Shown here in pieces: positions 1 through 64,000 of a DNA stretch of 64,000 nt (its first letter is position 1; the number at the start of each line of letters is the position of its first letter). The position numbers and the translations under genes are program-made. The notes below the pieces were generated by a model that was given only the letters and a program-made list of their open reading frames with translations, ran no database searches and was not told the origin of the DNA. The stretch is taken from the NCBI GenBank assembly GCA_027490955.1, contig JAIXXB010000014.1:1-64000 (forward strand), read 5' to 3'. Origin of the DNA: Rhodobacter sp. Its GTDB lineage: Bacteria; Pseudomonadota; Alphaproteobacteria; Rhodobacterales; Rhodobacteraceae.

Positions 1-188
1 CCCCTTGGCGCAGCGTTAACAGTTTCTGGCGATTCCTTGGTGTAGGTCAGGCGAAGCACATCTAGGCCATCAGGCATGTAGACCAAATGGTAGACCACAA
101 CGAGCCTACTTGTCATGAACTGGCTATCATAGTATCCAATAAAAACAGGGTGTTACGTTTTGAGTGGAGCCTAGGTGAGGATACAGCA
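1..188. other. Window edge, no gene recognised
   Basis: No open frame of convincing length or start is visible here. The stretch is moderately AT-rich like the mobile region to its right and ends exactly where the 98-bp inverted repeat begins. It probably belongs to the outer integrated element that runs off the left edge. Confidence 0.5.
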
Positions 189-286
189 CCCTTCACCCGC
201 TCCATTTAACTACAAAAAACAAGCAAGAACTTCGGTTAACTGTTTGAAAACACTCTGAAATTCACTGAGGCTTCACCGCCTCTCTT
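189..286 (+). repeat. Left arm of a perfect 98-bp inverted repeat flanking the integrase gene
   Basis: Read on the plus strand, this arm equals the reverse complement of 1458-1555 without a mismatch. Its first 16 bases (189-204) match the 3' end of tRNA-Gly, including the CCA. The rest continues through the 3' end of the integrase gene, covering its stop codon and last seven codons. The two arms enclose 1,171 bp. Confidence 0.93.
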
Positions 287-1440
287 AACCACCTTTCCAA
301 TACTTCGATAGGATACCCGTTTCCGTACGATTGTCCTATGCCGCCTGTTGTCCAGCCACCTATTTGATCGACAACATCAGAAGGGCACTCGACGGCACGT
401 AAGCGGTCACGCATGGAATGCCGAAAGCTATGCAGGGTGCTGTCCTCGCCAATATACGGCCGCAACCACTTGTTGATGATTGCACTGGCAGAGTTCGAAT
501 TTGTCACCTTACCTTTGTTGTATCGGGGGAAGGCAAAGCCATCTGAATTGGTGGTTGAAATAATGCGCTGTGCTGCCCAAAGGGAATGTCCAACCAAGGG
601 CAATGTCCGCTGGGAGCTCTCGGTTTTTAAACTACGCCAAGAGTGGGGGCGCACATGAACTAAAGGAATTTTTCCTGTTAGATCAAAGTCATCTTGCCGC
701 AAACCCGCAGCTTCTGCCAACCGCATCCCTGTGTCTGAGATCAATGCAATCAGCCAGCGAATCTCGTCATCTTCAATCCGACACAGTTCTTGCACCTTGG
801 CGATTTCAGCCACTGTTATAGCTTGCCGTTTTTTGACCCCAGCTTTCTTATCAAGGTAAAGACCAGAGAATGGATTGGTCACGGCCAATGCAAACTCTTG
901 GATATTGAAATTGAAAATGGCTGTCAGACAATTCAGCAATCGCCCCACACTTGATCCAACCAAACCTTTTTTGGTCAGGCTATCCCTGAACGCTATGGCA
1001 TCTGCGCGTGAATAACGACCAAGCGGCTGATCACCTGCAACATCAATCAAATAGCCACACGCACGGCGAGATACGTTGAAGAACACTTTGGATTTATCTT
1101 TGCCCTTATGGCGAAAGTATTGCTCTAAAGACTCGGACAGCTTTGGCCCATTATCATGGTCAGTTACTTGAGATCCCTTTATGTCGTTTGTTCCAACAGG
1201 GGACTTTAGTCGATGAACGCCTGGTAGGTTCGGGTTGGCCACACGCAGCTGGTGCCAGTATTCCTCAAGCTTGGCCGCTGCCATCAAGGATCGTAGTTTG
1301 GCCACTGATGGGGATTTGGTCCGCAAGCCCTCAACGATTCGATCAGTCTCATAGTAGTGCAAAAGATCATTGGGGATGCGCCGTGTGAAGTAAAAGAAGC
1401 CGCGACGACTGTACGTGAATGGGACTCTTTTGGTCTGCAA
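262..1440 (-). CDS. Tyrosine recombinase (phage-type integrase), outer element
   Basis: A 392-residue site-specific tyrosine recombinase, expected to integrate and excise an element at tRNA-Gly. The catalytic domain shows Arg240 in DTGMRLAEAAGL, the box LHSFRH with His337 and Arg340, Trp363 in GGW, and the nucleophile Tyr372 in QSYGNGY. The N-terminal half (about 1-200) is the arm-binding and core-binding region. The start is a TTG at 1440 with a GGAG ribosome site 11 bases upstream; no other start precedes residue 53. The gene lies between two arms of a 98-bp inverted repeat, and its last seven codons and stop lie inside the left arm, so inversion would regenerate the same protein. It is a divergent relative of the integrase at 6617-7714. 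Confidence 0.9.
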   Translation of the reverse strand: MQTKRVPFTYSRRGFFYFTRRIPNDLLHYYETDRIVEGLRTKSPSVAKLRSLMAAAKLEEYWHQLRVANPNLPGVHRLKSPVGTNDIKGSQVTDHDNGPKLSESLEQYFRHKGKDKSKVFFNVSRRACGYLIDVAGDQPLGRYSRADAIAFRDSLTKKGLVGSSVGRLLNCLTAIFNFNIQEFALAVTNPFSGLYLDKKAGVKKRQAITVAEIAKVQELCRIEDDEIRWLIALISDTGMRLAEAAGLRQDDFDLTGKIPLVHVRPHSWRSLKTESSQRTLPLVGHSLWAAQRIISTTNSDGFAFPRYNKGKVTNSNSASAIINKWLRPYIGEDSTLHSFRHSMRDRLRAVECPSDVVDQIGGWTTGGIGQSYGNGYPIEVLERWLREAVKPQ

Positions 1441-1457
1441 TTTGGTCTACACTCCTG

Positions 1458-1555
1458 AAGAGAGGCGGTGAAGCCTCAGTGAATTTCAGAGTGTTTTCAA
1501 ACAGTTAACCGAAGTTCTTGCTTGTTTTTTGTAGTTAAATGGAGCGGGTGAAGGG
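1458..1555 (-). repeat. Right arm of the perfect 98-bp inverted repeat
   Basis: This is the reverse complement of 189-286. It starts one base beyond the integrase's Shine-Dalgarno region and overlaps the tRNA-Gly fragment by 16 bases (1540-1555). It therefore holds a second, oppositely oriented copy of the integrase's last seven codons and stop, upstream of the gene. Confidence 0.93.
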
Positions 1556-1600
1556 AATCGAACCCTCGTATTCAGCTTGGGAAGCTGCTGCTCTACCATT
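1540..1600 (-). repeat. Displaced 3' part of tRNA-Gly: attachment-site copy
   Basis: These 61 bases are identical to 7771-7831, the 3' portion of the intact tRNA-Gly from the D-loop through the anticodon loop to CCA. The first 13 bases of the tRNA are absent, so this copy cannot make a tRNA. Together with the intact copy it forms the direct repeat expected of attL/attR after integration into a tRNA gene. Confidence 0.9.
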
Positions 1601-2260
1601 CCGCCCATTCTCGTTATTGATAATAATATCAACAACTTGAAGAACTCTCCGCACTTGCCAGTGCTGAGCTACATTTATCTATTTCTCGCATGTGCCAGTA
1701 TCAAATCAGCAAATGTATGACAAGATGTGTGACAGGTAAATCGTAGTTTTTGGACAGCCACTCGACTAGTGTCAATATCGCTGTTTGCTCGGAATCACGC
1801 CCGTACCGCCATCTCGTGGTTCTGCAACGTGCTTGTCTCGCCTAGTGATCAGCTGCTAATGAACATGGAAACCTGCTTGTTCTGCTGTCTCTCCGTAAGT
1901 ACCAATAAATGTTTAGATACAGGGACTGAGACACTGCCCACCACACACGGTTACTAAACACGCTAGCCACACTGCTAAAAGTGAAATATGGGCGCGTTCT
2001 ATATGGACGGTTCTAGCCTGCTATCGTTAGTTGTGTTTTATTTGTTGTCAAACCGTATAGGCTGTCGTATAGTAGGAGCAAAATTAGGCACGCTAAGTTA
2101 AGGTTCGATCAAAAAAGAAGCTGTAGTGCGATGTTGCATTGACGTCCTCTGACAAAGCCGACAAACTCATTCGGTCGATCTAACAAAAAGACTAAAATAA
2201 AAAAACTGCGAACCAACTCAGTGAATTATATCACTTGGTCTATCGATGGAGAAAATTTAA
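1601..2260. other. 660-bp AT-rich stretch without a recognisable gene
   Basis: Only short frames without plausible starts occur; a 62-codon plus-strand frame at 1769-1957 has no ribosome site and no recognisable features. A short palindrome TTGAT-N6-ATCAA lies near 1617-1632, close to the attachment site, where an excisionase or integrase could bind. The 3' part probably holds the promoter of the next gene, whose likely ribosome site (GGAG) lies near 2248. Confidence 0.4.
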
Positions 2261-2941
2261 ATGCCAAATGACTTGAAAAATAAGGTAATCAAATTCGTTT
2301 TAATATTCCCTGCGTTTTTGACATTAGTCATAGTAGGACCAGCACTCTCGCAGGACTTGTCTAGGGAAAAGAGTGGAGTAACATTTAATTTTAGCAAGAG
2401 CAGTCTCAATTCTACATATTCGATTACTGGAATCGGAAGTGTTGATTTAAATGTTGATGGGTATTTGGTCGGTACAAGTTTTGATCTATCAAACGAAATA
2501 TCGTTGGGAATTGGATATTTTAAAGGACGCGGTGCGCTTTCATTCTTTGATTATCAAGGAGAAGGGCAATTTATATCAATTAATTACAATGTACTTAATA
2601 ACTTGGACTTGCACAATGGCCATGGAATGAAGACATCAATTGGCTTCCGACATGTCAATACCAGTATAGATATTTTAGTGGGTGGAGCTTCGGTGCAATT
2701 TTCCGATAGTACTGATTTAATAGAAGCTCAGACAGAGGTGGCAATTACAAAAGACATTTCAGTTTCGGCATCAGTTGTAGGAGATATTTCAAACTTTAAT
2801 CCATCTTATGGGATTGGACTAAATATTGGTATTATAGATTCTGGATATTTAAACGTTGGATACAGTACCGCAAGCGATTCAATACAAGGCCTCTCTATTG
2901 AATCAACTGCTTTTTTGATTGGCTATAAATTGAAATTCTAG
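2261..2941 (+). CDS. Exported beta-barrel-like protein of unknown function
   Basis: A 226-residue protein. The N-terminus has lysines followed by a hydrophobic stretch and ALSQ (residues about 8-31), a standard Sec signal peptide with cleavage expected after ALS or ALSQ. The mature part is a run of alternating polar and hydrophobic strands rich in Gly, Ser and Asn, and it ends in YKLKF with a terminal Phe, as in outer-membrane barrels handled by the Bam machinery. About eight to ten strands would fit. I do not recognise a family. The gene is strongly AT-rich and stands alone between intergenic stretches, which fits accessory cargo such as a surface or superinfection factor, but that role is a guess. 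Confidence 0.65.
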   Translation: MPNDLKNKVIKFVLIFPAFLTLVIVGPALSQDLSREKSGVTFNFSKSSLNSTYSITGIGSVDLNVDGYLVGTSFDLSNEISLGIGYFKGRGALSFFDYQGEGQFISINYNVLNNLDLHNGHGMKTSIGFRHVNTSIDILVGGASVQFSDSTDLIEAQTEVAITKDISVSASVVGDISNFNPSYGIGLNIGIIDSGYLNVGYSTASDSIQGLSIESTAFLIGYKLKF

Positions 2942-3227
2942 AGTTCGCGAGCGTTGGCAATGCCAAGGGTATGCGATTATTGTGGTGCAATTGGATTTTA
3001 AAGCGCCACATTAGCTTCTTCAGTATGTTGCACCCTCTCAGTTGAGCATTTGCGACCATGCGTTCTGCCTTGGCCAGCAGGGACTTTTCCTCCTCTATAC
3101 CTCTACCCTACCTCCCTCTTGAAGTGCTTTATATAATAATAGTAGCTAAATTTTACTATGGTCTCTAACTGTATTTAGCAAGAAAAGAGGCAAGATTGAT
3201 AGTAAAGAGGAGGAAAGTATCCAAAAC
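2942..3227. other. Intergenic stretch between convergent genes
   Basis: About 290 bases separate the 3' ends of the barrel gene and the polymerase-like gene. A small hairpin TTGGC-AAT-GCCAA (about 2954-2966) follows the barrel gene but has no T-run. I see no gene and no clear terminator. Confidence 0.4.
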
Positions 3228-4622
3228 CTAGAAGTCTTCTAATACATCAAAATCATCAGTTAGATTGACTGTCTGAGTTCTTGGTTTTGAGTTTGTTGCT
3301 CCTATCAGTGGCGGTATTATTTTTGTAGGTAAGTCTGAATAGCTGACATCCATCATAATTGTTGTTCCTAGTTTGTCAATCATTGAACTTTGGATTGCCT
3401 TTACGACAACTTCCTCATCTGTTCGCTTGCACATTAGGCAATCATGGATTGGGTAAGTTACTATACCTATGCTGATTAACTCTGACATGGCCTTAATCAT
3501 GATCTCACTCTCAATAAACATTAAGTCATAACTGGTATCTGTGACCATTTTCAAGAAAGGGAAAGTGTTGAGGATGTCGTCAAAGTAGTCTTCAGCTTTT
3601 GCGTCCTTTAGTAAGTTAAATTGCTCACGAACTGACAGAATTTGGTTGTTATTCTCAGGGTCTTTCTTTGAACCTTTCGGAAAACGATCAACCTTGTTCC
3701 CATTGGACAGATAAGTCGACAACAACAGTTTTGCTAGCTTTCTCATACTTGCCTGTCGATCAGGATCATTTACTGTGCCAACAAACTCGATCATCGTGTA
3801 TGGGTCTTCAGTGAAGGGAATCCCAATCCCAAACTGTGCGTTGCAGATATTTAAGAACATTGCCTTTACGTCGATTTCACACACTGCCTCTCCATCTATT
3901 AAAAGGTTCAGTCGTTCAGTTTCCGGTAGTGTTTGCCACCTGCCATAAAGCCGCCCTCCAGATTTCAAACTTCCCTGATTAAATATACGTTTACAAATGC
4001 CCATTGTCTGACCCTCTAGGGTTTGGAGTGGCTGTTGCATCATACCTTTTCTTATGTCGTCAACTTGGCTCTCGAGTTCTTCAATGTGAGGCAAGAACCC
4101 CTTGCGCGACATCTTTTGACCACCAATGATCTTTGCTCCGTTCCTGATCTTCGGACTGCGAACTTCAACAGAGGGGCCAATGCCATGAGGCTTAAACTTG
4201 AGGCCGTGCATCCAAACTGTTTCAAATACGCTGTAAACCTGAGCAAGACCGTCTCGCTTGGAGGATTTCTGTGCTAGGTTCAACAATGCATGTTGCGCAA
4301 GTGACTGTTTAATTGTTCTAGCTATACCAGCCCCGTAAACCGCTCTAGTGAAATGATCACTGCTTGAGGGCCAACAAATCAGTCCGTTTGATGCAGATTT
4401 CACAGCCATAACATAATCGGACAGACATCTGATCATCTTTAACTCTGTGGTTGGTCGATCTGGGTTAAAGCCAAGGCTTAGTAAAGTTTCTTTTAATGTG
4501 TTGTAGGTTTCGTCATCGCTTGGCTCGAACTGAATCCAAACTTCTGAGCTTGCTCTTTTTAATGTTCCAAATTGGTTGCTCTCAAATGTGTAGTTGCGGT
4601 CTACTATACTGCCGTCAGCCAT
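3228..4622 (-). CDS. Polymerase-palm-like protein, candidate replication protein of the element
   Basis: A 464-residue protein I cannot assign to a named family. Its C-terminal half resembles a phage and plasmid protein group that begins with an RIFNQGS and GGRLYG box (about 212-228). Three signatures recall single-subunit (family A-like) polymerase palms: EID at 249-251 in a GEAVCEIDVKAMF context (motif A-like), RKLAK at 294-298 (like the O-helix R-x3-K), and PIHDCL with His393-Asp394 (motif C-like), preceded by FIESEIMIKAM. The N-terminal 200 residues match nothing I recognise. The start is the ATG at 4622 with AAAGGA six bases upstream, not the GTG at 4652. A hairpin leader precedes it. 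A replication or primer-synthesis role is inferred from these motifs and the absence of any other replication gene. Confidence 0.55.
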   Translation of the reverse strand: MADGSIVDRNYTFESNQFGTLKRASSEVWIQFEPSDDETYNTLKETLLSLGFNPDRPTTELKMIRCLSDYVMAVKSASNGLICWPSSSDHFTRAVYGAGIARTIKQSLAQHALLNLAQKSSKRDGLAQVYSVFETVWMHGLKFKPHGIGPSVEVRSPKIRNGAKIIGGQKMSRKGFLPHIEELESQVDDIRKGMMQQPLQTLEGQTMGICKRIFNQGSLKSGGRLYGRWQTLPETERLNLLIDGEAVCEIDVKAMFLNICNAQFGIGIPFTEDPYTMIEFVGTVNDPDRQASMRKLAKLLLSTYLSNGNKVDRFPKGSKKDPENNNQILSVREQFNLLKDAKAEDYFDDILNTFPFLKMVTDTSYDLMFIESEIMIKAMSELISIGIVTYPIHDCLMCKRTDEEVVVKAIQSSMIDKLGTTIMMDVSYSDLPTKIIPPLIGATNSKPRTQTVNLTDDFDVLEDF

Positions 4623-4657
4623 TTTGTTCCTTTCTAAGTTTTCGGAAAGCACAACGC

Positions 4658-4714
4658 AAAAAAGCCCCCAAAAGGGGATAAGCTACGAATAAAACGTAGG
4701 GAGCCGCTCTGCGG
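4658..4714 (-). promoter_or_regulatory. Three-hairpin leader ending in an intrinsic terminator, upstream of the polymerase-like gene
   Basis: Read on the minus strand: CCGC-AGA-GCGG (4704-4714), CTACG-N7-CGTAG (4683-4699), then CCCC-TTTT-GGGG (4666-4677) followed by GC and six Ts. The last is a rho-independent terminator 35 bases upstream of the start codon, and no minus-strand gene lies close upstream whose transcript it would end. It therefore looks like an attenuator or a short counter-transcript RNA region, as used to set expression of plasmid replication proteins. Confidence 0.55.
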
Positions 4715-5134
4715 TTATTTACTAAGAAGATATTTATAGTGAGGCGGAGGTAGACAATTCCAATAAACCTTCTCAATCAAGAAAAGGGTCAATTTTTGTG
4801 GCCACCCTTAGGACTTGTCGGAGTTTCATACGAATATTCCAACATTGTATTAGTTAAGCAGTGTTTTTCATTTTGCAAGGCATAAAGGCAAATAAATTTC
4901 TGCAATTTGATTCTACATTTTGTGTTGCTGCTAAGGTCGTTATCTATATTTAGCAAACACTGTTATGTTCCACTGAAACACATGACTTATCTCGAATCGA
5001 GATCGCAGTTGGTACGACTTCTTTAAGTTGGCTTGTCATCTTTTCATTCTTTCTAGCAGTCGCCTTAGTTCAGATGACTAAAAGTATCGCTTACATTTAC
5101 CCCCTTGCGCATGATATATACATCGAGTCCAACG
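4715..5134. other. AT-rich intergenic region with palindrome, possible origin or recombinase site
   Basis: No gene is visible. A 15-bp palindrome ATCTCGA-A-TCGAGAT occupies 4989-5003, and CAGTGTT/AACACTG segments lie in inverted orientation around 4860 and 4955. The region sits between divergent genes for the replication candidate and the serine recombinase, so it is a natural place for an origin, a resolution site or both promoters. Confidence 0.4.
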
Positions 5135-5163
5135 TTGAATAAATATAAATTCGCTGTTATGTT
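5135..5163 (+). promoter_or_regulatory. Sigma-70-type promoter of the serine recombinase gene
   Basis: TTGAAT (5135-5140), a 17-bp spacer and TATGTT (5158-5163). Transcription would begin near 5170, which leaves room for the ribosome site AGAAGGA (5173-5179) before ATG 5187 and argues against the TTG at 5166 as start. Confidence 0.5.
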
Positions 5164-5186
5164 GGTTGCAGCAGAAGGAATCAGCC

Positions 5187-5867
5187 ATGAAACAGTTCGT
5201 CGTCTACACCCGCGTAAGTACCCGCCGTCAGGGGGATAGTGGTCTTGGTCTAGATGCCCAGCGCCGTGACATTCAAATCTACCTGTCTACGTATGCAGAG
5301 GTGCCATTTGAGGTTCTGGGTGAGTTTCAAGACATCGACTCGGGTCGAGATGGAAGCACATTTGGGGGTGTTGCGGATAAAGAGGGAAGGCCTGAGTTTT
5401 GGAAGGCCATTGAACTGGCAGAGAAGACAGGTGCCACGCTGTTGGTTGCCAAGCTGGACCGCATTAGCCGCGACGTCGAGACTGTTGCACATCTACTTAA
5501 ACGTAAGCGCCTGAGCCTGACTGTAGCCTCCATGCCTCACGCGGATAAGTTCCAGCTTCACATCTATGCAGCACTTGCAGAACAGGAACGTGAGTTCATC
5601 AGCCTGAGGACCAAGGCAGCACTTGCACCTTTGAAGGGTACAGGGAAGCTGGGTGGGAACCGTGCCAACATCGACAAGGCCAATGAAGCTGCAAGAGCTA
5701 TGGCTGATACTCATGCGCAGAAGGTCATGGATACTGTGTTGCCATTGAAGGAATCTGGCAGGACGCTGCAACAAATAGCCGATACCCTAAACAGGACGGG
5801 TGTAACGACAGCTAGGGGTGGCAAGTGGTATCCCACGACAGTAAAGAATGTTCTGTTGCGTCAGTAA
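5187..5867 (+). CDS. Serine recombinase (resolvase/invertase family)
   Basis: A 226-residue site-specific serine recombinase. The N-terminal catalytic domain begins with VVYTRVST, in which Ser11 is the nucleophile, and continues with DIDSGRDG and VAKLDRISRD (the conserved Arg-rich active-site segment). The dimerisation helix around AALAEQEREFISLRTKAAL leads into a C-terminal helix-turn-helix (about 175-225, LQQIADTLNRTGVTTARGGKWYPTTVKNVL). Domain order and length fit small resolvases rather than large integrases. The start is the ATG at 5187 with AGAAGGA upstream. In this element it could resolve dimers or invert DNA; the palindrome at 4989-5003 and the inverted repeat at 189-286/1458-1555 are possible substrates, though neither link is shown. 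Confidence 0.88.
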   Translation: MKQFVVYTRVSTRRQGDSGLGLDAQRRDIQIYLSTYAEVPFEVLGEFQDIDSGRDGSTFGGVADKEGRPEFWKAIELAEKTGATLLVAKLDRISRDVETVAHLLKRKRLSLTVASMPHADKFQLHIYAALAEQEREFISLRTKAALAPLKGTGKLGGNRANIDKANEAARAMADTHAQKVMDTVLPLKESGRTLQQIADTLNRTGVTTARGGKWYPTTVKNVLLRQ

Positions 5868-6017
5868 AACAACATCTGGGTGGGACCCCTATTTTCTAGC
5901 AAACAGATTTCATCCTTTCGGGTTCACCCCTCAGAACCCAAGGAAAAAAATTACTTTTGACACTAAAAATAAAACGAACTGCTTTGCAATGAAGTGGTGG
6001 ATAAGTAAATGCAGATG

Positions 6018-6512
6018 CTAGGTTATTTGCTCCTCTACAATAACTGCTGTGCCAGATGCTATTAACATTATCATAGATCCAACATTACTTAGTTCAACAT
6101 AGTCTAGATCGACGCCAATGACTGCGTTAGCACCCACAAGATGAGCTTCCCGTTTCAATTCATACAAAGCGGTTTTCCTAGCATCGCGCATTGTCTTTTG
6201 CACAGCTTCAGACCTGCCACCAACTATGTCTCTAACCCCAGCAAACAGGTCTTTGAAGATATTCATACCAAACGCACATTCGGCTGTGACTATCTCAATC
6301 CTCTTTATGATGTTCAAACTAGAGGCAGTTTCTGTTGTCAGAACGATGGCTTCAATCTCAGCGCTACGCGTCTCCTCATTTAATCGTGCTTGTTCGCGGT
6401 TAGCTTCTCGTGAGGCCATATGATCTGCGTGTATGCAGTCCACACATTTGTCACCCGCTCCGCTGTAGTTGAAGAAACCTAGTTTTTTTCCACATTTTAC
6501 ACAATCAGCCAT
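6018..6512 (-). CDS. YbjQ/UPF0145-like protein with N-terminal zinc-binding-like Cys pairs
   Basis: A 164-residue protein. Residues 1-27 hold two CxxC pairs (Cys4/Cys7 and Cys23/Cys26), typical of a small zinc ribbon. A charged helical linker follows (about 30-52). The C-terminal part (about 55-162) matches the heavy-metal-binding-like YbjQ domain: VGGRSEAVQKTMRDARKTALYELKREAHLVGANAVIGVDLDY, then a strand pair ending VIVEEQ. The YbjQ family forms pentamers and its function is not established. AAAGGA stands nine bases upstream of the ATG. It is cargo of the tRNA-Gly element between the two recombinase genes. Confidence 0.75.
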   Translation of the reverse strand: MADCVKCGKKLGFFNYSGAGDKCVDCIHADHMASREANREQARLNEETRSAEIEAIVLTTETASSLNIIKRIEIVTAECAFGMNIFKDLFAGVRDIVGGRSEAVQKTMRDARKTALYELKREAHLVGANAVIGVDLDYVELSNVGSMIMLIASGTAVIVEEQIT

Positions 6513-6616
6513 TCATTATCCTTTCGATTTAAATGCCGCCAAGCATACTTTGGAGTGATTTTTCAATTTGTTCAGTTTTCTCTAGCGTTCGCGCTCCCAA
6601 CTTCACATGCCCAGTG

Positions 6617-7714
6617 CTACGTGCATATCGCAATTCGGCTTAACCAAGTAGCCTTTTGTGATAGGTCATAGCCGCTGCCATACCTGCTCCCAGAACCCCC
6701 TACGGAACTCCAGCCACCTAAGGCATCCAAGAGTTCTAATGGGCATTCTACGGCCCTTAGGCGGTCCCTGAAGGCGTGTCTGAGGCAATGGGCTGTCTTG
6801 CCTTCAAAGTGCTGTTTCATCCATTTGTTTAGGGTGTTTCCAGCATGTGTGGCAAGGATACTATTTTCTCTTAGGTATTCGGGAAAAAGGTAGTCAGAGG
6901 CACTGTTTTTAACCAAAAGTTGCATAGCAACTCTGGCCAGTCCTACCAGCGGCAGTGTTCTGGTCGAGCAGGGAGTTTTGAGCCGTCTAGCTGGATGGGC
7001 TACTATGTTTATCGAATGACAATCCTCAGAAATGTCGCTCAAGCGAAGACCAATAATCTCGGCAATCCTGCACCCTGTTTCACCCAAGATAGGCACCGCC
7101 ATCCTGAGCCTTTTGCCTGAGGTCATCGCAGCTTCGTATAGCTCTGCCAGTTCGTCAGTTTCGAAAGGAATACGTTTTGACGCATCGATCCCTTCTTTGG
7201 CAATCCGAACTTGCGAAAATGGGTTTTGACCAGAAAAATCGTATTCAGAATAGGCATAGTTAAAGACCGCTGTCAGGCAATTTAGTCGCCGCCTAATCGA
7301 TGTAGTTTTGTTGTACTGCGAAAGCATAAATGACACGAAATTTCGAGCATCCTGCCGAAGATAGGCATCAACCGCAATGTCACCTGACAACCCTGTTAAC
7401 ATTCTGACAGAACTTATGGTTGGATTTTCTTGTATCCCCTTCAATGCCACATATTCATCTGCAATTTCTGACAGTTTTCTGGGTCTGGTGTTTGTTGCTC
7501 CCAAAAGAGAGAGCAAGTTAACAGGCGCACCTACGTCCTCTTGCTGCCAAATTGCATCAAGTCTTTGTGTCAGAACGTCCGCACTTGCCTGGTCGTCCAG
7601 CCTGATACGGATCGTCTTGCCGTATGAAACTTGCGCGTGAGCAGGAACTCTTCTGTTGTAATACAGGTTTCCATCGCGTCTGACTGTGTGCTTTTGTTGT
7701 CCACATGTGTGCAT
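6617..7714 (-). CDS. Tyrosine recombinase (integrase) of the tRNA-Gly element
   Basis: A 365-residue integrase with the full catalytic set: Arg in ETGCRIAEIIGL, His-x-x-Arg in HCLRHAFRDRLRAVECP, GGW, and the tyrosine nucleophile in SRYGSGY near the C-terminus. The N-terminal segment RRDGNLYYNRRVP is the usual arm-binding start. I chose ATG 7714, which has GAGG nine bases upstream, over ATG 7753, which has no ribosome site. The gene begins 56 bases from the reconstituted tRNA-Gly and reads into the element. It is related to, but clearly diverged from, the integrase at 262-1440; both share the RDRLRAVECP box. Confidence 0.92.
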   Translation of the reverse strand: MHTCGQQKHTVRRDGNLYYNRRVPAHAQVSYGKTIRIRLDDQASADVLTQRLDAIWQQEDVGAPVNLLSLLGATNTRPRKLSEIADEYVALKGIQENPTISSVRMLTGLSGDIAVDAYLRQDARNFVSFMLSQYNKTTSIRRRLNCLTAVFNYAYSEYDFSGQNPFSQVRIAKEGIDASKRIPFETDELAELYEAAMTSGKRLRMAVPILGETGCRIAEIIGLRLSDISEDCHSINIVAHPARRLKTPCSTRTLPLVGLARVAMQLLVKNSASDYLFPEYLRENSILATHAGNTLNKWMKQHFEGKTAHCLRHAFRDRLRAVECPLELLDALGGWSSVGGSGSRYGSGYDLSQKATWLSRIAICT

Positions 7715-7770
7715 ATTTTTACGCCTCAATTTGCCTAAGCCATTGAGAAACATAAGAAATGCAGGGAAAG

Positions 7771-7844
7771 TGGAGCGGGTGAAGGGAATCGAACCCTCGT
7801 ATTCAGCTTGGGAAGCTGCTGCTCTACCATTGAGCTACACCCGC
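7771..7844 (-). tRNA. tRNA-Gly (anticodon CCC), integration target
   Basis: A full cloverleaf with encoded CCA: acceptor GCGGGTG paired with CACCCGC, D-arm GCTC/GAGC, anticodon loop TTCCCAA giving CCC, and a T-arm with TTCGATT. The anticodon stem has a G-A mismatch at its outer pair. Bases 7771-7831 are duplicated at 1540-1600, so the 3' part of this functional tRNA was probably supplied by the integrated element. Confidence 0.95.
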
Positions 7845-7883
7845 GATGCTGCGGCTGATACGCGGCAAATGCGGGAAGGTCAA

Positions 7884-7914
7884 GAAAAACCCGCGCAGGC
7901 AGGGCCTGCGCGGG
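7884..7914 (-). terminator. Rho-independent terminator after the fasciclin gene
   Basis: An 11-bp GC-rich stem (7890-7900 with 7904-7914) and a 3-base loop, followed on the minus strand by GTTTTTC. It lies 24 bases past the fasciclin stop codon. Confidence 0.8.
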
Positions 7915-7937
7915 CGCGATTTTTCGGCAGGGCCCGA

Positions 7938-8453
7938 TTACATTTTGGGCAACAAAACCGTATCGATCACATGGACAACGCCATTGCTGGCATCCAAATC
8001 AGCGGCGGTGACAGTGGCGACATTGCCCTGCTCGTCGGTGATCATCACCTTGCCGTCAGCGGTGCTGAGGGTCAGCTCGCAGCCCCCGACAGTGCCCAGT
8101 TTCGCCGTGCCAGCGCCTGCTTCGATCATGCCCAGAACGTCCGCCGCCATCGCTTTGGCAGCCACGGCATGGCAGGTCAGGATTTTGGTCAGCTGATCTT
8201 TGCTTTCAGGCTTTAGCAGCGTGTCCACAGTGCCTGCGGGCAATTTGGCAAAGGCGTCATTGGTGGGGGCAAACAGCGTGAAGGGGCCAGCGCCCGACAG
8301 GGTTTCTGCCAGACCTGCGGCCTGCACCGCGGCGACCAAAGTGGTGTGGTCTGCCGAACCGACGGCGATATCAACAATCGTGCCAGTTTGGGCAAATGCC
8401 ATGCTCGCGCTCAGTGCCACTGCGGCAACGCCACCAAAAAATGCTGCTTTCAT
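7938..8453 (-). CDS. Secreted fasciclin (FAS1) domain protein
   Basis: A 171-residue protein. A Sec signal peptide covers residues 1-22 (KAAFFGGVAAVALSASMAFAQ). A single FAS1 domain follows, with the two conserved boxes: GPFTLFAPTNDAFAKLP (H1) and NGVVHVIDTVLLP at the C-terminus (H2). FAS1 domains mediate adhesion or protein contacts in the periplasm or at the surface. ATG 8453 has GGAG seven bases upstream; the upstream ATG at 8489 lacks this and would bury the signal peptide. The gene follows an ECF sigma/anti-sigma pair, an arrangement in which the fasciclin gene is often a target of the sigma factor. Confidence 0.88.
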   Translation of the reverse strand: MKAAFFGGVAAVALSASMAFAQTGTIVDIAVGSADHTTLVAAVQAAGLAETLSGAGPFTLFAPTNDAFAKLPAGTVDTLLKPESKDQLTKILTCHAVAAKAMAADVLGMIEAGAGTAKLGTVGGCELTLSTADGKVMITDEQGNVATVTAADLDASNGVVHVIDTVLLPKM

Positions 8454-8546
8454 GCTTCGTCTCCAGTTTGCGCGGCGGGCCAATCCCACCGCTTATGACA
8501 GGAACGAAACAGCGGGCGGAAAAGTTTCAGCCCGCGCGGATTTTTT

Positions 8547-9233
8547 TCAATTTTCTTGCACAAACATGCCTGCAGCCACAATGGGGCCGCTGGCCACGCC
8601 ATTTGGCCCGCCGCCAAAGGGCTCGTCCGTGATCGCCAGCACATAGCCAATCGGCAGGTTTGGCGCAGGCAATGTCAGCGCAGCGTCAATCAGCCCCAGC
8701 GACACAGGCGGCTTATCCCCATCAATCAACCACAGCTCATAGCTGCGATCGGGGGCAGGTGGGCTGCCTTTGGTGCGCGTCAGGGTCAAATTGCCCCCTT
8801 CAAGACGCGCCAAAAACTCTAGGCTGCTGCCTTGGGCCAAAAGTGTGGCCGTTTGGGCGGGCGTTTGCGGTGCAGTGCCGCCGAAATTCAGCAGCAGCGC
8901 CAGCACCACCACCGACAAAGCCGCCATCGCGCCCGTGCCAATCAACCCGCCCAGCCAGCCTGTGGGCATGGTGAACCAGCGCCGCAGTTTCGGCGCGCCA
9001 AACAAACGTTGCTCGATTTTGGGCAAAAGATTGGGCGCTGGCACGGGGTCTACCTCGTCTGCCAAGGGCGAAAGCCGCGCTTCCCACGCCGCAACGCGGG
9101 CAGCAAAGGCGGGGGATTGTTTGATCAGCCCTTCGGCGCGGCGGCGATCTGCCCCTTCCAAAACGCCCAAAGCATATTCTGCGGCCAAAAGGTCGTTCTC
9201 ATCAACAGGATCAGAAGCGGCGGGCGGGGTCAT
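8547..9233 (-). CDS. Anti-sigma factor, RskA-like
   Basis: A 228-residue membrane anti-sigma factor. The cytoplasmic N-terminus (about 1-85) has the ENDLLAAEYALGVLEGADRRRAE helix set of anti-sigma-K proteins. One transmembrane helix follows (about 97-119, MAALSVVVLALLLNF), then a periplasmic RskA-type domain with ELWLIDGDKPPVSLG and ending FVQEN. It should hold the sigma factor encoded just upstream at the membrane. Its ATG (9231-9233) overlaps the sigma factor stop (TGA 9230-9232) as ATGA, so the two are translationally coupled. Confidence 0.87.
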   Translation of the reverse strand: MTPPAASDPVDENDLLAAEYALGVLEGADRRRAEGLIKQSPAFAARVAAWEARLSPLADEVDPVPAPNLLPKIEQRLFGAPKLRRWFTMPTGWLGGLIGTGAMAALSVVVLALLLNFGGTAPQTPAQTATLLAQGSSLEFLARLEGGNLTLTRTKGSPPAPDRSYELWLIDGDKPPVSLGLIDAALTLPAPNLPIGYVLAITDEPFGGGPNGVASGPIVAAGMFVQEN

Positions 9234-9772
9234 TGGGCCATGCAGTCTTTCAAAGAGATCAGGCCGCGTCGCAGCCATGTTCGCATCGTATTCAACGGCA
9301 CATTGGCGGCAAGCGCAAGATCGCTGTAAGACTGGCCCGACAGATAGGCCCCGCGCAGGGCGGTGGCCACGGCAGGGTCAAGCCTGCCGAGACAATGATC
9401 AATGCGCGCCGCCTCGCCGCGGGCAATCAGTTGCACTTCGGCGCGCGGGGCTGGGTCTGCGGCAGCGGCCAGTTCATCCTCGTCGCCCAAATGCGCAGGC
9501 TTGCGCGCGCGGATCAGATCAATCGCGTGATTGCGCGCCAGTGCCACGGCCCAAGCCATGGCTTGGCCCCGTTCTGGGCTGAACCGCGCCGCGCGCAGCC
9601 AAATTCTGGTGAAAACCTCTTGCAATGCGTCCTCTGCCTCGGCCCTTGTGCCAAGGATACGGATCAGCAGGCCAAAAAGTTTCGGTGCGGTGGCAGAATA
9701 AAATTCGCCAAAGGCTGCGCGGTCTTGGGCGGCGATACGGGTAAGCAGGGCGGAGAGATGTTCATCTTGCAT
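9230..9772 (-). CDS. ECF-family RNA polymerase sigma factor
   Basis: A 180-residue extracytoplasmic-function sigma factor. Region 2 spans about 20-90 (AFGEFYSATAPKLFGLLIRILGTRAEAEDALQEVFTRIW, then ALARNHAIDLIR), and region 4 about 120-175 (LRGAYLSGQSYSDLALAANVPLNTMRTWLRRGLISLK) forms the helix-turn-helix that reads the -35 element. There is no long N-terminal extension. With the RskA-like gene directly downstream it forms a SigK/RskA-type pair released by proteolysis or a redox signal. The fasciclin gene is its likely target. Confidence 0.92.
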   Translation of the reverse strand: MQDEHLSALLTRIAAQDRAAFGEFYSATAPKLFGLLIRILGTRAEAEDALQEVFTRIWLRAARFSPERGQAMAWAVALARNHAIDLIRARKPAHLGDEDELAAAADPAPRAEVQLIARGEAARIDHCLGRLDPAVATALRGAYLSGQSYSDLALAANVPLNTMRTWLRRGLISLKDCMAQ

Positions 9773-9830
9773 AGAAGAAAGTTAGGGTCTCTTACGCCAA
9801 AGTCACCCCCCGCAGCCAAATTTATCGCCC

Positions 9831-11861
9831 CTAACCCCTGCGCCTGCGGCCCGCACTGCCTGCGCCTGACGTGTTGAACGACACATCGGGCAGGCTGACG
9901 ACCATGCCCAATTCTGGGAAGGTATCGACCGCATTGGGAATGGCCGAGGCATTGACAAAATGCTCTTGAAAGCGCGGCTCGATCGCGGTTTCCACCTTGT
10001 GGATATGGCGCACCACCTCTTCAATCGTGTCGCGCGCGCTGTTGCTGGCCAGCGCCATGCGCGCACCCGTGCCTGCCGCATTGCCCGCCGAGATCACCTT
10101 ATCCAGCGGAACATCAGGGATCATGCCCAAAACCATCGCATGTTTCGGGCTGATATGCGCGCCAAAGGCACCCGCCAGCACCACGCGGTCAACCTTTTCC
10201 ACGCCCATTTCATCCATCAGCAATTTCGCCCCCGCATAAAGCGCGGCCTTGGCCAATTGGATGGCGCGAATATCGCCTTGGGTTACGGTGATCAGCGGGC
10301 CGCCCTGCGCCGTGCCATCATGCAAGATATAGGCATGGGTGCGCCCTTCGGGGATGCAGCGCGCCGAGCCTGTCTGATCGGGCCCGCCGATCAGCCCGCC
10401 TTGGTCCAAAAGCCCCGCCATACGCAATTCGGCCACGGCCTCGATAATGCCCGATCCGCAAATACCCGTCACGCCCATCTGCGCGGTGGCTTCGGCAAAA
10501 CCGTCCTCATCGCTCCATTTATCGCAGCCAATCACCGAAAAGCGCGGCTCTTTGGTGACAGGGTCAATCTGCACCCGTTCAATCGCACCCGGGGCTGCGC
10601 GCTGCCCCGAGGATATTTGCGCACCCTCGAACGCAGGGCCAGTGGGGGACGAGCAGGCCAGAACGCGTGTCTTATTGCCCAGCAAGATTTCCGCATTGGT
10701 TCCCACATCAACAATCAGCACCATGTCATTGGATTTGTTGGGTTCTTCCGAAAGGGCAACTGCCGCGGCATCCGCCCCGACATGGCCTGCGATGCAGGGC
10801 AGAATATAGGCGCGCGCGGCGGGGTTGATGGTGGTGATGTCCAAATCCGCCCCATCCAGCGACAGCGACTCGCTGGCGGCAAGGGCAAAGGGCGCTTGGC
10901 CCAGTTCCACAGGGTCAATGCCCAGCAAAAGATGGTGCATCACAGGGTTGCACACAAACACCACCTCGTAAATCGCGCGCGGATCAATGCCTGCTTCGGC
11001 AGAAATACTGCTGGCCAATGTGGCAATCGCCGCGCGCACCACCGATGTCATTTCCACATCGCCGCCTTCGTTCATCATCACATAGGACACGCGGCTCATC
11101 AAATCTTCGCCAAAGCGGATTTGCGGGTTCATCACGCCTGCGCTGGCCAAAACCGCCCCATCGGACAAGTTGCACAAATGTGCAGCTATGGTCGTGCTGC
11201 CCAAATCAATGGCAAGCCCATATAAAGCGCCCTCATGAAACCCCGGAAAAATGTCTAGAATTCGGTGCGTTGCGTCATGGTTGCCTTTGTTCAGCACCAC
11301 AGTCACCGACCATTCGCCACGCCGCAGCGCAGGTTGCAGGCGGCGCAGCAGGGCAAGGTCTGCGGTGACATCGGCAATGCCCCATTCGCGGGCCAGCGCG
11401 GCTTTCAGCCGTTCAAAATCGCCCGAAGGTTCGTGCATATCGGGCTGCTCGACTGTCACAAAATAGGCGCGTGTGGCAGGGTCCATCACCATATCGCGCG
11501 CCGAGGCCGACTTGCGGATGACCTGTTTATGCACCTGACTTTCAGGCGGCACATCGACGATAACATCGCCCATCACCTTGGCTTGGCAGCCCAAACGCCG
11601 CCCATCGATCAGCCCGCGAATATCCTTATAGCGCTGCTCGACCGCGTTCCACTCGGACAAGGCATCTTGATCGACTGTAACGCCAAATTTGGAAAATTCG
11701 CCATAACTGGGCGTGATTTGGCATTTGCTGCAAATGCCGCGCCCACCGCAGACCGAATCCAGATCAACGCCCAATTGGCGCGCGGCGGTCAAAATCGGCG
11801 TGCCAATGGCGAAACGCCCGCGCTTGCCAGAAGGGGTAAAGATTACAGTGGCATCAGTCAT
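9831..11861 (-). CDS. ASKHA-domain iron-sulfur protein, corrinoid-activator (RACo) type
   Basis: A 676-residue protein. The N-terminal 2Fe-2S ferredoxin domain has Cys38, Cys44, Cys47 (CGGRGICSKC) and Cys92 as ligands. After a linker, the C-terminal two thirds is an actin-like ATPase fold: YGLAIDLGSTTIAAHL (phosphate 1), LIVDVGTNAEILLG (phosphate 2) and RVVLAGAFGAHISP. RACo-type proteins use ATP and one electron to reactivate Co(II) corrinoid proteins in methyl transfer. No corrinoid protein or methyltransferase lies in this window, so its partner is elsewhere or its substrate differs. The cupin gene starts seven bases upstream of its ATG region and is probably co-transcribed. Confidence 0.85.
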   Translation of the reverse strand: MTDATVIFTPSGKRGRFAIGTPILTAARQLGVDLDSVCGGRGICSKCQITPSYGEFSKFGVTVDQDALSEWNAVEQRYKDIRGLIDGRRLGCQAKVMGDVIVDVPPESQVHKQVIRKSASARDMVMDPATRAYFVTVEQPDMHEPSGDFERLKAALAREWGIADVTADLALLRRLQPALRRGEWSVTVVLNKGNHDATHRILDIFPGFHEGALYGLAIDLGSTTIAAHLCNLSDGAVLASAGVMNPQIRFGEDLMSRVSYVMMNEGGDVEMTSVVRAAIATLASSISAEAGIDPRAIYEVVFVCNPVMHHLLLGIDPVELGQAPFALAASESLSLDGADLDITTINPAARAYILPCIAGHVGADAAAVALSEEPNKSNDMVLIVDVGTNAEILLGNKTRVLACSSPTGPAFEGAQISSGQRAAPGAIERVQIDPVTKEPRFSVIGCDKWSDEDGFAEATAQMGVTGICGSGIIEAVAELRMAGLLDQGGLIGGPDQTGSARCIPEGRTHAYILHDGTAQGGPLITVTQGDIRAIQLAKAALYAGAKLLMDEMGVEKVDRVVLAGAFGAHISPKHAMVLGMIPDVPLDKVISAGNAAGTGARMALASNSARDTIEEVVRHIHKVETAIEPRFQEHFVNASAIPNAVDTFPELGMVVSLPDVSFNTSGAGSAGRRRRG

Positions 11862-11867
11862 TTTATC

Positions 11868-12254
11868 TTATCCTTGGGATCGGAAACTATAGGCAATATC
11901 GGCAAAGCTGTCGCAGGCAAAGGTGTAAAACCACCGCAGGTCAGCGCTGGCGCGCGGCACACCATGCACAGCGCCGGCGGGAATGAAAAGGGCAACCCCC
12001 GGGGCCAGCAGATGCGCCACGCCGTCAATCATCACCTCGCCCGTGCCGTCTAGGCCAAAATAAACCTCGGCCTGAGGGTGGGAATGCAGCGCAAAACGAT
12101 CGCCCGCGCGCAGGGTGGCAATGCCGCAGACAAGGCTGTCCGTGGGCGTGCTATCGCCCGAAAACAGGGTTTGAAAGCCGATATTGCCGCGCGCAGGGTC
12201 ATCCCAACGTTCCAGCGGCACATCGGCCTGATCTATGCGGACGGGTTTGGTCAT
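11868..12254 (-). CDS. Small cupin-domain protein
   Basis: A 128-residue single cupin. Motif 1 is FALHSHPQAEVYFGLDGTGEVMIDG, with two His and a Glu as metal ligands, and motif 2 is VALFIPAGAVHGV, with the last His. The enzyme activity cannot be read from the sequence; relatives include sugar-binding proteins, dioxygenases and DMSP lyases, and I see nothing that selects a lyase. It ends six bases before the ASKHA gene begins, so the two form an operon. Confidence 0.75.
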   Translation of the reverse strand: MTKPVRIDQADVPLERWDDPARGNIGFQTLFSGDSTPTDSLVCGIATLRAGDRFALHSHPQAEVYFGLDGTGEVMIDGVAHLLAPGVALFIPAGAVHGVPRASADLRWFYTFACDSFADIAYSFRSQG

Positions 12255-12345
12255 ATCTTTGCCCCTATTGCAGCGCTAAACCTAGTGCCCAGCGTGGAAA
12301 AACACAGTGCAAATGCGGCATTCCGCGCGCGTTCAGCGGCCAATC

Positions 12346-13422
12346 TTAGGCGCGAAACTGCTTGGCCAGTTTGAGGCCCTGACCCTGATAATTCGAAGAA
12401 ATACCCGCCCCATACAGCGTATCTGGGCGCGCGGACATTTTTTCATAAACCAACCTTCCGACAACTTGCCCATGTTCCAGCACAAAGGGCGCTTCGTGGC
12501 AGCGCACTTCGAGCACGCCGCGAGAGCCTGCGCCGCCCGCGCTGGCATGGCCAAAGCCCGGGTCGAAAAACCCCGCATAATGCACCCGAAACTCGCCCGC
12601 CATGGCCAAATAAGGGGCCATTTCGGCGGCATAATCGGGCGGAATCGTCACCGCCTCGCGCGAGACAAGGATATAAAACGCACCCGGGTCCAGTATGATG
12701 CGGCCAGAGGTGGTGCGGATTTCCTCCCAAAACTCGCGCGCAGGGTAATGTCCGATTTTGGCAAGATCGACCACGCCTGTATGGGGTTTGGCGCGGTAGC
12801 CCACCAAATCGCTGCCTTCAGGCCGCAGATCTACCGAAAAGCCCAGACCGCCTGAAATCACCGCCTCGCCCGATACCAAACTGTCCGATCTATGCAGCGC
12901 TGCCAAAGCCAGATCATCCAAGGCCGCCTGACCGCGGCGAAAACGGATTTGGTTCAGCCTTTGGCCCGCGCGCACTAAAACGGAAAAGCTTTTGGGGCAA
13001 ACCTCGGCGTAAAGCGGGCCTTTATATCCTGCCGCAATGCGGTCAAATTCCTCGCCGCCATCGGTGATGCAGCGGGTCAGCAAATCCAATCGGCCGGTCG
13101 AGGATTTGGCATTGGCCACAGCGGTGATATCGTGCGGCAGATCAAGCTGTTCCATCAAGGGGATGACGTAAACACAGCCCTTTTCCAGCACGGCACCTTC
13201 GGTCAGATCAATGCGGTGCATCTCAAATTCAGATACGCGATGCGCCACGCTGGCCTGTTTGCCCACAAGGAAAGAGGCGCGTACGCGGTAGGCCATGGTG
13301 CCAAGGCGCAAATCCAAACTGGCGGGCTGCACTTGATCGGGCAAAATCGCACTTTGGGCACGGATCGCGCCTGTTTCGATCAACTGCTTTAGCTGCTGAA
13401 TGGGAAGAACGCCCACAGTCAT
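12346..13422 (-). CDS. dcd: dCTP deaminase, long alphaproteobacterial form
   Basis: A 358-residue protein of the dCTP deaminase/dUTPase superfamily, nearly twice the length of the E. coli enzyme because two related beta-barrel units lie in tandem. The first unit carries QPASLDLRLG and ANAKSSTGRLDLLTRC...GYKGPLYAEV, matching the nucleotide-binding Ser/Arg and catalytic segments; the second repeats the pattern with MAGEFRVHYAGFFDPGFG. It converts dCTP to dUTP for thymidylate synthesis. ATG 13422 follows a GGGGG ribosome site; the frame opens earlier only with a TTG. Confidence 0.87.
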   Translation of the reverse strand: MTVGVLPIQQLKQLIETGAIRAQSAILPDQVQPASLDLRLGTMAYRVRASFLVGKQASVAHRVSEFEMHRIDLTEGAVLEKGCVYVIPLMEQLDLPHDITAVANAKSSTGRLDLLTRCITDGGEEFDRIAAGYKGPLYAEVCPKSFSVLVRAGQRLNQIRFRRGQAALDDLALAALHRSDSLVSGEAVISGGLGFSVDLRPEGSDLVGYRAKPHTGVVDLAKIGHYPAREFWEEIRTTSGRIILDPGAFYILVSREAVTIPPDYAAEMAPYLAMAGEFRVHYAGFFDPGFGHASAGGAGSRGVLEVRCHEAPFVLEHGQVVGRLVYEKMSARPDTLYGAGISSNYQGQGLKLAKQFRA

Positions 13423-13457
13423 GTCAGCCCCCAAGCTGTTCTTGTCAAAAGAAAAAG

Positions 13458-13485
13458 ACCCGCATGCGCAACGCGCAGACGGGCC
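13458..13485 (-). terminator. Terminator of tRNA-Pro
   Basis: On the minus strand CCCG-TC-TGCGC-GTT-GCGCA-TG-CGGG followed by TCTTTTTC, starting eight bases past the tRNA 3' end. Confidence 0.75.
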
Positions 13486-13492
13486 TTTTCTT

Positions 13493-13570
13493 TGGTCGGG
13501 CCGGGGAGATTCGAACTCCCGACCTTCCGCCCCCCAGACGGACGCGCTAACCAGGCTGCGCTACGGCCCG
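13493..13570 (-). tRNA. tRNA-Pro (anticodon GGG)
   Basis: A complete cloverleaf with encoded CCA. Acceptor CGGGCCG pairs with CGGCCCG, the D-stem is GCGC/GCGC, the anticodon stem is TCCGT/GCGGA with loop CTGGGGG giving GGG, and the T-arm is GGGAG-TTCGAAT-CTCCC. Confidence 0.95.
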
Positions 13571-13621
13571 ACACGCGCACTTCATAGCGCACTGGGCGGC
13601 AAGGGCAAGCGGGAAAGCGCA

Positions 13622-14344
13622 TCAATCGCGGCCGCTTTCGGCATTTTGCGCCATGCGGGCCTGCAACGCGCGCGCGCGCGCCAAAAGGGCGGCGGCGGCG
13701 GCATTCTTGGCAAAGGTTCCGCGCGGCAAATCCCGCAAGATCCGCGCCGCCGTTGTGCGGCTGACAGTGGGGCGGCGCTGCGGCGGGCCCAGATCAAACC
13801 CGGGAAAGGTGGGGGCCTCGTCCAGCGGTTTGGTGAAATCAACTGTGTCAATCACCGCGCCCTTGCGCGCATCAGGCGGGGATTTGGGCGCGGCATGGGG
13901 GCCAGCATCGGGGGCAGGGCGGCGATCTGTGCGGCGCAGGGCTGTTTCCAGCGCCACAATGGTGGCCGTTCCGGCGCGTTCGGGCGGCCCTTCGGCGGCA
14001 GGCTCTATGCCAAAATTGCGCGACAGCGCCGCCGATAGGGCGGCTTCGGCATCTTGGTCAATATCGGAAATTTCTGCGCCAATTAGGGCTGCGACATGGC
14101 GAACACCTTGATCGCGCAGCACTTTTTGCACGCCGCGAATGGTCATCCCTTCGGCATAAAGCAGATATTTTATCCCCGTCAGCAAGGCCACGTCATTTGG
14201 GCGGTAATAGCGCCGCCCGCCTGCGCGCTTGACGGGGCGAATTTGCGGAAAACGGGTTTCCCAAAACCGCAGCACATGGGCGGGGGTTTCCAACAGGCTG
14301 GCCACCTCGCTGATGGTGCGAAACGCCTCGGCTGATTTATCCAT
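13622..14344 (-). CDS. MerR-family transcriptional regulator
   Basis: A 240-residue regulator. The N-terminal winged helix (about 9-75) has the MerR signature [49 protein letters not shown] helical segment follows, and then a long Ala/Pro-rich C-terminal half without a recognisable effector domain or metal-binding cysteines. A MerR gene of this kind downstream of ihfA is conserved in alphaproteobacteria. Its targets are not known from the sequence. Confidence 0.87.
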
Positions 14345-14412
14345 CAGTGGCTAACCCTTACGCCCAATGATCTGCACACCCAGTGACAGCGCACCCAATG
14401 ATCTGCGCGCAG

Positions 14413-14715
14413 CTATTTCTTTTTGCCAGCCGCAACGCGGTCTTTCATCATATGCGACGGGCGGAAAGACAAAACGCGGCGCGGGCTGATCGGCACCTCG
14501 TCCCCTGTTTTGGGGTTGCGGCCCACACGTGCGGTTTTCGAGCGCACCGAAAACGTGCCAAAGGACGAGATTTTCACCGTATCGCCCGCCGCCAACGCAT
14601 CAGAAATATGTTTTAATACAGCTTCGACCAAATCAGACGATTCGTTGCGGCTTAGGCCCACTTCGCGAAACACCGCTTCGCTTAGGTCCATGCGCGTCAA
14701 TGTTTTTTCGCTCAT
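14413..14715 (-). CDS. ihfA: Integration host factor subunit alpha
   Basis: A 100-residue HU/IHF-fold protein, the usual length for IHF-alpha. It shows [29 protein letters not shown] at the N-terminus and the DNA-bending arm [23 protein letters not shown]. With the beta subunit it bends DNA for transcription, replication and phage-type recombination, so it could assist the integrases at the left of the window. It follows fabH and precedes the MerR gene, all on the minus strand. Confidence 0.93.
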
Positions 14716-14824
14716 ATCATCCCCCCGGATTTTGGATAAGTTTGAACAGGGATTTACGCTAAGTCAACACATCTGCTGCACACATGTTCGCGTATTGGTA
14801 TAAATTCACAATTCTAGGCAAATG

Positions 14825-15796
14825 TCACCAGCGCAGCACAACCGCGCCCCATGCCAGCCCCCCACCAATCGCCTCGGTCACAATCAAATCGCCCCGTTTG
14901 ATCTGCCCACGCGCCACGCCCACCGACAGCGCCAAAGGGATAGAGGCCGCCGAGGTATTGCCATGATCTTGCACAGTGACCACGACCCGATCCATCGGAA
15001 CCTGCATTCGTTTGGCCGTGCCTTCGATGATGCGGATATTGGCCTGATGCGGCACGATCCAATTAACATCTTCGCCCGTCAGCCCCGCCTTATCCAAGGC
15101 AGCATGGGCTGTTTCGGCCAGTTTTTCAACCGCATGGCGGAACACTTCGCGCCCTTGCATGCGCAACTTGCCTGTCTGCCCCGTCGAGACGCCGCCATCG
15201 ACATAAAGCAGGTCTTTGAACTGGCCATCCGAATGCAGATCGGTGGCCAAAATGCCGCGGTCTTGGCTGGTGCCTGCCCCTTGCTCGGCGGCCAAAATCA
15301 CGGCCCCTGCGCCATCGCCAAACAAGACGCAGCTAGCGCGATCTTCCCAATCCATCAGCTTGGAAAAGGTTTCTGCGCCAATCACCATGACGCGGCGCGC
15401 TTGGCCTGACAGGATCATGCCCTGCGCCGTTGACAGCGCAAAGACAAAACCCGCACAAACCGCCTGCACATCAAAGGCAAAGCCGACACTCATGCCGATT
15501 TTGGCCTGAATCATCGATGCGGCAGAAGGAAAGGTTAAATCCGCCGTCGACGTGGCAAGGATGATCGCATCTAAATCATCGGCCTGAAGCCCCGCATGGG
15601 CCAGTGCCGCGCGGGCGGCGGCTGCGCCCAGATCAGATGTATTTTCCCCCTCGGCGGCATAATGACGCCGTTCAATGCCCGAACGCGTCTTGATCCATTC
15701 GTCCGATGTGTCCATTTTGGCCGCAAATTCGGCATTTTCCACAATGCGGGCGGGTAGATAATGGCCCACGCCTTGAACAACGGCCCTGATTGTCAT
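14825..15796 (-). CDS. fabH: 3-oxoacyl-ACP synthase III
   Basis: A 323-residue KAS III, full length. It condenses acetyl-CoA with malonyl-ACP to start fatty-acid synthesis in the cytoplasm. The nucleophile Cys lies in FDVQAVCAGFVFAL (about residue 113), with the catalytic His in IVPHQANIRIIE and the Asn in QDHGNTSAASIPLAL near the C-terminus. The start overlaps the plsX stop by four bases (ATGA), so translation is coupled to plsX. Confidence 0.95.
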   Translation of the reverse strand: MTIRAVVQGVGHYLPARIVENAEFAAKMDTSDEWIKTRSGIERRHYAAEGENTSDLGAAAARAALAHAGLQADDLDAIILATSTADLTFPSAASMIQAKIGMSVGFAFDVQAVCAGFVFALSTAQGMILSGQARRVMVIGAETFSKLMDWEDRASCVLFGDGAGAVILAAEQGAGTSQDRGILATDLHSDGQFKDLLYVDGGVSTGQTGKLRMQGREVFRHAVEKLAETAHAALDKAGLTGEDVNWIVPHQANIRIIEGTAKRMQVPMDRVVVTVQDHGNTSAASIPLALSVGVARGQIKRGDLIVTEAIGGGLAWGAVVLRW

Positions 15797-16893
15797 GCGC
15801 TGGCCCCCGCCTCCTCGCCGTTTGCCAGATCACTTTGCCCTGCCCGAACCCGACTTGCAAGGCGCGCCAAGAATGCCCCTCGCGAAAGTCTGTGCGCCAG
15901 AGCGATGGCCGAGGCAAAGGCCACCGCGTCTGATCCGCCATGCGATTTCACCACAGTGCCATTCAGCCCCAAAAACACCCCGCCATTGGCGCGGCGCGGG
16001 TCAATGCGGCGGCGCAAATGGCGCAAAACCCCCGTCGAGGCCAGCGCCGCCAGTTTCGAGCCAAGGTTGCGCGTAAAACTCTCGCGCATCAAATCGCCAA
16101 TCAGCTTGGCCGTGCCTTCGCCCGTTTTCAGCGCGATATTGCCCGTGAACCCATCGGTGACAATCACATCGACGCGGCCAGAGGGAATATCGCTGCCTTC
16201 GACAAAGCCGACATAGGCAAATTGCCCCGCCGCATCTTTGGCCAGCAATTCATGCGCCTCGTGCAATTCGGCGCGGCCCTTATGCTCTTCGGTGCCGACA
16301 TTCAGCAGACCCACGCGCGGCACATCAAGACCAAGGCCCACCGCCGCATAGGCCGCCCCCATGGCCGCATATTGGCGCAGGTCTTGCGCATCGGCCTTAA
16401 TATCTGCGCCGACATCGAGCATAATATTAAACCCCGCCGCATTGCGCGAGGGCCAAAAGCAGGCGATGGCAGGGCGGTTGACCCCTGCCAATTTGCGCAG
16501 CCGCAGCATCGACACAGCCATCAGCGCGCCCGTATTGCCGCAAGAGACGGCCACAGCCGCCTCGCCATCGCGCACGGATGACACAGCGCCCCACATCGAG
16601 GTATCGCTGCCCGATCGCATGATGGCGGCAGGTTTATCTTCCATCGACACCGCGCGCGGCGCATGGCGCAGCACCACCCGCCCCGCAAGATCGGGCGATT
16701 TGGCCAAAAGCTGGCTGAGCTGCCCTTCATCGCCATGCACGATAAAATCGGCATCGGGCAGGGCGCGGGCAGAAATGACAAGACCTGCGACAACCGCCGC
16801 AGGCCCATGATCACCACCCATCGCATCTACGGAAATCACAACGCGGGCAGATCCAGCATCAGGTGACATCGCGATCTTGTCTTTGGGTGCCAT
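15793..16893 (-). CDS. plsX: Phosphate acyltransferase PlsX
   Basis: A 366-residue enzyme that makes acyl-phosphate from acyl-ACP for phospholipid synthesis. The hallmark ISVDAMGGDHGP lies near the N-terminus, and GLLNVGTEEHKG and VIVTDGFTGNIALKTGEG follow. It belongs to the rpmF-plsX-fabH-ihfA block. ATG 16893 or ATG 16869 (eight codons later) could be the start; neither has a strong ribosome site, so the N-terminus is uncertain. Confidence 0.94.
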   Translation of the reverse strand: MAPKDKIAMSPDAGSARVVISVDAMGGDHGPAAVVAGLVISARALPDADFIVHGDEGQLSQLLAKSPDLAGRVVLRHAPRAVSMEDKPAAIMRSGSDTSMWGAVSSVRDGEAAVAVSCGNTGALMAVSMLRLRKLAGVNRPAIACFWPSRNAAGFNIMLDVGADIKADAQDLRQYAAMGAAYAAVGLGLDVPRVGLLNVGTEEHKGRAELHEAHELLAKDAAGQFAYVGFVEGSDIPSGRVDVIVTDGFTGNIALKTGEGTAKLIGDLMRESFTRNLGSKLAALASTGVLRHLRRRIDPRRANGGVFLGLNGTVVKSHGGSDAVAFASAIALAHRLSRGAFLARLASRVRAGQSDLANGEEAGASA

Positions 16894-16917
16894 ATGGCAA
16901 AAACGAAAGGGCGCGGC

Positions 16918-17121
16918 TTACGCCGCATCCTCGTCCAGATCCACGGCTTTGGTCGCTACAACTTCGCGCGCATCGTAATGCCCGCAAGAGGGGCAGACGT
17001 GATGCGGGCGCTTCAGCTCGCCGCAGTTATTGCATTCTTGGGGGTTGCCTGCGACCAATGCATCATGCGCGCGGCGCATGTTCCGTTTGGACGAGGTGAC
17101 TCGGTTCTGAGGGACAGCCAT
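16918..17121 (-). CDS. rpmF: 50S ribosomal protein L32
   Basis: A 67-residue protein beginning [21 protein letters not shown]. Two Cys pairs, CNNC and CPSC, form the zinc ribbon of the L32 family. It lies between yceD and plsX in the arrangement seen in many bacteria, which links ribosome and membrane-lipid supply. Confidence 0.96.
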
Positions 17122-17266
17122 GTCTGGGCCTTTTAAGTTGGGGGACAGGCCCCTGATTTACGACGATTATCTTAAGTGTGCCAGTGCTGAAATTCGTGCG
17201 GATTTGCCCAAAAAACAACCCTGAATGAGGCGCGGAACATAGCCAGATTTTGGCGCGGCGCAAGCC

Positions 17267-17896
17267 CTATTTTGGCGATTTTTCTTTGTTTTGCGTCTGT
17301 TCATCTGCGGCGCTATTGGCCTGCGCCGCCTTTGGGGCGTCTTTCATCGCTTGGGCAAGGCTTGATAGGCCCGCAAAGGGGCGCAGGGCTGCATCGGTCA
17401 GCGGCGCGCTGCCCGCAGGGGCGGCGACAATCGGTTCAAGGCTGGCGCCTGGCGCGCGGGGATAAAGCGGCAAAGACAGCGTCAATTCTTCGATGGCAAT
17501 GGCGGCCACATCAAATTCTTCGGGGATGGGTTCTTGGTCTTCGGGGCCAAGTTCGGCCTCTAGCGCGGTGGGTTCGACAAAATCGCGCAGATAATCGCGG
17601 GCAATCGCGCTGGAAATCTGGGCAGGCACGGGGGCCAGCGTGATGGTGCATCTTTGGGTGATGGCGGCCGACAAATCGGCGCGCAGCACCACATCGCCGC
17701 GCCCTTGCGGGGTAAAAACACCCTTAAAAACAAGGGTATGCAGCCCCAAAAGGCCCAGATGCGCGGCAATTGCGGCCCGCGCGGGCGCATCTGGCGTAAA
17801 GGCAAAATGCAGCGGCTTGCGCCCAACCACAGCGGCAGAGCGATAGGTTTGGCTGGGCAGGGGGGCAAGGTCTGGGTCAGACTTGGGCGCGGGCAT
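17267..17896 (-). CDS. YceD family protein (DUF177)
   Basis: A 209-residue DUF177 protein. The C-terminal half holds the family core: LRDFVEPTALEAELGPEDQEPIPEEFDVAAIAIEELTLSLPLYPRAPG. Members sit next to rpmF and are thought to act in 23S rRNA or ribosome handling. I placed the start at ATG 17896; the longer frame to 18052 would overlap the divergent bamE region and contains no family features. Confidence 0.82.
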   Translation of the reverse strand: MPAPKSDPDLAPLPSQTYRSAAVVGRKPLHFAFTPDAPARAAIAAHLGLLGLHTLVFKGVFTPQGRGDVVLRADLSAAITQRCTITLAPVPAQISSAIARDYLRDFVEPTALEAELGPEDQEPIPEEFDVAAIAIEELTLSLPLYPRAPGASLEPIVAAPAGSAPLTDAALRPFAGLSSLAQAMKDAPKAAQANSAADEQTQNKEKSPK

Positions 17897-18044
17897 GGCT
17901 ACTTTCACGTCATCGGCCCCAAAATGGGCCACGAATTGGGCAGAATTTCCCCGCCCCGCATGGCAGGGCTTGCGGGCGGGCGCATGTATGGCGATAAAGG
18001 CTTTGGAAGACTTGGGCAAGATGCTTGCGCATTTGGGGGGAATG

Positions 18045-18488
18045 ATGGGCAAATTCGGGCTACGGATGGCGTTTATTGTGCTGGCTTTGGCCGCATGTAC
18101 GCCCCTGTATCAGCGCCATGGCTATGTGCCAGAGGTCGCGGATCTTGACCGTATTGAACTGGGAAAAGACACGCGCGAGACTGTGGCGGCCATTGTAGGA
18201 CGTCCGTCAACTGCGGGGCTGCTGAATGATGTGGGCTGGTTCTATGTCCAAAGCAAATGGAGGCAGGTCGGCGCAATGGCCCCTGTGGAAATTGATCGTC
18301 AGGTCGTGGCCATCACATTCGACGAATCGGGCACGGTTGCCAATGTGGAACGCTTTGGGCTGGAAAAGGGCACGGTCGTGGCCCTGTCGCGCCGTGTGAC
18401 CGAACCTAACGTGAAAAGCGCAGGCTTTTTGCGCCAATTGTTTGGCAACATAGGCCGCATCAGCACCGATCAGTTGCTGTCACAGTAA
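18045..18488 (+). CDS. bamE: BamE/OmlA-like outer-membrane lipoprotein
   Basis: A lipoprotein of about 147 residues. The N-terminus has a hydrophobic stretch ending LALAAC, a lipobox whose Cys becomes acylated. The SmpA/OmlA core follows: IELGKDTRETVAAIVGRPSTAGLLNDVGWFYVQSK and VVAITFDESGTVANVERFGLEKG. BamE stabilises the BamABCD complex that inserts beta-barrels. A GGGGGG tract precedes ATG 18042 and ATG 18045, and ATG 18066 is also possible; the lipobox is the same in each case. It is divergent from yceD. Confidence 0.88.
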   Translation: MGKFGLRMAFIVLALAACTPLYQRHGYVPEVADLDRIELGKDTRETVAAIVGRPSTAGLLNDVGWFYVQSKWRQVGAMAPVEIDRQVVAITFDESGTVANVERFGLEKGTVVALSRRVTEPNVKSAGFLRQLFGNIGRISTDQLLSQ

Positions 18489-18500
18489 CGGCGATGCCCC

Positions 18501-18920
18501 TTATGAGGCTGGCTCTGGCTTAAAGGTCAGGGCCACCCCATTGATGCAATAGCGCAGGCCCGTGGGGGCAGGGCCATCGGGAAAGACATGGCCCAAATGG
18601 GCGGCGCAGGCGGTGCAATGCACTTCGGTGCGGCGCATGAACCATGAATTATCTTGGGATTCGCCGACGTTTTGCGTGCCAAAAGGCGCGTAAAAGCTGG
18701 GCCAACCCGTGCCCGAGTCAAATTTGGTATGCGAGGCGAACAGCGGCGCATCGCAGCAAATGCAATGAAACATGCCCGCCGCCTTTGGAAAATCGTCATG
18801 GCTAAAGGCACGCTCGGTGCCATGCTGGCGCGTCACCTTATAGGACAAGTCTGAAAGTTGGGCGCGCCACTCCTCCTCGGTTTTGACGATTTTCGGTGCG
18901 ATTTGTGGTGCGGTTGCCAT
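18501..18920 (-). CDS. msrB: Peptide methionine-R-sulfoxide reductase
   Basis: A 139-residue MsrB that reduces the R epimer of methionine sulfoxide. The zinc site is formed by two CxxC pairs (CICC and CTAC). FDSGTGWPSF contributes to the substrate pocket, and the catalytic Cys is in LRYCINGVALTF near the C-terminus. No signal peptide is seen, so it acts in the cytoplasm. A GAGG site precedes the ATG. It converges on bamE with 12 bases between. Confidence 0.95.
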   Translation of the reverse strand: MATAPQIAPKIVKTEEEWRAQLSDLSYKVTRQHGTERAFSHDDFPKAAGMFHCICCDAPLFASHTKFDSGTGWPSFYAPFGTQNVGESQDNSWFMRRTEVHCTACAAHLGHVFPDGPAPTGLRYCINGVALTFKPEPAS

Positions 18921-19003
18921 GGCTGCCTCTTGCGTTGGGGGGCGGAATGGGCCGAATGTAGGGCATCGGCGGCATTTGTCGATGCAAGAAGATGTGAGGC
19001 AGG

Positions 19004-19717
19004 GTGACGGCAGAATATCACGTGCGCAGGGCGCAAACGGCGCAGGATATGGGCCGCGTGATGGCGCTAAGACAGGCGCGATTCGGCGCGGCCATCGACG
19101 CGTTTGATGCGCGCGCGGCCCAAATCATGGTGCTAGAGGGCGCGCAGCTGCGCGCCACTTTCCGCCTGATCGAATTTGCGCGCGGCGCTGATATGGTCTT
19201 TGGTTATTCTGGCCAATTCTATGATTTAACGGGGTTTTCCGCCCTAGATCACCCTGCGCTGGAATTGGGGCGGTTTTGTTTGGACACGGCCGCCGCAGGG
19301 CGCGAGGCGGATATTTTGCGCCTGTGCTTTGCGGCTATGGCGGCGATGGTGGACCGCTGCGGCGCGTCGCTGCTGTTTGGCTGCGCCTCTTTTGCGGGCA
19401 GTGATCCTGCCCCGCATCTGCCCGCTTTGGGCGTGCTCAAACCCCATATCAGCCCGCATTGGGCAGTCGGGCGCAAAGACAGGCATATCATAAAACTGCA
19501 AGATATCCCCGCGCCCGCCGATAGCATGGCCGCCCTGCGCGCGCTGCCACCCTTGCTGCGCAGTTACCTTGGCATTGGGGGCTGGGTCAGCGACCATATG
19601 GTGCAGGATTTCACACTTGGAACGATCCATGTTTTCACAGGGGTCGAAGTTGCGCGCATCCCGCCGCAGCGCGCTCAGGCCCTGCGCGCGCTGGCGGGGC
19701 AGATCAATTTGGAATAG
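19004..19717 (+). CDS. olsB: Ornithine-acyl-ACP N-acyltransferase (OlsB-like)
   Basis: A 237-residue GNAT-fold acyltransferase of the OlsB/hemolysin-like family. Typical segments are MALRQARFG, ATFRLIEF, and LELGRFCLDTAAAGREADILRLCFAAMA, then LLFGCASFAGSDP. OlsB attaches a 3-hydroxyacyl chain to ornithine, the first step to ornithine lipids at the inner membrane. The usual partner olsA is not adjacent, so the assignment rests on the sequence alone. The start is a GTG with AGGCAGG just upstream. Nine bases separate it from the DUF3445 gene. Confidence 0.8.
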   Translation: MTAEYHVRRAQTAQDMGRVMALRQARFGAAIDAFDARAAQIMVLEGAQLRATFRLIEFARGADMVFGYSGQFYDLTGFSALDHPALELGRFCLDTAAAGREADILRLCFAAMAAMVDRCGASLLFGCASFAGSDPAPHLPALGVLKPHISPHWAVGRKDRHIIKLQDIPAPADSMAALRALPPLLRSYLGIGGWVSDHMVQDFTLGTIHVFTGVEVARIPPQRAQALRALAGQINLE

Positions 19718-19726
19718 GCGATAGGG

Positions 19727-20509
19727 ATGAGTGTTTTTCACGACAGTTTGCCGCATTACCCATGGATGGAGCCGCCCTTGGCCCGCCTGCCTGGTGTGCA
19801 GCCGTTAACCGCAGGCGATTATCTGCGCCGCGACGAGGCTTTTGCGGGGCAGATGGCACTGCGCGATGGGCTGATTGCACGCCAGCGCGATGCTGTGCAT
19901 GGTCTGATGCCGCAGGCGCGCGCGGCGGCAGAAGAACTGTATGATGTTGTTTTGGAACAGCTTTCGCGCGATGCAGGCTATCTGGTTCGGGCGCAATCTG
20001 TGCAGCGCCCCGATGGGGTGGTTGTGGAATTGGATCGTTCCAACCCTTTGCTCACCTTGGGCCGCTTGGTGCAAGAAGATCTGTGTATCCTACAATCGCA
20101 AGAGGGCGAGCATCACCTGACAGGGGCGATTTTGTGCTTTCCCGCCTCTTGGACGCTGGCGCAAAAACTGGGCCGTGCGATGACCTCGATCCATATCCCC
20201 GTTGGCAGCTATACGCCCGAAATGGCCGCGCGGGTGCAGCGGATGTTTGATGCGATCCGGCCTGAACAGGGGCTTTGGCGGATGAATTACCTGACCTATG
20301 CCACAGACGTGCTGCACCACCCAAGGCTGGAAGAGGCCCCGCGCGACCGCCGCAAAACTGTGGAAAAACCCTTTGTGCGCTGCGAAAGGCAATGCCTGAT
20401 CCGCCTGCCGCAGACGCGCGCCGTTGTCTTTACCATTCACACCTATCTGATGCCGATTTCGCGCCTGCCGCCCGATGCGCAGGCAGGGCTTGCGGCGGCC
20501 GAGCATTAG
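19727..20509 (+). CDS. DUF3445 protein, heme-dependent oxidative N-demethylase alpha-subunit-like
   Basis: A 260-residue protein of the DUF3445 family. Key segments are LVQEDLCILQ, GAILCFPASWTLAQKLGRAMTSIHIPVGSYTPEMAARVQRMFDAIRPEQGLWRMNYLTYATDVLHHP and ERQCLIRLPQTRAVVFTIHTYLMP. Characterised relatives are subunits of a heme/flavin oxidase that demethylates dimethylamine, but the other subunits are not present here, so the substrate is open. It is probably co-transcribed with the upstream olsB-like gene. Confidence 0.75.
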   Translation: MSVFHDSLPHYPWMEPPLARLPGVQPLTAGDYLRRDEAFAGQMALRDGLIARQRDAVHGLMPQARAAAEELYDVVLEQLSRDAGYLVRAQSVQRPDGVVVELDRSNPLLTLGRLVQEDLCILQSQEGEHHLTGAILCFPASWTLAQKLGRAMTSIHIPVGSYTPEMAARVQRMFDAIRPEQGLWRMNYLTYATDVLHHPRLEEAPRDRRKTVEKPFVRCERQCLIRLPQTRAVVFTIHTYLMPISRLPPDAQAGLAAAEH

Positions 20510-20559
20510 CGCGGCGGGTTCCGATGCGCGCGGCGTTCAATGCAAAACAGGAGGCTTTC

Positions 20560-21456
20560 ATGAACCTAACACGGCGCGGATTTGCAAGTGTTGCAGGGGC
20601 GGCCCTGATCGCGGGGGCGGGCTATTATGGCTGGCAATGGGCCAGCAAAACCCCGCCCACCCACGCCAATTTGGCCTATGGGCCCGATGCGCGCAATGTC
20701 TTGGACATTTACCTGCCGCAAGGGGCTGGGCCATTCCCTTTCGTGCTGGAAATCCATGGCGGCGCGTTCAAACTGGGCGATAAAACCGCAAATCCGCTGC
20801 AACATGAGATTTTGGCAGCAGGGATCGCGATTGTGCGGATCAATTATCGCTTTTCTAGCACGGCGATTTGGCCCGCACAGGGCGATGATTGTTTGGCCGC
20901 CGTCGCATTCCTGCGCAAAAAGGGTGCAGATTACGGGCTTGATCCCGCGCGCATGGTGGTTTGGGGGCAGTCGGCAGGCGGGTTTTTGGCCGCAAGCACT
21001 GTGATCTCGCTGGCCGAGGCGGGCGCACCCGCGCAGGGCTTGGTCGATTTTTACGGCCCGATGGATTTTTCCACGATGGATGCCGATATGGCCAGTCTGG
21101 GCCTGACCGCCGCCATGGGGCAGACCAGCGTTGCAGATAGCCCCGAATCACAATTGCTGGGCTATGATGTGGCAACCAACCCTGCGGGCGCGCGGGCGAT
21201 TGGGCCTGTGGGGCGATTGGATGGCAAAAAACTGGCGCTGCCGCCGTTATTCGCGCGCCATGGCGATGCAGATGATTTCGTCGCATCCGTGCAAACGCAG
21301 CGCTTGGTCGATGCGTGGCGCGCCAGCGATCCCAGTGCCAAAATTGACTTTGCCTTGGTCGCAGGCGCGGGCCATGGCACGGCCCAATTCAACGCGGCCG
21401 AGGTTGTTGGCCCGCTGACCAGCTTTTTGACAGATGTCCTAAAACCTGAGTTTTAG
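20560..21456 (+). CDS. Exported alpha/beta-hydrolase (esterase/lipase family)
   Basis: A 298-residue serine hydrolase. The N-terminus NLTRRGFASVAGAALIAGAGYYG resembles a twin-arginine-type or membrane-anchoring signal. The oxyanion motif HGGAF, the nucleophile in GQSAGG (Ser about 149), Asp in RHGDADDFV and His in GAGHGTAQF complete the catalytic triad of the carboxylesterase type. AGGAGG precedes ATG 20560; the long upstream part of the same frame overlaps the DUF3445 gene and is non-coding. Its 3' end overlaps the PagL-like gene on the other strand by 18 bases. Confidence 0.85.
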   Translation: MNLTRRGFASVAGAALIAGAGYYGWQWASKTPPTHANLAYGPDARNVLDIYLPQGAGPFPFVLEIHGGAFKLGDKTANPLQHEILAAGIAIVRINYRFSSTAIWPAQGDDCLAAVAFLRKKGADYGLDPARMVVWGQSAGGFLAASTVISLAEAGAPAQGLVDFYGPMDFSTMDADMASLGLTAAMGQTSVADSPESQLLGYDVATNPAGARAIGPVGRLDGKKLALPPLFARHGDADDFVASVQTQRLVDAWRASDPSAKIDFALVAGAGHGTAQFNAAEVVGPLTSFLTDVLKPEF

Positions 21457-21930
21457 GCCCAAATGCGCCACATCAATATCGGCCGAAGGCGCATTCGCTT
21501 GGCCATTGGAAATATGATAATAACCCCCCGACAAGCTGAGCCCATCGCCAAAGTCATGGTTGATGTCAAAGCCTGTGCGAAACTGGATCATGTCATTGTT
21601 TCTATTGTCAAAATACAGCGCAGGGCCCGTAAAGGGCAGCACCTTTACCCCCAAAATATCCAAAGGCCGCCCCAACCCCGCCGAGGCAAAAACCGTGCCT
21701 TGGTCGGACAGACCCAGCGCATAGATCGGGGTGAATTTGCCCCAAACCACCCCATCGCGCCGATGGGTGAAGGTGATGAAGTTTTCGTCCCACGGATCAT
21801 CCCATGGCTGCACCGCCGTGCCAAGGGTGACAGAATTCTGCTGGCTTTGCGGGGCAAGGTCGGCAGGCCCATACAGCATAGACAGACCAATTCCGATCAC
21901 AAATTCTGCATAGGTCAGGCCAAAGGGCAT
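21439..21930 (-). CDS. Lipid A 3-O-deacylase (PagL)-like outer-membrane protein
   Basis: A 163-residue beta-barrel-like protein. The C-terminal half carries the PagL signature: FRTGFDINHDFGDGLSLSGGYYHISNG (the His-Ser pair of the active site) and ends LGLKLRF. PagL removes the 3-O acyl chain from lipid A in the outer membrane. Three consecutive ATG codons follow GGAG; spacing favours ATG 21930. The expected signal peptide is weak: the N-terminus MPFGLTYAEFVIGIGLSMLYG is hydrophobic but lacks a positive charge, so the start or the targeting is uncertain. Confidence 0.72.
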   Translation of the reverse strand: MPFGLTYAEFVIGIGLSMLYGPADLAPQSQQNSVTLGTAVQPWDDPWDENFITFTHRRDGVVWGKFTPIYALGLSDQGTVFASAGLGRPLDILGVKVLPFTGPALYFDNRNNDMIQFRTGFDINHDFGDGLSLSGGYYHISNGQANAPSADIDVAHLGLKLRF

Positions 21931-22013
21931 CATCATCTCCGTTTTTTGAAATAGGCTAGGCGGATCGGGCGCTGGCTGCAAGCACGGGGCGCATATCGCG
22001 CGGCAAAAGCCGC

Positions 22014-22045
22014 AAAAAAAGGGCGCAGTACTGCGCCCTTTTCTT
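22014..22045. terminator. Bidirectional terminator after glnA
   Basis: The perfect palindrome GGGCGCAGTACTGCGCCC (22021-22038) is flanked by seven Ts on the minus strand and TTTTCTTT on the plus strand. It ends glnA and would stop plus-strand read-through as well. Confidence 0.88.
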
Positions 22046-22064
22046 TGGAACAATCCAAAAAGGA

Positions 22065-23474
22065 TTAGCAGCTATAATACAGCTGATATTCCACTGGATG
22101 CGGCGTGTGTTCATAGGCGTAAACCTCTTCCCACTTTAGCGCCATATAGGCTTCCAATTGGTCACGGGTGAACACGTCACCTGCAAGCAGGAAGTCCATA
22201 TCTTTCTCAAGCTCGGTCAGCGCTTCGCGCAAGGAACCGCAAACTGTTGGGATGGCTGCCAATTCTTCGGGTGGCAGGTCATACAGGTCTTTGTCCGAAG
22301 CAGGGCCGGGATCGATTTTGTTCTTGATCCCGTCCAAACCTGCCATCAGCAGGGCGGCAAAGGCCAGATAGGGGTTGGCCGATGGGTCGGGGAAGCGGGC
22401 CTCGACACGCTTTGCCTTTGGCGATTCGGTCCATGGAATACGCACGCAGCCAGAGCGGTTGCGGGCCGAATAGGCGCGCAGAACGGGCGCTTCGAACCCA
22501 GGGATCAAACGCTTGTAGCTGTTGGTGCCGGGGTTGGTCAGCGCGTTCAGCGCCTTGGCATGTTTCAGAATGCCGCCGATGAAATACAGCGCCTCTTGCG
22601 AAAGGTCGGCATATTTATCGCCTGCAAACAAAGGCTTGCCGCCCTTCCAGATCGACATGTTCACATGCATACCCGATCCGTTATCGCCCTTCATCGGCTT
22701 TGGCATGAAGGTCACGGTCTTGCCATAGGCATGGGCCACGTTGTGGATCACATATTTGTATTTCTGGATATTGTCGGCCTGTTCGACCAGACCACCAAAA
22801 ATCATGCCCAACTCGTGCTGGCAGGTCGCCACTTCGTGGTGATGCTTGTCCACGCGCATACCCATACGCTTCATGGTGGACAGCATCTCGCCGCGCAAAT
22901 CTTGCGCCTCGTCCACGGGGTTCACAGGGAAATAGCCGCCCTTATGGCCCGCGATATGGCCGTAATTGCCACCTTCTTGCACGGTGTCGGTGTTCCATGC
23001 CGCCGCTGCCGCGTCGATTTCATAGGACACTTTGCGCGGGGTCACCGCAAAACGCACGTCATCAAAGATGAAAAACTCTGCCTCGGGCCCAAAATAGGCT
23101 GCATCGCCCACGCCCGAAGATTTCAGATAGGCTTCCGCCTTGATCGCCGTCTGGCGCGGGCAACGATCATAGGCCTCGCCCGTGTCAGGCTCGACCACAT
23201 TGCAATGCACGCAGAGGGTTTTTTCGGCATAGAACGGGTCAAGATAGACCGATTCCGCATCTGGGATCAGTTTCATGTCGGATTGGTCAATCGACTTCCA
23301 GCCCGCAATCGAAGATCCGTCGAACATGAAACCTTCTTCAAAGAAGTCTTCATCGACCAGATCCGCGACCAAGGTCACGTGCTGAAGTTTGCCTTTGGGA
23401 TCGGTAAAGCGAATATCAACATATTCAACTTCTTCGTCCTTAATCAGTTTCAGAGCTTTTGCAATCGCGCTCAT
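22065..23474 (-). CDS. glnA: Glutamine synthetase type I
   Basis: A 469-residue GS-I, the usual length, that assimilates ammonium in the cytoplasm as a dodecamer. It shows [28 protein letters not shown], the metal-binding [22 protein letters not shown], the ATP-site [24 protein letters not shown], and the adenylylation site Tyr in [13 protein letters not shown] 23474 or 23477 follows AAAGG. glnB lies upstream on the same strand, so PII and GS are made together and activity is set by GlnB and the adenylyltransferase. Confidence 0.97.
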
Positions 23475-23552
23475 CATGCTGCCTTTCGGGTTGGTGTTTC
23501 GGTTAGAAAGCATTTTTTATCAGCGGCTTAGCTGATCTGCGCCTTCGGGTGG

Positions 23553-24200
<648 letters not shown>

Positions 24201-24285
24201 GCGGGTGTGGCGAAATTGGCAGACGCACCAGATTTAGGTTCTGGCGCCGCAAGGCGTGGGGGTTCAAGTCCCTCCACCCGCACCA
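24201..24285 (+). tRNA. tRNA-Leu (anticodon UAG)
   Basis: An 85-base class II tRNA with encoded CCA: acceptor GCGGGTG/CACCCGC, anticodon stem CCAGA/TCTGG with loop TTTAGGT giving UAG, a variable arm GCGCCGCAAGGCGT, and T-loop TTCAAGT. It ends 21 bases before the tig start codon. Confidence 0.95.
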
Positions 24286-24306
24286 GATATGGAAAAGGAC
24301 ATAAGG

Positions 24307-25641
24307 ATGCAGGTCACCGAAACCCTGAAAGACGGCCTTAAGCGCGGCTACACCATCACGGTGACGGCAGCCGAATTGGACGCCAAAGTTCAGGAAAAGC
24401 TGCTGGAAGCGCAGCCCGAAGTCGAGATTAAGGGCTTTCGCAAAGGCAAGGTGCCGATGGCCATCTTGAAAAAACAATTCGGCCCGCGCCTGCTTGGCGA
24501 TGCGATGCAAGACGCGATTGACGGCGCGATGAAGGATCATTTCGACAAATCGGGTGATCGCCCTGCGCTGCAGCCCGATGTCAAAATGCAAAACGGCGAG
24601 ACGTGGAAAGAAGGCATGGATGTGGTCGTGGATATGACCTACGAATGCCTGCCGCCGATTCCAGAATTGGACGCGGGCAAAATCACGCTGGATCGCCTGT
24701 CGGTCAAGGCAGATGATGCATCGGTGACCGAAGCATTGGAAAACCTTGCCAAATCGTCGCAAAATTTCGCCGATAAGAAAAAGGGCGCCAAGGCGGCAAA
24801 TGGTGATCAGGTGGTGATCGATTTCACAGGCTCGGTCGATGGTGTGGAATTTGAAGGCGGCGCTGGCACGGATTATCCGCTGGTTCTGGGCAGCAATTCC
24901 TTCATCCCAGGCTTTGAAGAGCAACTGATCGGCGCGAAGGCCGAGGATGATGTGACAGTCAATGTCACCTTCCCCGAAAGCTATGGCGCGGCGCATCTGG
25001 CGGGCAAGGCGGCTGTTTTCGCCTGCAAAGTCAAGGCTGTAAAGGCAGCGCAGCCTGCGGTGATCGATGATGAATTGGCCAAGAAATATGGGGCCGAAGA
25101 TTTGGCGGCGCTGAAAGGGCAAATTGCCACCTCGCTGGAAAACGAATACAAAGGCGCGGCCCGCGCGGTGATGAAGCGTGCGCTGCTGGATCAGTTGGAT
25201 ACGATGGTCAAATTCGATTTGCCCGCAGCTTTGGTCGATGCCGAAGCCGCGCAAATTGCGCATCAATTGTGGCACGAAGAAAACCCGCATGTGCATGACC
25301 ACAACCACGGCGCTGTGGAAACCACAGAGGAGCATAAGAAATTGGCCGAACGCCGCGTGCGTTTGGGGCTGGTTTTGGCCGAAGTGGGCCGCAAGGCCGA
25401 GGTGACAGTATCAGATGCTGAAATGACCCAAGCCGTGTTGGCGCAGGCGCGCCAATATCCAGGGCAAGAGCGTCAGTATTTTGAATTTATTCAGAAAAAC
25501 CCGCAAATGCAGCAGCAACTGCGCGCGCCTTTGTTTGAAGATAAGGTGGTTGACCATATCGTATCGGGCGCGAAAGTTACCGATAAGGAAATTTCGAAAG
25601 AAGAGCTGCAAAAGCTGGTCGAAGCCTTGGACGAGATGTAA
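24307..25641 (+). CDS. tig: Trigger factor, ribosome-associated chaperone and prolyl isomerase
   Basis: A 444-residue protein of normal length. The ribosome-binding domain (about 1-110) has the docking loop KGFRKGKVP. The FKBP-type isomerase domain (about 150-240) reads [20 protein letters not shown]...[20 protein letters not shown], and the helical C-terminal chaperone domain follows. A His-rich insert [13 protein letters not shown] (about 322-334) is visible. ATG 24307 has AAAAGGA upstream. The closeness of tRNA-Leu suggests a shared transcript. Confidence 0.96.
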
Positions 25642-25661
25642 GCGCATCTATCTGACCAGAT

Positions 25662-25693
25662 AAAAAGCCGTGCCCCTTAGGGCGCGGCTTTTT
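25662..25693. terminator. Bidirectional terminator between tig and the transporter gene
   Basis: AAAAAGCCG-T-GCCC, loop CTTA, GGGC-G-CGGCTTTTT, then TTCTTTT on the plus strand. On the minus strand the stem is also followed by Ts, and the transporter stop codon lies within it. Confidence 0.83.
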
Positions 25694-26594
25694 CTTTTGT
25701 GCGCAGCACATAAATGCCTGCGCCGACAATCAAAGCAATGCCGACCCAGCCCAAAGCATTGGGCAATTCGCGCCACACCAACCAACCCCACAGCAGGCCC
25801 CAAAAGGCAAAGGTAAATTCAAAGGGGGCCACGACGGACGATTGGCCAACAGTATAGGCCAGCGTCAGCAGCGTCAGCCCAAAGGCGGCAATCGCCCCGC
25901 AGGCGCACATCAAAAACAGATCATAGCCTGTGGGCCAAACCCAGCCGCGCAGCAAAAACGCTATGCTGGGGCTTGCGTTGGGTGCGCTGTCATTCCAGCC
26001 GAACAGCAGCGAAAGCGCAAGCGCGCAGAGCAAAAACGCGATATTGCCCCAAAAGGCCATCGCCGCGCCACTGGCCCGATTGCCCATGACCCGCGCCATA
26101 ATCATCAACCCCGCATAGGACAATCCGCAGAAAATCGGCAGCAAAGCCACGGCATTAAAACTGCCCGCCTCGGGCTGCATCATCAACACCACACCGATAA
26201 AGCCCACGAACACCGCCAGCCACCGCGGCAGGGCGACAGTCTCGCGCAAAATCAGCACGGATAAAATTGTGATGAACAGCGGCGCGGTAAAGAACAGCGC
26301 CACAGTTGTGGCCATGGGCAGCGCCGCCAGCCCCATGTAATAGGCTGTATAGGCCAGAAAATTCATAAACCCGCGCAGCAGCATCAGCGGCCAAGCGGGC
26401 GAAATCAGCGTGCGCAATGTGCCATCAAAATAGTAAACAAGCATCAGCATAAAGGGCACGGCGGTTAAGCTGCGCGCCACCATCGCCTGATGCAGCGGAT
26501 AATCGCCTGACAACAGCTTTAGAATCAGATCCTGCACCGAAAAAACGGCAATGCCCAAGATCAGATAAAATATCGCGCGCCCGTTCTGTGTCAT
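25677..26594 (-). CDS. EamA/DMT-family transporter
   Basis: A 305-residue inner-membrane protein with about ten hydrophobic helices in two EamA repeats (about 6-140 and 150-298). It shows HQAMVARSLTAVPFM in repeat 1 and VVAPFEFTFAFWGLLWGWLVWRELPNALGWVGIALIVGAGIYVL in repeat 2, the usual drug/metabolite exporter layout. The substrate cannot be told from sequence. It is a single gene convergent with tig. Confidence 0.87.
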   Translation of the reverse strand: MTQNGRAIFYLILGIAVFSVQDLILKLLSGDYPLHQAMVARSLTAVPFMLMLVYYFDGTLRTLISPAWPLMLLRGFMNFLAYTAYYMGLAALPMATTVALFFTAPLFITILSVLILRETVALPRWLAVFVGFIGVVLMMQPEAGSFNAVALLPIFCGLSYAGLMIMARVMGNRASGAAMAFWGNIAFLLCALALSLLFGWNDSAPNASPSIAFLLRGWVWPTGYDLFLMCACGAIAAFGLTLLTLAYTVGQSSVVAPFEFTFAFWGLLWGWLVWRELPNALGWVGIALIVGAGIYVLRTKEKAAP

Positions 26595-26683
26595 CCCCCA
26601 TAACTAGCTGACTGCGGGCAGGCGCACTGCGTCTATCGCGGCAAAACATGTCGCGAATGATGCCGTGCGCCGTGCAAATAAAA

Positions 26684-26713
26684 GGGCCGCGCGGGGATAA
26701 CCCCACGCGGCCC
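26684..26713 (-). terminator. Terminator of the rpsF-rpsR-rplI operon
   Basis: A 13-bp GC-rich stem with loop ATAA, followed on the minus strand by TTTTATTTG. It lies about 20 bases past the rplI stop; the plus-strand side also carries AAATTTTTT. Confidence 0.85.
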
Positions 26714-26732
26714 AAATTTTTTGAACACAGGC

Positions 26733-27317
26733 TTAGTCGCGGGTCAGGTTTTCACCCTCTTGCGCAGCACCCATTTCGTCAAACAAGTTGGCGATTTCGA
26801 ATTCTGCTTCGGCCTCTGCCTCGGCGGCAATGGCCGCGATCGACTTGCCCGATGCCTGCAACTCGGCCTCTTCGGGCGAGCGCGCCACGTTGACGGTGAA
26901 CTTCGCCAAAACTTCGGGGTGCAGTTGCACCGAAACAGGGTGCAAACCCAGTTCTTTGATCGGGCGATCCAGCACGACTTGGTTGCGGTTTACAGTGACA
27001 CCGCCCGCAGTCGCAGCATCGGCTGCATCGCGCGTGGTGACCGAGCCGTACAGCGCGCCAGCATCGGATGCCGAACGGATGATGACATAGGTCTGACCAT
27101 CCAGCTTGGCAGCAACAGCCTCGGCCTCTTTGCGGGTTTCAAGGTTTTGCGCCTCAAGCTGCGCCTTTTTGCCCTCGAATGCCTTCAAATTGGCGGCATT
27201 GGCGCGCAACGCCTTGCCTTGGGGCAGCAAATAATTGCGCCCGTAGCCGTCTTTGACGTTCACGACTTCGCCCATTTGGCCCAGTTTGGGCACGCGTTGA
27301 AGTAGGATAACTTGCAT
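26733..27317 (-). CDS. rplI: 50S ribosomal protein L9
   Basis: A 194-residue L9. The N-terminal rRNA-binding domain reads [36 protein letters not shown], and a long linking helix [20 protein letters not shown] leads to the C-terminal domain. About 45 extra residues at the C-terminus (Glu/Ala-rich) extend beyond the E. coli length of 149, as in relatives from Rhodobacterales. AAGGAG precedes the start. It is the last gene of the S6-S18-L9 operon. Confidence 0.95.
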
Positions 27318-27327
27318 TTCTCTCTCC

Positions 27328-27555
27328 TTACTTCACAGCATAGGGCAGCAGGGCAAGAAAGCGGGCGCGTTTGATCGCCTGCGCCAGTTCACGCTGCTTT
27401 TTGGCCGAAACGGCGGTGATGCGCGATGGCACGATCTTGCCACGCTCGGACACATAGCGCTGAAGCAGGCGCGTGTCTTTGTAGTCAATCGCTGGCGCGT
27501 TTTCACCCGAGAAGGGGCAAACTTTGCGGCGGCGGAAAAATGGTTTGGTCGCCAT
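27328..27555 (-). CDS. rpsR: 30S ribosomal protein S18
   Basis: A 75-residue S18 with [12 protein letters not shown] at the N-terminus, [50 protein letters not shown] forming the core, and the usual length. It pairs with S6 in the platform of the small subunit. Ten bases separate it from rplI. Confidence 0.96.
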
Positions 27556-27578
27556 GATTTATGCCTTTCTGTCTGGGA

Positions 27579-28025
27579 TCAACGACGGCGCTCGCCGCCG
27601 AACGACGGACGATCGCCACGCTCGGGACGGTCACCGAACGAGGGGCGGGGCGGACGGGGCGCATCAAAGCCCATATCAGCGCGGTCGCCGCGATCACGGT
27701 CGTCACGCTTTTGCATCTGCACCGATGGGCCCTCGACATGGGCGTCGACCTTGATGGTCAGAACGCGCATCACGTCATCATGCAGGCGCATCAAACGCTC
27801 CATTTCCTGCACGGCGGCCGAAGGGGCATCCGATTTCAGAAGGGCATAGTGGCCTTTGCGGTTTTTGTTGATCTTATAGGCCATCGTCTTGACGCCCCAA
27901 TATTCATGTTCGACGACTTTGCCGCCGTTATCTGCAAGAACAGTTGAGAAATGTTCGATAAGGCCTTCAGCCTGCGCAGAGGACAAATCCTGCCGCGCAA
28001 TCATGACATGCTCGTATAGGGGCAT
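27579..28025 (-). CDS. rpsF: 30S ribosomal protein S6
   Basis: A 148-residue S6: MPLYEHVMIARQDLSSAQAEGL, WGVKTMAYKINKNRKGHYALLKSDAP, then an Asp/Arg-rich C-terminal tail (RDDRDRGDRAD...RPERGDRPSFGGERRR) of about 40 residues beyond the core, a common alphaproteobacterial feature. It heads the operon and has a structured leader upstream. Confidence 0.95.
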   Translation of the reverse strand: MPLYEHVMIARQDLSSAQAEGLIEHFSTVLADNGGKVVEHEYWGVKTMAYKINKNRKGHYALLKSDAPSAAVQEMERLMRLHDDVMRVLTIKVDAHVEGPSVQMQKRDDRDRGDRADMGFDAPRPPRPSFGDRPERGDRPSFGGERRR

Positions 28026-28054
28026 GTAAACTCCGATCTGGGGCGCATTTCATA

Positions 28055-28119
28055 GGACGGGCAAACACTTTCCACGGCCCGTCCACGAGAGGCTGCGCCG
28101 TTACGTGGAATGTGGAAAG
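28055..28119 (-). promoter_or_regulatory. Structured leader of rpsF, possible autoregulatory RNA
   Basis: On the minus strand a hairpin GGACGGGC/GCCCGTCC (arms 28077-28084 and 28055-28062, 14-base loop) stands 30 bases before the rpsF start. Its loop contains GTGGAAAG (28068-28075), which matches CTTTCCAC upstream (28112-28119), and CCACG/CGTGG (28083-28087, 28104-28108) can add to that pairing. The two pairings could form a pseudoknot or exclude each other. Leaders bound by the S6:S18 complex are known, but I did not verify the conserved motif here. Confidence 0.4.
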
Positions 28120-28191
28120 ATGGCGCTGCATAGGGGCAAATCCCCGCGCGTGCAAGCAAAATGCGCAGATTTCCAAGGATTTTGCCTGCGA

Positions 28192-29622
28192 TCAAACCTT
28201 ATAGGCAAGGCGCAGGCCACCCCAATGCCGCCCTGCAATCAAGATTGGGGCCGAGACATCCTTCATCATGGCGAAAACGCCATTGCCCATATCGCGGCGG
28301 TACGCTTGCAGCAGAAAACTTTCGGTGTTTTGCCCTGCCGCAAGGCCGACACGATCATCAAAGATGCGCCGATTGCGGCAATTGGCAGTGTTCCACGCCA
28401 GATCCCCCGCGCGTTGGGGGTGGGAAAACTTAGCGTTATGCGTGGGCAGATAGCCGCGCCGATCCACGGCGGCGCAAAACACGACATTGGCGGCAAGGTG
28501 CAACATCTCTTCTTGAATAGGGGCAAAAAGTTGGTCGGTCAGCGCGGTAAAGGGGGCCAAAACCTGCGGCGGGTTTGTCCCCTCGATCGGTTTAAGGCGG
28601 GGGTCAAAAAACACCTCTGCCGTGGCATCACCGCGCGCAATCGCCGCCGCAATGGCCGCGCCAATCCGCTGGGCAGCATCGATGACGGCGGCAATATACG
28701 GCGTGTCGATCGTTTCGATCCCCAAATTGGCGCAGGTTGCAGTCACCCTTTCGCCCGTTTTGATCAGGCTGGCCAGCTGCGCGCGCGTCTCGCGCACATC
28801 GCCTGCGGCGGCGGTGATGCTGCCTGTCAGTGCGGAAATGCCCGCTTCGACCTGCGCCACCGATTGCGTGGCCGCCTCTGTGGCATTGGCAATCAGCCCT
28901 TGTTGCTGGTCTACCAAAGCGGCGGCGCTGGCGATTTCGGCCATTGCGCTGCCCAATTGCGCCGTGTCGCCTTCCAAATCGGCTGCGCGATCCACCGCGG
29001 CAAATGACCGCTTGCCCAGTTCGGAATTGCGCGCATCAAGGTCTGACAGGCGCCGTTCAATGGAAGAAATGGCAATCTCTGTCCGCCCTGCAAGATGTTT
29101 GATTTCTTGGGCCACCACCATAAAGCCCTTACCTTCTGGCCCTGCGCGGGCCGCTTCGATCGAGGCGTTGATGGCCAGCAAATTGGTGGTGCGCGCGATG
29201 TCAGAAATCTCGCCCGCCACGCGGGCAACATCGAAAAGTGATTCGCGCAGATCGGTAATTCCTGCGCCCAAATCGGCAATATCTTTGAACAGCGCGCCCA
29301 AATTCGCCATGGTCTGCGCAATGCGCGCATTGCCCCCCTCGACTGCCAATTTTGCTGTGTTGCTGGCGTTTAACGCGGCCTGCGCGGCGCTGGCCACGCC
29401 AGAATTATGGGCCAACATTTCATGGGCCAAATGGCGCAGATCATTGACGGTTGCGACATTGCCCGACAAAACATGGTCAATCCCGTCGATATGGCCCGTC
29501 ACCTCGGCCAAAGCGATGGTCAAATGGCCCGCATCTTGCGCCATAGATTGCAGTGCCGCATCTGCGCCCGCCACGGGTGCCAATGGCGATGGCGCGGGTT
29601 GATTTTCTGCGATGGCATTCAT
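28192..29622 (-). CDS. Soluble methyl-accepting chemotaxis protein with C-terminal sensor domain
   Basis: A 476-residue receptor with no transmembrane helix. A long coiled coil (about 15-300) holds the signalling tip [42 protein letters not shown] (about 138-180). The C-terminal part (about 330-476), with [46 protein letters not shown] and [20 protein letters not shown], resembles a Cache-like small-ligand domain placed after, not before, the signalling tip. It should sense a cytoplasmic cue and act on CheA. No other che gene is nearby. Confidence 0.8.
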
Positions 29623-29773
29623 CTGAACATAAACCCCGTTCTCTCTGGCGCAAAGGCTAGGGCCAATGGGTTAATTTTCTGCAACCAATGCTTTGGCTTG
29701 GCCGCGCGCGGGCCAGCGTTGCAAGCGGAGGCGCGGCGCGATATTGGGAAGACACACATAGGGGGAGGGCGGC

Positions 29774-30703
29774 ATGAGCCTTGCATTTGTATTTCCGGGC
29801 CAAGGGGCGCAAACCATCGGCATGGGGCGAGATTTGGCGCAAAGCTATCCTGCGGCAAAACTGGTTTTTGACGAGGTGGATCAGGCGCTGGGGCAAAACC
29901 TGTCGGCGCTGATTTGGGACGGCGATATTGCCGAATTGACGCTGACGCAAAATGCCCAGCCTGCGCTGATGGCCACGTCCTTGGCCGCGATGGCCGCGCT
30001 AAAGGCCGAAGGCATTGATATATCGCGCGCCAGTTTCGTGGCGGGCCATTCGCTGGGCGAATATAGCGCGCTGTGCGCGGCGGGGGCGATTGGGCTGGCA
30101 GATACGGCGCGGCTGTTGCGCATTCGCGGCCGCGCCATGCAAGAGGCAGTTCCCGTGGGCGTAGGGGCGATGGCGGCGCTGCTGGGGCTTGATTTTGCGA
30201 CCGCCGCGCAGGTTGCCGCCGAGGCTGCGCAGGGCGAGGTCTGCGAGGCCGCCAATGACAATGACCCCGCGCAAGTGGTGGTTTCGGGCCATAAGGGCGC
30301 GGTGGAACGCGCCTTAGACATCGCCAAAGCCAAGGGCGCAAAGCGCGCGCTCTTGCTGCCTGTCTCGGCCCCGTTTCACTGCGCGCTGATGCAGCCTGCA
30401 GCCGATGTGATGGCGCAGGCCCTTGCCGATGTGACCATTTCGGCCCCCGCTGTGCCCTTGGTCGCCAATGTGCAGGCCAGCGCGATCAGCGATCCTGCGC
30501 AGATCCGCGCGCTGCTGGTGGCCCAAGTGACGGGCCGTGTGCGCTGGCGCGAATCTGTCCAATGGATGCAGGGGCAGGGCGTGGGCGCATATTGGGAAAT
30601 CGGCGCGGGTAAGGCGCTGTCAGGCATGATCAAGCGCATCGCCGAAGGGGCAGAAACGCGCGCCATAGGAACGGCGGCCGATGTGCTGGCGGCACAGGGA
30701 TAG
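29774..30703 (+). CDS. fabD: Malonyl-CoA:ACP transacylase
   Basis: A 309-residue FabD of normal length. It shows FPGQGAQTIGMG, the nucleophile Ser in GHSLGEYSAL (about 91), Arg in the RGRAMQEA segment and His in VSAPFHCALM. It loads malonate onto ACP in the cytoplasm. It begins the fabD-fabG pair, with fabG 10 bases downstream, followed by acpP. Confidence 0.96.
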   Translation: MSLAFVFPGQGAQTIGMGRDLAQSYPAAKLVFDEVDQALGQNLSALIWDGDIAELTLTQNAQPALMATSLAAMAALKAEGIDISRASFVAGHSLGEYSALCAAGAIGLADTARLLRIRGRAMQEAVPVGVGAMAALLGLDFATAAQVAAEAAQGEVCEAANDNDPAQVVVSGHKGAVERALDIAKAKGAKRALLLPVSAPFHCALMQPAADVMAQALADVTISAPAVPLVANVQASAISDPAQIRALLVAQVTGRVRWRESVQWMQGQGVGAYWEIGAGKALSGMIKRIAEGAETRAIGTAADVLAAQG

Positions 30704-30713
30704 GGGAAAGCAA

Positions 30714-31451
30714 ATGTTTGATTTAACAGGTAAAAACGCGCTGATCACTGGCGCATCGGGCGGGATTGGTGGGGCCATAGCCCGCGCGCTGCATGGCCAA
30801 GGGGCCACAGTTGCCCTATCTGGCACGCGGCAAGGCCCGCTGGACGAGTTGGCCGCAGAACTGGGTGCACGCACCTATGTTTTGCCCTGCAACCTATCAG
30901 ATGCCGCGGCGGTCGATGCGCTGCCCAAAGCCGCCGCAGATGCGATGGGGTCTTTGGATATTCTGGTCAACAATGCAGGTATCACCAAAGATAATCTGTT
31001 CATGCGCATGTCGGATGAAGAGTTTCAACAGGTCATCGACATCAACCTGACCGCCACCTTTCGTCTGTGCCGCGCCAGTTTGCGCGGCATGATGAAGGCG
31101 CGCTGGGGGCGGATTATCAACATCACCTCGGTCGTCGGTCATTCTGGCAACCCCGGACAGGGCAATTACACCGCCGCCAAGGCTGCCGTGACCGCCATGT
31201 CAAAATCATTGGCGCAAGAGGTTGCCAGCCGCAATATCACAGTCAATTGCCTTGCCCCCGGCTTCATCGAAACGGCCATGACTGACAAGCTGAACGAAGA
31301 TCAAAAATCGCGTATTTTGACCATGGTTCCCGCAGGCCGCATGGGGCAGGCAGAGGAAATTGCCGCAGGTGTGGTCTATTTGGCCTCGGCCGAGGCCTCT
31401 TATGTGACGGGCACCACGCTGCATATTAACGGCGGCAGCTTTATGGTCTAA
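30714..31451 (+). CDS. fabG: 3-oxoacyl-ACP reductase
   Basis: A 245-residue short-chain dehydrogenase. The Rossmann motif is TGASGGIGGAIA, NNAG follows, and the catalytic set is Ser in NITSVVGHSG with Tyr and Lys in NYTAAKAA. It uses NADPH to reduce 3-oxoacyl-ACP. ATG 30714 follows AGGGGAAAG. Confidence 0.96.
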   Translation: MFDLTGKNALITGASGGIGGAIARALHGQGATVALSGTRQGPLDELAAELGARTYVLPCNLSDAAAVDALPKAAADAMGSLDILVNNAGITKDNLFMRMSDEEFQQVIDINLTATFRLCRASLRGMMKARWGRIINITSVVGHSGNPGQGNYTAAKAAVTAMSKSLAQEVASRNITVNCLAPGFIETAMTDKLNEDQKSRILTMVPAGRMGQAEEIAAGVVYLASAEASYVTGTTLHINGGSFMV

Positions 31452-31638
31452 GATGTCCGCGCCGCGCAACTGCCCTGTTGCCATAGGCGGCAGGGCTTGC
31501 TATAGGCGCGGCAGACATGCGAGGCACCTGCTTTTCGTATATCGTGGCCCTGCCGTCATGGTGCAAAGGGGCCTTAAACGCCTTGGCAACAAGGCACGAA
31601 CAGAACGCGGCAAAGCCGCCTGCAACTGAGGAAATGAC

Positions 31639-31872
31639 ATGAGCGACATCGCTGATCGTGTGAAGAAGATCGTCGTCGAACATCTTGGCGTTGAGGCCGA
31701 TAAAGTGACGGAATCCGCATCGTTTATCGACGATCTGGGCGCTGACAGCCTTGATACCGTGGAATTGGTCATGGCGTTCGAAGAGGAATTCGGCATTGAA
31801 ATTCCTGATGACGCTGCTGAAACCATTCAAACCTTTGGCGACGCGGTGAAGTTCATCTCCTCCGCTGCCTAA
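31639..31872 (+). CDS. acpP: Acyl carrier protein
   Basis: A 77-residue acidic ACP with Ser37 in [18 protein letters not shown], the attachment site of phosphopantetheine. GAGG precedes the ATG. It has its own 187-bp upstream region after fabG and a terminator behind it. Confidence 0.97.
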
Positions 31873-31894
31873 GACTTTATACTTGGTTTAAACG

Positions 31895-31922
31895 AAAAGG
31901 CACCCTGCGGGGTGCCTTTTTG
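31895..31922 (+). terminator. Terminator of acpP
   Basis: AAAAGGCACC-CTGC-GGGGTGCCTTTTTG: an eight-base GGCACC-type stem followed by five Ts, 22 bases after the stop. Confidence 0.87.
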
Positions 31923-31953
31923 TTGCGCTTTTGCGGCGCGCGGGGCTGAAACA

Positions 31954-31978
31954 GGGGGGCTTGCGCCCCCCTTTTGTT
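31954..31978 (+). terminator. Second hairpin in the acpP/RND convergent gap
   Basis: GGGGGGC-TTGC-GCCCCCC followed by TTTTGTT on the plus strand. It backs up the acpP terminator and separates it from the convergent efflux operon ending at 31991. Confidence 0.6.
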
Positions 31979-31990
31979 ATTTGGCCGTGG

Positions 31991-34900
31991 CTATTCTGCG
32001 GCCATGCCTTTGGGAGCGTTGCGCGCACCCATCAGCGACTTGATCTGCGCCAAAAGCCCCTGCTGCTGCGTCTTTAACGCGGCCACCTCGGCCGAGAGAA
32101 GTTCGTTATCCAGAACGGGGGCCTCTTGTTCGCGCGGGCCGATCATGGGCGCAAGCAGCCGTGTGATAAAGGCCGACAAATCATCCATAATCAAATAAAA
32201 GGACGGCACAATCACCAATGACAGCACAGTTGACACGATAATTCCGCCAATCACGGCCGTGGCCATAGGCGCGCGGAAAGCCCCGCCTTCACCCACGCCC
32301 AGCGCCGAGGGCAGCATCCCTGCCGACATGGCGATGGATGTCATCACAATGGGGCGGGCGCGCTTGTGGCCCGCTTCCAACACAGCCTTAAACCGATCAA
32401 ACCCGCGCACGCGCATTTCAATCACGAAATCCACCAGCAAAATGGCGTTTTTGGTGACAATGCCCATCAGCATCAAAATACCGATCAGCACGGGCATCGA
32501 CAGCGCCGCATTGGTGAGGATCAGCGCAGCCGCCACCCCGCCAATGGCCAGCGGCAGCGAGAACAAAATCGTGAAGGGCTGGATCACCGATTTGAACAGC
32601 AAAATCAGCACTGTCAGCATCAGCATCAGGCCCAAGATCATCGCATTCCCGAAAGAGGCAAACAATTCGCCCTGAACTTCCGCATCACCCGACGCCTGCA
32701 CCTTAGCCGTGCCCGGTAGGGTGATCATAGGGGCCACGCCATTGGCAGGATCACCTTCGACAATGGCTTTCAGACGATCTTGCGCCGTGCCCAGCGCCAC
32801 GCCCAAGGGCAAATCTGCGCCAATAGATGCGGTGCGTTCGCGGTTAAAGCGGTTGATCGTGGCAGGGCCTTCGCCCACCACGACATCTGCCACAGTGGAC
32901 AGGGGCACCGAAGCGCCCGTATTGGTGGGCACGCGCATGGCTGCAATCCGCGCCAGATTTTCGCGCACATCATCGCGCACACGCACCCGCACAGGAATCT
33001 GCCGCCCATCCAGCGAGATTTTCGCCAGTGCCCCATCGACATCGCCAATAGTGGCCACGCGCAGGGTTTCGGCAATGGCGGCGGTGGTCACGCCCAAACG
33101 AGCCGCTTCATCGGCGCGCGGGGTGACCTGAATTTCAGGCCGTGGCACCGCGCCTTTGGTGGACACATTGGCAAACAGCGGATCGGCTGCCATCGCCTCT
33201 TCGAGCAGGGCCGCAGCGCGGCTGAGATCATCTTCATTGCTGGCCAAAATCGAATAGCTCAACTCGCGCTGACCGCGATCATCCACCTTCAAGACCCGCG
33301 CGTCAGGAATCTTGGCCAAACGCTGAAAGATTTCGGCTGCGATTTCCGATTGCGGCACGGTGCGGCCAGTGTTCGGCAGATCTGGGATGATCACATTGAG
33401 CAGCGGTATTTTGTTGAAGGTTTCTGACAGTTTCAACAAAAGCCCGTGATCCAAACTGTCCAAGATAACAGTCAGCGTGCCATTGCGCAGGTCAATCTCG
33501 CCCGTGGGGGATGCGCCAGCAATGACCAAGACCGATTTGATCCCTTCGATATCGGCAATCGCCTGCCGCATCGCCTCGGTGGTTTTGTCGGTTTGTTCAA
33601 GCGTGCTGCCCGGGGGCAGTTCGACCGAAACAGAAATACGGCTGACATCTTCGGGCGGCAAAAACGCACCGGGCACCTGCGCCATGAAATACAGCGAGAC
33701 CAGCAGCACACCAAAGGCTGCCACCAAAGTGATGTAATAGGATTTGATCGTGCGCACTGGGTTGGTCAACCAGCCCAGTGCAAAGTTCAAAACCCCAAAA
33801 GACACGGCCAGCGCAAAAGAGCCAACCCAAGAGGTGATCCGAATGGCCACGGCCAAAATCCCCATCGGAATAGACAAAAGCGCAAATTTTGGCAGTGCGC
33901 CAATCAGGCGGTCAACTGCTGGGGTCAGATGCGGGCGCTCGATCTGGGTGGGAAGGCGGCGCAAAAACGGAAGAATGCGCAAAAAGCGGTTCTTCCAATG
34001 GATTTGCCCATGCGTGGTCAGCGAGACAAACCACAAATACCCCCGCATGACTGGCCCGTCTTTTTCACCTTCATGATCGCCGACATTGGCGTCTTTCACA
34101 GTCATAAAATAGGCGGCCATCATCGGGGTGATCAGGCGCGCAACTAGCAGCGAGAAGGCCACGGCAATGGCCACTGTCAGGCCAAATTGCATGAAATACT
34201 GGCCCGGAATCCCGCCCATGAACGACACAGGCACAAAGACCGCGATGATGGTAAAGGTGGTGGCAATCACGGCAAGGCCAATTTCATCGGCCGCCTCAAT
34301 CGCCGCGCGGTAGGGCGTTTTGCCCATGCGGATGTGCCGCGCTATATTTTCTATCTCGACAATGGCATCGTCAACCAAAATCCCCGTGGCCAAGGTGATG
34401 GCAAGGAAAGACACAAGGTTCAGCGAGAAGCCCAGCAAATCCATGATCCAAAACGTGGGCACGGCAGAGAGGGGCAGGGCCACAGCGGTGATGATGGTCG
34501 CGCGCCAATTGCGCAGGAACGCGAACACCACGATCACCGCCAAAATCGACCCTTCAATCAGGGTGTGAATCGCCGCCTCGTAATTGCCATAGGTGTAGAA
34601 CACCGTATCGTCGATCATATTGATCGCCACGTCAGGATGGGCCGCGCGCACCTCGTCCAAGGCGGCATGCACAGTTTCGGCAACCGAGACTTCGGAGGCA
34701 CCCTTGGCGCGGTAGACACCAAAGGTCACCACTTGATTGCCATCCAATTTGGTCATCGAGCGCAATTCTTGGTTCGTATCCAGCACTGTGCCCAAATCGG
34801 ACAGGCGTACATGGCGGCCCGAAGGCAGCGCGATGATCGTATTGCTCAGGCTTTCCACTGAACGGGCATCGCCCAAGGTGCGGATCGACTGCTCGCCCGC

Positions 34901-35566
34901 GCCAATTTCGCCGCGCCCTGCGCCCAAATTGATGTTGGTTTGGCGCAACTGCGCATTCACCGCCGAGGCGGTGATGCCATAGCTGTCCAGCCGCGCAGGA
35001 TCCAATTCGATACGAATTTCGCGGTCAGCGCCACCAAAACGATCAACGCGGCCCACGCCCGGCTTGCCCTGCAGCGCGCGCTTGACCTGATCGTCAATAA
35101 ACCAAGATACCTCTTCCAGCGACATATTCGGCGCGGTCACCGAAAAGGTCATAATCGCCTGACCTTCGATATCCAGCTTGCTGACGGAAGGTTCGTTGAT
35201 GCCACCGGGCAAATCGCCGCGCACCCTGTCCATCGCGTCCTTCACATCTTGCACCGCCTGATCGGGCGGCACTTCCATCCGAAATTCAATCGCCGTGATC
35301 GACGATCCGTCATTGACAGTCGAGGTGATGTTTTTCACCCCCGTGATGCCCACAACCCCGTCTTCAACGATTTTGGTGACTTGGGTTTCCAATTCCGCAG
35401 GCGCGGCCCCCGGTTGGCTGACATTCACAATCACCACAGGAAAGTCGATATTGGGAAAGCGGGTGATGGGCAGAGCGTTAAAGCTTTGCCAGCCCAGCAC
35501 CATCAGAATGAAAAACGCCAAAATCGGCGCGATGGGGTTGCGGATAGACCATGCGGAAAAGTTCAT
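31991..35566 (-). CDS. RND efflux permease (AcrB/HAE-type) with enlarged central loop
   Basis: A 1,191-residue proton-driven exporter of the inner membrane, longer than the usual 1,020-1,060. The proton relay aspartates are Asp399-Asp400 in GILVDDAIVEIENI of TM4. Two large periplasmic loops follow TM1 and TM7 as expected. The extra length lies mainly between TM6 and TM7 (about residues 490-605) and includes a hydrophobic stretch at 561-600 that could be one or two added membrane helices. A short coiled coil (LLSAEVAALKTQQQGLLAQIKSL) ends the protein. It is encoded nine bases after the adaptor gene; no outer-membrane factor is present in the operon. Confidence 0.92.
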   Translation of the reverse strand: MNFSAWSIRNPIAPILAFFILMVLGWQSFNALPITRFPNIDFPVVIVNVSQPGAAPAELETQVTKIVEDGVVGITGVKNITSTVNDGSSITAIEFRMEVPPDQAVQDVKDAMDRVRGDLPGGINEPSVSKLDIEGQAIMTFSVTAPNMSLEEVSWFIDDQVKRALQGKPGVGRVDRFGGADREIRIELDPARLDSYGITASAVNAQLRQTNINLGAGRGEIGAGEQSIRTLGDARSVESLSNTIIALPSGRHVRLSDLGTVLDTNQELRSMTKLDGNQVVTFGVYRAKGASEVSVAETVHAALDEVRAAHPDVAINMIDDTVFYTYGNYEAAIHTLIEGSILAVIVVFAFLRNWRATIITAVALPLSAVPTFWIMDLLGFSLNLVSFLAITLATGILVDDAIVEIENIARHIRMGKTPYRAAIEAADEIGLAVIATTFTIIAVFVPVSFMGGIPGQYFMQFGLTVAIAVAFSLLVARLITPMMAAYFMTVKDANVGDHEGEKDGPVMRGYLWFVSLTTHGQIHWKNRFLRILPFLRRLPTQIERPHLTPAVDRLIGALPKFALLSIPMGILAVAIRITSWVGSFALAVSFGVLNFALGWLTNPVRTIKSYYITLVAAFGVLLVSLYFMAQVPGAFLPPEDVSRISVSVELPPGSTLEQTDKTTEAMRQAIADIEGIKSVLVIAGASPTGEIDLRNGTLTVILDSLDHGLLLKLSETFNKIPLLNVIIPDLPNTGRTVPQSEIAAEIFQRLAKIPDARVLKVDDRGQRELSYSILASNEDDLSRAAALLEEAMAADPLFANVSTKGAVPRPEIQVTPRADEAARLGVTTAAIAETLRVATIGDVDGALAKISLDGRQIPVRVRVRDDVRENLARIAAMRVPTNTGASVPLSTVADVVVGEGPATINRFNRERTASIGADLPLGVALGTAQDRLKAIVEGDPANGVAPMITLPGTAKVQASGDAEVQGELFASFGNAMILGLMLMLTVLILLFKSVIQPFTILFSLPLAIGGVAAALILTNAALSMPVLIGILMLMGIVTKNAILLVDFVIEMRVRGFDRFKAVLEAGHKRARPIVMTSIAMSAGMLPSALGVGEGGAFRAPMATAVIGGIIVSTVLSLVIVPSFYLIMDDLSAFITRLLAPMIGPREQEAPVLDNELLSAEVAALKTQQQGLLAQIKSLMGARNAPKGMAAE

Positions 35567-35575
35567 AGCAAACCC

Positions 35576-36589
35576 CTAGTTGGCTGTTTCTGGAACAGGG
35601 TTGATTTTATCGCCGTTGCGCACGAAAGCGCCTGCTTTGGTCACAATCGTCTCGCCTTCGGTCAGGCCAGAGGCGATTTCAATCCAGCCGCCTTCGCGGA
35701 TGCCTGTTTGCACCTCGCGCCGCTGGGCCGTGCCATCGACAATGGCCATCACGGTGGGCTTGCCCTCGTAGCGGCCCACTGCGGTGACGGGCACTGCGAT
35801 GGTGCTGCGTTCGGCCACAGAAATGGCCGCCTCTACAAACATGCCCACGCGCACCAAACTGCTGTCATCAAAGGCGATGCGCACGCGCCCAAGGCGGGTT
35901 TGCGTATCGATGGTCGGCTCGACAAGGCGCACAGTGCCTGAAAGCGCGCTCTGCGCGCCGACCAATGTCAGCGCCACTTTTTGCCCCTTGGCCACGCGCA
36001 ACAAATCGCTTTCCGAAACATCGGCCTGCAATTCCAGCGCGCCATCGCGGATGATGGTGAACATAGGCTGCCCCGATGCCCCCGCCAGCGCGCCCAATTC
36101 CGCGTTGCGCGCCGAAATCTCACCCGCAACGGGGGCCACGATTTCGGTGCGCCGAATGGTCAAATCGGCGCGGGCCAAATCGGCGGTGACTTTGGCCAGC
36201 TCTGCCTCTAGCCTGGCCTGCGCGGCACTATCGCCTGCGGCTTTTGCAGCCTCGATCGCGGCCAAAAGCTGAGCGTTTTGCAGCGACAGCGCCGAAGAGG
36301 ACAGCCGCGCCATCACTTGCCCTGCGCTGACACGATCGCCCACATCCACCAGCAATTCGGCCACTTGTTGGCCCTGAACCATCGGATTGATCTGCACCTC
36401 TTCTTGCGCGCCCACCAGACCCGAGACGATGATGACATCGCGCAGCACGCGCTTTTGCGCGCTGGAGACAGTGATGGCAGGCAGGCTGGTGGCCGCCGCG
36501 GGGGCCGCTGCATCCTGCGCAAAGGCGGGCATCAGCGCCGCTGGAACAGTTGCGGCGGACAACGCCAAAAGCAAAGTGAGAGAACGCAT
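35576..36589 (-). CDS. RND periplasmic adaptor (membrane fusion protein)
   Basis: A 337-residue adaptor. A Sec signal (RSLTLLLALSAATVPAALMPAFAQ) is followed by the split lipoyl domain: GLVGAQEEVQINPMVQGQQVAELLVDVGDRVSAGQVMARL, then an alpha-hairpin (LQNAQLLAAIEAAKAAGDSAAQARLEAELA...) and IVAPVAGEISARNAELGALAG. A beta-barrel and membrane-proximal domain complete it. It links the permease to an outer-membrane channel. Its ATG lies two bases after the TetR gene stop. Confidence 0.92.
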   Translation of the reverse strand: MRSLTLLLALSAATVPAALMPAFAQDAAAPAAATSLPAITVSSAQKRVLRDVIIVSGLVGAQEEVQINPMVQGQQVAELLVDVGDRVSAGQVMARLSSSALSLQNAQLLAAIEAAKAAGDSAAQARLEAELAKVTADLARADLTIRRTEIVAPVAGEISARNAELGALAGASGQPMFTIIRDGALELQADVSESDLLRVAKGQKVALTLVGAQSALSGTVRLVEPTIDTQTRLGRVRIAFDDSSLVRVGMFVEAAISVAERSTIAVPVTAVGRYEGKPTVMAIVDGTAQRREVQTGIREGGWIEIASGLTEGETIVTKAGAFVRNGDKINPVPETAN

Positions 36590-36591
36590 AG

Positions 36592-37224
36592 TTAGCCTTT
36601 CAGACCTGCGCTGGCGATTTCGTCCAGCACTTGATTAATGGTACGCAAGATCAGCGCGTTTAGATGACCAGATTGGTCGGTATTTTTCGGGGCGATCATC
36701 GCAGCAGAACGTATCAGTAAGATGATAAACGCCGATTCCGTGGAAAACCGTCGCTGCGCCTCGGCCAAGGGCAGGCCCGTTTCGGCCGAAAAAACCTGCG
36801 CCAAATATCCGCCGACAGTATGTTCCATCGCGCAGGCATTGGCGGCAATTTCAGGTTTGCGCAGCGCGGCCGCCGCGATTTCGGCCCAAAGCGGGCCTTC
36901 TTGCGGATCAGAGGTATCGTTGATGCGCTGTTCAATCAGCGCGCGCAGCGTGGCCATCGGGCTGGCCGAAGACAGAACGCGGGCAAATTTCGCCTCGATT
37001 TCCGCCATATCCAGCGCGATCATCTGCGCCACAATCGCGTCTTTCGATGGGAAATAGCGGTAGAAATTGCCCACAGACATGCCTGCCGCGCGGGCCAAAT
37101 CCTGCATCGATGCCCCGTCAAAGCCCTTTTCAACAAAGGCCGCCTTGACCGCACGCAAAATCTCGGCCGATTTCGGCGCGGGTGTGGCGGCGGGGCTTAG
37201 ATCAATCCGAAGTTGCATGCGCAT
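36592..37224 (-). CDS. TetR-family repressor of the efflux operon
   Basis: A regulator of about 210 residues. The N-terminal helix-turn-helix reads ILRAVKAAFVEKGFDGASMQDLARAAGMSVGNFYRYFPSKDAI, and a ligand-binding helical domain follows. A perfect 20-bp palindrome (37248-37267) lies upstream. The frame opens at 37263 inside that palindrome, so I place the start at ATG 37224 (or 37218). It is the first gene of the operon TetR-adaptor-permease and probably represses itself. Confidence 0.85.
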   Translation of the reverse strand: MRMQLRIDLSPAATPAPKSAEILRAVKAAFVEKGFDGASMQDLARAAGMSVGNFYRYFPSKDAIVAQMIALDMAEIEAKFARVLSSASPMATLRALIEQRINDTSDPQEGPLWAEIAAAALRKPEIAANACAMEHTVGGYLAQVFSAETGLPLAEAQRRFSTESAFIILLIRSAAMIAPKNTDQSGHLNALILRTINQVLDEIASAGLKG

Positions 37225-37247
37225 CTGCTTGGTCTGCCAAAACTGGC

Positions 37248-37267
37248 GTGAATGAATATTCATTCAC
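37248..37267. promoter_or_regulatory. Operator palindrome of the TetR repressor
   Basis: A perfect 20-bp palindrome GTGAATGAAT-ATTCATTCAC. The half-site TGAATGAAT is typical of TetR operators. It lies about 25 bases before the likely start codon, where a bound dimer would block the efflux operon promoter. Confidence 0.8.
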
Positions 37268-37475
37268 ATAGCGATTGGATGCGAAAGGTCAAGCCGCGTG
37301 CAGGCCTGCGCGGCAAAAATCCACACGCTTTGCACGAATCCAGCCCAAAAAGCCCAGATTTTAGGCGGCGGCGCGCTGCCAATGGGCGCGGGGTTTGGTT
37401 GCGCGGGGCAAAAGGGCGGTGTATCAGGACAAAAAGCGCGCCGTCAGGTGCTGCCAGAACATCAGGAGATTTGCC

Positions 37476-38735
37476 ATGCGCCGCGTTGTCGTCACGGGTT
37501 TGGGAATGGTCACGCCGCTTGCCTGCGGGGTCGAGGAAACATGGTCGCGCTTGCTTGCGGGCCAGTCGGGTGCGGGCAAGATCACGCGCTTTGATACATC
37601 GGGCGTGATCACCCAATATGCCTGCGAAGTGCCCTTTGGCGATGGCACGGATGGCACTTTTAACCCCGATGCATGGATGGAGCCGAAAGACCGCCGCAAG
37701 GTGGATGATTTCATCCTATACGGCATGGCCGCCGCCATCCAAGCCGTGCAAGATTCAGGATGGGAGCCGAAAACCTTTGACGATCAATGCCGCACGGGGG
37801 TGATGATCGGCTCGGGCATTGGCGGGCTGTCATCCATTGCCGAAACCGCGGTGCTGATCAAGGAAAAGGGCGCAAAGCGCGTCTCGCCTTTCTTCATTCC
37901 GGGTGCGCTGATCAACCTGATTTCGGGGCAAGTGTCGATTCGCTTTGGCTTTAAGGGGCCAAATCATGCGGTGGTCACCGCCTGCTCGACAGGGGCGCAT
38001 GCCATTGGCGATGCGGCGCGGCTGATTCAATGGGGCGATGCGGATGTGATGATTGCAGGCGGCGCAGAAAGCCCGATTTCGGAAATCGGCATTGCGGGGT
38101 TCAATGCCTGCAAAGCGCTATCTACCAAACGCGAAGATGACCCGACCAAGGCATCGCGCCCCTATGACGCTGACCGCGATGGGTTTGTGATGGGCGAAGG
38201 CGCAGGCGTGGTCGTTTTAGAGGAATACGAACATGCCCGCGCGCGCGGGGCCAAGATTTATGCCGAAGTGCTGGGCTATGGCCTGTCGGGGGATGCGCAT
38301 CACATCACAGCCCCCTCTGAAGATGGCGAAGGCGGCTATCGCAGTATGGAAATGGCGCTAAAGCGGGCAGGTCTGGCCCCCAGCGCGGTGGACTATATCA
38401 ACGCGCATGGCACCTCGACCATGGCGGATACGATCGAGTTGGGCGCGGTCGAGCGTCTTTTGGGCGATGCGGCGGCGCAGGCCACCATGTCATCGACCAA
38501 ATCCAGCATCGGCCATTTGCTGGGGGCTGCAGGCGCGGTCGAGGCGATTTTCTGCGTGCTGGCGATCCGCGATCAAATCGCACCGCCCACGATCAATTTG
38601 GACAACCCCGCCGTCACCCCAAAACTGGATTTGGCCGCCAATAAGGCCGTAAAGCGCAAAATTGACGTGGCGCTGTCCAATTCCTTCGGGTTTGGCGGCA
38701 CCAATGCCAGCCTTGTGATGGGTCGCGTAAAGTAA
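37476..38735 (+). CDS. fabF: 3-oxoacyl-ACP synthase II
   Basis: A 419-residue KAS II. The nucleophile Cys is in VTACSTGAHAIGDA (about 169), with His residues in NAHGTSTMADTIE and KSSIGHLLGAAGAVE, and the C-terminus is NSFGFGGTNASLV. It elongates acyl chains and sets their temperature-dependent length. ATG 37476 has AGGAG upstream. Its stop overlaps the mltG start (TAATG). Confidence 0.96.
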   Translation: MRRVVVTGLGMVTPLACGVEETWSRLLAGQSGAGKITRFDTSGVITQYACEVPFGDGTDGTFNPDAWMEPKDRRKVDDFILYGMAAAIQAVQDSGWEPKTFDDQCRTGVMIGSGIGGLSSIAETAVLIKEKGAKRVSPFFIPGALINLISGQVSIRFGFKGPNHAVVTACSTGAHAIGDAARLIQWGDADVMIAGGAESPISEIGIAGFNACKALSTKREDDPTKASRPYDADRDGFVMGEGAGVVVLEEYEHARARGAKIYAEVLGYGLSGDAHHITAPSEDGEGGYRSMEMALKRAGLAPSAVDYINAHGTSTMADTIELGAVERLLGDAAAQATMSSTKSSIGHLLGAAGAVEAIFCVLAIRDQIAPPTINLDNPAVTPKLDLAANKAVKRKIDVALSNSFGFGGTNASLVMGRVK

Positions 38736-39910
38736 TGGCGAAGGCAATTGCTTCGGGCGCGCTGACGCTGCTGATTGTGGTTTTGTTCGCCTTTGCAGGG
38801 TTGCTGGGCTGGGCGCAAAGCCAGTACACAGGGGCAGGGCCGCTGGCGCAGCCCATCTGTTTCGAGGTGAAAAAAGGCGCAAATCTGACGGCCGTGGCCG
38901 AAGATTTGGCCGCGCGCGGGGCCATTTCGAACACCCGCATTTTCCGCATTGGCGCATCTTATGCCGAAAAGGCCGATGAGTTGAAATTTGGCAGTTATCT
39001 GCTGCCTGCGGGCGTGTCGATGGCACAGGCGCTGGATGCGATGACGGCAGGCGGGCAATCGACCTGTGGGCGCGAGATGAACTATCGCATCGGCGTGAAT
39101 CAAGCCGACATCATTCTGCGCGAACTTGACCCCAAGACGAATGACTATGTCGAAGTGGCCAAATACGACCCCGCCGTTGATCCGCGCCCTGCGATTTTGG
39201 ATGATGAGGCATGGAAGGTGGATTTGCGCCTGCGCATCACGCTGGCCGAAGGCGTGACCAGTTGGCAAGTGGTGCAATCGCTGAATGCGGCGGATTTTCT
39301 GACAGGCGAGATCGGCGATGTGCCCCCCGAAGGCAGCCTTGCCCCCGATAGCTATGAAATTGTCGAAGGGGCGGCACGAGCCGATATTCTGGCCGAAATG
39401 ACCGCAAGGCAAAGCAAAACTTTGGCCGAATTGTGGGAAACCCGCGCCGATGGCCTGCCCTATGACACACCGCAAGAGGCGCTGATCATGGCCTCGATTG
39501 TGGAAAAGGAAACGGGCATAGCCGATGAGCGCCGCCAAGTCGCCTCGGTATTCTTGAACCGCATGGCCGAAGGGATGCGCCTGCAAACCGACCCCACAGT
39601 CATTTACGGCATCACAAAAGGGCAGGGCGTTTTGGGCCGCGGCCTGCGCCGATCCGAATTGCAGCGCGAGACGCCCTATAACACCTATGTCATCGATGGG
39701 ATGCCGCCGACCCCCATCGCCAACCCAGGACGGCTGAGTATCGAGGCTGCGCTGAACCCCGACACCACCGATTATCTTTACTTTGTCGCCGATGGCTCGG
39801 GTGGCCATGCCTTTGCCAAGACATTGAAAGAGCATAACAAAAACGTCGAAGCTTGGCGTAAAATCGAAGCTGAGCAGGCCAAGAAAGCCGAAGAAGAAGC
39901 GCAGCAATAG
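38735..39910 (+). CDS. mltG: Endolytic murein transglycosylase
   Basis: A 391-residue MltG. One N-terminal membrane helix (about 5-27) anchors it, and a LysM-like segment follows (ICFEVKKGANLTAVAEDLAARG). The YceG catalytic domain carries the Glu in MASIVEKETGIADERRQVASVFLNRM and ends with YNTYVIDGMPPTPIANPG...DYLYFVADGSGGHAFAKTLKEHNKNV. It cleaves nascent glycan strands and so sets their length. It is translationally coupled to fabF. Confidence 0.95.
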   Translation: MAKAIASGALTLLIVVLFAFAGLLGWAQSQYTGAGPLAQPICFEVKKGANLTAVAEDLAARGAISNTRIFRIGASYAEKADELKFGSYLLPAGVSMAQALDAMTAGGQSTCGREMNYRIGVNQADIILRELDPKTNDYVEVAKYDPAVDPRPAILDDEAWKVDLRLRITLAEGVTSWQVVQSLNAADFLTGEIGDVPPEGSLAPDSYEIVEGAARADILAEMTARQSKTLAELWETRADGLPYDTPQEALIMASIVEKETGIADERRQVASVFLNRMAEGMRLQTDPTVIYGITKGQGVLGRGLRRSELQRETPYNTYVIDGMPPTPIANPGRLSIEAALNPDTTDYLYFVADGSGGHAFAKTLKEHNKNVEAWRKIEAEQAKKAEEEAQQ

Positions 39911-39965
39911 GGTTAAGCAAACCCTAAGGCTGCGCGCGCAAGGCATTGATATATATAGATAAAAC

Positions 39966-39995
39966 TTGACATGCCGCGCGCTGCTGTGGCATGGT
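39966..39995 (+). promoter_or_regulatory. Candidate GTA promoter with repeated GACATG motifs
   Basis: TTGACA (39966-39971), an 18-bp spacer and CATGGT (39990-39995) about 100 bases before the first GTA gene. GACATG occurs in the -35 element, again at 40011 in the palindrome GACATGTC (40011-40018), and in part as GTCATG at 39999. GTA clusters are switched on by the activator GafA; whether these repeats are its sites is a guess. Confidence 0.35.
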
Positions 39996-40098
39996 TTTGT
40001 CATGCTGGCAGACATGTCAGGGACGGCGCTGGGGAAACCCATGCGCCGTTTTTGCATCTCGCGGGTGGGCGAACGGCAGGAAAGGCAGGCATTAACAT

Positions 40099-40446
40099 AT
40101 GAACACCTATGATCCCCAAACGACGGAGGAGGCGAGCGAATTTCTGGCCGAATCCCGAATTTTGTTTCGCAGATCAGCCACGATTTTGGCCAAGCGGATC
40201 AATGCTTTGGAAGAGGTTATGGACCCTGAAACCAAGGCAACAAGCACAGTGGTCAAAGACATGCGCCAAGCCTTGGACTTGGTGATCGAAGAGAGCAAAA
40301 ATGTTGAAAAAATTGACAAATCCTTTGCAGCGGCCTCTGGCCTTGACGGATACGACCTTGCCGCTGCCCGATCTGAAATTGGGAGCAGATTGGCTCGCCT
40401 GCGCGCCGCCAGAGGTGACCGAGACGTTTCTGGCCAGCCTGAGTGA
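40099..40446 (+). CDS. GTA small terminase-like protein (g1)
   Basis: A 115-residue, mainly helical and charged protein in the position of GTA g1, whose R. capsulatus counterpart acts as small terminase. The core MDPETKATSTVVKDMRQALDLVIEESKNVEKIDKS forms a long helix; there is no obvious sequence-specific DNA-binding motif, which fits random packaging. It overlaps the large terminase frame by 146 bases. Confidence 0.82.
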   Translation: MNTYDPQTTEEASEFLAESRILFRRSATILAKRINALEEVMDPETKATSTVVKDMRQALDLVIEESKNVEKIDKSFAAASGLDGYDLAAARSEIGSRLARLRAARGDRDVSGQPE

Positions 40447-41719
40447 CAATGCCCTGTTGTCCTTGCCCTATTTGTTCGAGTTTTGGGCGATGCCGCATCA
40501 AACCCCGCCGCAGGGCAATTGGAAAACATGGGTGATTATGGGCGGGCGCGGGGCGGGCAAAACCCGCGCGGGGGCGGAATGGGTGCGCTCTATCGTCGAA
40601 GGGGCAGGGCCGAGGGATGCAGGCATGGCGCGCCGCGTGGCGCTGTTGGGCGAGACCATCGACCAAGTGCGCGAAGTGATGATATTTGGCGACAGCGGGA
40701 TCATGGCCTGCGCGCCGCCAGATCGCCGCCCCGAATGGCAGGCCACGCGCAAACGTCTGCTATGGCCCAATGGCGCAGTGGCGCAGGTGTTTTCCGCCCA
40801 TGATCCCGCCAGCCTGCGCGGGCCGCAATTCGATGCCGCTTGGGTGGATGAATTGGCCAAATGGAAAAAGGGCGAGGCCGCATGGGATCAGTTACAATTT
40901 GCCCTGCGTTTGGGGGATAATCCGCGCCAAGTGGTCACCACAACACCGCAAAACGTGCAAGTGCTGCGGTCTATTCTGGCCAATGACAGCACTGTGGTCA
41001 CCCATGCCCCTACCATCGCCAACCGCGCCAATTTGGCGACAAGTTTCTTGGCCGAGGTGCACAGCCGCTATGCAGGCACGCAACTGGGGCGGCAAGAGTT
41101 AGAGGGACTGCTGATCGATGGCATCGAAGGCGCGCTGTGGAACGCAGGCAGTATCGAGGCTGCGCGCCTTGACACTGTGCCAGCCCTGTCGCGGGTTGTG
41201 GTGGCCATTGATCCGCCTGTTTCGGCGCATAAATCCTCGGACACATGCGGGATTGTGGTGGTAGGGGCCATCACAGAGGGGCCACCGCAAAACTGGCGCG
41301 CGGTGGTGCTGGAAGATGCATCCGTGCAGGGCGCATCGCCCGAAACTTGGGCGCGCGCGGCGCTGGACGCCTGTGCGCGCCACGGCGCAGACAGATTGGT
41401 TGCCGAAGTCAATCAAGGCGGCAATCTGGTCGAGGCGGTTATTCGCCAGATTGACGCGCTGGTGCCGTTTCGCGCGGTGCATGCGCGCGCGAACAAATCG
41501 GCCCGCGCCGAACCTGTGGCCGCCCTTTATGAACAGGGCCGCGTCGCCCATATGCGCGGGCTGTCCCGCCTAGAAGAGCAGATGTTTATGATGACACCGC
41601 AGGGGTTTAGAGGGCGCGGCAGCCCTGACCGCGTCGATGCGCTGGTCTGGGCGCTGACCGAACTGATCATCCAGCCCGCCGAAAAATACCGCCGCCCGCA
41701 GGTGCGTACGCTGGGTTAG
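40301..41719 (+). CDS. GTA large terminase (g2)
   Basis: A 472-residue DNA-packaging motor. The ATPase has Walker A GGRGAGKT (81-88) and Walker B AAWVDE with Asp183-Glu184. The C-terminal RNase H-like nuclease begins at VVVAIDPPVSAHKSSDTCGIVVVG and includes VAEVNQGGNLVEAVI and DRVDALVWAL. It threads about 4 kb of host DNA into the capsid. The conserved segment before Walker A (from about DWLACAPPEV) requires translation to start inside g1. Confidence 0.95.
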   Translation: MLKKLTNPLQRPLALTDTTLPLPDLKLGADWLACAPPEVTETFLASLSDNALLSLPYLFEFWAMPHQTPPQGNWKTWVIMGGRGAGKTRAGAEWVRSIVEGAGPRDAGMARRVALLGETIDQVREVMIFGDSGIMACAPPDRRPEWQATRKRLLWPNGAVAQVFSAHDPASLRGPQFDAAWVDELAKWKKGEAAWDQLQFALRLGDNPRQVVTTTPQNVQVLRSILANDSTVVTHAPTIANRANLATSFLAEVHSRYAGTQLGRQELEGLLIDGIEGALWNAGSIEAARLDTVPALSRVVVAIDPPVSAHKSSDTCGIVVVGAITEGPPQNWRAVVLEDASVQGASPETWARAALDACARHGADRLVAEVNQGGNLVEAVIRQIDALVPFRAVHARANKSARAEPVAALYEQGRVAHMRGLSRLEEQMFMMTPQGFRGRGSPDRVDALVWALTELIIQPAEKYRRPQVRTLG

Positions 41720-41795
41720 AAACGATTAAACTTTTCATCAATATGGTTTGGCGCAACACAGGCGATCACCCGCCGCAGGTTGCAAGGAGCAAGCG

Positions 41796-43016
41796 ATGTT
41801 CGACTTTCTAAAACGCGGGGCCATGGCGCCAGTGCCAGACAAAAAGGCCTCGGCAACGGGTAAGTTGGTGGGCGGGCGCGTGGTGGCGTTCAACAGCTCG
41901 GGCCGCGTGGCATGGTCGGCGCGCGATGCGGTCAGCTTGGCCAAAACGGGGTTTCAGGCCAACCCAATGGGATTTCGCGCCGTCAAGCTGATCTGCGAAG
42001 CTGCCGCTGCCCTGCCGCTGATTTTGCAAGATGCCAACCAGCGCTTTGACCAGCACCCTATTTTGACCTTGATCGCGCGGCCTAATGGCGCGCAGGGCCG
42101 CGCCGAATTGCTCGAGGCGATTTATGGCCATCTGCTGCTATCGGGCAATGCCTATATCGAGGCCGTGGGGCAGGGCGGTTTGCCGCGCGAATTGCACGTC
42201 TTGCGCAGTGATCGCATGGCGGTGGTGCCTGGGCCAGACGGCTGGCCCATGGCCTATGATTACACTGTGGGCGGGCGCACGCACCGCTTTGCAATGAGCC
42301 AGACAGGTGGGGCCGAGGCGCAACCCATTTGCCATTTGAAAACATTTCATCCGCAAGATGACCATTACGGCCTATCGCCGTTGCAGGCGGCGGCCGTGGC
42401 GGTGGATGTGCATAATGCGGCCAGCGCATGGTCAAAGGCGCTGCTGGACAATGCCGCGCGCCCATCTGGGGCGATTGTCTATCGCGGGGCCGATGGGCAA
42501 TCGCAACTGTCCAGCGATCAATACGACCGCTTGGTTTCTGAAATTGAAAGCAACCACCAAGGCGCGCGCAATGCTGGTCGCCCGATGTTGCTGGAAGGCG
42601 GGCTTGATTGGAAGCCGATGGGCTTTTCCCCTTCGGATATGGAGTTCCAAAAAACCAAAGAGGCTGCAGGGCGCGAAATTGCCACGGCCTTTGGCATTCC
42701 GCCCATGCTTATGGGTATTCCAGGGGATGCGACCTATGCCAATTACCAAGAGGCCAACCGCGCCTTTTATCGCCTAACTGTGCTGCCCTTGGCGGCACGG
42801 GTGACGGCGGGGCTGTCGGCATGGCTTTCGGGATTTACGGGCGAGGCGGTAGAATTGCGCCCCGATCTGGACCAAATCCCCGCCTTGGCGACCGAACGCG
42901 ATGCGCAATGGCTGCGCGTGGGGGCTGCGGACTTTCTGACATCGCAGGAAAAGCGGCTGCTGCTGGGCCTGCCCGCGTTGGCGGCAGATCCCATGCCAGC
43001 GGCAGGCGAGGCTTAA
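41796..43016 (+). CDS. GTA portal protein (g3)
   Basis: A 406-residue HK97-type portal. Visible are PMGFRAVKLICEAAAALPL, LLSGNAYIEAVG, the PSGAIVY wing region, and IPPMLMGIPGDATYANYQEANRAFYRLTVLPLA in the clip/stem part. Twelve copies form the head vertex channel. ATG 41796 has AAGGAG upstream. g3.5 starts one base after the stop. Confidence 0.94.
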   Translation: MFDFLKRGAMAPVPDKKASATGKLVGGRVVAFNSSGRVAWSARDAVSLAKTGFQANPMGFRAVKLICEAAAALPLILQDANQRFDQHPILTLIARPNGAQGRAELLEAIYGHLLLSGNAYIEAVGQGGLPRELHVLRSDRMAVVPGPDGWPMAYDYTVGGRTHRFAMSQTGGAEAQPICHLKTFHPQDDHYGLSPLQAAAVAVDVHNAASAWSKALLDNAARPSGAIVYRGADGQSQLSSDQYDRLVSEIESNHQGARNAGRPMLLEGGLDWKPMGFSPSDMEFQKTKEAAGREIATAFGIPPMLMGIPGDATYANYQEANRAFYRLTVLPLAARVTAGLSAWLSGFTGEAVELRPDLDQIPALATERDAQWLRVGAADFLTSQEKRLLLGLPALAADPMPAAGEA

Positions 43017-43274
43017 ATGCCGCCCCTGCGCAAATCAGACGAGGGGGCCACAGGCTCGCGGTTTTTATATGACAGTTTTGATGCGGCCCATGCCCGCATC
43101 GAGGCAAATGAAAGGGTGTCAGACGAACGCTGGGCCGCGCTGGAATACCGCCTTGGCCTGATTGATGCCGCCCTAGAGCGGCTGGAAAAGCGTATCTGGC
43201 TGGGGGTTTACGGGCTGGCAGGGTTTTTGTTGGCCCAAATGGCCGAAGCCCTGCTTGCGGCGGCAATGAAATGA
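43017..43274 (+). CDS. GTA small membrane-associated-like protein (g3.5)
   Basis: An 85-residue protein with a predicted coiled coil (about 22-58) followed by one hydrophobic helix (WLGVYGLAGFLLAQMAEALLAAAM, about 61-84). A gene of this kind lies between portal and protease in GTA clusters; its job is not established. Its stop (TGA 43272-43274) overlaps an unused ATG of the next frame. Confidence 0.75.
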   Translation: MPPLRKSDEGATGSRFLYDSFDAAHARIEANERVSDERWAALEYRLGLIDAALERLEKRIWLGVYGLAGFLLAQMAEALLAAAMK

Positions 43275-43282
43275 GGTGCGGA

Positions 43283-43891
43283 ATGACTTGGATCACGGAT
43301 GGCGCGCCAGAGCGCAAATTTCTGGCGCTAAAGGCGGGCAGCAAAGCAGGGCTGACAGTGACAGATGGCCCCAATGGCCATGTGATTTCGGGCTATGCCA
43401 GCCTGTTTGGCGCGCGCGATCAGGGCGGGGATGTGGTGCAAAAAGGCGCCTATAAGGCCAGCCTTGCCCGCCTGTCTGCCGCAGGGCGCGGCGTGAAAAT
43501 GCTGTGGCAACACGATCCCGCCCAACCCATCGGCGTGTGGGACGAGGTGCGCGAAGACGAGGCGGGCCTTTGGGTCAAGGGCCGCATCCTCACGGCGGTG
43601 GATAAGGGCCGCGAGGCGGCCGCCCTTTTGGATGCGGGGGCCATTGACGGGCTGTCGATTGGCTATCGCACGCTAAAATCCACCAAGGATGCAGGCGGCG
43701 CGCGCCTGCTGACCGAGCTTGAGCTGTGGGAAGTCTCACTTGTGACCTTCCCGATGCTTTCCGAAGCGCGGGTTTCGGCCAAATCAGATGCGCAAGATGC
43801 AGATCTGCGCGCAGCAGAGGCCGCCGAAATCTGGGCAGAGTTTGCCGCGATGTTGAAAGACGCAGGCCAAACTTTGGCATCCCGCCGCTAG
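43283..43891 (+). CDS. GTA prohead protease (g4)
   Basis: A 202-residue HK97-family (U35) protease. GYASLFGARDQGGDVVQKGAY leads to VKMLWQHDPAQPIG, whose His is catalytic, and the Ser lies in DGLSIGYR, as in herpesvirus-like assemblins. It removes the capsid scaffold segment during maturation. GAGG precedes ATG 43283; ATG 43271 is the less likely alternative. Confidence 0.92.
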   Translation: MTWITDGAPERKFLALKAGSKAGLTVTDGPNGHVISGYASLFGARDQGGDVVQKGAYKASLARLSAAGRGVKMLWQHDPAQPIGVWDEVREDEAGLWVKGRILTAVDKGREAAALLDAGAIDGLSIGYRTLKSTKDAGGARLLTELELWEVSLVTFPMLSEARVSAKSDAQDADLRAAEAAEIWAEFAAMLKDAGQTLASRR

Positions 43892-43934
43892 CGCCCGCAG
43901 CGCGCAGGGTCAACCCTTAACCCAAGGATAACCG

Positions 43935-45131
43935 ATGACCGAGACCAAGGCTCGGGCCGATGGCGGCATGCCAAAAGCCCAAAATCCTGCGGCCGAAGCC
44001 AAGGCCGCCATGACAGAATTTCTGAACGCTTTCAAAGGCTTTCAGACCGATGTGACGCAATCTTTGCAACAACAGGAAGAGCGACTGACCATGCTTGATC
44101 GTAAAACTATGACCTATGGCCGCCCCGCGCTGAGCGCGGCGGCAGACGTGGATGTGCCGCATAAAAAGGCTTTTGGGGCCTATTTGCGCAGCGGCGATGA
44201 TGACGGCCTGCGCGGATTGGTGCTGGAAGGCAAGGCGATGTCCACTGCCGTTGCGGCTGACGGCGGCTATTTGGTAGACCCGCAAACCGCAGACAGCATC
44301 CGCTCGATGCTGGTCTCGACATCCTCGCTGCGCTCGATTGCCAATGTGGTGCAGGTCGATGCCACCTCTTTTGACGTGTTGGTTGACCGCAGCGAAGTGG
44401 GCAGCGGCTGGGCCACCGAAGCCGCCGCCACCAGCGAGACGGCAACCCCGCAGATCGAACGTATTGCCATCAAATTGCATGAATTGTCGGCCATGCCAAA
44501 GGCAAGCCAGCGTTTGCTTGATGACAGCGCCTTTGACGTTGAAGGCTGGCTGGCTGGCAAAATCGCCACCCGCTTTATCCGCGCCGAGGCCGCAGCCTTT
44601 ATCAGCGGCGATGGGGTGGATAAGCCGAAGGGCTTTTTGACCGCGCCAAAACTGGCCAATGGCTCATGGGCTTGGGGCAGCCTTGGCTATGTGCCCACGG
44701 GCGCTGCGGCTGATTTTGCCCCCACCAATTCGGTCGATTGCATCATCAATCTGGTCTATGCGCTGGGTGCAGATTACCGCGCCAATGCAGCCTTTGTGAT
44801 GAACAGCAAAACCGCAGGCGCTGTGCGCAAGATGAAAGATGCGGATGGGCGTTTCATGTGGTCGGACGGCTTGGCCGCATCCGAACCTGCCCGCCTGATG
44901 GGCTATCCTGTGCTGGTCTGCGAAGATATGCCTGACATCGCGGCAAATGCCTTTGCGATTGCTTTTGGCGATTTCAACGCAGGCTATACCATTGCCGAGC
45001 GTCCCGACCTGCGCATTCTGCGCGACCCGTTCAGCGCCAAGCCCAATGTGCTGTTCTATGCGAGCAAACGGGTGGGCGGCGATGTGACGGATTACGCCGC
45101 AATCAAGCTGCTGAAAATCGCTGTCTCGTAA
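43935..45131 (+). CDS. GTA major capsid protein (g5)
   Basis: A 398-residue HK97-fold capsid protein. The N-terminal 100 residues include a charged coiled coil (KAAMTEFLNAFKGFQTDVTQSLQQQEERLTMLDRK), the scaffold part expected to be cut off by g4. The shell domain follows: AADGGYLVDPQTADSIRSML, IERIAIKLHELSAMPKASQRLLDDSAFDVEGWL, then DPFSAKPNVLFYASKRVGGDVTDYAAIKLL. AGGATAACC precedes the ATG. Confidence 0.96.
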   Translation: MTETKARADGGMPKAQNPAAEAKAAMTEFLNAFKGFQTDVTQSLQQQEERLTMLDRKTMTYGRPALSAAADVDVPHKKAFGAYLRSGDDDGLRGLVLEGKAMSTAVAADGGYLVDPQTADSIRSMLVSTSSLRSIANVVQVDATSFDVLVDRSEVGSGWATEAAATSETATPQIERIAIKLHELSAMPKASQRLLDDSAFDVEGWLAGKIATRFIRAEAAAFISGDGVDKPKGFLTAPKLANGSWAWGSLGYVPTGAAADFAPTNSVDCIINLVYALGADYRANAAFVMNSKTAGAVRKMKDADGRFMWSDGLAASEPARLMGYPVLVCEDMPDIAANAFAIAFGDFNAGYTIAERPDLRILRDPFSAKPNVLFYASKRVGGDVTDYAAIKLLKIAVS

Positions 45132-45264
45132 GATGCAGTGATCGCCGCCCCCGCCGCCTGTGTGGCGGGGGCGATTTGGGCGCGCGGCTTTGGCCGTTTG
45201 GCTGCTCTCCTCCCATCTCCCCCCGCGCAGACGGCTATGCGCGCCCAAATGGGGAGGCTTTGCG

Positions 45265-45900
45265 ATGAAAGGCGACAAGATGATTTTGACCGAACTGACC
45301 CAAACCGCCAGCGCAGATCTGCCCTTGGCTGGCCTGAAGGATCATCTGCGCCTTGGCACAGCCTTTGGTGTGGATGGGCTGCAAGACGGGCTGATCGAGG
45401 CGCATTTGCGCGCCGCCCTTGCCGCGATAGAGGCACGCATTGGCAAGGCGCTGCTGACGCGCAATTTCAAACTGACCTTGCCTGATTGGCGCAGCTTGTC
45501 GGCGCAAACCTTGCCGCTGGCCCCCGTGGCGGCGGTGACCAAACTGTCGGTTTTTGATGTGTCTGGCGTGGAAATGGTGCTGGACGGCGCACGCTATGCG
45601 CTGCAAGCCGATGCGCATCGGCCCAAGATTCTGGCTGTGGGCATGCTGTTTCCCACTGTGCCCAGCGATGGGCGGATCGAGATTTTGTTTTCTGCAGGAT
45701 ATGGCGCGGCTTGGGCCTCTGTGCCTGCCGACCTGCGCCAAGCTGTGATGCTGCTGGCCGCGCAATATTACGAGACGCGCCATGACGCGGGGCCAGCCAT
45801 GCAGGGCTTTGGCCTGCCAATGGCGGTGCAAACCCTGATCGAGCGCTATCGCAACATCCGCGTTCTGGGCGGCGGTGCGGGCAAAGGGGGCGCGATATGA
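45265..45900 (+). CDS. GTA head-tail adaptor (g6)
   Basis: A 211-residue connector of the phage conserved-protein family (gp6-like). It shows LPLAGLKDHLRLGT, ALAAIEARIGKALLTRNFKLTLPDW, and a C-terminal helix set MLLAAQYYETRHDAG. ATG 45265 follows GGGGAGG; ATG 45280 is also possible. Its stop overlaps the g7 start. Confidence 0.87.
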   Translation: MKGDKMILTELTQTASADLPLAGLKDHLRLGTAFGVDGLQDGLIEAHLRAALAAIEARIGKALLTRNFKLTLPDWRSLSAQTLPLAPVAAVTKLSVFDVSGVEMVLDGARYALQADAHRPKILAVGMLFPTVPSDGRIEILFSAGYGAAWASVPADLRQAVMLLAAQYYETRHDAGPAMQGFGLPMAVQTLIERYRNIRVLGGGAGKGGAI

Positions 45901-46235
45901 GCGCGCCGCAGCTGACGCATCTGCTGGTCTTGGAACAGGCCACGCGCCTGCCAGATGGCGCGGGGGGGTTCACCACCACTTGGGCCACCCTTTGCACCCA
46001 TTGGGCGGAAATCACCTCGGGTGCGGGACGCATCACGGCGGGTGAAGAGGTCTTCGTCAGCCAAGTGCCCTATCGCATCACCCTGCGCGCAGCCCCTGTG
46101 GGCAGCGCTGCGCGCCCCCGCCCCGAACAGCGCCTGCGCCTTGGCAGCCGCATTTTCACCATTCTGGCTGTGGCCGAACGCGATGCAACGGGGCGCTATC
46201 TGGTGTGCTTTTCCCGCGAGGAGGTTCCCGCATGA
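45897..46235 (+). CDS. GTA head-tail stopper (g7)
   Basis: A 112-residue head-tail joining protein of the SPP1 gp16-like group: VLEQATRLPDGAGGFTTTWATLCTHWAEI, EEVFVSQVPYRITLRAAP and FTILAVAERDATGRYLVCFSREE. It closes the portal after packaging. ATGA overlaps link it to g6 and g8. Confidence 0.87.
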   Translation: MSAPQLTHLLVLEQATRLPDGAGGFTTTWATLCTHWAEITSGAGRITAGEEVFVSQVPYRITLRAAPVGSAARPRPEQRLRLGSRIFTILAVAERDATGRYLVCFSREEVPA

Positions 46236-46630
46236 GCTATTCCGCCAGTGCCGCGCTGCAAGCGGCGATTTTCACGCAGCTCTCCAATGCCCCCGCCCTT
46301 GCTGGCGTGCAGGTGGTTGACGCGCTGCCACCGGGCACGCCTGTGGGCAGCTTTGTTCTGCTGGGGCCAGAGGTGGCGCAGGATCAATCGGACAAAACAG
46401 GCGCAGGGGCCGAACATCGGCTTGAAATTGCGGTGATTTCCGATGCGGCAGGCTTTCTGCCCGCCAAGACCATTGCCGCCGCTGTCTGCGATGCGCTGGT
46501 TGGGGCAAATCTGACCCTTTCGGTGGGGCAGTTGGTGTCGCTGGCCTTTGTGCGCGCAACAGCGCGGCGTCTGGATGATGGAACAACGCGGCGCATTGAC
46601 CTGCAATTTCGCGCAAGGGTTGAAATCTAG
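46232..46630 (+). CDS. GTA tail terminator (g8)
   Basis: A 132-residue protein of the DUF3168 tail-completion group: SASAALQAAIFTQLSNAPAL, EHRLEIAVISDAAGF, LTLSVGQLVSLAFVRATARRLDDGTTRRIDLQFRARVE. It caps the tail tube and joins it to the head. The ATG overlaps the g7 stop. Confidence 0.87.
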   Translation: MSYSASAALQAAIFTQLSNAPALAGVQVVDALPPGTPVGSFVLLGPEVAQDQSDKTGAGAEHRLEIAVISDAAGFLPAKTIAAAVCDALVGANLTLSVGQLVSLAFVRATARRLDDGTTRRIDLQFRARVEI

Positions 46631-46708
46631 GTTTTTATACTTTTGCAACATTCTGGCAGATTTTGGCGGCATGATCTGCGCCTAAACTTGCACATATAGG
46701 AGGCTAAG

Positions 46709-47122
46709 ATGGCTGTTCAAAACGGAAAAGACCTGCTGATTAAGGTCGATATGACCGGCACAGGCGTGTTTGAAACTTTGGCAGGGCTGCGGGCCACGCG
46801 GCTGTCGCTGAACACCGAAACAGTGGATGTCACCTCGCTGGACAGCGCGGGGGGCTGGCGCGAATTGCTGGCAGGGGCGGGTATGAAAACCGCCGCCATT
46901 TCGGGCAGCGGTGTGTTTCGTGATGCCAATACCGATCTGCGCGCGCGGCAGATTTTCTTTGATGCCGAAATGCCCAATTTCCAAGTGATCGTGCCCGATT
47001 TTGGCGTGATCGAGGGCAAGTTCCAGATCACCGCGCTGGATTATGCGGGCAGCCATAATGGCGAGGCAAGCTATGAAATCGCTCTGGCCTCGGCAGGCGC
47101 GCTTACCTTCCTTGCGCTGTAA
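46709..47122 (+). CDS. GTA major tail tube protein (g9)
   Basis: A 137-residue tube protein. VQNGKDLLIKVDMTGTGVFETLAGLRATRLSLNTETVDVTSLDSAGGWRELLAGAGMKTAAISGSGVF matches the phage TP901-like tail tube family. The 78-base gap before it contains AGGAGG, giving strong translation for this abundant protein. Confidence 0.93.
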   Translation: MAVQNGKDLLIKVDMTGTGVFETLAGLRATRLSLNTETVDVTSLDSAGGWRELLAGAGMKTAAISGSGVFRDANTDLRARQIFFDAEMPNFQVIVPDFGVIEGKFQITALDYAGSHNGEASYEIALASAGALTFLAL

Positions 47123-47131
47123 GGGGGCGCG

Positions 47132-47461
47132 ATGAGCAACCCTTTTGCAGGTGAAGTGACCATCACCTTAGACGGCACGGCGCATGTGGCCAAGCTGACC
47201 CTAGGCGCGCTGGCAGAGCTAGAGGCCGCCTTGGGCGAAGACAGCCTGCTTGCGCTGGTCGAGCGGTTTGAATCGGGGCGTTTTTCCAGCCGCGATGTGC
47301 TGGCACTGGTGGTGGCGGGCCTGCGCGGGGGTGGATGGCGCGGGGCGGCAAGCGATTTGATTGCGGCCCATATTGGCGATGGCGCGGGCACTGGCCCTGT
47401 GGCCGCCGCCCGTATTGCCGCGCAGTTGCTGGCGCGGGCCTTTGCCCTGCCCGAAGGGTAA
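47132..47461 (+). CDS. GTA tail assembly chaperone (g10)
   Basis: A 109-residue GTA gp10-family protein: VTITLDGTAHVAKLTLGALAELEAALGEDSLLALVERFESGRFSSRDVLALVVAGLRGGGW. It is thought to act with g10.1 as chaperone for the tape measure. The next gene starts three bases after its stop. Confidence 0.87.
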   Translation: MSNPFAGEVTITLDGTAHVAKLTLGALAELEAALGEDSLLALVERFESGRFSSRDVLALVVAGLRGGGWRGAASDLIAAHIGDGAGTGPVAAARIAAQLLARAFALPEG

Positions 47462-47464
47462 CCG

Positions 47465-47677
47465 ATGCAGGGCATTGATTTTACAGGGCTTTTGCGCGCC
47501 GCCCTGACCCCGCCTGCGCAGGGGGGGCTTGGTGTGACGCCGCAGGTTTTCTGGGCGCTGACACCGATAGAACTGCGCCTGATGCTGGGGCGCGAGGGCG
47601 GCGGCGCGCTGATGAGTCGCGCGCGGCTGGATGAACTGACCGCCGCTTATCCCGACCAAAGGGGGACTGAACCATGA
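47465..47677 (+). CDS. GTA tail assembly chaperone partner (g10.1)
   Basis: A 70-residue protein: LLRAALTPPAQGGLGVTPQVFWALTPIELRLMLG, then MSRARLDELTAAYPD. This matches the small phage tail assembly chaperone family and corresponds to the chaperone pair of siphophages, here as a separate gene without the usual frameshift. It overlaps the g11 start (ATGA). Confidence 0.83.
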   Translation: MQGIDFTGLLRAALTPPAQGGLGVTPQVFWALTPIELRLMLGREGGGALMSRARLDELTAAYPDQRGTEP

Positions 47678-48327
47678 CACAAGTGCAAGATCTGCAAGAC
47701 CAAATCGCCGCCCTCGAAGCCTCGGCGCAGCAAACGGCGGGGGTTGTTTCGGCCTTTGACGGCGAGTTGGCCAAAATGCGCGAAAGTTTGGTCTTTACAG
47801 GGCGCGAGGTGAATGCACTGGCCAGCGGCATTGCATCAGGTCTGCGCCGCGCCTTTGATGGGGTGGTGTTTGACGGGATGAAACTGCAAGACGCGCTGCG
47901 CGGTGTGGCGCAGTCTATTTCCCAAACCGCCTATGATATTGCGATGAAGCCTGTGCAAAACGCCGTGGGCGGGGCCATTGCCAATGGGATCAATGGTCTT
48001 GTGGGCGGGTTGATGCCGTTCGAGGCGGGCGGTGTATTTGCCTCGGGCCGCGTGACGGCCTTTGCCAAAGGCGGGGTTGTGTCCAGCCCTACGGCCTTTG
48101 CGATGCGCGGCGGGGCGGGCCTGATGGGCGAGGCGGGGCCAGAGGCGATCATGCCGCTGGCGCGCGGCCCCGATGGGCGGCTGGGGGTGACAGCGCCAAG
48201 CCATGCGCGCGCGGTCACTGTGGTGATGAATATCCAAACCCCTGATGTGGCAGGGTTTCAGCGCAGTCAGGCGCAAATCGCGGCTGCGGCCCAGCGGATG
48301 CTGGCGCGCGGCCAAAAGAACCGTTGA
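47674..48327 (+). CDS. GTA tape measure protein, short (g11)
   Basis: A 217-residue tape measure protein, very short, as expected for the stubby GTA tail. An N-terminal coiled coil (VQDLQDQIAALEASAQQTAGVVSAFDGELAKMRESL) leads to a central Gly/Ala-rich part GGAIANGINGLVGGLMPFEAGGVFASGRVTAFAKGGVVSSPTAFAMRGGAGLMGEAGPEAIMPLARG, typical of tape-measure C-termini. Confidence 0.88.
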   Translation: MTQVQDLQDQIAALEASAQQTAGVVSAFDGELAKMRESLVFTGREVNALASGIASGLRRAFDGVVFDGMKLQDALRGVAQSISQTAYDIAMKPVQNAVGGAIANGINGLVGGLMPFEAGGVFASGRVTAFAKGGVVSSPTAFAMRGGAGLMGEAGPEAIMPLARGPDGRLGVTAPSHARAVTVVMNIQTPDVAGFQRSQAQIAAAAQRMLARGQKNR

Positions 48328-48339
48328 ACGGAGCGATCT

Positions 48340-48972
48340 ATGGCTTTTCACGATACCCGCTTTCCCACCAACCTGTCCTATGGCAGCCTTGGCGGCCCGC
48401 AGCGCCTGACCGAGATCATCACGCTGGCCAATGGGCACGAGGAACGATCCACCCCTTGGGCCCATGCGCGGCGCAAATATGACGCGGGCTTTGGCCTGCG
48501 CAGTTTAGAGGATTTGGAAACGCTTTTGGCCTTTTTCGAGGCGCGGCGCGGCCAATTGCATGCCTTTCGCTGGAAAGATTGGACAGATTACAAATCTTGC
48601 CCGCTGGGCACTGAGATTTCGCCCTTGGATCAGCGCCTTGGGCTGGGTGACGGGGTGCAGACCCAGTTTCAACTGACCAAACGCTATGCTTCGGGCACAG
48701 AAGACTATCTGCGCCCCATCAAAAAGCCTGTCCAAAACATGGTGCAGGTGGCGGTGGGGGGCGATCCCAAACTGCTGGGCACAGAATATGACGTTGATTA
48801 TGCCACGGGCATTGTGACATTTGCCCTTGCACCTGATATCGGGGCCGAGGTGACGGCGGGCTTTGAATTTGACGTACCCGCGCGCTTTGACAGTGATGCG
48901 GTGCAAACCTCGATTGCGGCGTTTCAGGCGGGCGAAATCCCCAATGTTCCCATCATCGAGGTGCGGGTATGA
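48340..48972 (+). CDS. GTA distal tail protein (g12, DUF2460)
   Basis: A 210-residue DUF2460 protein: FPTNLSYGSLGGPQRLTEIITLANGHEERSTPWAHARRKYDAGFG, FFEARRGQLHAFRWKDWTDYKSC, then VDYATGIVTFALAP. It forms the ring at the tail end that mounts the hub. Its stop overlaps the g13 ATG. Confidence 0.92.
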   Translation: MAFHDTRFPTNLSYGSLGGPQRLTEIITLANGHEERSTPWAHARRKYDAGFGLRSLEDLETLLAFFEARRGQLHAFRWKDWTDYKSCPLGTEISPLDQRLGLGDGVQTQFQLTKRYASGTEDYLRPIKKPVQNMVQVAVGGDPKLLGTEYDVDYATGIVTFALAPDIGAEVTAGFEFDVPARFDSDAVQTSIAAFQAGEIPNVPIIEVRV

Positions 48973-49859
48973 GCGCGCGAGACGATTTTCTGGCCCATTT
49001 GGCCAGCGGGGCAACCACCCTTGCGCGCGCATGGCTTGTGCGGCGGCGCGATGAGGTGACCTTGGGCTTTACCGACCATGACCAAGATATCTTGCTGGAC
49101 GGCATAGTGTTCAAGGCTGCAACGGGCATGGCGGCCAAGGCGCTGCAACAAACCACGGGGCTTGCGGTAGATAACACCGAGGCCATCGGCGCGCTGTCAG
49201 ATGCAGGCATTGACGAGGCCGATCTGATGGCAGGGCGGTATGATGGGGCAGAGGTCACCATTTGGTTGCTGAACTGGGCCGATCCTGCGCAAAACATCAT
49301 CGAATTTCGCGGCACCTTTGGCGAGGTGACCCGCGCAGGCGGGGCCTTTAAGGTCGATCTGCGCGCCATGACCGAAACGCTCAATACCCCGCAGGGGCGC
49401 GTTTATCAGCGCGGCTGTGATGCGGTGTTGGGCGATGCCGCCTGCAAGGTTGACCTGTCTGCCCCCGAATTTCGCACCGATATGGTGGTGCAATCGGTGG
49501 CCGATACGGGTGAGATCACCCTTACGGGCAGCTCTGCCCACCCCGAAGATTGGTTCCAACTGGGCCGCTTTGCCGCCGTTACGGGGGCGGCAGCGGGGTT
49601 GGTGGGCATGATCAAGCAAGACCGCGCTTTGGGCGGCGGCGCGCGGCGCGTGGCGCTGTGGCAGGCTTTGCCCGCAGCGCTTGCGCCCGGCGATATTGTC
49701 ACGCTAGAGGCAGGCTGCGACCGCGCCGCCGACACCTGCCGCATCAAATTCAGCAACCTATCCAATTTTCAGGGCTTTCCCCATATTCCGGGCGAAGATT
49801 GGCAAATCAGCTATCCCAATGAAAGCACGCCCAAAGATGGCGGGAGCCTGTTTAAATGA
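48969..49859 (+). CDS. GTA hub protein (g13, DUF2163), with four-Cys cluster motif
   Basis: A 296-residue DUF2163 protein. The N-terminal domain (1-145) includes TLGFTDHDQDILLDGIVFKAATG. The C-terminal BR0599-like domain has Cys150-x8-Cys159 and Cys250-x6-Cys257. The same spacing binds an iron-sulfur cluster in the lambda tail tip protein gpL, so a cluster is likely here. It assembles with g14 and g15 in the baseplate hub. Confidence 0.92.
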   Translation: MSARDDFLAHLASGATTLARAWLVRRRDEVTLGFTDHDQDILLDGIVFKAATGMAAKALQQTTGLAVDNTEAIGALSDAGIDEADLMAGRYDGAEVTIWLLNWADPAQNIIEFRGTFGEVTRAGGAFKVDLRAMTETLNTPQGRVYQRGCDAVLGDAACKVDLSAPEFRTDMVVQSVADTGEITLTGSSAHPEDWFQLGRFAAVTGAAAGLVGMIKQDRALGGGARRVALWQALPAALAPGDIVTLEAGCDRAADTCRIKFSNLSNFQGFPHIPGEDWQISYPNESTPKDGGSLFK

Positions 49860-50287
49860 GCAATATCACCGAACTGGCCCGCGCTTGGATCGGCACGCCC
49901 TATGTGCATCAGGCCTCTTGCAGGGGGGCGGGGACAGATTGCCTTGGCCTTTTGCGCGGGATTTGGCGCGCGGTTTACGGGGCAGAGCCCTGCGCCATCC
50001 CCCCCTATAGCATGGATTGGAGCGAGGCTGGCGCGCGCGAAGATTTGAAGCAGGCGGCAGATACATGGTTGATCCGCAAAGATATGTCCAATGCGGCCAT
50101 GGGCGATGTGTTGCTGTTTCGCATGCGCGCAGGCGCAGTGGCCAAGCATTTGGGCATAGCGGGCGAAATCGGCGCAAATCCGACATTCATCCATGCCTAC
50201 AGCGGACATGGCGTGATCGAAAGCCCGCTGTCTGCGCCATGGGCGCGCAAAATCGTCGCCCGCTATCAATTTCCCGCAAAGGTGTAA
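49856..50287 (+). CDS. GTA tail peptidase, NlpC/P60 type (g14)
   Basis: A 143-residue NlpC/P60 cysteine peptidase. The catalytic Cys29 lies in GAGTDCLGLLRG and the His98 in AVAKHLGIAGE; HAYSGHGVIE follows. It probably cuts peptidoglycan peptides so that DNA can cross the recipient's wall. It is coupled to g13 by ATGA. Confidence 0.92.
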   Translation: MSNITELARAWIGTPYVHQASCRGAGTDCLGLLRGIWRAVYGAEPCAIPPYSMDWSEAGAREDLKQAADTWLIRKDMSNAAMGDVLLFRMRAGAVAKHLGIAGEIGANPTFIHAYSGHGVIESPLSAPWARKIVARYQFPAKV

Positions 50288-50288
50288 C

Positions 50289-53200
50289 ATGGCAACCATT
50301 CTACTTTCGGCGGCAGGGGCGGCGCTTGGGGCGGGCTTTGGCGGCACAGTCTTGGGCCTGTCGGGCGCGGTGATTGGCCGCGCCGTGGGGGCAACCCTTG
50401 GCCAAGCGATTGACCAGCGCCTGCTGAACCAGCGCCTGATGGGGGCAGGGTCAGAGGCCGTCGAAGTGGGCAAGATCGACCGCCTGCGCCTGATGGGCGC
50501 ATCCGAAGGGGCGGGGATTGCGCGGCTTTGGGGGCGGCAGCGCATCGCGGGCCAAGTGATTTGGGCCACGCGGTTCAAAGAAACGGTGACAACGCAATCC
50601 AGCACCACAGGCGGCAGCGGCAAGGGGGGCGGGTCTGGCCAGCAAACCAGCCAAACCACGCAAACCTATAGCTATTCCGTCTCCATCGCCGTAGCGCTGT
50701 GCGAGGGGGAAATCACCCGCATCGCGCGGATCTGGGCCGATGGCAATGAAATCACGCCGCGCAGGCTGACCATGCGGGTTTACAAAGGCACGCAAAGCCA
50801 ATTGCCCGATGCCAAGATCGAGGCCGTCGAAGGCACAGGCCGCGCCCCTGCCTATCGCGGCATCGCCTATGTGGTGATCGAAGATTTGCAACTGGCCGCC
50901 TATGGCAACCGCGTGCCGCAATTGTCCTTTGAGGTGATCCGCCCCGTGGCGGGCGCAGCAGGGCAGGCGCATCCTGATCTGTCGCGCCTGATCACGGGGG
51001 TTGCGATGATTCCGGGCACGGGCGAATATGCGCTGGCCACAACGCCTGTGTTTTACGACTATGGCACAGGCGCAAAGCGCAGCGCCAACCGCCACACCAT
51101 CGCGGGCGGCACAGATTTTACCGCCTCTTTGCGCGATTTGCGCAGTGAATTGCCCCAAGCTAATGCCGTGGCCTTGGTCGTGTCATGGTTTGGCGATGAT
51201 CTGCGCGCAGCCCATTGCACCATTCGCCCCAAAGTCGAGCAAAAGCAAAAAGATGGCATGGAAATGCCGTGGCGCGTCACGGGCCTCACGCGGGCCAGCG
51301 CGCAAGAGGTGCCAAAACTGGCAGGCCGCGCCGTCTATGGCGGCACGCCCACGGATCAGTCGGTGATCGAGGCGATCAAGGCGCTGAAAAACGCGGGCAA
51401 AGAAGTGACGTTTTTGCCCTTTATCTTGATGGATCAATTGGCGGGCAATAGCCTGCCCAACCCTTACAGCGCTGATCTGGGCCAGCCTGCCTTGCCATGG
51501 CGCGGGCGCATTACGGCAAGCGTGGCGCCAGGGCGCGCGGGCAGCCCCGATGGCACGCCTGCTGCGACCACGGAAATTGATGATTTCTTTGGCACGGCAA
51601 GCCCTGCACAGTTTTCCCATACCAGCACTTCGGTCAGCTATAGCGGGCCAAACCAGTGGCGCTATCGCCGCTTTATCCTGCATTACGCCCATCTTTGCGC
51701 GGCGGCAGGGGGCGTGGACAGCTTTCTGATTGGGTCAGAAATGCGCGGGCTTACCCAATTGCGCGGCGGTGGCCATAGCTTTCCCGCCGTCACGCGCCTG
51801 CGCACGCTGGCAGGCGAGGTGCGCGCCATTCTGGGCCCAAACTGCAAAATCAGCTATGCGGCCGATTGGTCGGAATATTTTGGCGCGCTGATTGATGGCA
51901 ATGTCTATTTCCACCTTGATCCGCTGTGGAGCGATGCGAACATCGACTATATCGGCATTGATAATTACATGCCCATGGCCGATTGGCGCGATGGTGCGGC
52001 CCATACGGATGCGGCCTATGGCAGTATTCTGAACCCTGATTATCTGATCGCCAATATTGCAGGCGGCGAAGGTTTTGATTGGTATTATGCCAGCCCCGCC
52101 GCCGAGGCTGCCCAAATCCGCACCCCGATTGTGGATGCCGATTGGGGCGAGCATTGGATATATCGCTACAAAGACCTGCGCGGCTGGTGGGAGAATTTCC
52201 ATTATCCGCGCATCGGCGGGCTGCGGGCAAGCGCGCCCACCGCTTGGGTGCCGCAATCTAAACCCTTCCGCTTTACCGAATATGGCTGCGCTGCGATAGA
52301 TCGCGGGGCAAATCAGCCCAACCGCTTTTTGGATGCAAAATCCTCTGAAGGCGGCGCGCCCAAATATTCTAACGGGATGCGCGATGATGCGATGCAATTG
52401 GCCTATTTCGCCGCCCAAGCGCAGTTTTGGCAAGATGGGGCGAATAACCCAACCTCGGCCATCTATGGCGGGGCGATGCTGGATTTCGCCCGCAGCCATG
52501 CTTGGGCGTGGGATGCGCGCCCCTTTCCTGATTTTCCGCGCAATTTGGCGCTGTGGTCGGATGGGGCCAATTATGAGGCGGGCCATTGGCTGAATGGGCG
52601 TACGGGCAATCAGCCCCTTGCAGGGGTGATCGCGGAAATCGCCGCGCAAAGCGGTCTGCACCAGATCAACAGCGACGCCGCCTACGGCATTGTGCGCGGC
52701 TATGTCCTGCCCGATCCCACCACGGCCCGTGCGGCCTTGCAACCTTTGCTTCAGGCCGCAGGGGCCGAGGTGGTCGAACGCGAGGGGCTGGTGCAATTTG
52801 GCCTGCGCGCACAGGCCAAAACCTATGACATCGCCGCCGAAACCCTTGTGCGCAGCAACGAGATGGACGGCACGTTCGAGGTGACGCGCGGCGCGCTGGT
52901 GGAAGAGACGGGCCGCCTGCGGCTGGGCTATGTCGAGGCGGAAGGCGCCTATGAGGCCCGCGTGGCCGAGGCGATTTTCCCTGATCAAGGCCAATTGAAC
53001 CTTGCACAAAGCGAATTGCCCATGGTGCTGACCGAGGCAGAGGCCCGCGCATTGGCCCAGCGGTTTATGGCCGAAACGCGGATGGCGCGAGACAGCGCCC
53101 GCTTTGCCCTGCCCAAATCTTTGGCCCATATCGGCGCGGGCGACCGCGTGACGCTGGCAGGGCAAGACTATCGCATTGATCGGGTGGACAGCGCGTCCTA

Positions 53201-54227
53201 TCAACAAATAGAGGCTGTGCGCAGCGAGCCTGCCCTGTTTATCCCCATGATAACGCCGCCCCCTCCGCGCCGCTATAGCGCGCCTATCACCGATGCGCCG
53301 CTGGCCGTTCAATTCTTGGATTTGCCCCTGATGACGGGCGACGAGTTGCCCCATGCGCCCCATGTCGCGGCCTTTGCCACGCCATGGCAGGGCGCGGCAG
53401 GGGTGTGGTCATCAATCAGCGATGATGGCTATAGCCTCAGCACGACTTTGGCCGAAGCAGCGGTGTTTGGCGTAACCGAAACCGAACTGGCCGCGGCGCA
53501 AACAGGGGTCTGGGATCGCGGCCCTGCTTTGCGCGTTCTGCTGGCAGGCGGCGCGCTGCAATCGCGCAGCCTGGGCGAAGTGCTGGCGGGGCAAAACCTT
53601 GCGCTGATTGGCACGGGCGCGGCGGATGGCTGGGAATTGTTCCAATTTGCAAATGCAGATTTGGTTGCGCCCAATACCTATGATCTTTCGCTGCGTCTGC
53701 GCGGGCAGGCGGGCAGTGATGGGCTGATGGCCCCGATCTGGCCTGTGGGCGCGCCCTTTGTGCTGGTCAATTCGGCGCTGCGGCAAATTCCTTTGCCAGC
53801 CTCGGCGCGCGGGCTGTTGCGCAATTACCGCATTGGGCGGCTGAGCGCGGGCTATGACGCGCCCGAAGTGATGCAGCAGCAGGCAGCCTTTGCTGGCGCG
53901 GGGCTACGCCCCTATCCCATCGCGCATTTGCGGGCCAAAATGCAGGGCAGTGATCTGGCCCTAACATGGCTGCGCCGCACGCGGATCGATGGGGATAGCT
54001 GGAACTCAATCGACGTACCCTTGGGCGAGACAAGCGAGGCCTATGTGCTGCGCATTGCGAATGGGGCAGGGGTGCTGCGCGAAACAGTGCTTTTTGCACC
54101 CAGCTTTGCCTATACGGCGGCGATGCGCAGTGCGGATGGGGCCGCAGGGGCACTGACCATTTCGGTGGCGCAGCGGTCAGATGCCTATGGTCTGGGGCCA
54201 ATGCGCAGCATTGCAGTGACAGTCTAG
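50289..54227 (+). CDS. GTA hub/megatron protein with TIM-barrel domain (g15)
   Basis: A 1,312-residue baseplate protein. The N-terminus is Gly-rich and hydrophobic (AAGAALGAGFGGTVLGLSGAVIGRAVGATLG), followed by a hub region. A glycoside-hydrolase-like TIM barrel covers about 410-750 (RFILHYAHLCAAAGGVDSFLIGSEMRGLTQLRG, YIGIDNYMPMADW, FTEYGCAAIDRGANQPN), and a phage tail domain with receptor-binding parts makes up the rest. The frame is intact. A ribosome site overlaps the g14 end. It is the last certain GTA gene. Confidence 0.94.
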   Translation: MATILLSAAGAALGAGFGGTVLGLSGAVIGRAVGATLGQAIDQRLLNQRLMGAGSEAVEVGKIDRLRLMGASEGAGIARLWGRQRIAGQVIWATRFKETVTTQSSTTGGSGKGGGSGQQTSQTTQTYSYSVSIAVALCEGEITRIARIWADGNEITPRRLTMRVYKGTQSQLPDAKIEAVEGTGRAPAYRGIAYVVIEDLQLAAYGNRVPQLSFEVIRPVAGAAGQAHPDLSRLITGVAMIPGTGEYALATTPVFYDYGTGAKRSANRHTIAGGTDFTASLRDLRSELPQANAVALVVSWFGDDLRAAHCTIRPKVEQKQKDGMEMPWRVTGLTRASAQEVPKLAGRAVYGGTPTDQSVIEAIKALKNAGKEVTFLPFILMDQLAGNSLPNPYSADLGQPALPWRGRITASVAPGRAGSPDGTPAATTEIDDFFGTASPAQFSHTSTSVSYSGPNQWRYRRFILHYAHLCAAAGGVDSFLIGSEMRGLTQLRGGGHSFPAVTRLRTLAGEVRAILGPNCKISYAADWSEYFGALIDGNVYFHLDPLWSDANIDYIGIDNYMPMADWRDGAAHTDAAYGSILNPDYLIANIAGGEGFDWYYASPAAEAAQIRTPIVDADWGEHWIYRYKDLRGWWENFHYPRIGGLRASAPTAWVPQSKPFRFTEYGCAAIDRGANQPNRFLDAKSSEGGAPKYSNGMRDDAMQLAYFAAQAQFWQDGANNPTSAIYGGAMLDFARSHAWAWDARPFPDFPRNLALWSDGANYEAGHWLNGRTGNQPLAGVIAEIAAQSGLHQINSDAAYGIVRGYVLPDPTTARAALQPLLQAAGAEVVEREGLVQFGLRAQAKTYDIAAETLVRSNEMDGTFEVTRGALVEETGRLRLGYVEAEGAYEARVAEAIFPDQGQLNLAQSELPMVLTEAEARALAQRFMAETRMARDSARFALPKSLAHIGAGDRVTLAGQDYRIDRVDSASYQQIEAVRSEPALFIPMITPPPPRRYSAPITDAPLAVQFLDLPLMTGDELPHAPHVAAFATPWQGAAGVWSSISDDGYSLSTTLAEAAVFGVTETELAAAQTGVWDRGPALRVLLAGGALQSRSLGEVLAGQNLALIGTGAADGWELFQFANADLVAPNTYDLSLRLRGQAGSDGLMAPIWPVGAPFVLVNSALRQIPLPASARGLLRNYRIGRLSAGYDAPEVMQQQAAFAGAGLRPYPIAHLRAKMQGSDLALTWLRRTRIDGDSWNSIDVPLGETSEAYVLRIANGAGVLRETVLFAPSFAYTAAMRSADGAAGALTISVAQRSDAYGLGPMRSIAVTV

Positions 54228-54230
54228 GCC

Positions 54231-55391
54231 ATGCGCCGCGTCTTGCTGGGCGATATGATTGCAGCGACGCAGGTTTTGGCCGCCGCAAATAGGCCGCATC
54301 GCCCCGCTTTGGCGCAGCGGCTGATCGCCCAAAGCGATGCCGCCCATCGCTATATGAAACGCTTCGGGCGCGCCCACCCCGAATGGGGCATCGGCACGCT
54401 CGAGACGCGGGCGCGCCAGATGGGCCCTGCGCCACATATCGGTTTTGATCTGGCTGATCTGCGCATATTGGACGCGCTGGCGGTTTTGGCCGCCGCCCTG
54501 CAGGCGCGCCGCAGCCCCGCAGCCTTGCCGCCCCGCCCACCCTTGTGCTATGGTGAACATCTTGAAATTGGGGGCAAATCCATGGGCAATTCCAAAACCA
54601 AACTTGCCAGCATCGATCCTGTTTGGGATCGCGTGCGCGCCGAAGCAGCCGATATGGTGCAGGCGGAACCTTTGCTGGGTGGTTTGGTGCATTCCAGCCT
54701 GCTGCACCATGCTACGATGGAACGCGCGCTGGCCTACCGCTTTTCGCTGAAACTGGCCAGCGGCGAGATGAGCGAGCAGATCCTGCGCGAAATCGCCGAT
54801 GAAGCCTATGATGCAGATGCCGATTTGGGCGCAGCCGCCCGCGCCGACCTAACGGCGGTGTTCGACCGCGACCCCGCCTGCCTGCGCTTTATCCAGCCCA
54901 TGCTGTTTTTCAAAGGCTATCAGGCGGTGCAAGCGTACCGCGTGGGCCATTGGCTGTGGCGGCAAGGGCGGCGCGATATGGCCTATTTCGTGCAAATGCG
55001 CGTCTCCGAAGTGTTCGGTGTCGATATCCACCCCGCCGCGCGCATTGGCCGCGGTATCATGATTGACCATGCCCATTCCATCGTGGTGGGCGAGACGGCT
55101 GTGGTGGGCGATAATGTCTCGATGCTGCATTCCGTCACCCTTGGCGGCACAGGCAAAGAAGATGGCGACCGCCACCCCAAAATTGGCAATGGGGTGCTGA
55201 TTGGGGCAGGGGCGGCAATCTTGGGCAATATCACCATTGGTCCGTGCTCGCGCGTGGCGGCGGGATCGGTGGTGCTGGCCGATGTGCCAGCTTGCAAAAC
55301 CGTGGCAGGCGTGCCCGCACGTATTGTCGGCGAGGCGGGCTGCGATCAGCCTTCCATTACTATGGATCAATTGGTGAAAGGCGAGATTTAG
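54231..55391 (+). CDS. cysE: GTA-adjacent domain joined in frame to serine O-acetyltransferase (CysE)
   Basis: One open frame of 386 residues. Residues 1-95 (MRRVLLGDMIAATQVLAAANRPHRPALAQRLIAQSD...) are a helical domain that is usually a separate small protein after g15. Residues 118-386 are a complete 269-residue CysE, with an N-terminal helical domain, hexapeptide repeats (VDIHPAARIGRGIMIDHAHSIVVGETAVVGDNVSMLHSVTLGG) and His in the IMIDHAH segment. CysE makes O-acetylserine for cysteine synthesis. ATG 54582 (residue 118) follows GGGGG and a TGCTATGGT stretch resembling an extended -10, so CysE may be made on its own from within this frame. The missing stop between the two parts is the oddity. 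Confidence 0.85.
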   Translation: MRRVLLGDMIAATQVLAAANRPHRPALAQRLIAQSDAAHRYMKRFGRAHPEWGIGTLETRARQMGPAPHIGFDLADLRILDALAVLAAALQARRSPAALPPRPPLCYGEHLEIGGKSMGNSKTKLASIDPVWDRVRAEAADMVQAEPLLGGLVHSSLLHHATMERALAYRFSLKLASGEMSEQILREIADEAYDADADLGAAARADLTAVFDRDPACLRFIQPMLFFKGYQAVQAYRVGHWLWRQGRRDMAYFVQMRVSEVFGVDIHPAARIGRGIMIDHAHSIVVGETAVVGDNVSMLHSVTLGGTGKEDGDRHPKIGNGVLIGAGAAILGNITIGPCSRVAAGSVVLADVPACKTVAGVPARIVGEAGCDQPSITMDQLVKGEI

Positions 55392-55408
55392 GGGGCGCTC
55401 GCGCCCCC
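55392..55408 (+). terminator. GC-rich hairpin after cysE
   Basis: GGGGGCG-CT-CGCGCCCCC directly follows the stop codon. The following bases TCTTGG are a weak T-tract, so it is a possible terminator or a stem that protects the 3' end. Confidence 0.5.
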
Positions 55409-55437
55409 TCTTGGCCCAAGGCCAATTCACCCCCTGA

Positions 55438-55500
55438 GGATATTTGTGAAAAAGAGAAGCAGCCAAATCTGTGTTGCGCTTCTCTTTTTCACAAATATCC
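55438..55500. repeat. Perfect 23-bp inverted repeat between convergent cysE and pdhC
   Basis: Arms 55438-55460 and 55478-55500 are exact reverse complements with a 17-base loop. The arm starts GGATATTTGTG and contains GAAAAAGAGAAGC. The elements GAGGATATTT and CCCC next to it resemble intergenic palindromes that I recall from related genomes. It stands between convergent genes, so it can serve as a terminator in both directions. Confidence 0.8.
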
Positions 55501-55550
55501 ACGGGGGGAGCGCAGCGTGGGGGGCAGTCAGCCCCCCGTCTTGCCAGCCT

Positions 55551-56858
55551 TTATGCCAACATTGCCATTGGGTTTTCCAAATTGGCGCAGATCGCGGCCA
55601 ATAAACTTGCCCCCAAAGCCCCATCAATGACGCGGTGATCCACCGAGAGGGTCATCGACATCACAGTGGCCACGCCAAGGCTGCCATCGGCCAGAACCAC
55701 GGGCTGTTTCAGTCCCGCGCCCACGGCCAAAATCGCGGCCTGCGGTGGGTTGATCACGGCATCGAAATTCTCGATCCCCATCATGCCAAGGTTGGAAATC
55801 GCAAAACTGCCGCCTTGGTATTCCTGCGGGGCAAGTTTGCGGGTTTTGGCACGGGCGGCAAGGTCTTTCATCTCGACCGATAGGGCCGAGAGCGATTTTT
55901 GATCGGCGTCTTTCAGAACAGGGGTGAACAAGCCGCCCTCAATCGCCACGGCCACGGCCACATCGGACGGTTTGAGGCGCAAAACGCGGTCGCCTGCCCA
56001 AACTGCATTGGCATCTGGCACGCTTTGCAGCGCCATAGCGCAGGCTTTGATGATGAAATCATTCACCGAAAGTTTGACGCCGCGCGGTTCCAGCCCTTTG
56101 TTCAGTTGCTCGCGGAAGGTCATCAGACCATCCAGCCGAACCGATCTGCGTAGGTAGAAATGCGGGATGGTTTGCTTGGCCTCGGTCAGGCGCGCGGCGA
56201 TGGTGCGGCGCATCCCGTCCAAGGGCACTTCGGTAAAGCTGCGGCCTTGATACATTTTCAGCACAGTTTCGGTGGACATACCCTGCGCAGCAGAGGAGGC
56301 CAGCGGTGCTGGCGCGGCAGAGGTGGAAGCGGCAGGTTTTGGCGCGGCGACGGAAGATTGGCCTTCGACATCGGCGCGGATGATACGGCCATGCGGGCCA
56401 GTGCCCGCCACTTTCGTCAGATCCAACCCTTTTTCCGCCGCGATTCTACGCGCAAGCGGAGAGGCAAATACCCGCGCGCCTGCAGGTTTTGCGGCGGTGG
56501 GTGCTGAAAGGGCAGGTACAGATGGCGCAGGTGCAGAAGGGGCGGTTGCAGATGATGCCGGGGCCGCCATGGCAGCCGCAGCTTTCGCGGGGGCCGCGCT
56601 TGCGCCCAAATCTTCGCCATCTTCAACCAAAACGGCGATGGCCTCGTTCACTTTGACACCTGCCGTGCCTGCAGGCACAAGGATTTTGCCGATGCGGCCT
56701 TCGTCCACCGCTTCGAACTCCATCGTGGCCTTGTCGGTTTCAATCTCGGCAATCACTTGCCCCGATTTCACCGCATCGCCCTCTTTCACCAGCCATTTCG
56801 CAAGTGTCCCTTCCTCCATCGTGGGGGAGAGCGCGGGCATTAAGATATTGATCGCCAT
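55551..56858 (-). CDS. pdhC: Pyruvate dehydrogenase E2, dihydrolipoyl acetyltransferase
   Basis: A 435-residue E2. One lipoyl domain covers 1-80 ([11 protein letters not shown]..., Lys in [15 protein letters not shown]). An Ala/Pro linker follows, then the subunit-binding domain (about 132-170, [30 protein letters not shown]). The catalytic domain ends with the His-Asp motif [17 protein letters not shown]. It is the core of the complex that turns pyruvate into acetyl-CoA. It is last in the pdhA-pdhB-pdhC operon, ten bases after pdhB. Confidence 0.95.
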
Positions 56859-56868
56859 GTGTTTTCCC

Positions 56869-58230
56869 CTACCGATAGCAAACAGATTTGACGGCAGCGA
56901 CCACCTCGGCCGTGGTCACCAGCGCCAGTTTTTCCAAATTGGCAGCATAGGGCATGGGCACGTCTTTGCCCGTGCAGGTGATCACGGGCGCGTCCAGATA
57001 ATCAAAGGCGCGCTGCATGATGGTCGATGCCAAATGGTCGGACATCGAGGCCACGGGGAAGCCTTCCTCGACGCAGACGCAGCGGTTGGTTTTCTGGATC
57101 GAGGCCAGAACAGTGTCGTAATCCAACGGGCGCAGGGTGCGCAGATCGATCACTTCGATCGAAAGGCCCTCTTTGGCCAAGATATCGGCAGCCTCTAGCG
57201 CATAGCGCATCCCAATGCCAAAGGAAACGATGGTCGCATCGGTGCCTTCGCGCCAAATGCGGGCTTTGCCGAAGGGAATGGTGAAATCGGGCAGATCGGG
57301 CACTTCGAAAGATTGCCCATACATGATTTCATTTTCCAAAAACACCACGGGGTTTGGATCGCGGATCGCCTGTTTCAAAAGGCCCTTCGCATCGGCCGCC
57401 GAATAGGGCATGACCACCTTTAGCCCGGGAATACTGGCATACCATGCGGCGAAATCTTGGGAATGTTGCGCGCCCACGCGGGCCGCCGCGCCATTCGCGC
57501 CGCGAAACACGATGGGGCAGCCGAGTTGCCCGCCCGACATATAGTTGGTTTTCGCCGCCGAGTTCAGGATATGGTCAATCGCCTGAAGCGAGAAGTTAAA
57601 GGTCATGAATTCCACAATCGGGTTCAGCCCGCCCCATGCCGCGCCCACGGCAATGCCCGTAAAGCCGATTTCGGTGATTGGGGTGTCGACCACGCGTTTG
57701 GGGCCGAATTCGTCCAGCAGACCTTGGGAAATTTTATAGGCGCCCTGGTATTCGCCCACTTCTTCGCCCATCAACATGACATTGGGATTGGCGCGCATTT
57801 CTTCGGCCATCGCCTCGCGCAAAGCCTCGCGCACGGTCATGGTTTTCATCGGCGTGCCTGCGGGCCAATCTGGGCTGGCCTTGGACACCACAGCCACAGC
57901 CGCAGCAGTTGGGGCGGCAGCCAAGGGCGCGGCGGCCACGGGGGCCGCTTTGGCGGCGGCGGGGGCAGGGGCCGCATTGGCATCTTCGCCTGCCTCAATC
58001 AGGCGCAAAATGGGATCGTTCACCTTGACCCCTGCCGTGCCAGCCGCGACCAAAATCTTGCCAACAATGCCTTCATCGACGGCTTCAAATTCCATCGTGG
58101 CCTTGTCGGTTTCAATCTCGGCGATGATCTGGCCAGATTTCACGTGATCGCCTTCGGCGACCAGCCATTTGGCAAGGGTACCTTCCTCCATCGTGGGGGA
58201 AAGGGCGGGCATAAGTACATCAATTGCCAT
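56869..58230 (-). CDS. pdhB: Pyruvate dehydrogenase E1 beta subunit with N-terminal lipoyl domain
   Basis: A 453-residue protein: a lipoyl domain at 1-80 (Lys in [16 protein letters not shown]), an Ala/Pro linker, then the E1-beta transketolase-like part from about 130 ([38 protein letters not shown]...). A lipoyl domain fused to E1-beta is an alphaproteobacterial trait. It forms the E1 heterotetramer with PdhA. Confidence 0.95.
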
Positions 58231-58241
58231 GGTTTTTCCCC

Positions 58242-59255
58242 TTATGCGTAGATGTCGGTGTAAAGTTCAGAAACAGATGGCTCGGGGCTGTCTTTGGCAA
58301 ACTCGGCCGATGCGTTCACCACATCTTTGATTTGCTTATCAATTGCCTTCAGCTCGTCTTCATTGGCAAGGCCCGCGCCAAGCAGCAGATCGCGCACATG
58401 TTCGATGGCGTCTTTTTCGGCCTTCATCTTTTCCACCTCTTCGCGGGTGCGGTATTTGGCGGGGTCAGACATGGAATGGCCGCGATAGCGATAGGTCATC
58501 ATTTCCAAAATATACGGGCCTTTGCCCGCGCGGCAGTGCGCCACAGCCTTTTCGCCCGCAGCTTTGACGGCCAAAACATCCATCCCGTCCACCTGTTCAC
58601 CCGGAATGCCGTAAGCCAAACCGCGCCCGAACAGCGTGGTGGATTTGGTGGAACGCTTTACCGAGGTGCCCATGGCATAGCCGTTGTTTTCAATGACGAA
58701 AATCACGGGCAAATCCCACAGCTCGGCCATGTTATAGGTTTCGTAAACTTGGCCTTGGTTGGCCGCGCCGTCGCCGAAATAGGTGAAGGTGACGTTGTCA
58801 TTGCCCTTGTATTTATCCGCCATGGCCAGCCCCGCGCCGATGGGAACCTGCGCGCCGACAATGCCGTGGCCGCCGTAGAAATGCTTTTCGCGCGAAAACA
58901 TATGCATCGAGCCGCCCTTGCCGCGCGAATAGCCCCCCTCGCGGCCCGTGAGTTCGGCCATCACACCATTGGCATCCATGCCGCAGGCCAGCATATGGCC
59001 GTGATCGCGGTAGGAGGTGACGCGTTTGTCGCCTTCCTTCGTGCAGGCCTCTAGCCCGACAACCACGGCCTCTTGCCCGATATACAAATGGCAAAACCCG
59101 CCGATCAGGCCCATGCCATAAAGCTGGCCTGCCTTTTCTTCGAACCTTCGAATCAGCAGCATCTCGCGGTAGTATTTCAGCAATTCATCCTTAGACACGT
59201 TGGATTTTTTGCCAGCAGTTGCGCCCGTATCGGCGGTGGTGGATTTGGCAGCCAA
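58242..59255 (-). CDS. pdhA: Pyruvate dehydrogenase E1 alpha subunit
   Basis: A 337-residue E1-alpha. The thiamine-diphosphate motif is [34 protein letters not shown], and the phosphorylation-loop region of the family follows ([21 protein letters not shown]). The start is a TTG at 59255 preceded by GGAGG. It heads the operon and is preceded by a promoter whose start site is covered by a palindrome. Confidence 0.95.
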
Positions 59256-59283
59256 AGGGGTTCCTCCCAGATGTGACCGAAAA

Positions 59284-59331
59284 ATAGTTTAGCGTTAAAC
59301 TATTCATAGCATATCGGGAAAAATTGGGCAA
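59284..59331 (-). promoter_or_regulatory. pdhA promoter with overlapping LacI-type operator
   Basis: On the minus strand TTGCCC (59326-59331), a 17-bp spacer and TATGAA (59303-59308). Immediately after the -10 lies the palindrome ATAGTTTA-N4-TAAACTAT (59284-59303), whose centre is CpG, as in LacI-family operators. A bound protein would cover the start point and repress pdhABC. Confidence 0.55.
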
Positions 59332-59387
59332 ATAGCATTTTGCAATGCCGCAGCGCGGCAATAAACGCGGCAAAGCGGCGGGGGGGA

Positions 59388-59702
59388 TCAGCGAATTACC
59401 ACTTCGTCCGCGCGCAGATAGCCCAGCACGATGCGGGCGCGCTCATCCAAAAGGTCGATGTCCAAATAGCTGTCCGACAGACGCAGGTTCAGGTTTTCGA
59501 TGCGCTTTAATTCGGCCTGCAAAGCATCGCGTTCGATGCGCAGATTTGCAGCCTCGGCGTTCAACTCGACGCGGCGCATCACGCCAAATTCACCTTGAAC
59601 TGCGGCCACAACAAAACTGCCGCCCATGACCATCATGGTGACCAAAAGAAGGCTGCCCAAAACAGCCGAACGGATCGATATACCTTGCATTCTGCGCCTC
59701 AT
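59388..59702 (-). CDS. FtsB/DivIC-like septum formation protein
   Basis: About 104 residues: one N-terminal membrane helix (SAVLGSLLLVTMMVMGGSFVVAAV) and a periplasmic coiled coil (MRRVELNAEAANLRIERDALQAELKRIENL), ending in a short domain DLLDERARIVLGYLRADEVVIR. This is the FtsB/DivIC layout; FtsB joins FtsL and FtsQ in the divisome. ATG 59702 or ATG 59690 (GAGG upstream) could be the start; the longer frame to 59924 overlaps the aldolase gene. Confidence 0.82.
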   Translation of the reverse strand: MRRRMQGISIRSAVLGSLLLVTMMVMGGSFVVAAVQGEFGVMRRVELNAEAANLRIERDALQAELKRIENLNLRLSDSYLDIDLLDERARIVLGYLRADEVVIR

Positions 59703-59781
59703 CACCCCTCTACTGGGGGTCTGGCCGCAGATTGCCACAAAATCGCGGGCAGGCAAATGAAAATCTTGGCCTGCGGCAGGT

Positions 59782-60711
59782 TTATGCTTTGGCGCGATAA
59801 ATTTCCACCAATTTGCCCAGCATGGCCAATGCCTCGGCGCGCGGGCGCTGGAAAGAGTTGCGTCCGATGATACTGCCGTGGCCGCCACCCGCGCGGATGG
59901 CGCGGGCATCGTCATATACTGCATCTGCGCCCTTGGCCGCCCCGCCCGAAAAAATCACAATGCGCCGCCCGCCAAAGGCCGCATCCATACAATGCCGCAC
60001 GCGGGCCGCTTGGCTGGCGATGTCGATGTTCTGCGCCTCGTAAACCTTTTTGGCCTCGGGCAGCATCAGGTGATCGGTCGATAGTTTGATCTTGATGATA
60101 TGCGCGCCAAGCAGGGCGGCAATTTGGGCGGCATAGGCGGCCACGTCAATCGCCGTCTCGCCGTCTTTTGAAATGGCAGGCCCGCGCGGGTATGACCAGA
60201 TCACCGATGCCACGCCTTTGGCCGCCGCTTCGCGCCGCATGTCTTTGATTTCTTCATACATATCCAGTTGCTGATCTGATCCGGGATAGATCGTAAAGCC
60301 GATCGCCGCGCAGCCAAGGCGCAGGGCGTCCTCCACCGATGCGGTGATGGCTTGGTTCTTGCCCGCGCCCTCGCTCATCAGGGAATTGGCCGAGTTCACC
60401 TTAAGAATGGTCGGAATTTGCCCAGCGAATGTATCTGCCCCCGCCTCTAACATCCCCAAGGGCGCGGCATAGGCGTTCAGGCCCGCGTCAATGGCCAATT
60501 GATAGTGGTAATGCGGATCATAGCCCGCGCTGTTCATCGCAAAACTGCGCGCAGGCCCGTGTTCAAAACCCTGATCGACGGGCAGGATGATCATCTTTCC
60601 CGTGCCGCCAAGTTTGCCCTCCATCAGCATGCGGGCCAAATTGCCCTTCACGCCTGCGGTTTCGCCTTGGTAGTTTGATAGGATTTTCTGAACGATTTTG
60701 CTGCTGCGCAT
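59782..60711 (-). CDS. fbaB: Class I fructose-bisphosphate aldolase (DhnA/FbaB type)
   Basis: A 309-residue aldolase of the DhnA family. Segments are GNLARMLMEGKLGGTGKMIILPVDQGFEHGPARSFA, ASVIWSYPRG, and HIIKIKLSTDHLM, in which the Schiff-base Lys is expected in the IKIKLS strand, and RRIVIFSGGAAKGADAVYDDARAIRAGGGHGSIIGRN at the phosphate site. It interconverts fructose bisphosphate and triose phosphates without a metal. ATG 60711 follows GGGGGG. It is followed by the ftsB-like gene; pgk lies upstream on the same strand. Confidence 0.93.
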   Translation of the reverse strand: MRSSKIVQKILSNYQGETAGVKGNLARMLMEGKLGGTGKMIILPVDQGFEHGPARSFAMNSAGYDPHYHYQLAIDAGLNAYAAPLGMLEAGADTFAGQIPTILKVNSANSLMSEGAGKNQAITASVEDALRLGCAAIGFTIYPGSDQQLDMYEEIKDMRREAAAKGVASVIWSYPRGPAISKDGETAIDVAAYAAQIAALLGAHIIKIKLSTDHLMLPEAKKVYEAQNIDIASQAARVRHCMDAAFGGRRIVIFSGGAAKGADAVYDDARAIRAGGGHGSIIGRNSFQRPRAEALAMLGKLVEIYRAKA

Positions 60712-60736
60712 ATCAGCCCCCCTGATGCCTGATACC

Positions 60737-60802
60737 CGCATAGGGGGGCAGGTCTGACTGCGCAAGAATGTTTGCGCTAACGCTGGAAATGTTTGCGCAA
60801 AC
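60737..60802 (-). promoter_or_regulatory. Aldolase promoter with two LacI-type operators upstream
   Basis: On the minus strand TTGCGC (60760-60765), a 17-bp spacer and TATGCG (60737-60742). Two palindromes stand just upstream: GTTAGCGCAAAC (60770-60781) and the perfect GTTTGCGCAAAC (60791-60802), whose centres are 21 bp apart, two helical turns. A protein bound here would sit next to RNA polymerase on the same face and could activate. Confidence 0.55.
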
Positions 60803-60819
60803 AATGGCTTATGCGCCCA

Positions 60820-62001
60820 TTAGGGATGCTGCAGCGCCGCCACGCCGGGCAGGTCTTTGCCCTCCATCCATTCCAAAAACGCGCCGCCTGCGGTCGAGAT
60901 GAAGGTGAAATCATCCGCCGCCCCCGCCATATTGAGCGCAGCCACCGTATCGCCGCCACCCGCCACCGAGACCAATTTGCCCGCGCGGGTCAAATCTGCC
61001 GCCGCTTTGGCGGCTGCATTGGTGGCCATGTTGAAAGGTTCCAGTTCAAACGCGCCCAGCGGGCCGTTCCAGATCAGCGTTTTACAAGTGCCAAACAAGG
61101 CCGTCAGCGCCGCCACAGTTTTGGGACCAGCGTCCAAAATCATCGCATCGCTTGGGCAGGCATTGGCGGCAACCGTTTCGCTGGGCGCATGGGCGCGAAA
61201 TTCGCGTGCGACGACCACATCGATGGGCAGATGAATGGTACAGCCTGCCGCCTTGGCCTTGTGCACAATATCACGTGCGGTGGAGGCCATGTCACGCTCG
61301 GCCAAGGATTTGCCCACTTCGATGCCGCTGGCCACCAAAAACGTATTTGCCATGCCGCCGCCAATGACCAGATGGTCAACCTTGGTCACCAAATTGCCCA
61401 GCAAATCCAGCTTGGTCGAAACTTTCGCGCCGCCCACCACGGCCACAACCGGGCGGGTCGGCTTGCCCAAGGCGGCCTCTAGCGCGGCAAGTTCCTCGGC
61501 CATCAAACGGCCCGCGAAAGAGGGCAGGGCATGGGCAATGCCCGTGGTGGAAGCATGGGCGCGGTGCGCGGCGGAAAAGGCATCATTGCAGAAAAAGTCG
61601 CCAAGGCTGGCCAGAAAGGCCACCATTTGCGGCGCGTTTTCTTCCTCCATCGGGGAAAAACGGGTGTTTTCTGCCAAAACCACAGAGCCCGCGGGCAGGG
61701 CATCAATCGCGGCGCGGCTGGGGGTTTCCATAAAGGTCACGCTATGGCCCAGTGCCAGTTCCAGCGCGGGCAGCACATGGCGCAGCGACATGTCGGGGGT
61801 TGGTTTTCCCTTGGGCCGCCCAAAATGCGCCAGCAGCACCACTTTGGCCCCAAGGCTGCGCAGATCGCGAACAGTTGGCACGATTTTCTCGATCCGCGTG
61901 GCGTCTGTCACGCGCCCGCCTTCCATCGGCACATTGATATCCACGCGGGTCAGCACAACTTTGTCCGCCACATCCATATCGTCAATCGTTTTCCAAGCCA
62001 T
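60820..62001 (-). CDS. pgk: Phosphoglycerate kinase
   Basis: A 393-residue PGK of normal length. The substrate site reads [25 protein letters not shown], then [21 protein letters not shown] and [12 protein letters not shown]. The nucleotide site ends with [13 protein letters not shown] and [10 protein letters not shown]. It runs in both glycolytic and gluconeogenic directions. GGAGG precedes the ATG. It is on the minus strand with the aldolase gene downstream. Confidence 0.96.
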
Positions 62002-62115
62002 AAGCGCCTCCTAAGTTGTGCCCTGTTTCCGCCGAAACGTGGGCTTCGTCAACCTGCCCCTTTTCCTTTGACGCGGGCCGCGATAAAACCGCCCCAGAAA
62101 TGAAAAGGAGCCACC

Positions 62116-62625
62116 ATGGCCGAGATCAAAGATCCCGAAAACACCGTCATCATTACGCTAAAGGGCGGCGAAGTGGTGATTGAACTGTTGACCGATATCG
62201 CCCCAAAACATTGCGAGCGGATGAAGACCCTAGCCCGCGCCAAAGCCTATGACAATGTTGCCTTTCACCGCGTGATCGACGGGTTTATGGCCCAAACGGG
62301 CGATGTGGAAAACGGCAATATGGAAAAGGATTTCAACCTGCGCCGTGCAGGCACAGGCGGATCGCAGCATCCTGATTTGCCTGCTGAATTTTCGGGCATT
62401 CCGCATGATCGCGGCACGATTGGGGCGGCGCGCTCCTCCAGCCCGAATTCGGCCAATAGCCAGTTTTTCATCAACTTTTCCGACAACCACTTTCTCAATC
62501 GCCAATACACTGTTTATGGGCGTGTGATTTCGGGGATGGAACATGTCGATGCAATCACCCGCGGCGAGCCGCCTGCCTCGCCCGACCGCATGATCACTGT
62601 CAGGGTGGCTGCCGATGCTGCGTAA
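62116..62625 (+). CDS. Cytoplasmic cyclophilin-type peptidyl-prolyl isomerase
   Basis: A 169-residue cyclophilin without signal peptide. The active-site core is AFHRVIDGFMAQTGDVENGN, then GTIGAARSSSPNSANSQFFINFSDNHFLNRQYTVYGRVISGMEHVDAI. It speeds prolyl bond rotation in new proteins. AAAGGAG precedes the ATG. Its 3' end overlaps the exported cyclophilin gene by 11 bases. Confidence 0.93.
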   Translation: MAEIKDPENTVIITLKGGEVVIELLTDIAPKHCERMKTLARAKAYDNVAFHRVIDGFMAQTGDVENGNMEKDFNLRRAGTGGSQHPDLPAEFSGIPHDRGTIGAARSSSPNSANSQFFINFSDNHFLNRQYTVYGRVISGMEHVDAITRGEPPASPDRMITVRVAADAA

Positions 62626-63172
62626 ATCTTTGTATGTTTTGGCCCTTATGGCCAGCCCTGCCTTTGCCGAAGGGTTCGAAGATACGGCTGCGCCCAATTT
62701 GGTGATTGACATTACAGGTGCGGCCACGGGCCAAGTGGTGATTGATCTGGCCGCAGACACCGCCCCGCAGCATACGGCGCAGATCATGGCGCTGGCGAAA
62801 GCGGGCGCTTATGACGGGGTTGTGTTTCACCGCGTGATTGATGGTTTTATGGCCCAAACAGGCGATGTGCAGTTTGGCAAAGCGGGCGGTGATACCAGCA
62901 TGGCGGGCATGGGTGGCAGCGATATGCCCAATATTCCCGCTGAATTCACGCAAGAAACCTTTGCGCGCGGCGTGGTTGGCATGGCACGGGCGCAAGACCA
63001 GAATTCGGCCAACAGCCAATTCTTTATCATGTTTGCCGATGGGCCGTTCTTGGATGGCCAATACACCATCATCGGCCGTGTCGTATCGGGGATGGAGGTG
63101 GTCGATGCGATCACACGCGGCGAGCCGCCAGAAATGCCCGATGTGATGAGCAAGGTGACAGTGCAGGAATAG
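62615..63172 (+). CDS. Exported cyclophilin-type peptidyl-prolyl isomerase
   Basis: A 185-residue cyclophilin with a Sec signal peptide (LRKSLYVLALMASPAFAEG, cleavage after AFA), so it acts in the periplasm. The core is VFHRVIDGFMAQTGDVQFG, then SANSQFFIMFADGPFLDGQYTIIGRVVSGMEVVDAITRGEPPEMPD. It is clearly a paralogue of the preceding gene, and the two start/stop regions overlap by 11 bases, so translation is coupled. Confidence 0.93.
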   Translation: MLRKSLYVLALMASPAFAEGFEDTAAPNLVIDITGAATGQVVIDLAADTAPQHTAQIMALAKAGAYDGVVFHRVIDGFMAQTGDVQFGKAGGDTSMAGMGGSDMPNIPAEFTQETFARGVVGMARAQDQNSANSQFFIMFADGPFLDGQYTIIGRVVSGMEVVDAITRGEPPEMPDVMSKVTVQE

Positions 63173-63173
63173 C

Positions 63174-63197
63174 AAAAGGGGCCGAACGGCCCCTTTT
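63174..63197. terminator. Bidirectional terminator between the isomerase genes and tyrS
   Basis: AAAAGGGGCCG-AA-CGGCCCCTTTT: an 11-bp stem with Ts on both strands, between convergent genes. Confidence 0.88.
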
Positions 63198-63199
63198 CA

Positions 63200-64000
63200 T
63201 TACCCCAATTTCACCAAAGCGTGGCGTTTTTTGCCGGCGGTCAGCTTAATGCCATTGCGCAATTCCTCTTCGCCAATCAGGCGCGGGGCGGTTTCCACAA
63301 TGTCATTCACCTTTGCGCCGCCATCGGCGAACAGCCGTTTTGCCTCTTTGCCCGAAGCGGCCAGACCTGCCTGCACAAACAGGGCCGCGGTCGAGACGCC
63401 TTCGGCAAGTTGGTCGAAGGTGACGGTGATCGTCGTCAACTCCTCGCCCACGCCGCCCTGTTCAAATACGGCCTTTGCTGTGGTCTCGGCCGCTATGGCC
63501 GCCTCGGCCCCGTGCAACAGGGTGGTGACTTCGTTGGCTAGGATGATTTTGGCGGCGTTAATCTCGGATCCCTGCAAGGCACCCAGCCTTGCACATTCGT
63601 CCAAGGGCAATTCGGTATAGAGTTTCAAAAACCGCGTCACATCCGCATCCGTGGTGTTGCGCCAAAACTGCCAGAATTCATAGGGCGGCAACAAATCGCC
63701 GTTCAGCCACACCGCGCCATTCGCGGATTTACCCATTTTCTTGCCATCCGAAGTGGTCAGCAAAGGCGAGGTCAGGCCAAAAACCTCACCCTCAACCACG
63801 CGGCGCGTCAGATCAACGCCGTTCACAATATTGCCCCACTGATCCGAGCCGCCCATTTGCAACATGCAGCCATAGCGGCGGTGCAGTTCCAGAAAATCAT
63901 AGGCCTGCAAAATCATATAGTTAAACTCAAGAAACGACAGCGATTGTTCACGGTCTAGGCGCGATTTCACCGATTCAAAGGACAGCATGCGGTTGACCGA
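63200..64000 (-). CDS. tyrS: Tyrosyl-tRNA synthetase, C-terminal two thirds (runs off the window)
   Basis: Partial: about 266 residues, with the start beyond 64000. The visible catalytic part has [40 protein letters not shown], the class I KMSKS-like box as [13 protein letters not shown], and the C-terminal S4-like RNA-binding domain ([33 protein letters not shown]). It charges tRNA-Tyr. Confidence 0.95.

Follow-up and report, generated by a model that had tools for sequence, protein, structure and literature searches.

A tRNA-associated integrase cassette of Rhodobacter sp. as one half of a proposed two-part integrative element that carries an inverted attachment site in its interior

The integrase cassette and its surroundings

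The stretch of DNA analysed in this work, which we call the window, comprises 64,000 nucleotides and corresponds to bases 1-64000 of contig C10 of a Rhodobacter sp. genome (G000; 2.96 Mb, 42 contigs). Near its left end lies an integrase gene with a TTG start (262-1440, minus strand), whose product of 392 aa matched DUF6538 (E 2.6e-16) and Phage_integrase PF00589 (E 3.7e-13) in Pfam. The gene is enclosed by two repeat arms, 189-286 on the left (Q') and 1458-1555 on the right (Q), which are 100% complementary over 98 nt and separated by 1,171 nt; by our own estimate (~64000^2/2 x 4^-98), a chance origin of such a match within 64 kb is out of question. The same 16 nt, CCCTTCACCCGCTCCA, occupy positions 189-204 (plus strand) and 1540-1555 (minus strand) and match exactly the 3'-terminal 16 nt of the intact tRNA-Gly(CCC) gene at 7771-7844, and the left arm also holds the stop and the last seven codons of the integrase ORF (int). 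The arms, the tRNA-Gly end within them and the last codons of the integrase had been described in an initial annotation made from the letters alone, which also took the tRNA end as the core and expected the protein to be unaltered by inversion, and all of these features were borne out.

The core at 1540-1555 is the direct, attL-like copy on the tRNA side, and that at 189-204 is an internal, inverted one. The former belongs to a truncated tRNA-Gly copy in which the element sits (1540-1600, minus strand) and of which ~60 bp of the 3' part are left: positions 1537-1600 are 98% identical to 7768-7831, and ARAGORN found no tRNA gene at 1540-1600. This truncated copy may be read as the distal end of a neighbouring element A (1609-7770), an ordinary-looking element whose own conventional integrase (6617-7753) adjoins the intact tRNA-Gly, and which also encodes a recombinase of the serine resolvase type (5166-5867), a protein resembling YbjQ (6018-6512) and one of 474 aa that matched phrog_4756 but nothing in Pfam.

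On the other side of the cassette, positions 1-188 (plus strand) have the anatomy seen in complete elements for the P' arm, that is, the putative attachment arm on the outer side of the inverted internal site, with which a cargo segment starts. Since C10 starts at window base 1, the outer side is lost 188 bp from the repeat. The sequence 1-210 recurs at 98% identity at C17:89096-89305, close to the end of that contig (89,532 nt long), where the P arm is followed by the core CCCTTCACCCGCTCCA and then by the 3' end of a chromosomal gene in convergent orientation. In another genome of the same genus (locus L128) the site is empty, and an intact tRNA-Gly is directly followed by the counterpart of this flanking gene (protein match of 88%). 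As C17 carries P arm, core and chromosome, and L128 joins both flanks, we take C10 and C17 to be the two flanks of a single insertion, with the P' arm of the window probably present again, inverted, at the far end of the element. Shortly past the P arm, at 9307-9533 of locus L016 (G000:C17), an apparent 3' end of an IS5-type transposase was noticed by reading, perhaps the reason why contig C17 ends there.

Most of the P arms displayed have two tandem short motifs ~110 bp from the core, such as CCGTAGACCAAACCGTAGACCA, and the window shows a similar pair, GTAGACCAAATGGTAGACCA, at 78-97 (plus strand). On the Q side, two motif copies occur at the integrase start, and in the window these (GTAGACCAAATTGCAGACCA, 1431-1450, minus strand) overlap the start of the gene and lie outside the repeat. 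In several elements the variants on the P and Q sides agree: GTAGTACA in L058 and L082, GTAGAACA in L059, GTGGTATCC in L143, GAAACA in L044, and CTGACCA in L007 and L064. We infer that the motifs are arm-type binding sites of the integrase (Int). Judged likewise from sequence, the element ends may be read as attL (tRNA-core-Q) and attR (P-core-chromosome), and the inner junction P-core-Q' as a near-complete attP, inverted within the element. The Q' arm of the window stops short of the arm-type sites, so that its internal site may be a poor substrate; in many other loci Q' includes one of the two.

Repeats around related integrases

A search of related genomes, named beforehand as a check of the initial annotation, found the same arrangement. 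Among the first relatives, repeats of 82-123 nt at 98-100% identity surrounded the integrase in five of seven. Integrase matches were obtained in 35 of 394 genomes of a family sample (E up to 1e-40), in 20 of 390 of an order sample (E up to 1e-90) and in 10 of 385 of a class sample (E up to 1e-45), counting the window's own genome; genus-level searches gave one further locus (L192), the plasmid search one record, IMG/VR a single contig reaching 199 bp beyond the matched integrase, and the phage search no match. The window and the loci derived from these searches form a set of 72, from which duplicates (L039-L041, L047, L085 and L093) and the integrase-less L092 were excluded; the more distant matches L045, L046 and L048-L054, with no repeat and ~1.5 kb of flank, also stand outside it.

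By a rule of 50 nt at 85% identity, 56 of the 72 loci have the repeat around the integrase. Its length ranges from 59 to 265 nt (median 87), and the arms are identical in 34 of the 56 and at least 95% identical in 50. The 16 loci without it include contigs that end early (e.g., L005, L006, L087 and L185), integrases whose frame is broken or truncated (L042, L043 and L094-L096) and seemingly decayed loci (L065, L070 and L072), and sub-threshold repeats were seen in L005 (23 nt), L042 (39 nt), L065 (88 nt at 77%) and L087 (27 nt). The 46 repeat-bearing loci with an annotated tRNA represent 16 tRNA types, as told by their anticodons. The inverted core is at most two mismatches away from the last 16 nt of the locus' own tRNA in 43. 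The family element in L189 lies at a tRNA predicted as a selenocysteine tRNA.

No repeat was found at any of 49 other tyrosine-recombinase loci from eight of these genomes. These controls are ~50 stretches from 75 PF00589 places, the family integrases being counted in the 75; they include probable Xer-type recombinases, 30 have only ~1.5 kb of flank, the integrase was taken as lying mid-stretch, and L143, a family member with a perfect repeat of 81 nt, was removed to give 49. In the integrase tree, all 53 repeat-bearing integrases included belong to a single group with 63 members (support 98/92), and the seven more distant integrases have no repeat; the tree is midpoint-rooted, three repeat-bearing rows with short frames were omitted from it, and the placement of long branches is unsure.

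The near-identity of the arms had been taken in the initial annotation as a sign of recent origin, a claim that does not agree with an arrangement common to a clade of 63 integrases, nor with the way in which the arms evolve in concert. The Q arms of the window and of L001 are each 100% identical within the element and 77.7% between the two elements, and those of L064 and L066 are 100% identical within and 93.4% between, with eight differences that are all common to both arms of each element and none discordant. The arms were more alike within than between elements in all ten pairs compared (for L061/L062, offset by an indel, by aligned identity), and the P arms described below behave similarly, with 100% in L058 and 99.96% in L192 within the element and 86.5% between. 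This likeness therefore reflects homogenisation and not youth.

Some loci of the family have further peculiarities. L181 (G930) has a family integrase at tRNA-Phe; the usual Q repeat is absent, but downstream lie two different inverted repeats, both perfect, of 383 and 931 nt, and the element is perhaps rearranged or nested. In L074 (9334-14247), the integrase segment holds, by reading, an HtpG-like ORF of 617 aa between the integrase and the distal Q' arm, and extra ORFs also occur within the integrase segments of L002, L067, L071 and L073. Within G046:C1 427600-467000, the family elements L067 and L152, located at tRNA-Thr and tRNA-Leu, face opposite directions ~27 kb apart, and their integrase regions are 79% alike, a site where a large chromosomal inversion could occur.

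The cargo segment and the orientation of both segments

The larger half of the structure lay outside the view of the initial annotation: a second inverted repeat closes a cargo segment, and this cargo is found both ways round. The complete layout is tRNA / core-Q-int-Q'-(core, inverted)-P'-cargo-P-core / chromosome, in which the cargo-closing repeat spans from the inner, inverted core to a third, direct core. Both repeats were found in 14 elements, 13 by one rule, with P repeats of 197-3,183 bp, plus L007 (~420 bp, 88%). The 13 are L058 (3,183 bp, 100%), L064 (767 bp, 98.3%), L066 (729 bp, 95.3%), L076, which is the Ruegeria sp. TM1040 megaplasmid NC_008043.1 (1,148 bp, 100%), L077 (1,259 bp, 99.8%), L079 (588 bp, 99.8%), L081 (2,265 bp, 100%), L152 (686 bp, 97.8%), L174 (197 bp, 100%), L176 (394 bp, 99.0%), L182 (304 bp, 99.7%), L183 (291 bp, 99.7%) and L192 (2,316 bp, 99.96%). 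The third core has at most two mismatches in 16 in 11 of these 13 (L007 being outside the count), among them TM1040 and three elements of one finished genome; in the other two, the contig ends at the core position (L192) or the core, as we placed it, has five mismatches (L183). In TM1040, the identical BRO-family gene WP_011537156.1 occurs twice (L076 15487-16062 and 25831-26406), because both copies are within the P repeat.

At least 7.5 kb are available past the inner core in 22 repeat-bearing loci, with the second repeat in 13 and none in 9. The contig ends at most 800 bp past the inner core in 25 of the 56 loci, and such frequent breaks of draft contigs are expected if a near-identical second copy exists. 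In genome G332, the gene that we call P-linked lies close to the ends of two contigs.

The cargo itself is mixed. Type I restriction genes are present in L076 (annotated), L079, L081 and L192, and L182 has proteins matching MzaB, MzaC and MzaE next to a cytosine methylase. By ORF reading, the three elements of G046 hold TPR proteins, and copper/laccase-like, transport and other genes occur elsewhere. A P-loop protein of 633-655 aa sits at the P edge in L058, L076, L079, L081 and L192; its L076 copy had no match in PHROG, NCBIfam or PADLOC and no Pfam match above the family cut-off, and its L081 copy no Pfam match. A primase-like protein of L152 matched phrog_16950 (E 4e-23) and has homologues 89-91% identical in L064 and L066. 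Outside the G046 trio no such gene was recognised, so that replication of a circular form is uncertain. The cargo of the window's own element is missing from the assembly, and the window's genome gave no match to a 269-aa part of the L064 TPR protein nor to the P-linked protein profile A1.

The two segments differ in their orientation. By one T-loop rule applied to both sides, a tRNA or T-loop adjoins the arm upstream of int in 53 of the 56 repeat-bearing loci and the other arm in none of the 55 testable ones. Every integrated copy open to this judgement thus has int directed away from the tRNA, as seen in assemblies, which show the major form and would hide a minor flipped fraction. In ordinary tRNA islands int likewise starts beside the attachment site, so that its fixed direction alone is not special.

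For the cargo, the one clear case of flipping is that of G046, a genome of one contig whose three elements L064, L066 and L152 have cargo 87-90% identical. When L064 is compared with L066, the cargo aligns on opposite strands (5,089 bp at 89.6%), and the first 2,156 bp, int included, on the same strand. The cargo of L064 is also opposite to that of L152 (5,054 bp at 89.3%), and L066 and L152 agree in strand (4,951 bp at 87.7%). The cargo segment therefore flips relative to int, as observed between sister elements and not within a clone. The P-linked gene is close to the inner core in L079, L066 and L152; L076 and L064 have it near the far end, and L058, L081 and L192 carry a copy at each end. 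Its position was considered as a second sign of flipping and rejected, as L079 and L076 keep a fragment at the opposite end; one-sided copies can come from erosion of a copy, and only the G046 trio was used.

Proposed recombination and relation to known systems

We hypothesize, with a probability of about 0.6, that this cassette forms the int-bearing part of an integrative element that consists of two segments, inserts at tRNA 3' ends, possesses an internal inverted attP and isomerises in a manner like that of the 2-micron circle. Int would excise the element by attL x attR recombination, leaving a circle in which both junctions are P-core-Q, i.e. two attP, oppositely oriented as are the two FRT sites in the 2-micron circle of yeast. 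If these attP recombined, possibly through Int itself, the cargo would be flipped relative to int. Only one of them, which lies at the int start and has both arm-type sites of the Q side, would serve for re-integration, so that int would always point away from the tRNA with the cargo either way round, and gene conversion through the inverted repeats would keep arms and cores alike. The same final picture would also arise if Int or RecA flipped the cargo in place, by recombining the inner site with the far one.

Among the other explanations, the one that survives best accepts the same architecture and leaves the flipping and homogenisation of the P repeats to ordinary RecA recombination, the inverted attP having some other role, e.g. 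to titrate Int, to position it or to silence the int promoter. Most of the P repeats reach a length at which RecA can act, the internal site of the window has no arm-type sites on its Q' side, and int was never found flipped. However, the Q arms (median ~87 bp) are short for RecA and yet are also kept alike, the outer repeat boundaries coincide with the core, and the arrangement is retained over the whole clade; we regard this explanation as possible, if unlikely.

A cassette that inverts itself and thereby switches integrase expression while integrated, as proposed in the initial annotation, would account for identical arms with cores at their outer ends and for a protein that stays intact after inversion. 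An invertible expression cassette is expected in both orientations, about half of the copies being flipped if it switches freely, but none of the 55 testable loci is in the flipped state, as far as assemblies, which give the major form only, can tell. The switch is thus very improbable, and any effect on expression would be hypothetical; what stands of this first reading is the enclosed integrase, its core and the reality of the feature. It is still harder to credit that the repeats serve mainly to let a single strand fold back in a transfer or replication intermediate, making the core sites double-stranded, with recombination as a secondary role: both segments are indeed closed by inverted repeats, but no transfer or rolling-circle gene was noticed on reading the ORF lists. 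Finally, an artefact of assembly or amplification (the hairpin that the initial annotation had named as the main alternative) or a chance relic of duplication has a negligible probability even though the window's contig ends 188 bp outside the repeat, since the same layout occurs in independent finished, single-contig genomes and in the TM1040 megaplasmid record, is conserved across the clade and is absent from the control loci.

The proposed two-segment element has much in common with the islands that tyrosine integrases insert at tRNA genes: a phage-type integrase beside a tRNA, a direct core equal to the tRNA 3' end at both ends, an empty site in a relative, and mixed cargo including defence genes, all of which were found here. 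Such islands are known with attL and attR only, whereas a third, internal and inverted attP-like site is present here, together with two segments each closed by homogenised inverted repeats. The yeast 2-micron circle has two recombination sites in opposite orientation, and shares with the present element its own tyrosine recombinase (Flp, acting on FRT) and opposed sites that split a circle, inferred in our case, into two segments. Opposed cores, an own recombinase and both relative orientations of the segments (L064 versus L066 and L152, as sister elements) were found in the present family; unlike the 2-micron circle, its elements integrate at tRNA genes and have attP-like sites with putative arm-type sites. 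The genome of herpes simplex virus also has two unique segments, each with its own flanking inverted repeat, that give segment isomers, and a short shared sequence with direct orientation at the two termini and inverted orientation at the joint between the segments, but its DNA and enzymes are unrelated, and the int segment described here was seen in one orientation only.

In yeast, inversion of a replication fork by Flp is thought to drive 2-micron amplification (PMC3737535). A bolder reading would see a class-wide bacterial counterpart of the 2-micron circle, in which the element's own integrase flips a replicating circle with two attP, amplifies it, and integrates it at tRNA genes with phage-defence or other cargo either way round, a reading that we hold as rather doubtful.

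Strand-biased circularizing elements (SE), GInt, RIT and Tn554 are integrative and moved by tyrosine recombinases, with terminal inverted repeats of 34 bp in RIT and imperfect ones of 13-19 bp in SE (PMC10214605). These elements have two or three recombinase-fold genes, in contrast to the single integrase, tRNA target, long homogenised repeats and third core of the present family. In L058, L076, L077, L079 and L081, PF00589 (E up to 1e-10) was matched at int only, in a search that missed some family integrases of G046, and in the other elements no second recombinase-fold gene was seen in the ORF lists. Tycheposons are tRNA-bordered cargo elements with a tyrosine recombinase, for which the consulted text of PMC10872708, a paper later than their original description, mentions no internal inverted attachment site. 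A literature search over open-licence PMC papers, with subscription papers and bioRxiv outside its scope, found no such element described, and mobile DNA made of two segments with homogenised inverted repeats and an internal inverted attP is seemingly undescribed.

The family thus represents a whole clade of tRNA-targeting integrases that keeps an extra, inverted attachment site absent from the standard attL/attR picture, a design that was probably overlooked because draft assemblies break at the inner core. It offers a concrete test system for the upkeep of likeness between inverted repeats and for 2-micron-like recombination in bacteria, and also for the movement of phage-defence genes between tRNA sites, with type I restriction in four elements and Mza-like genes in one.
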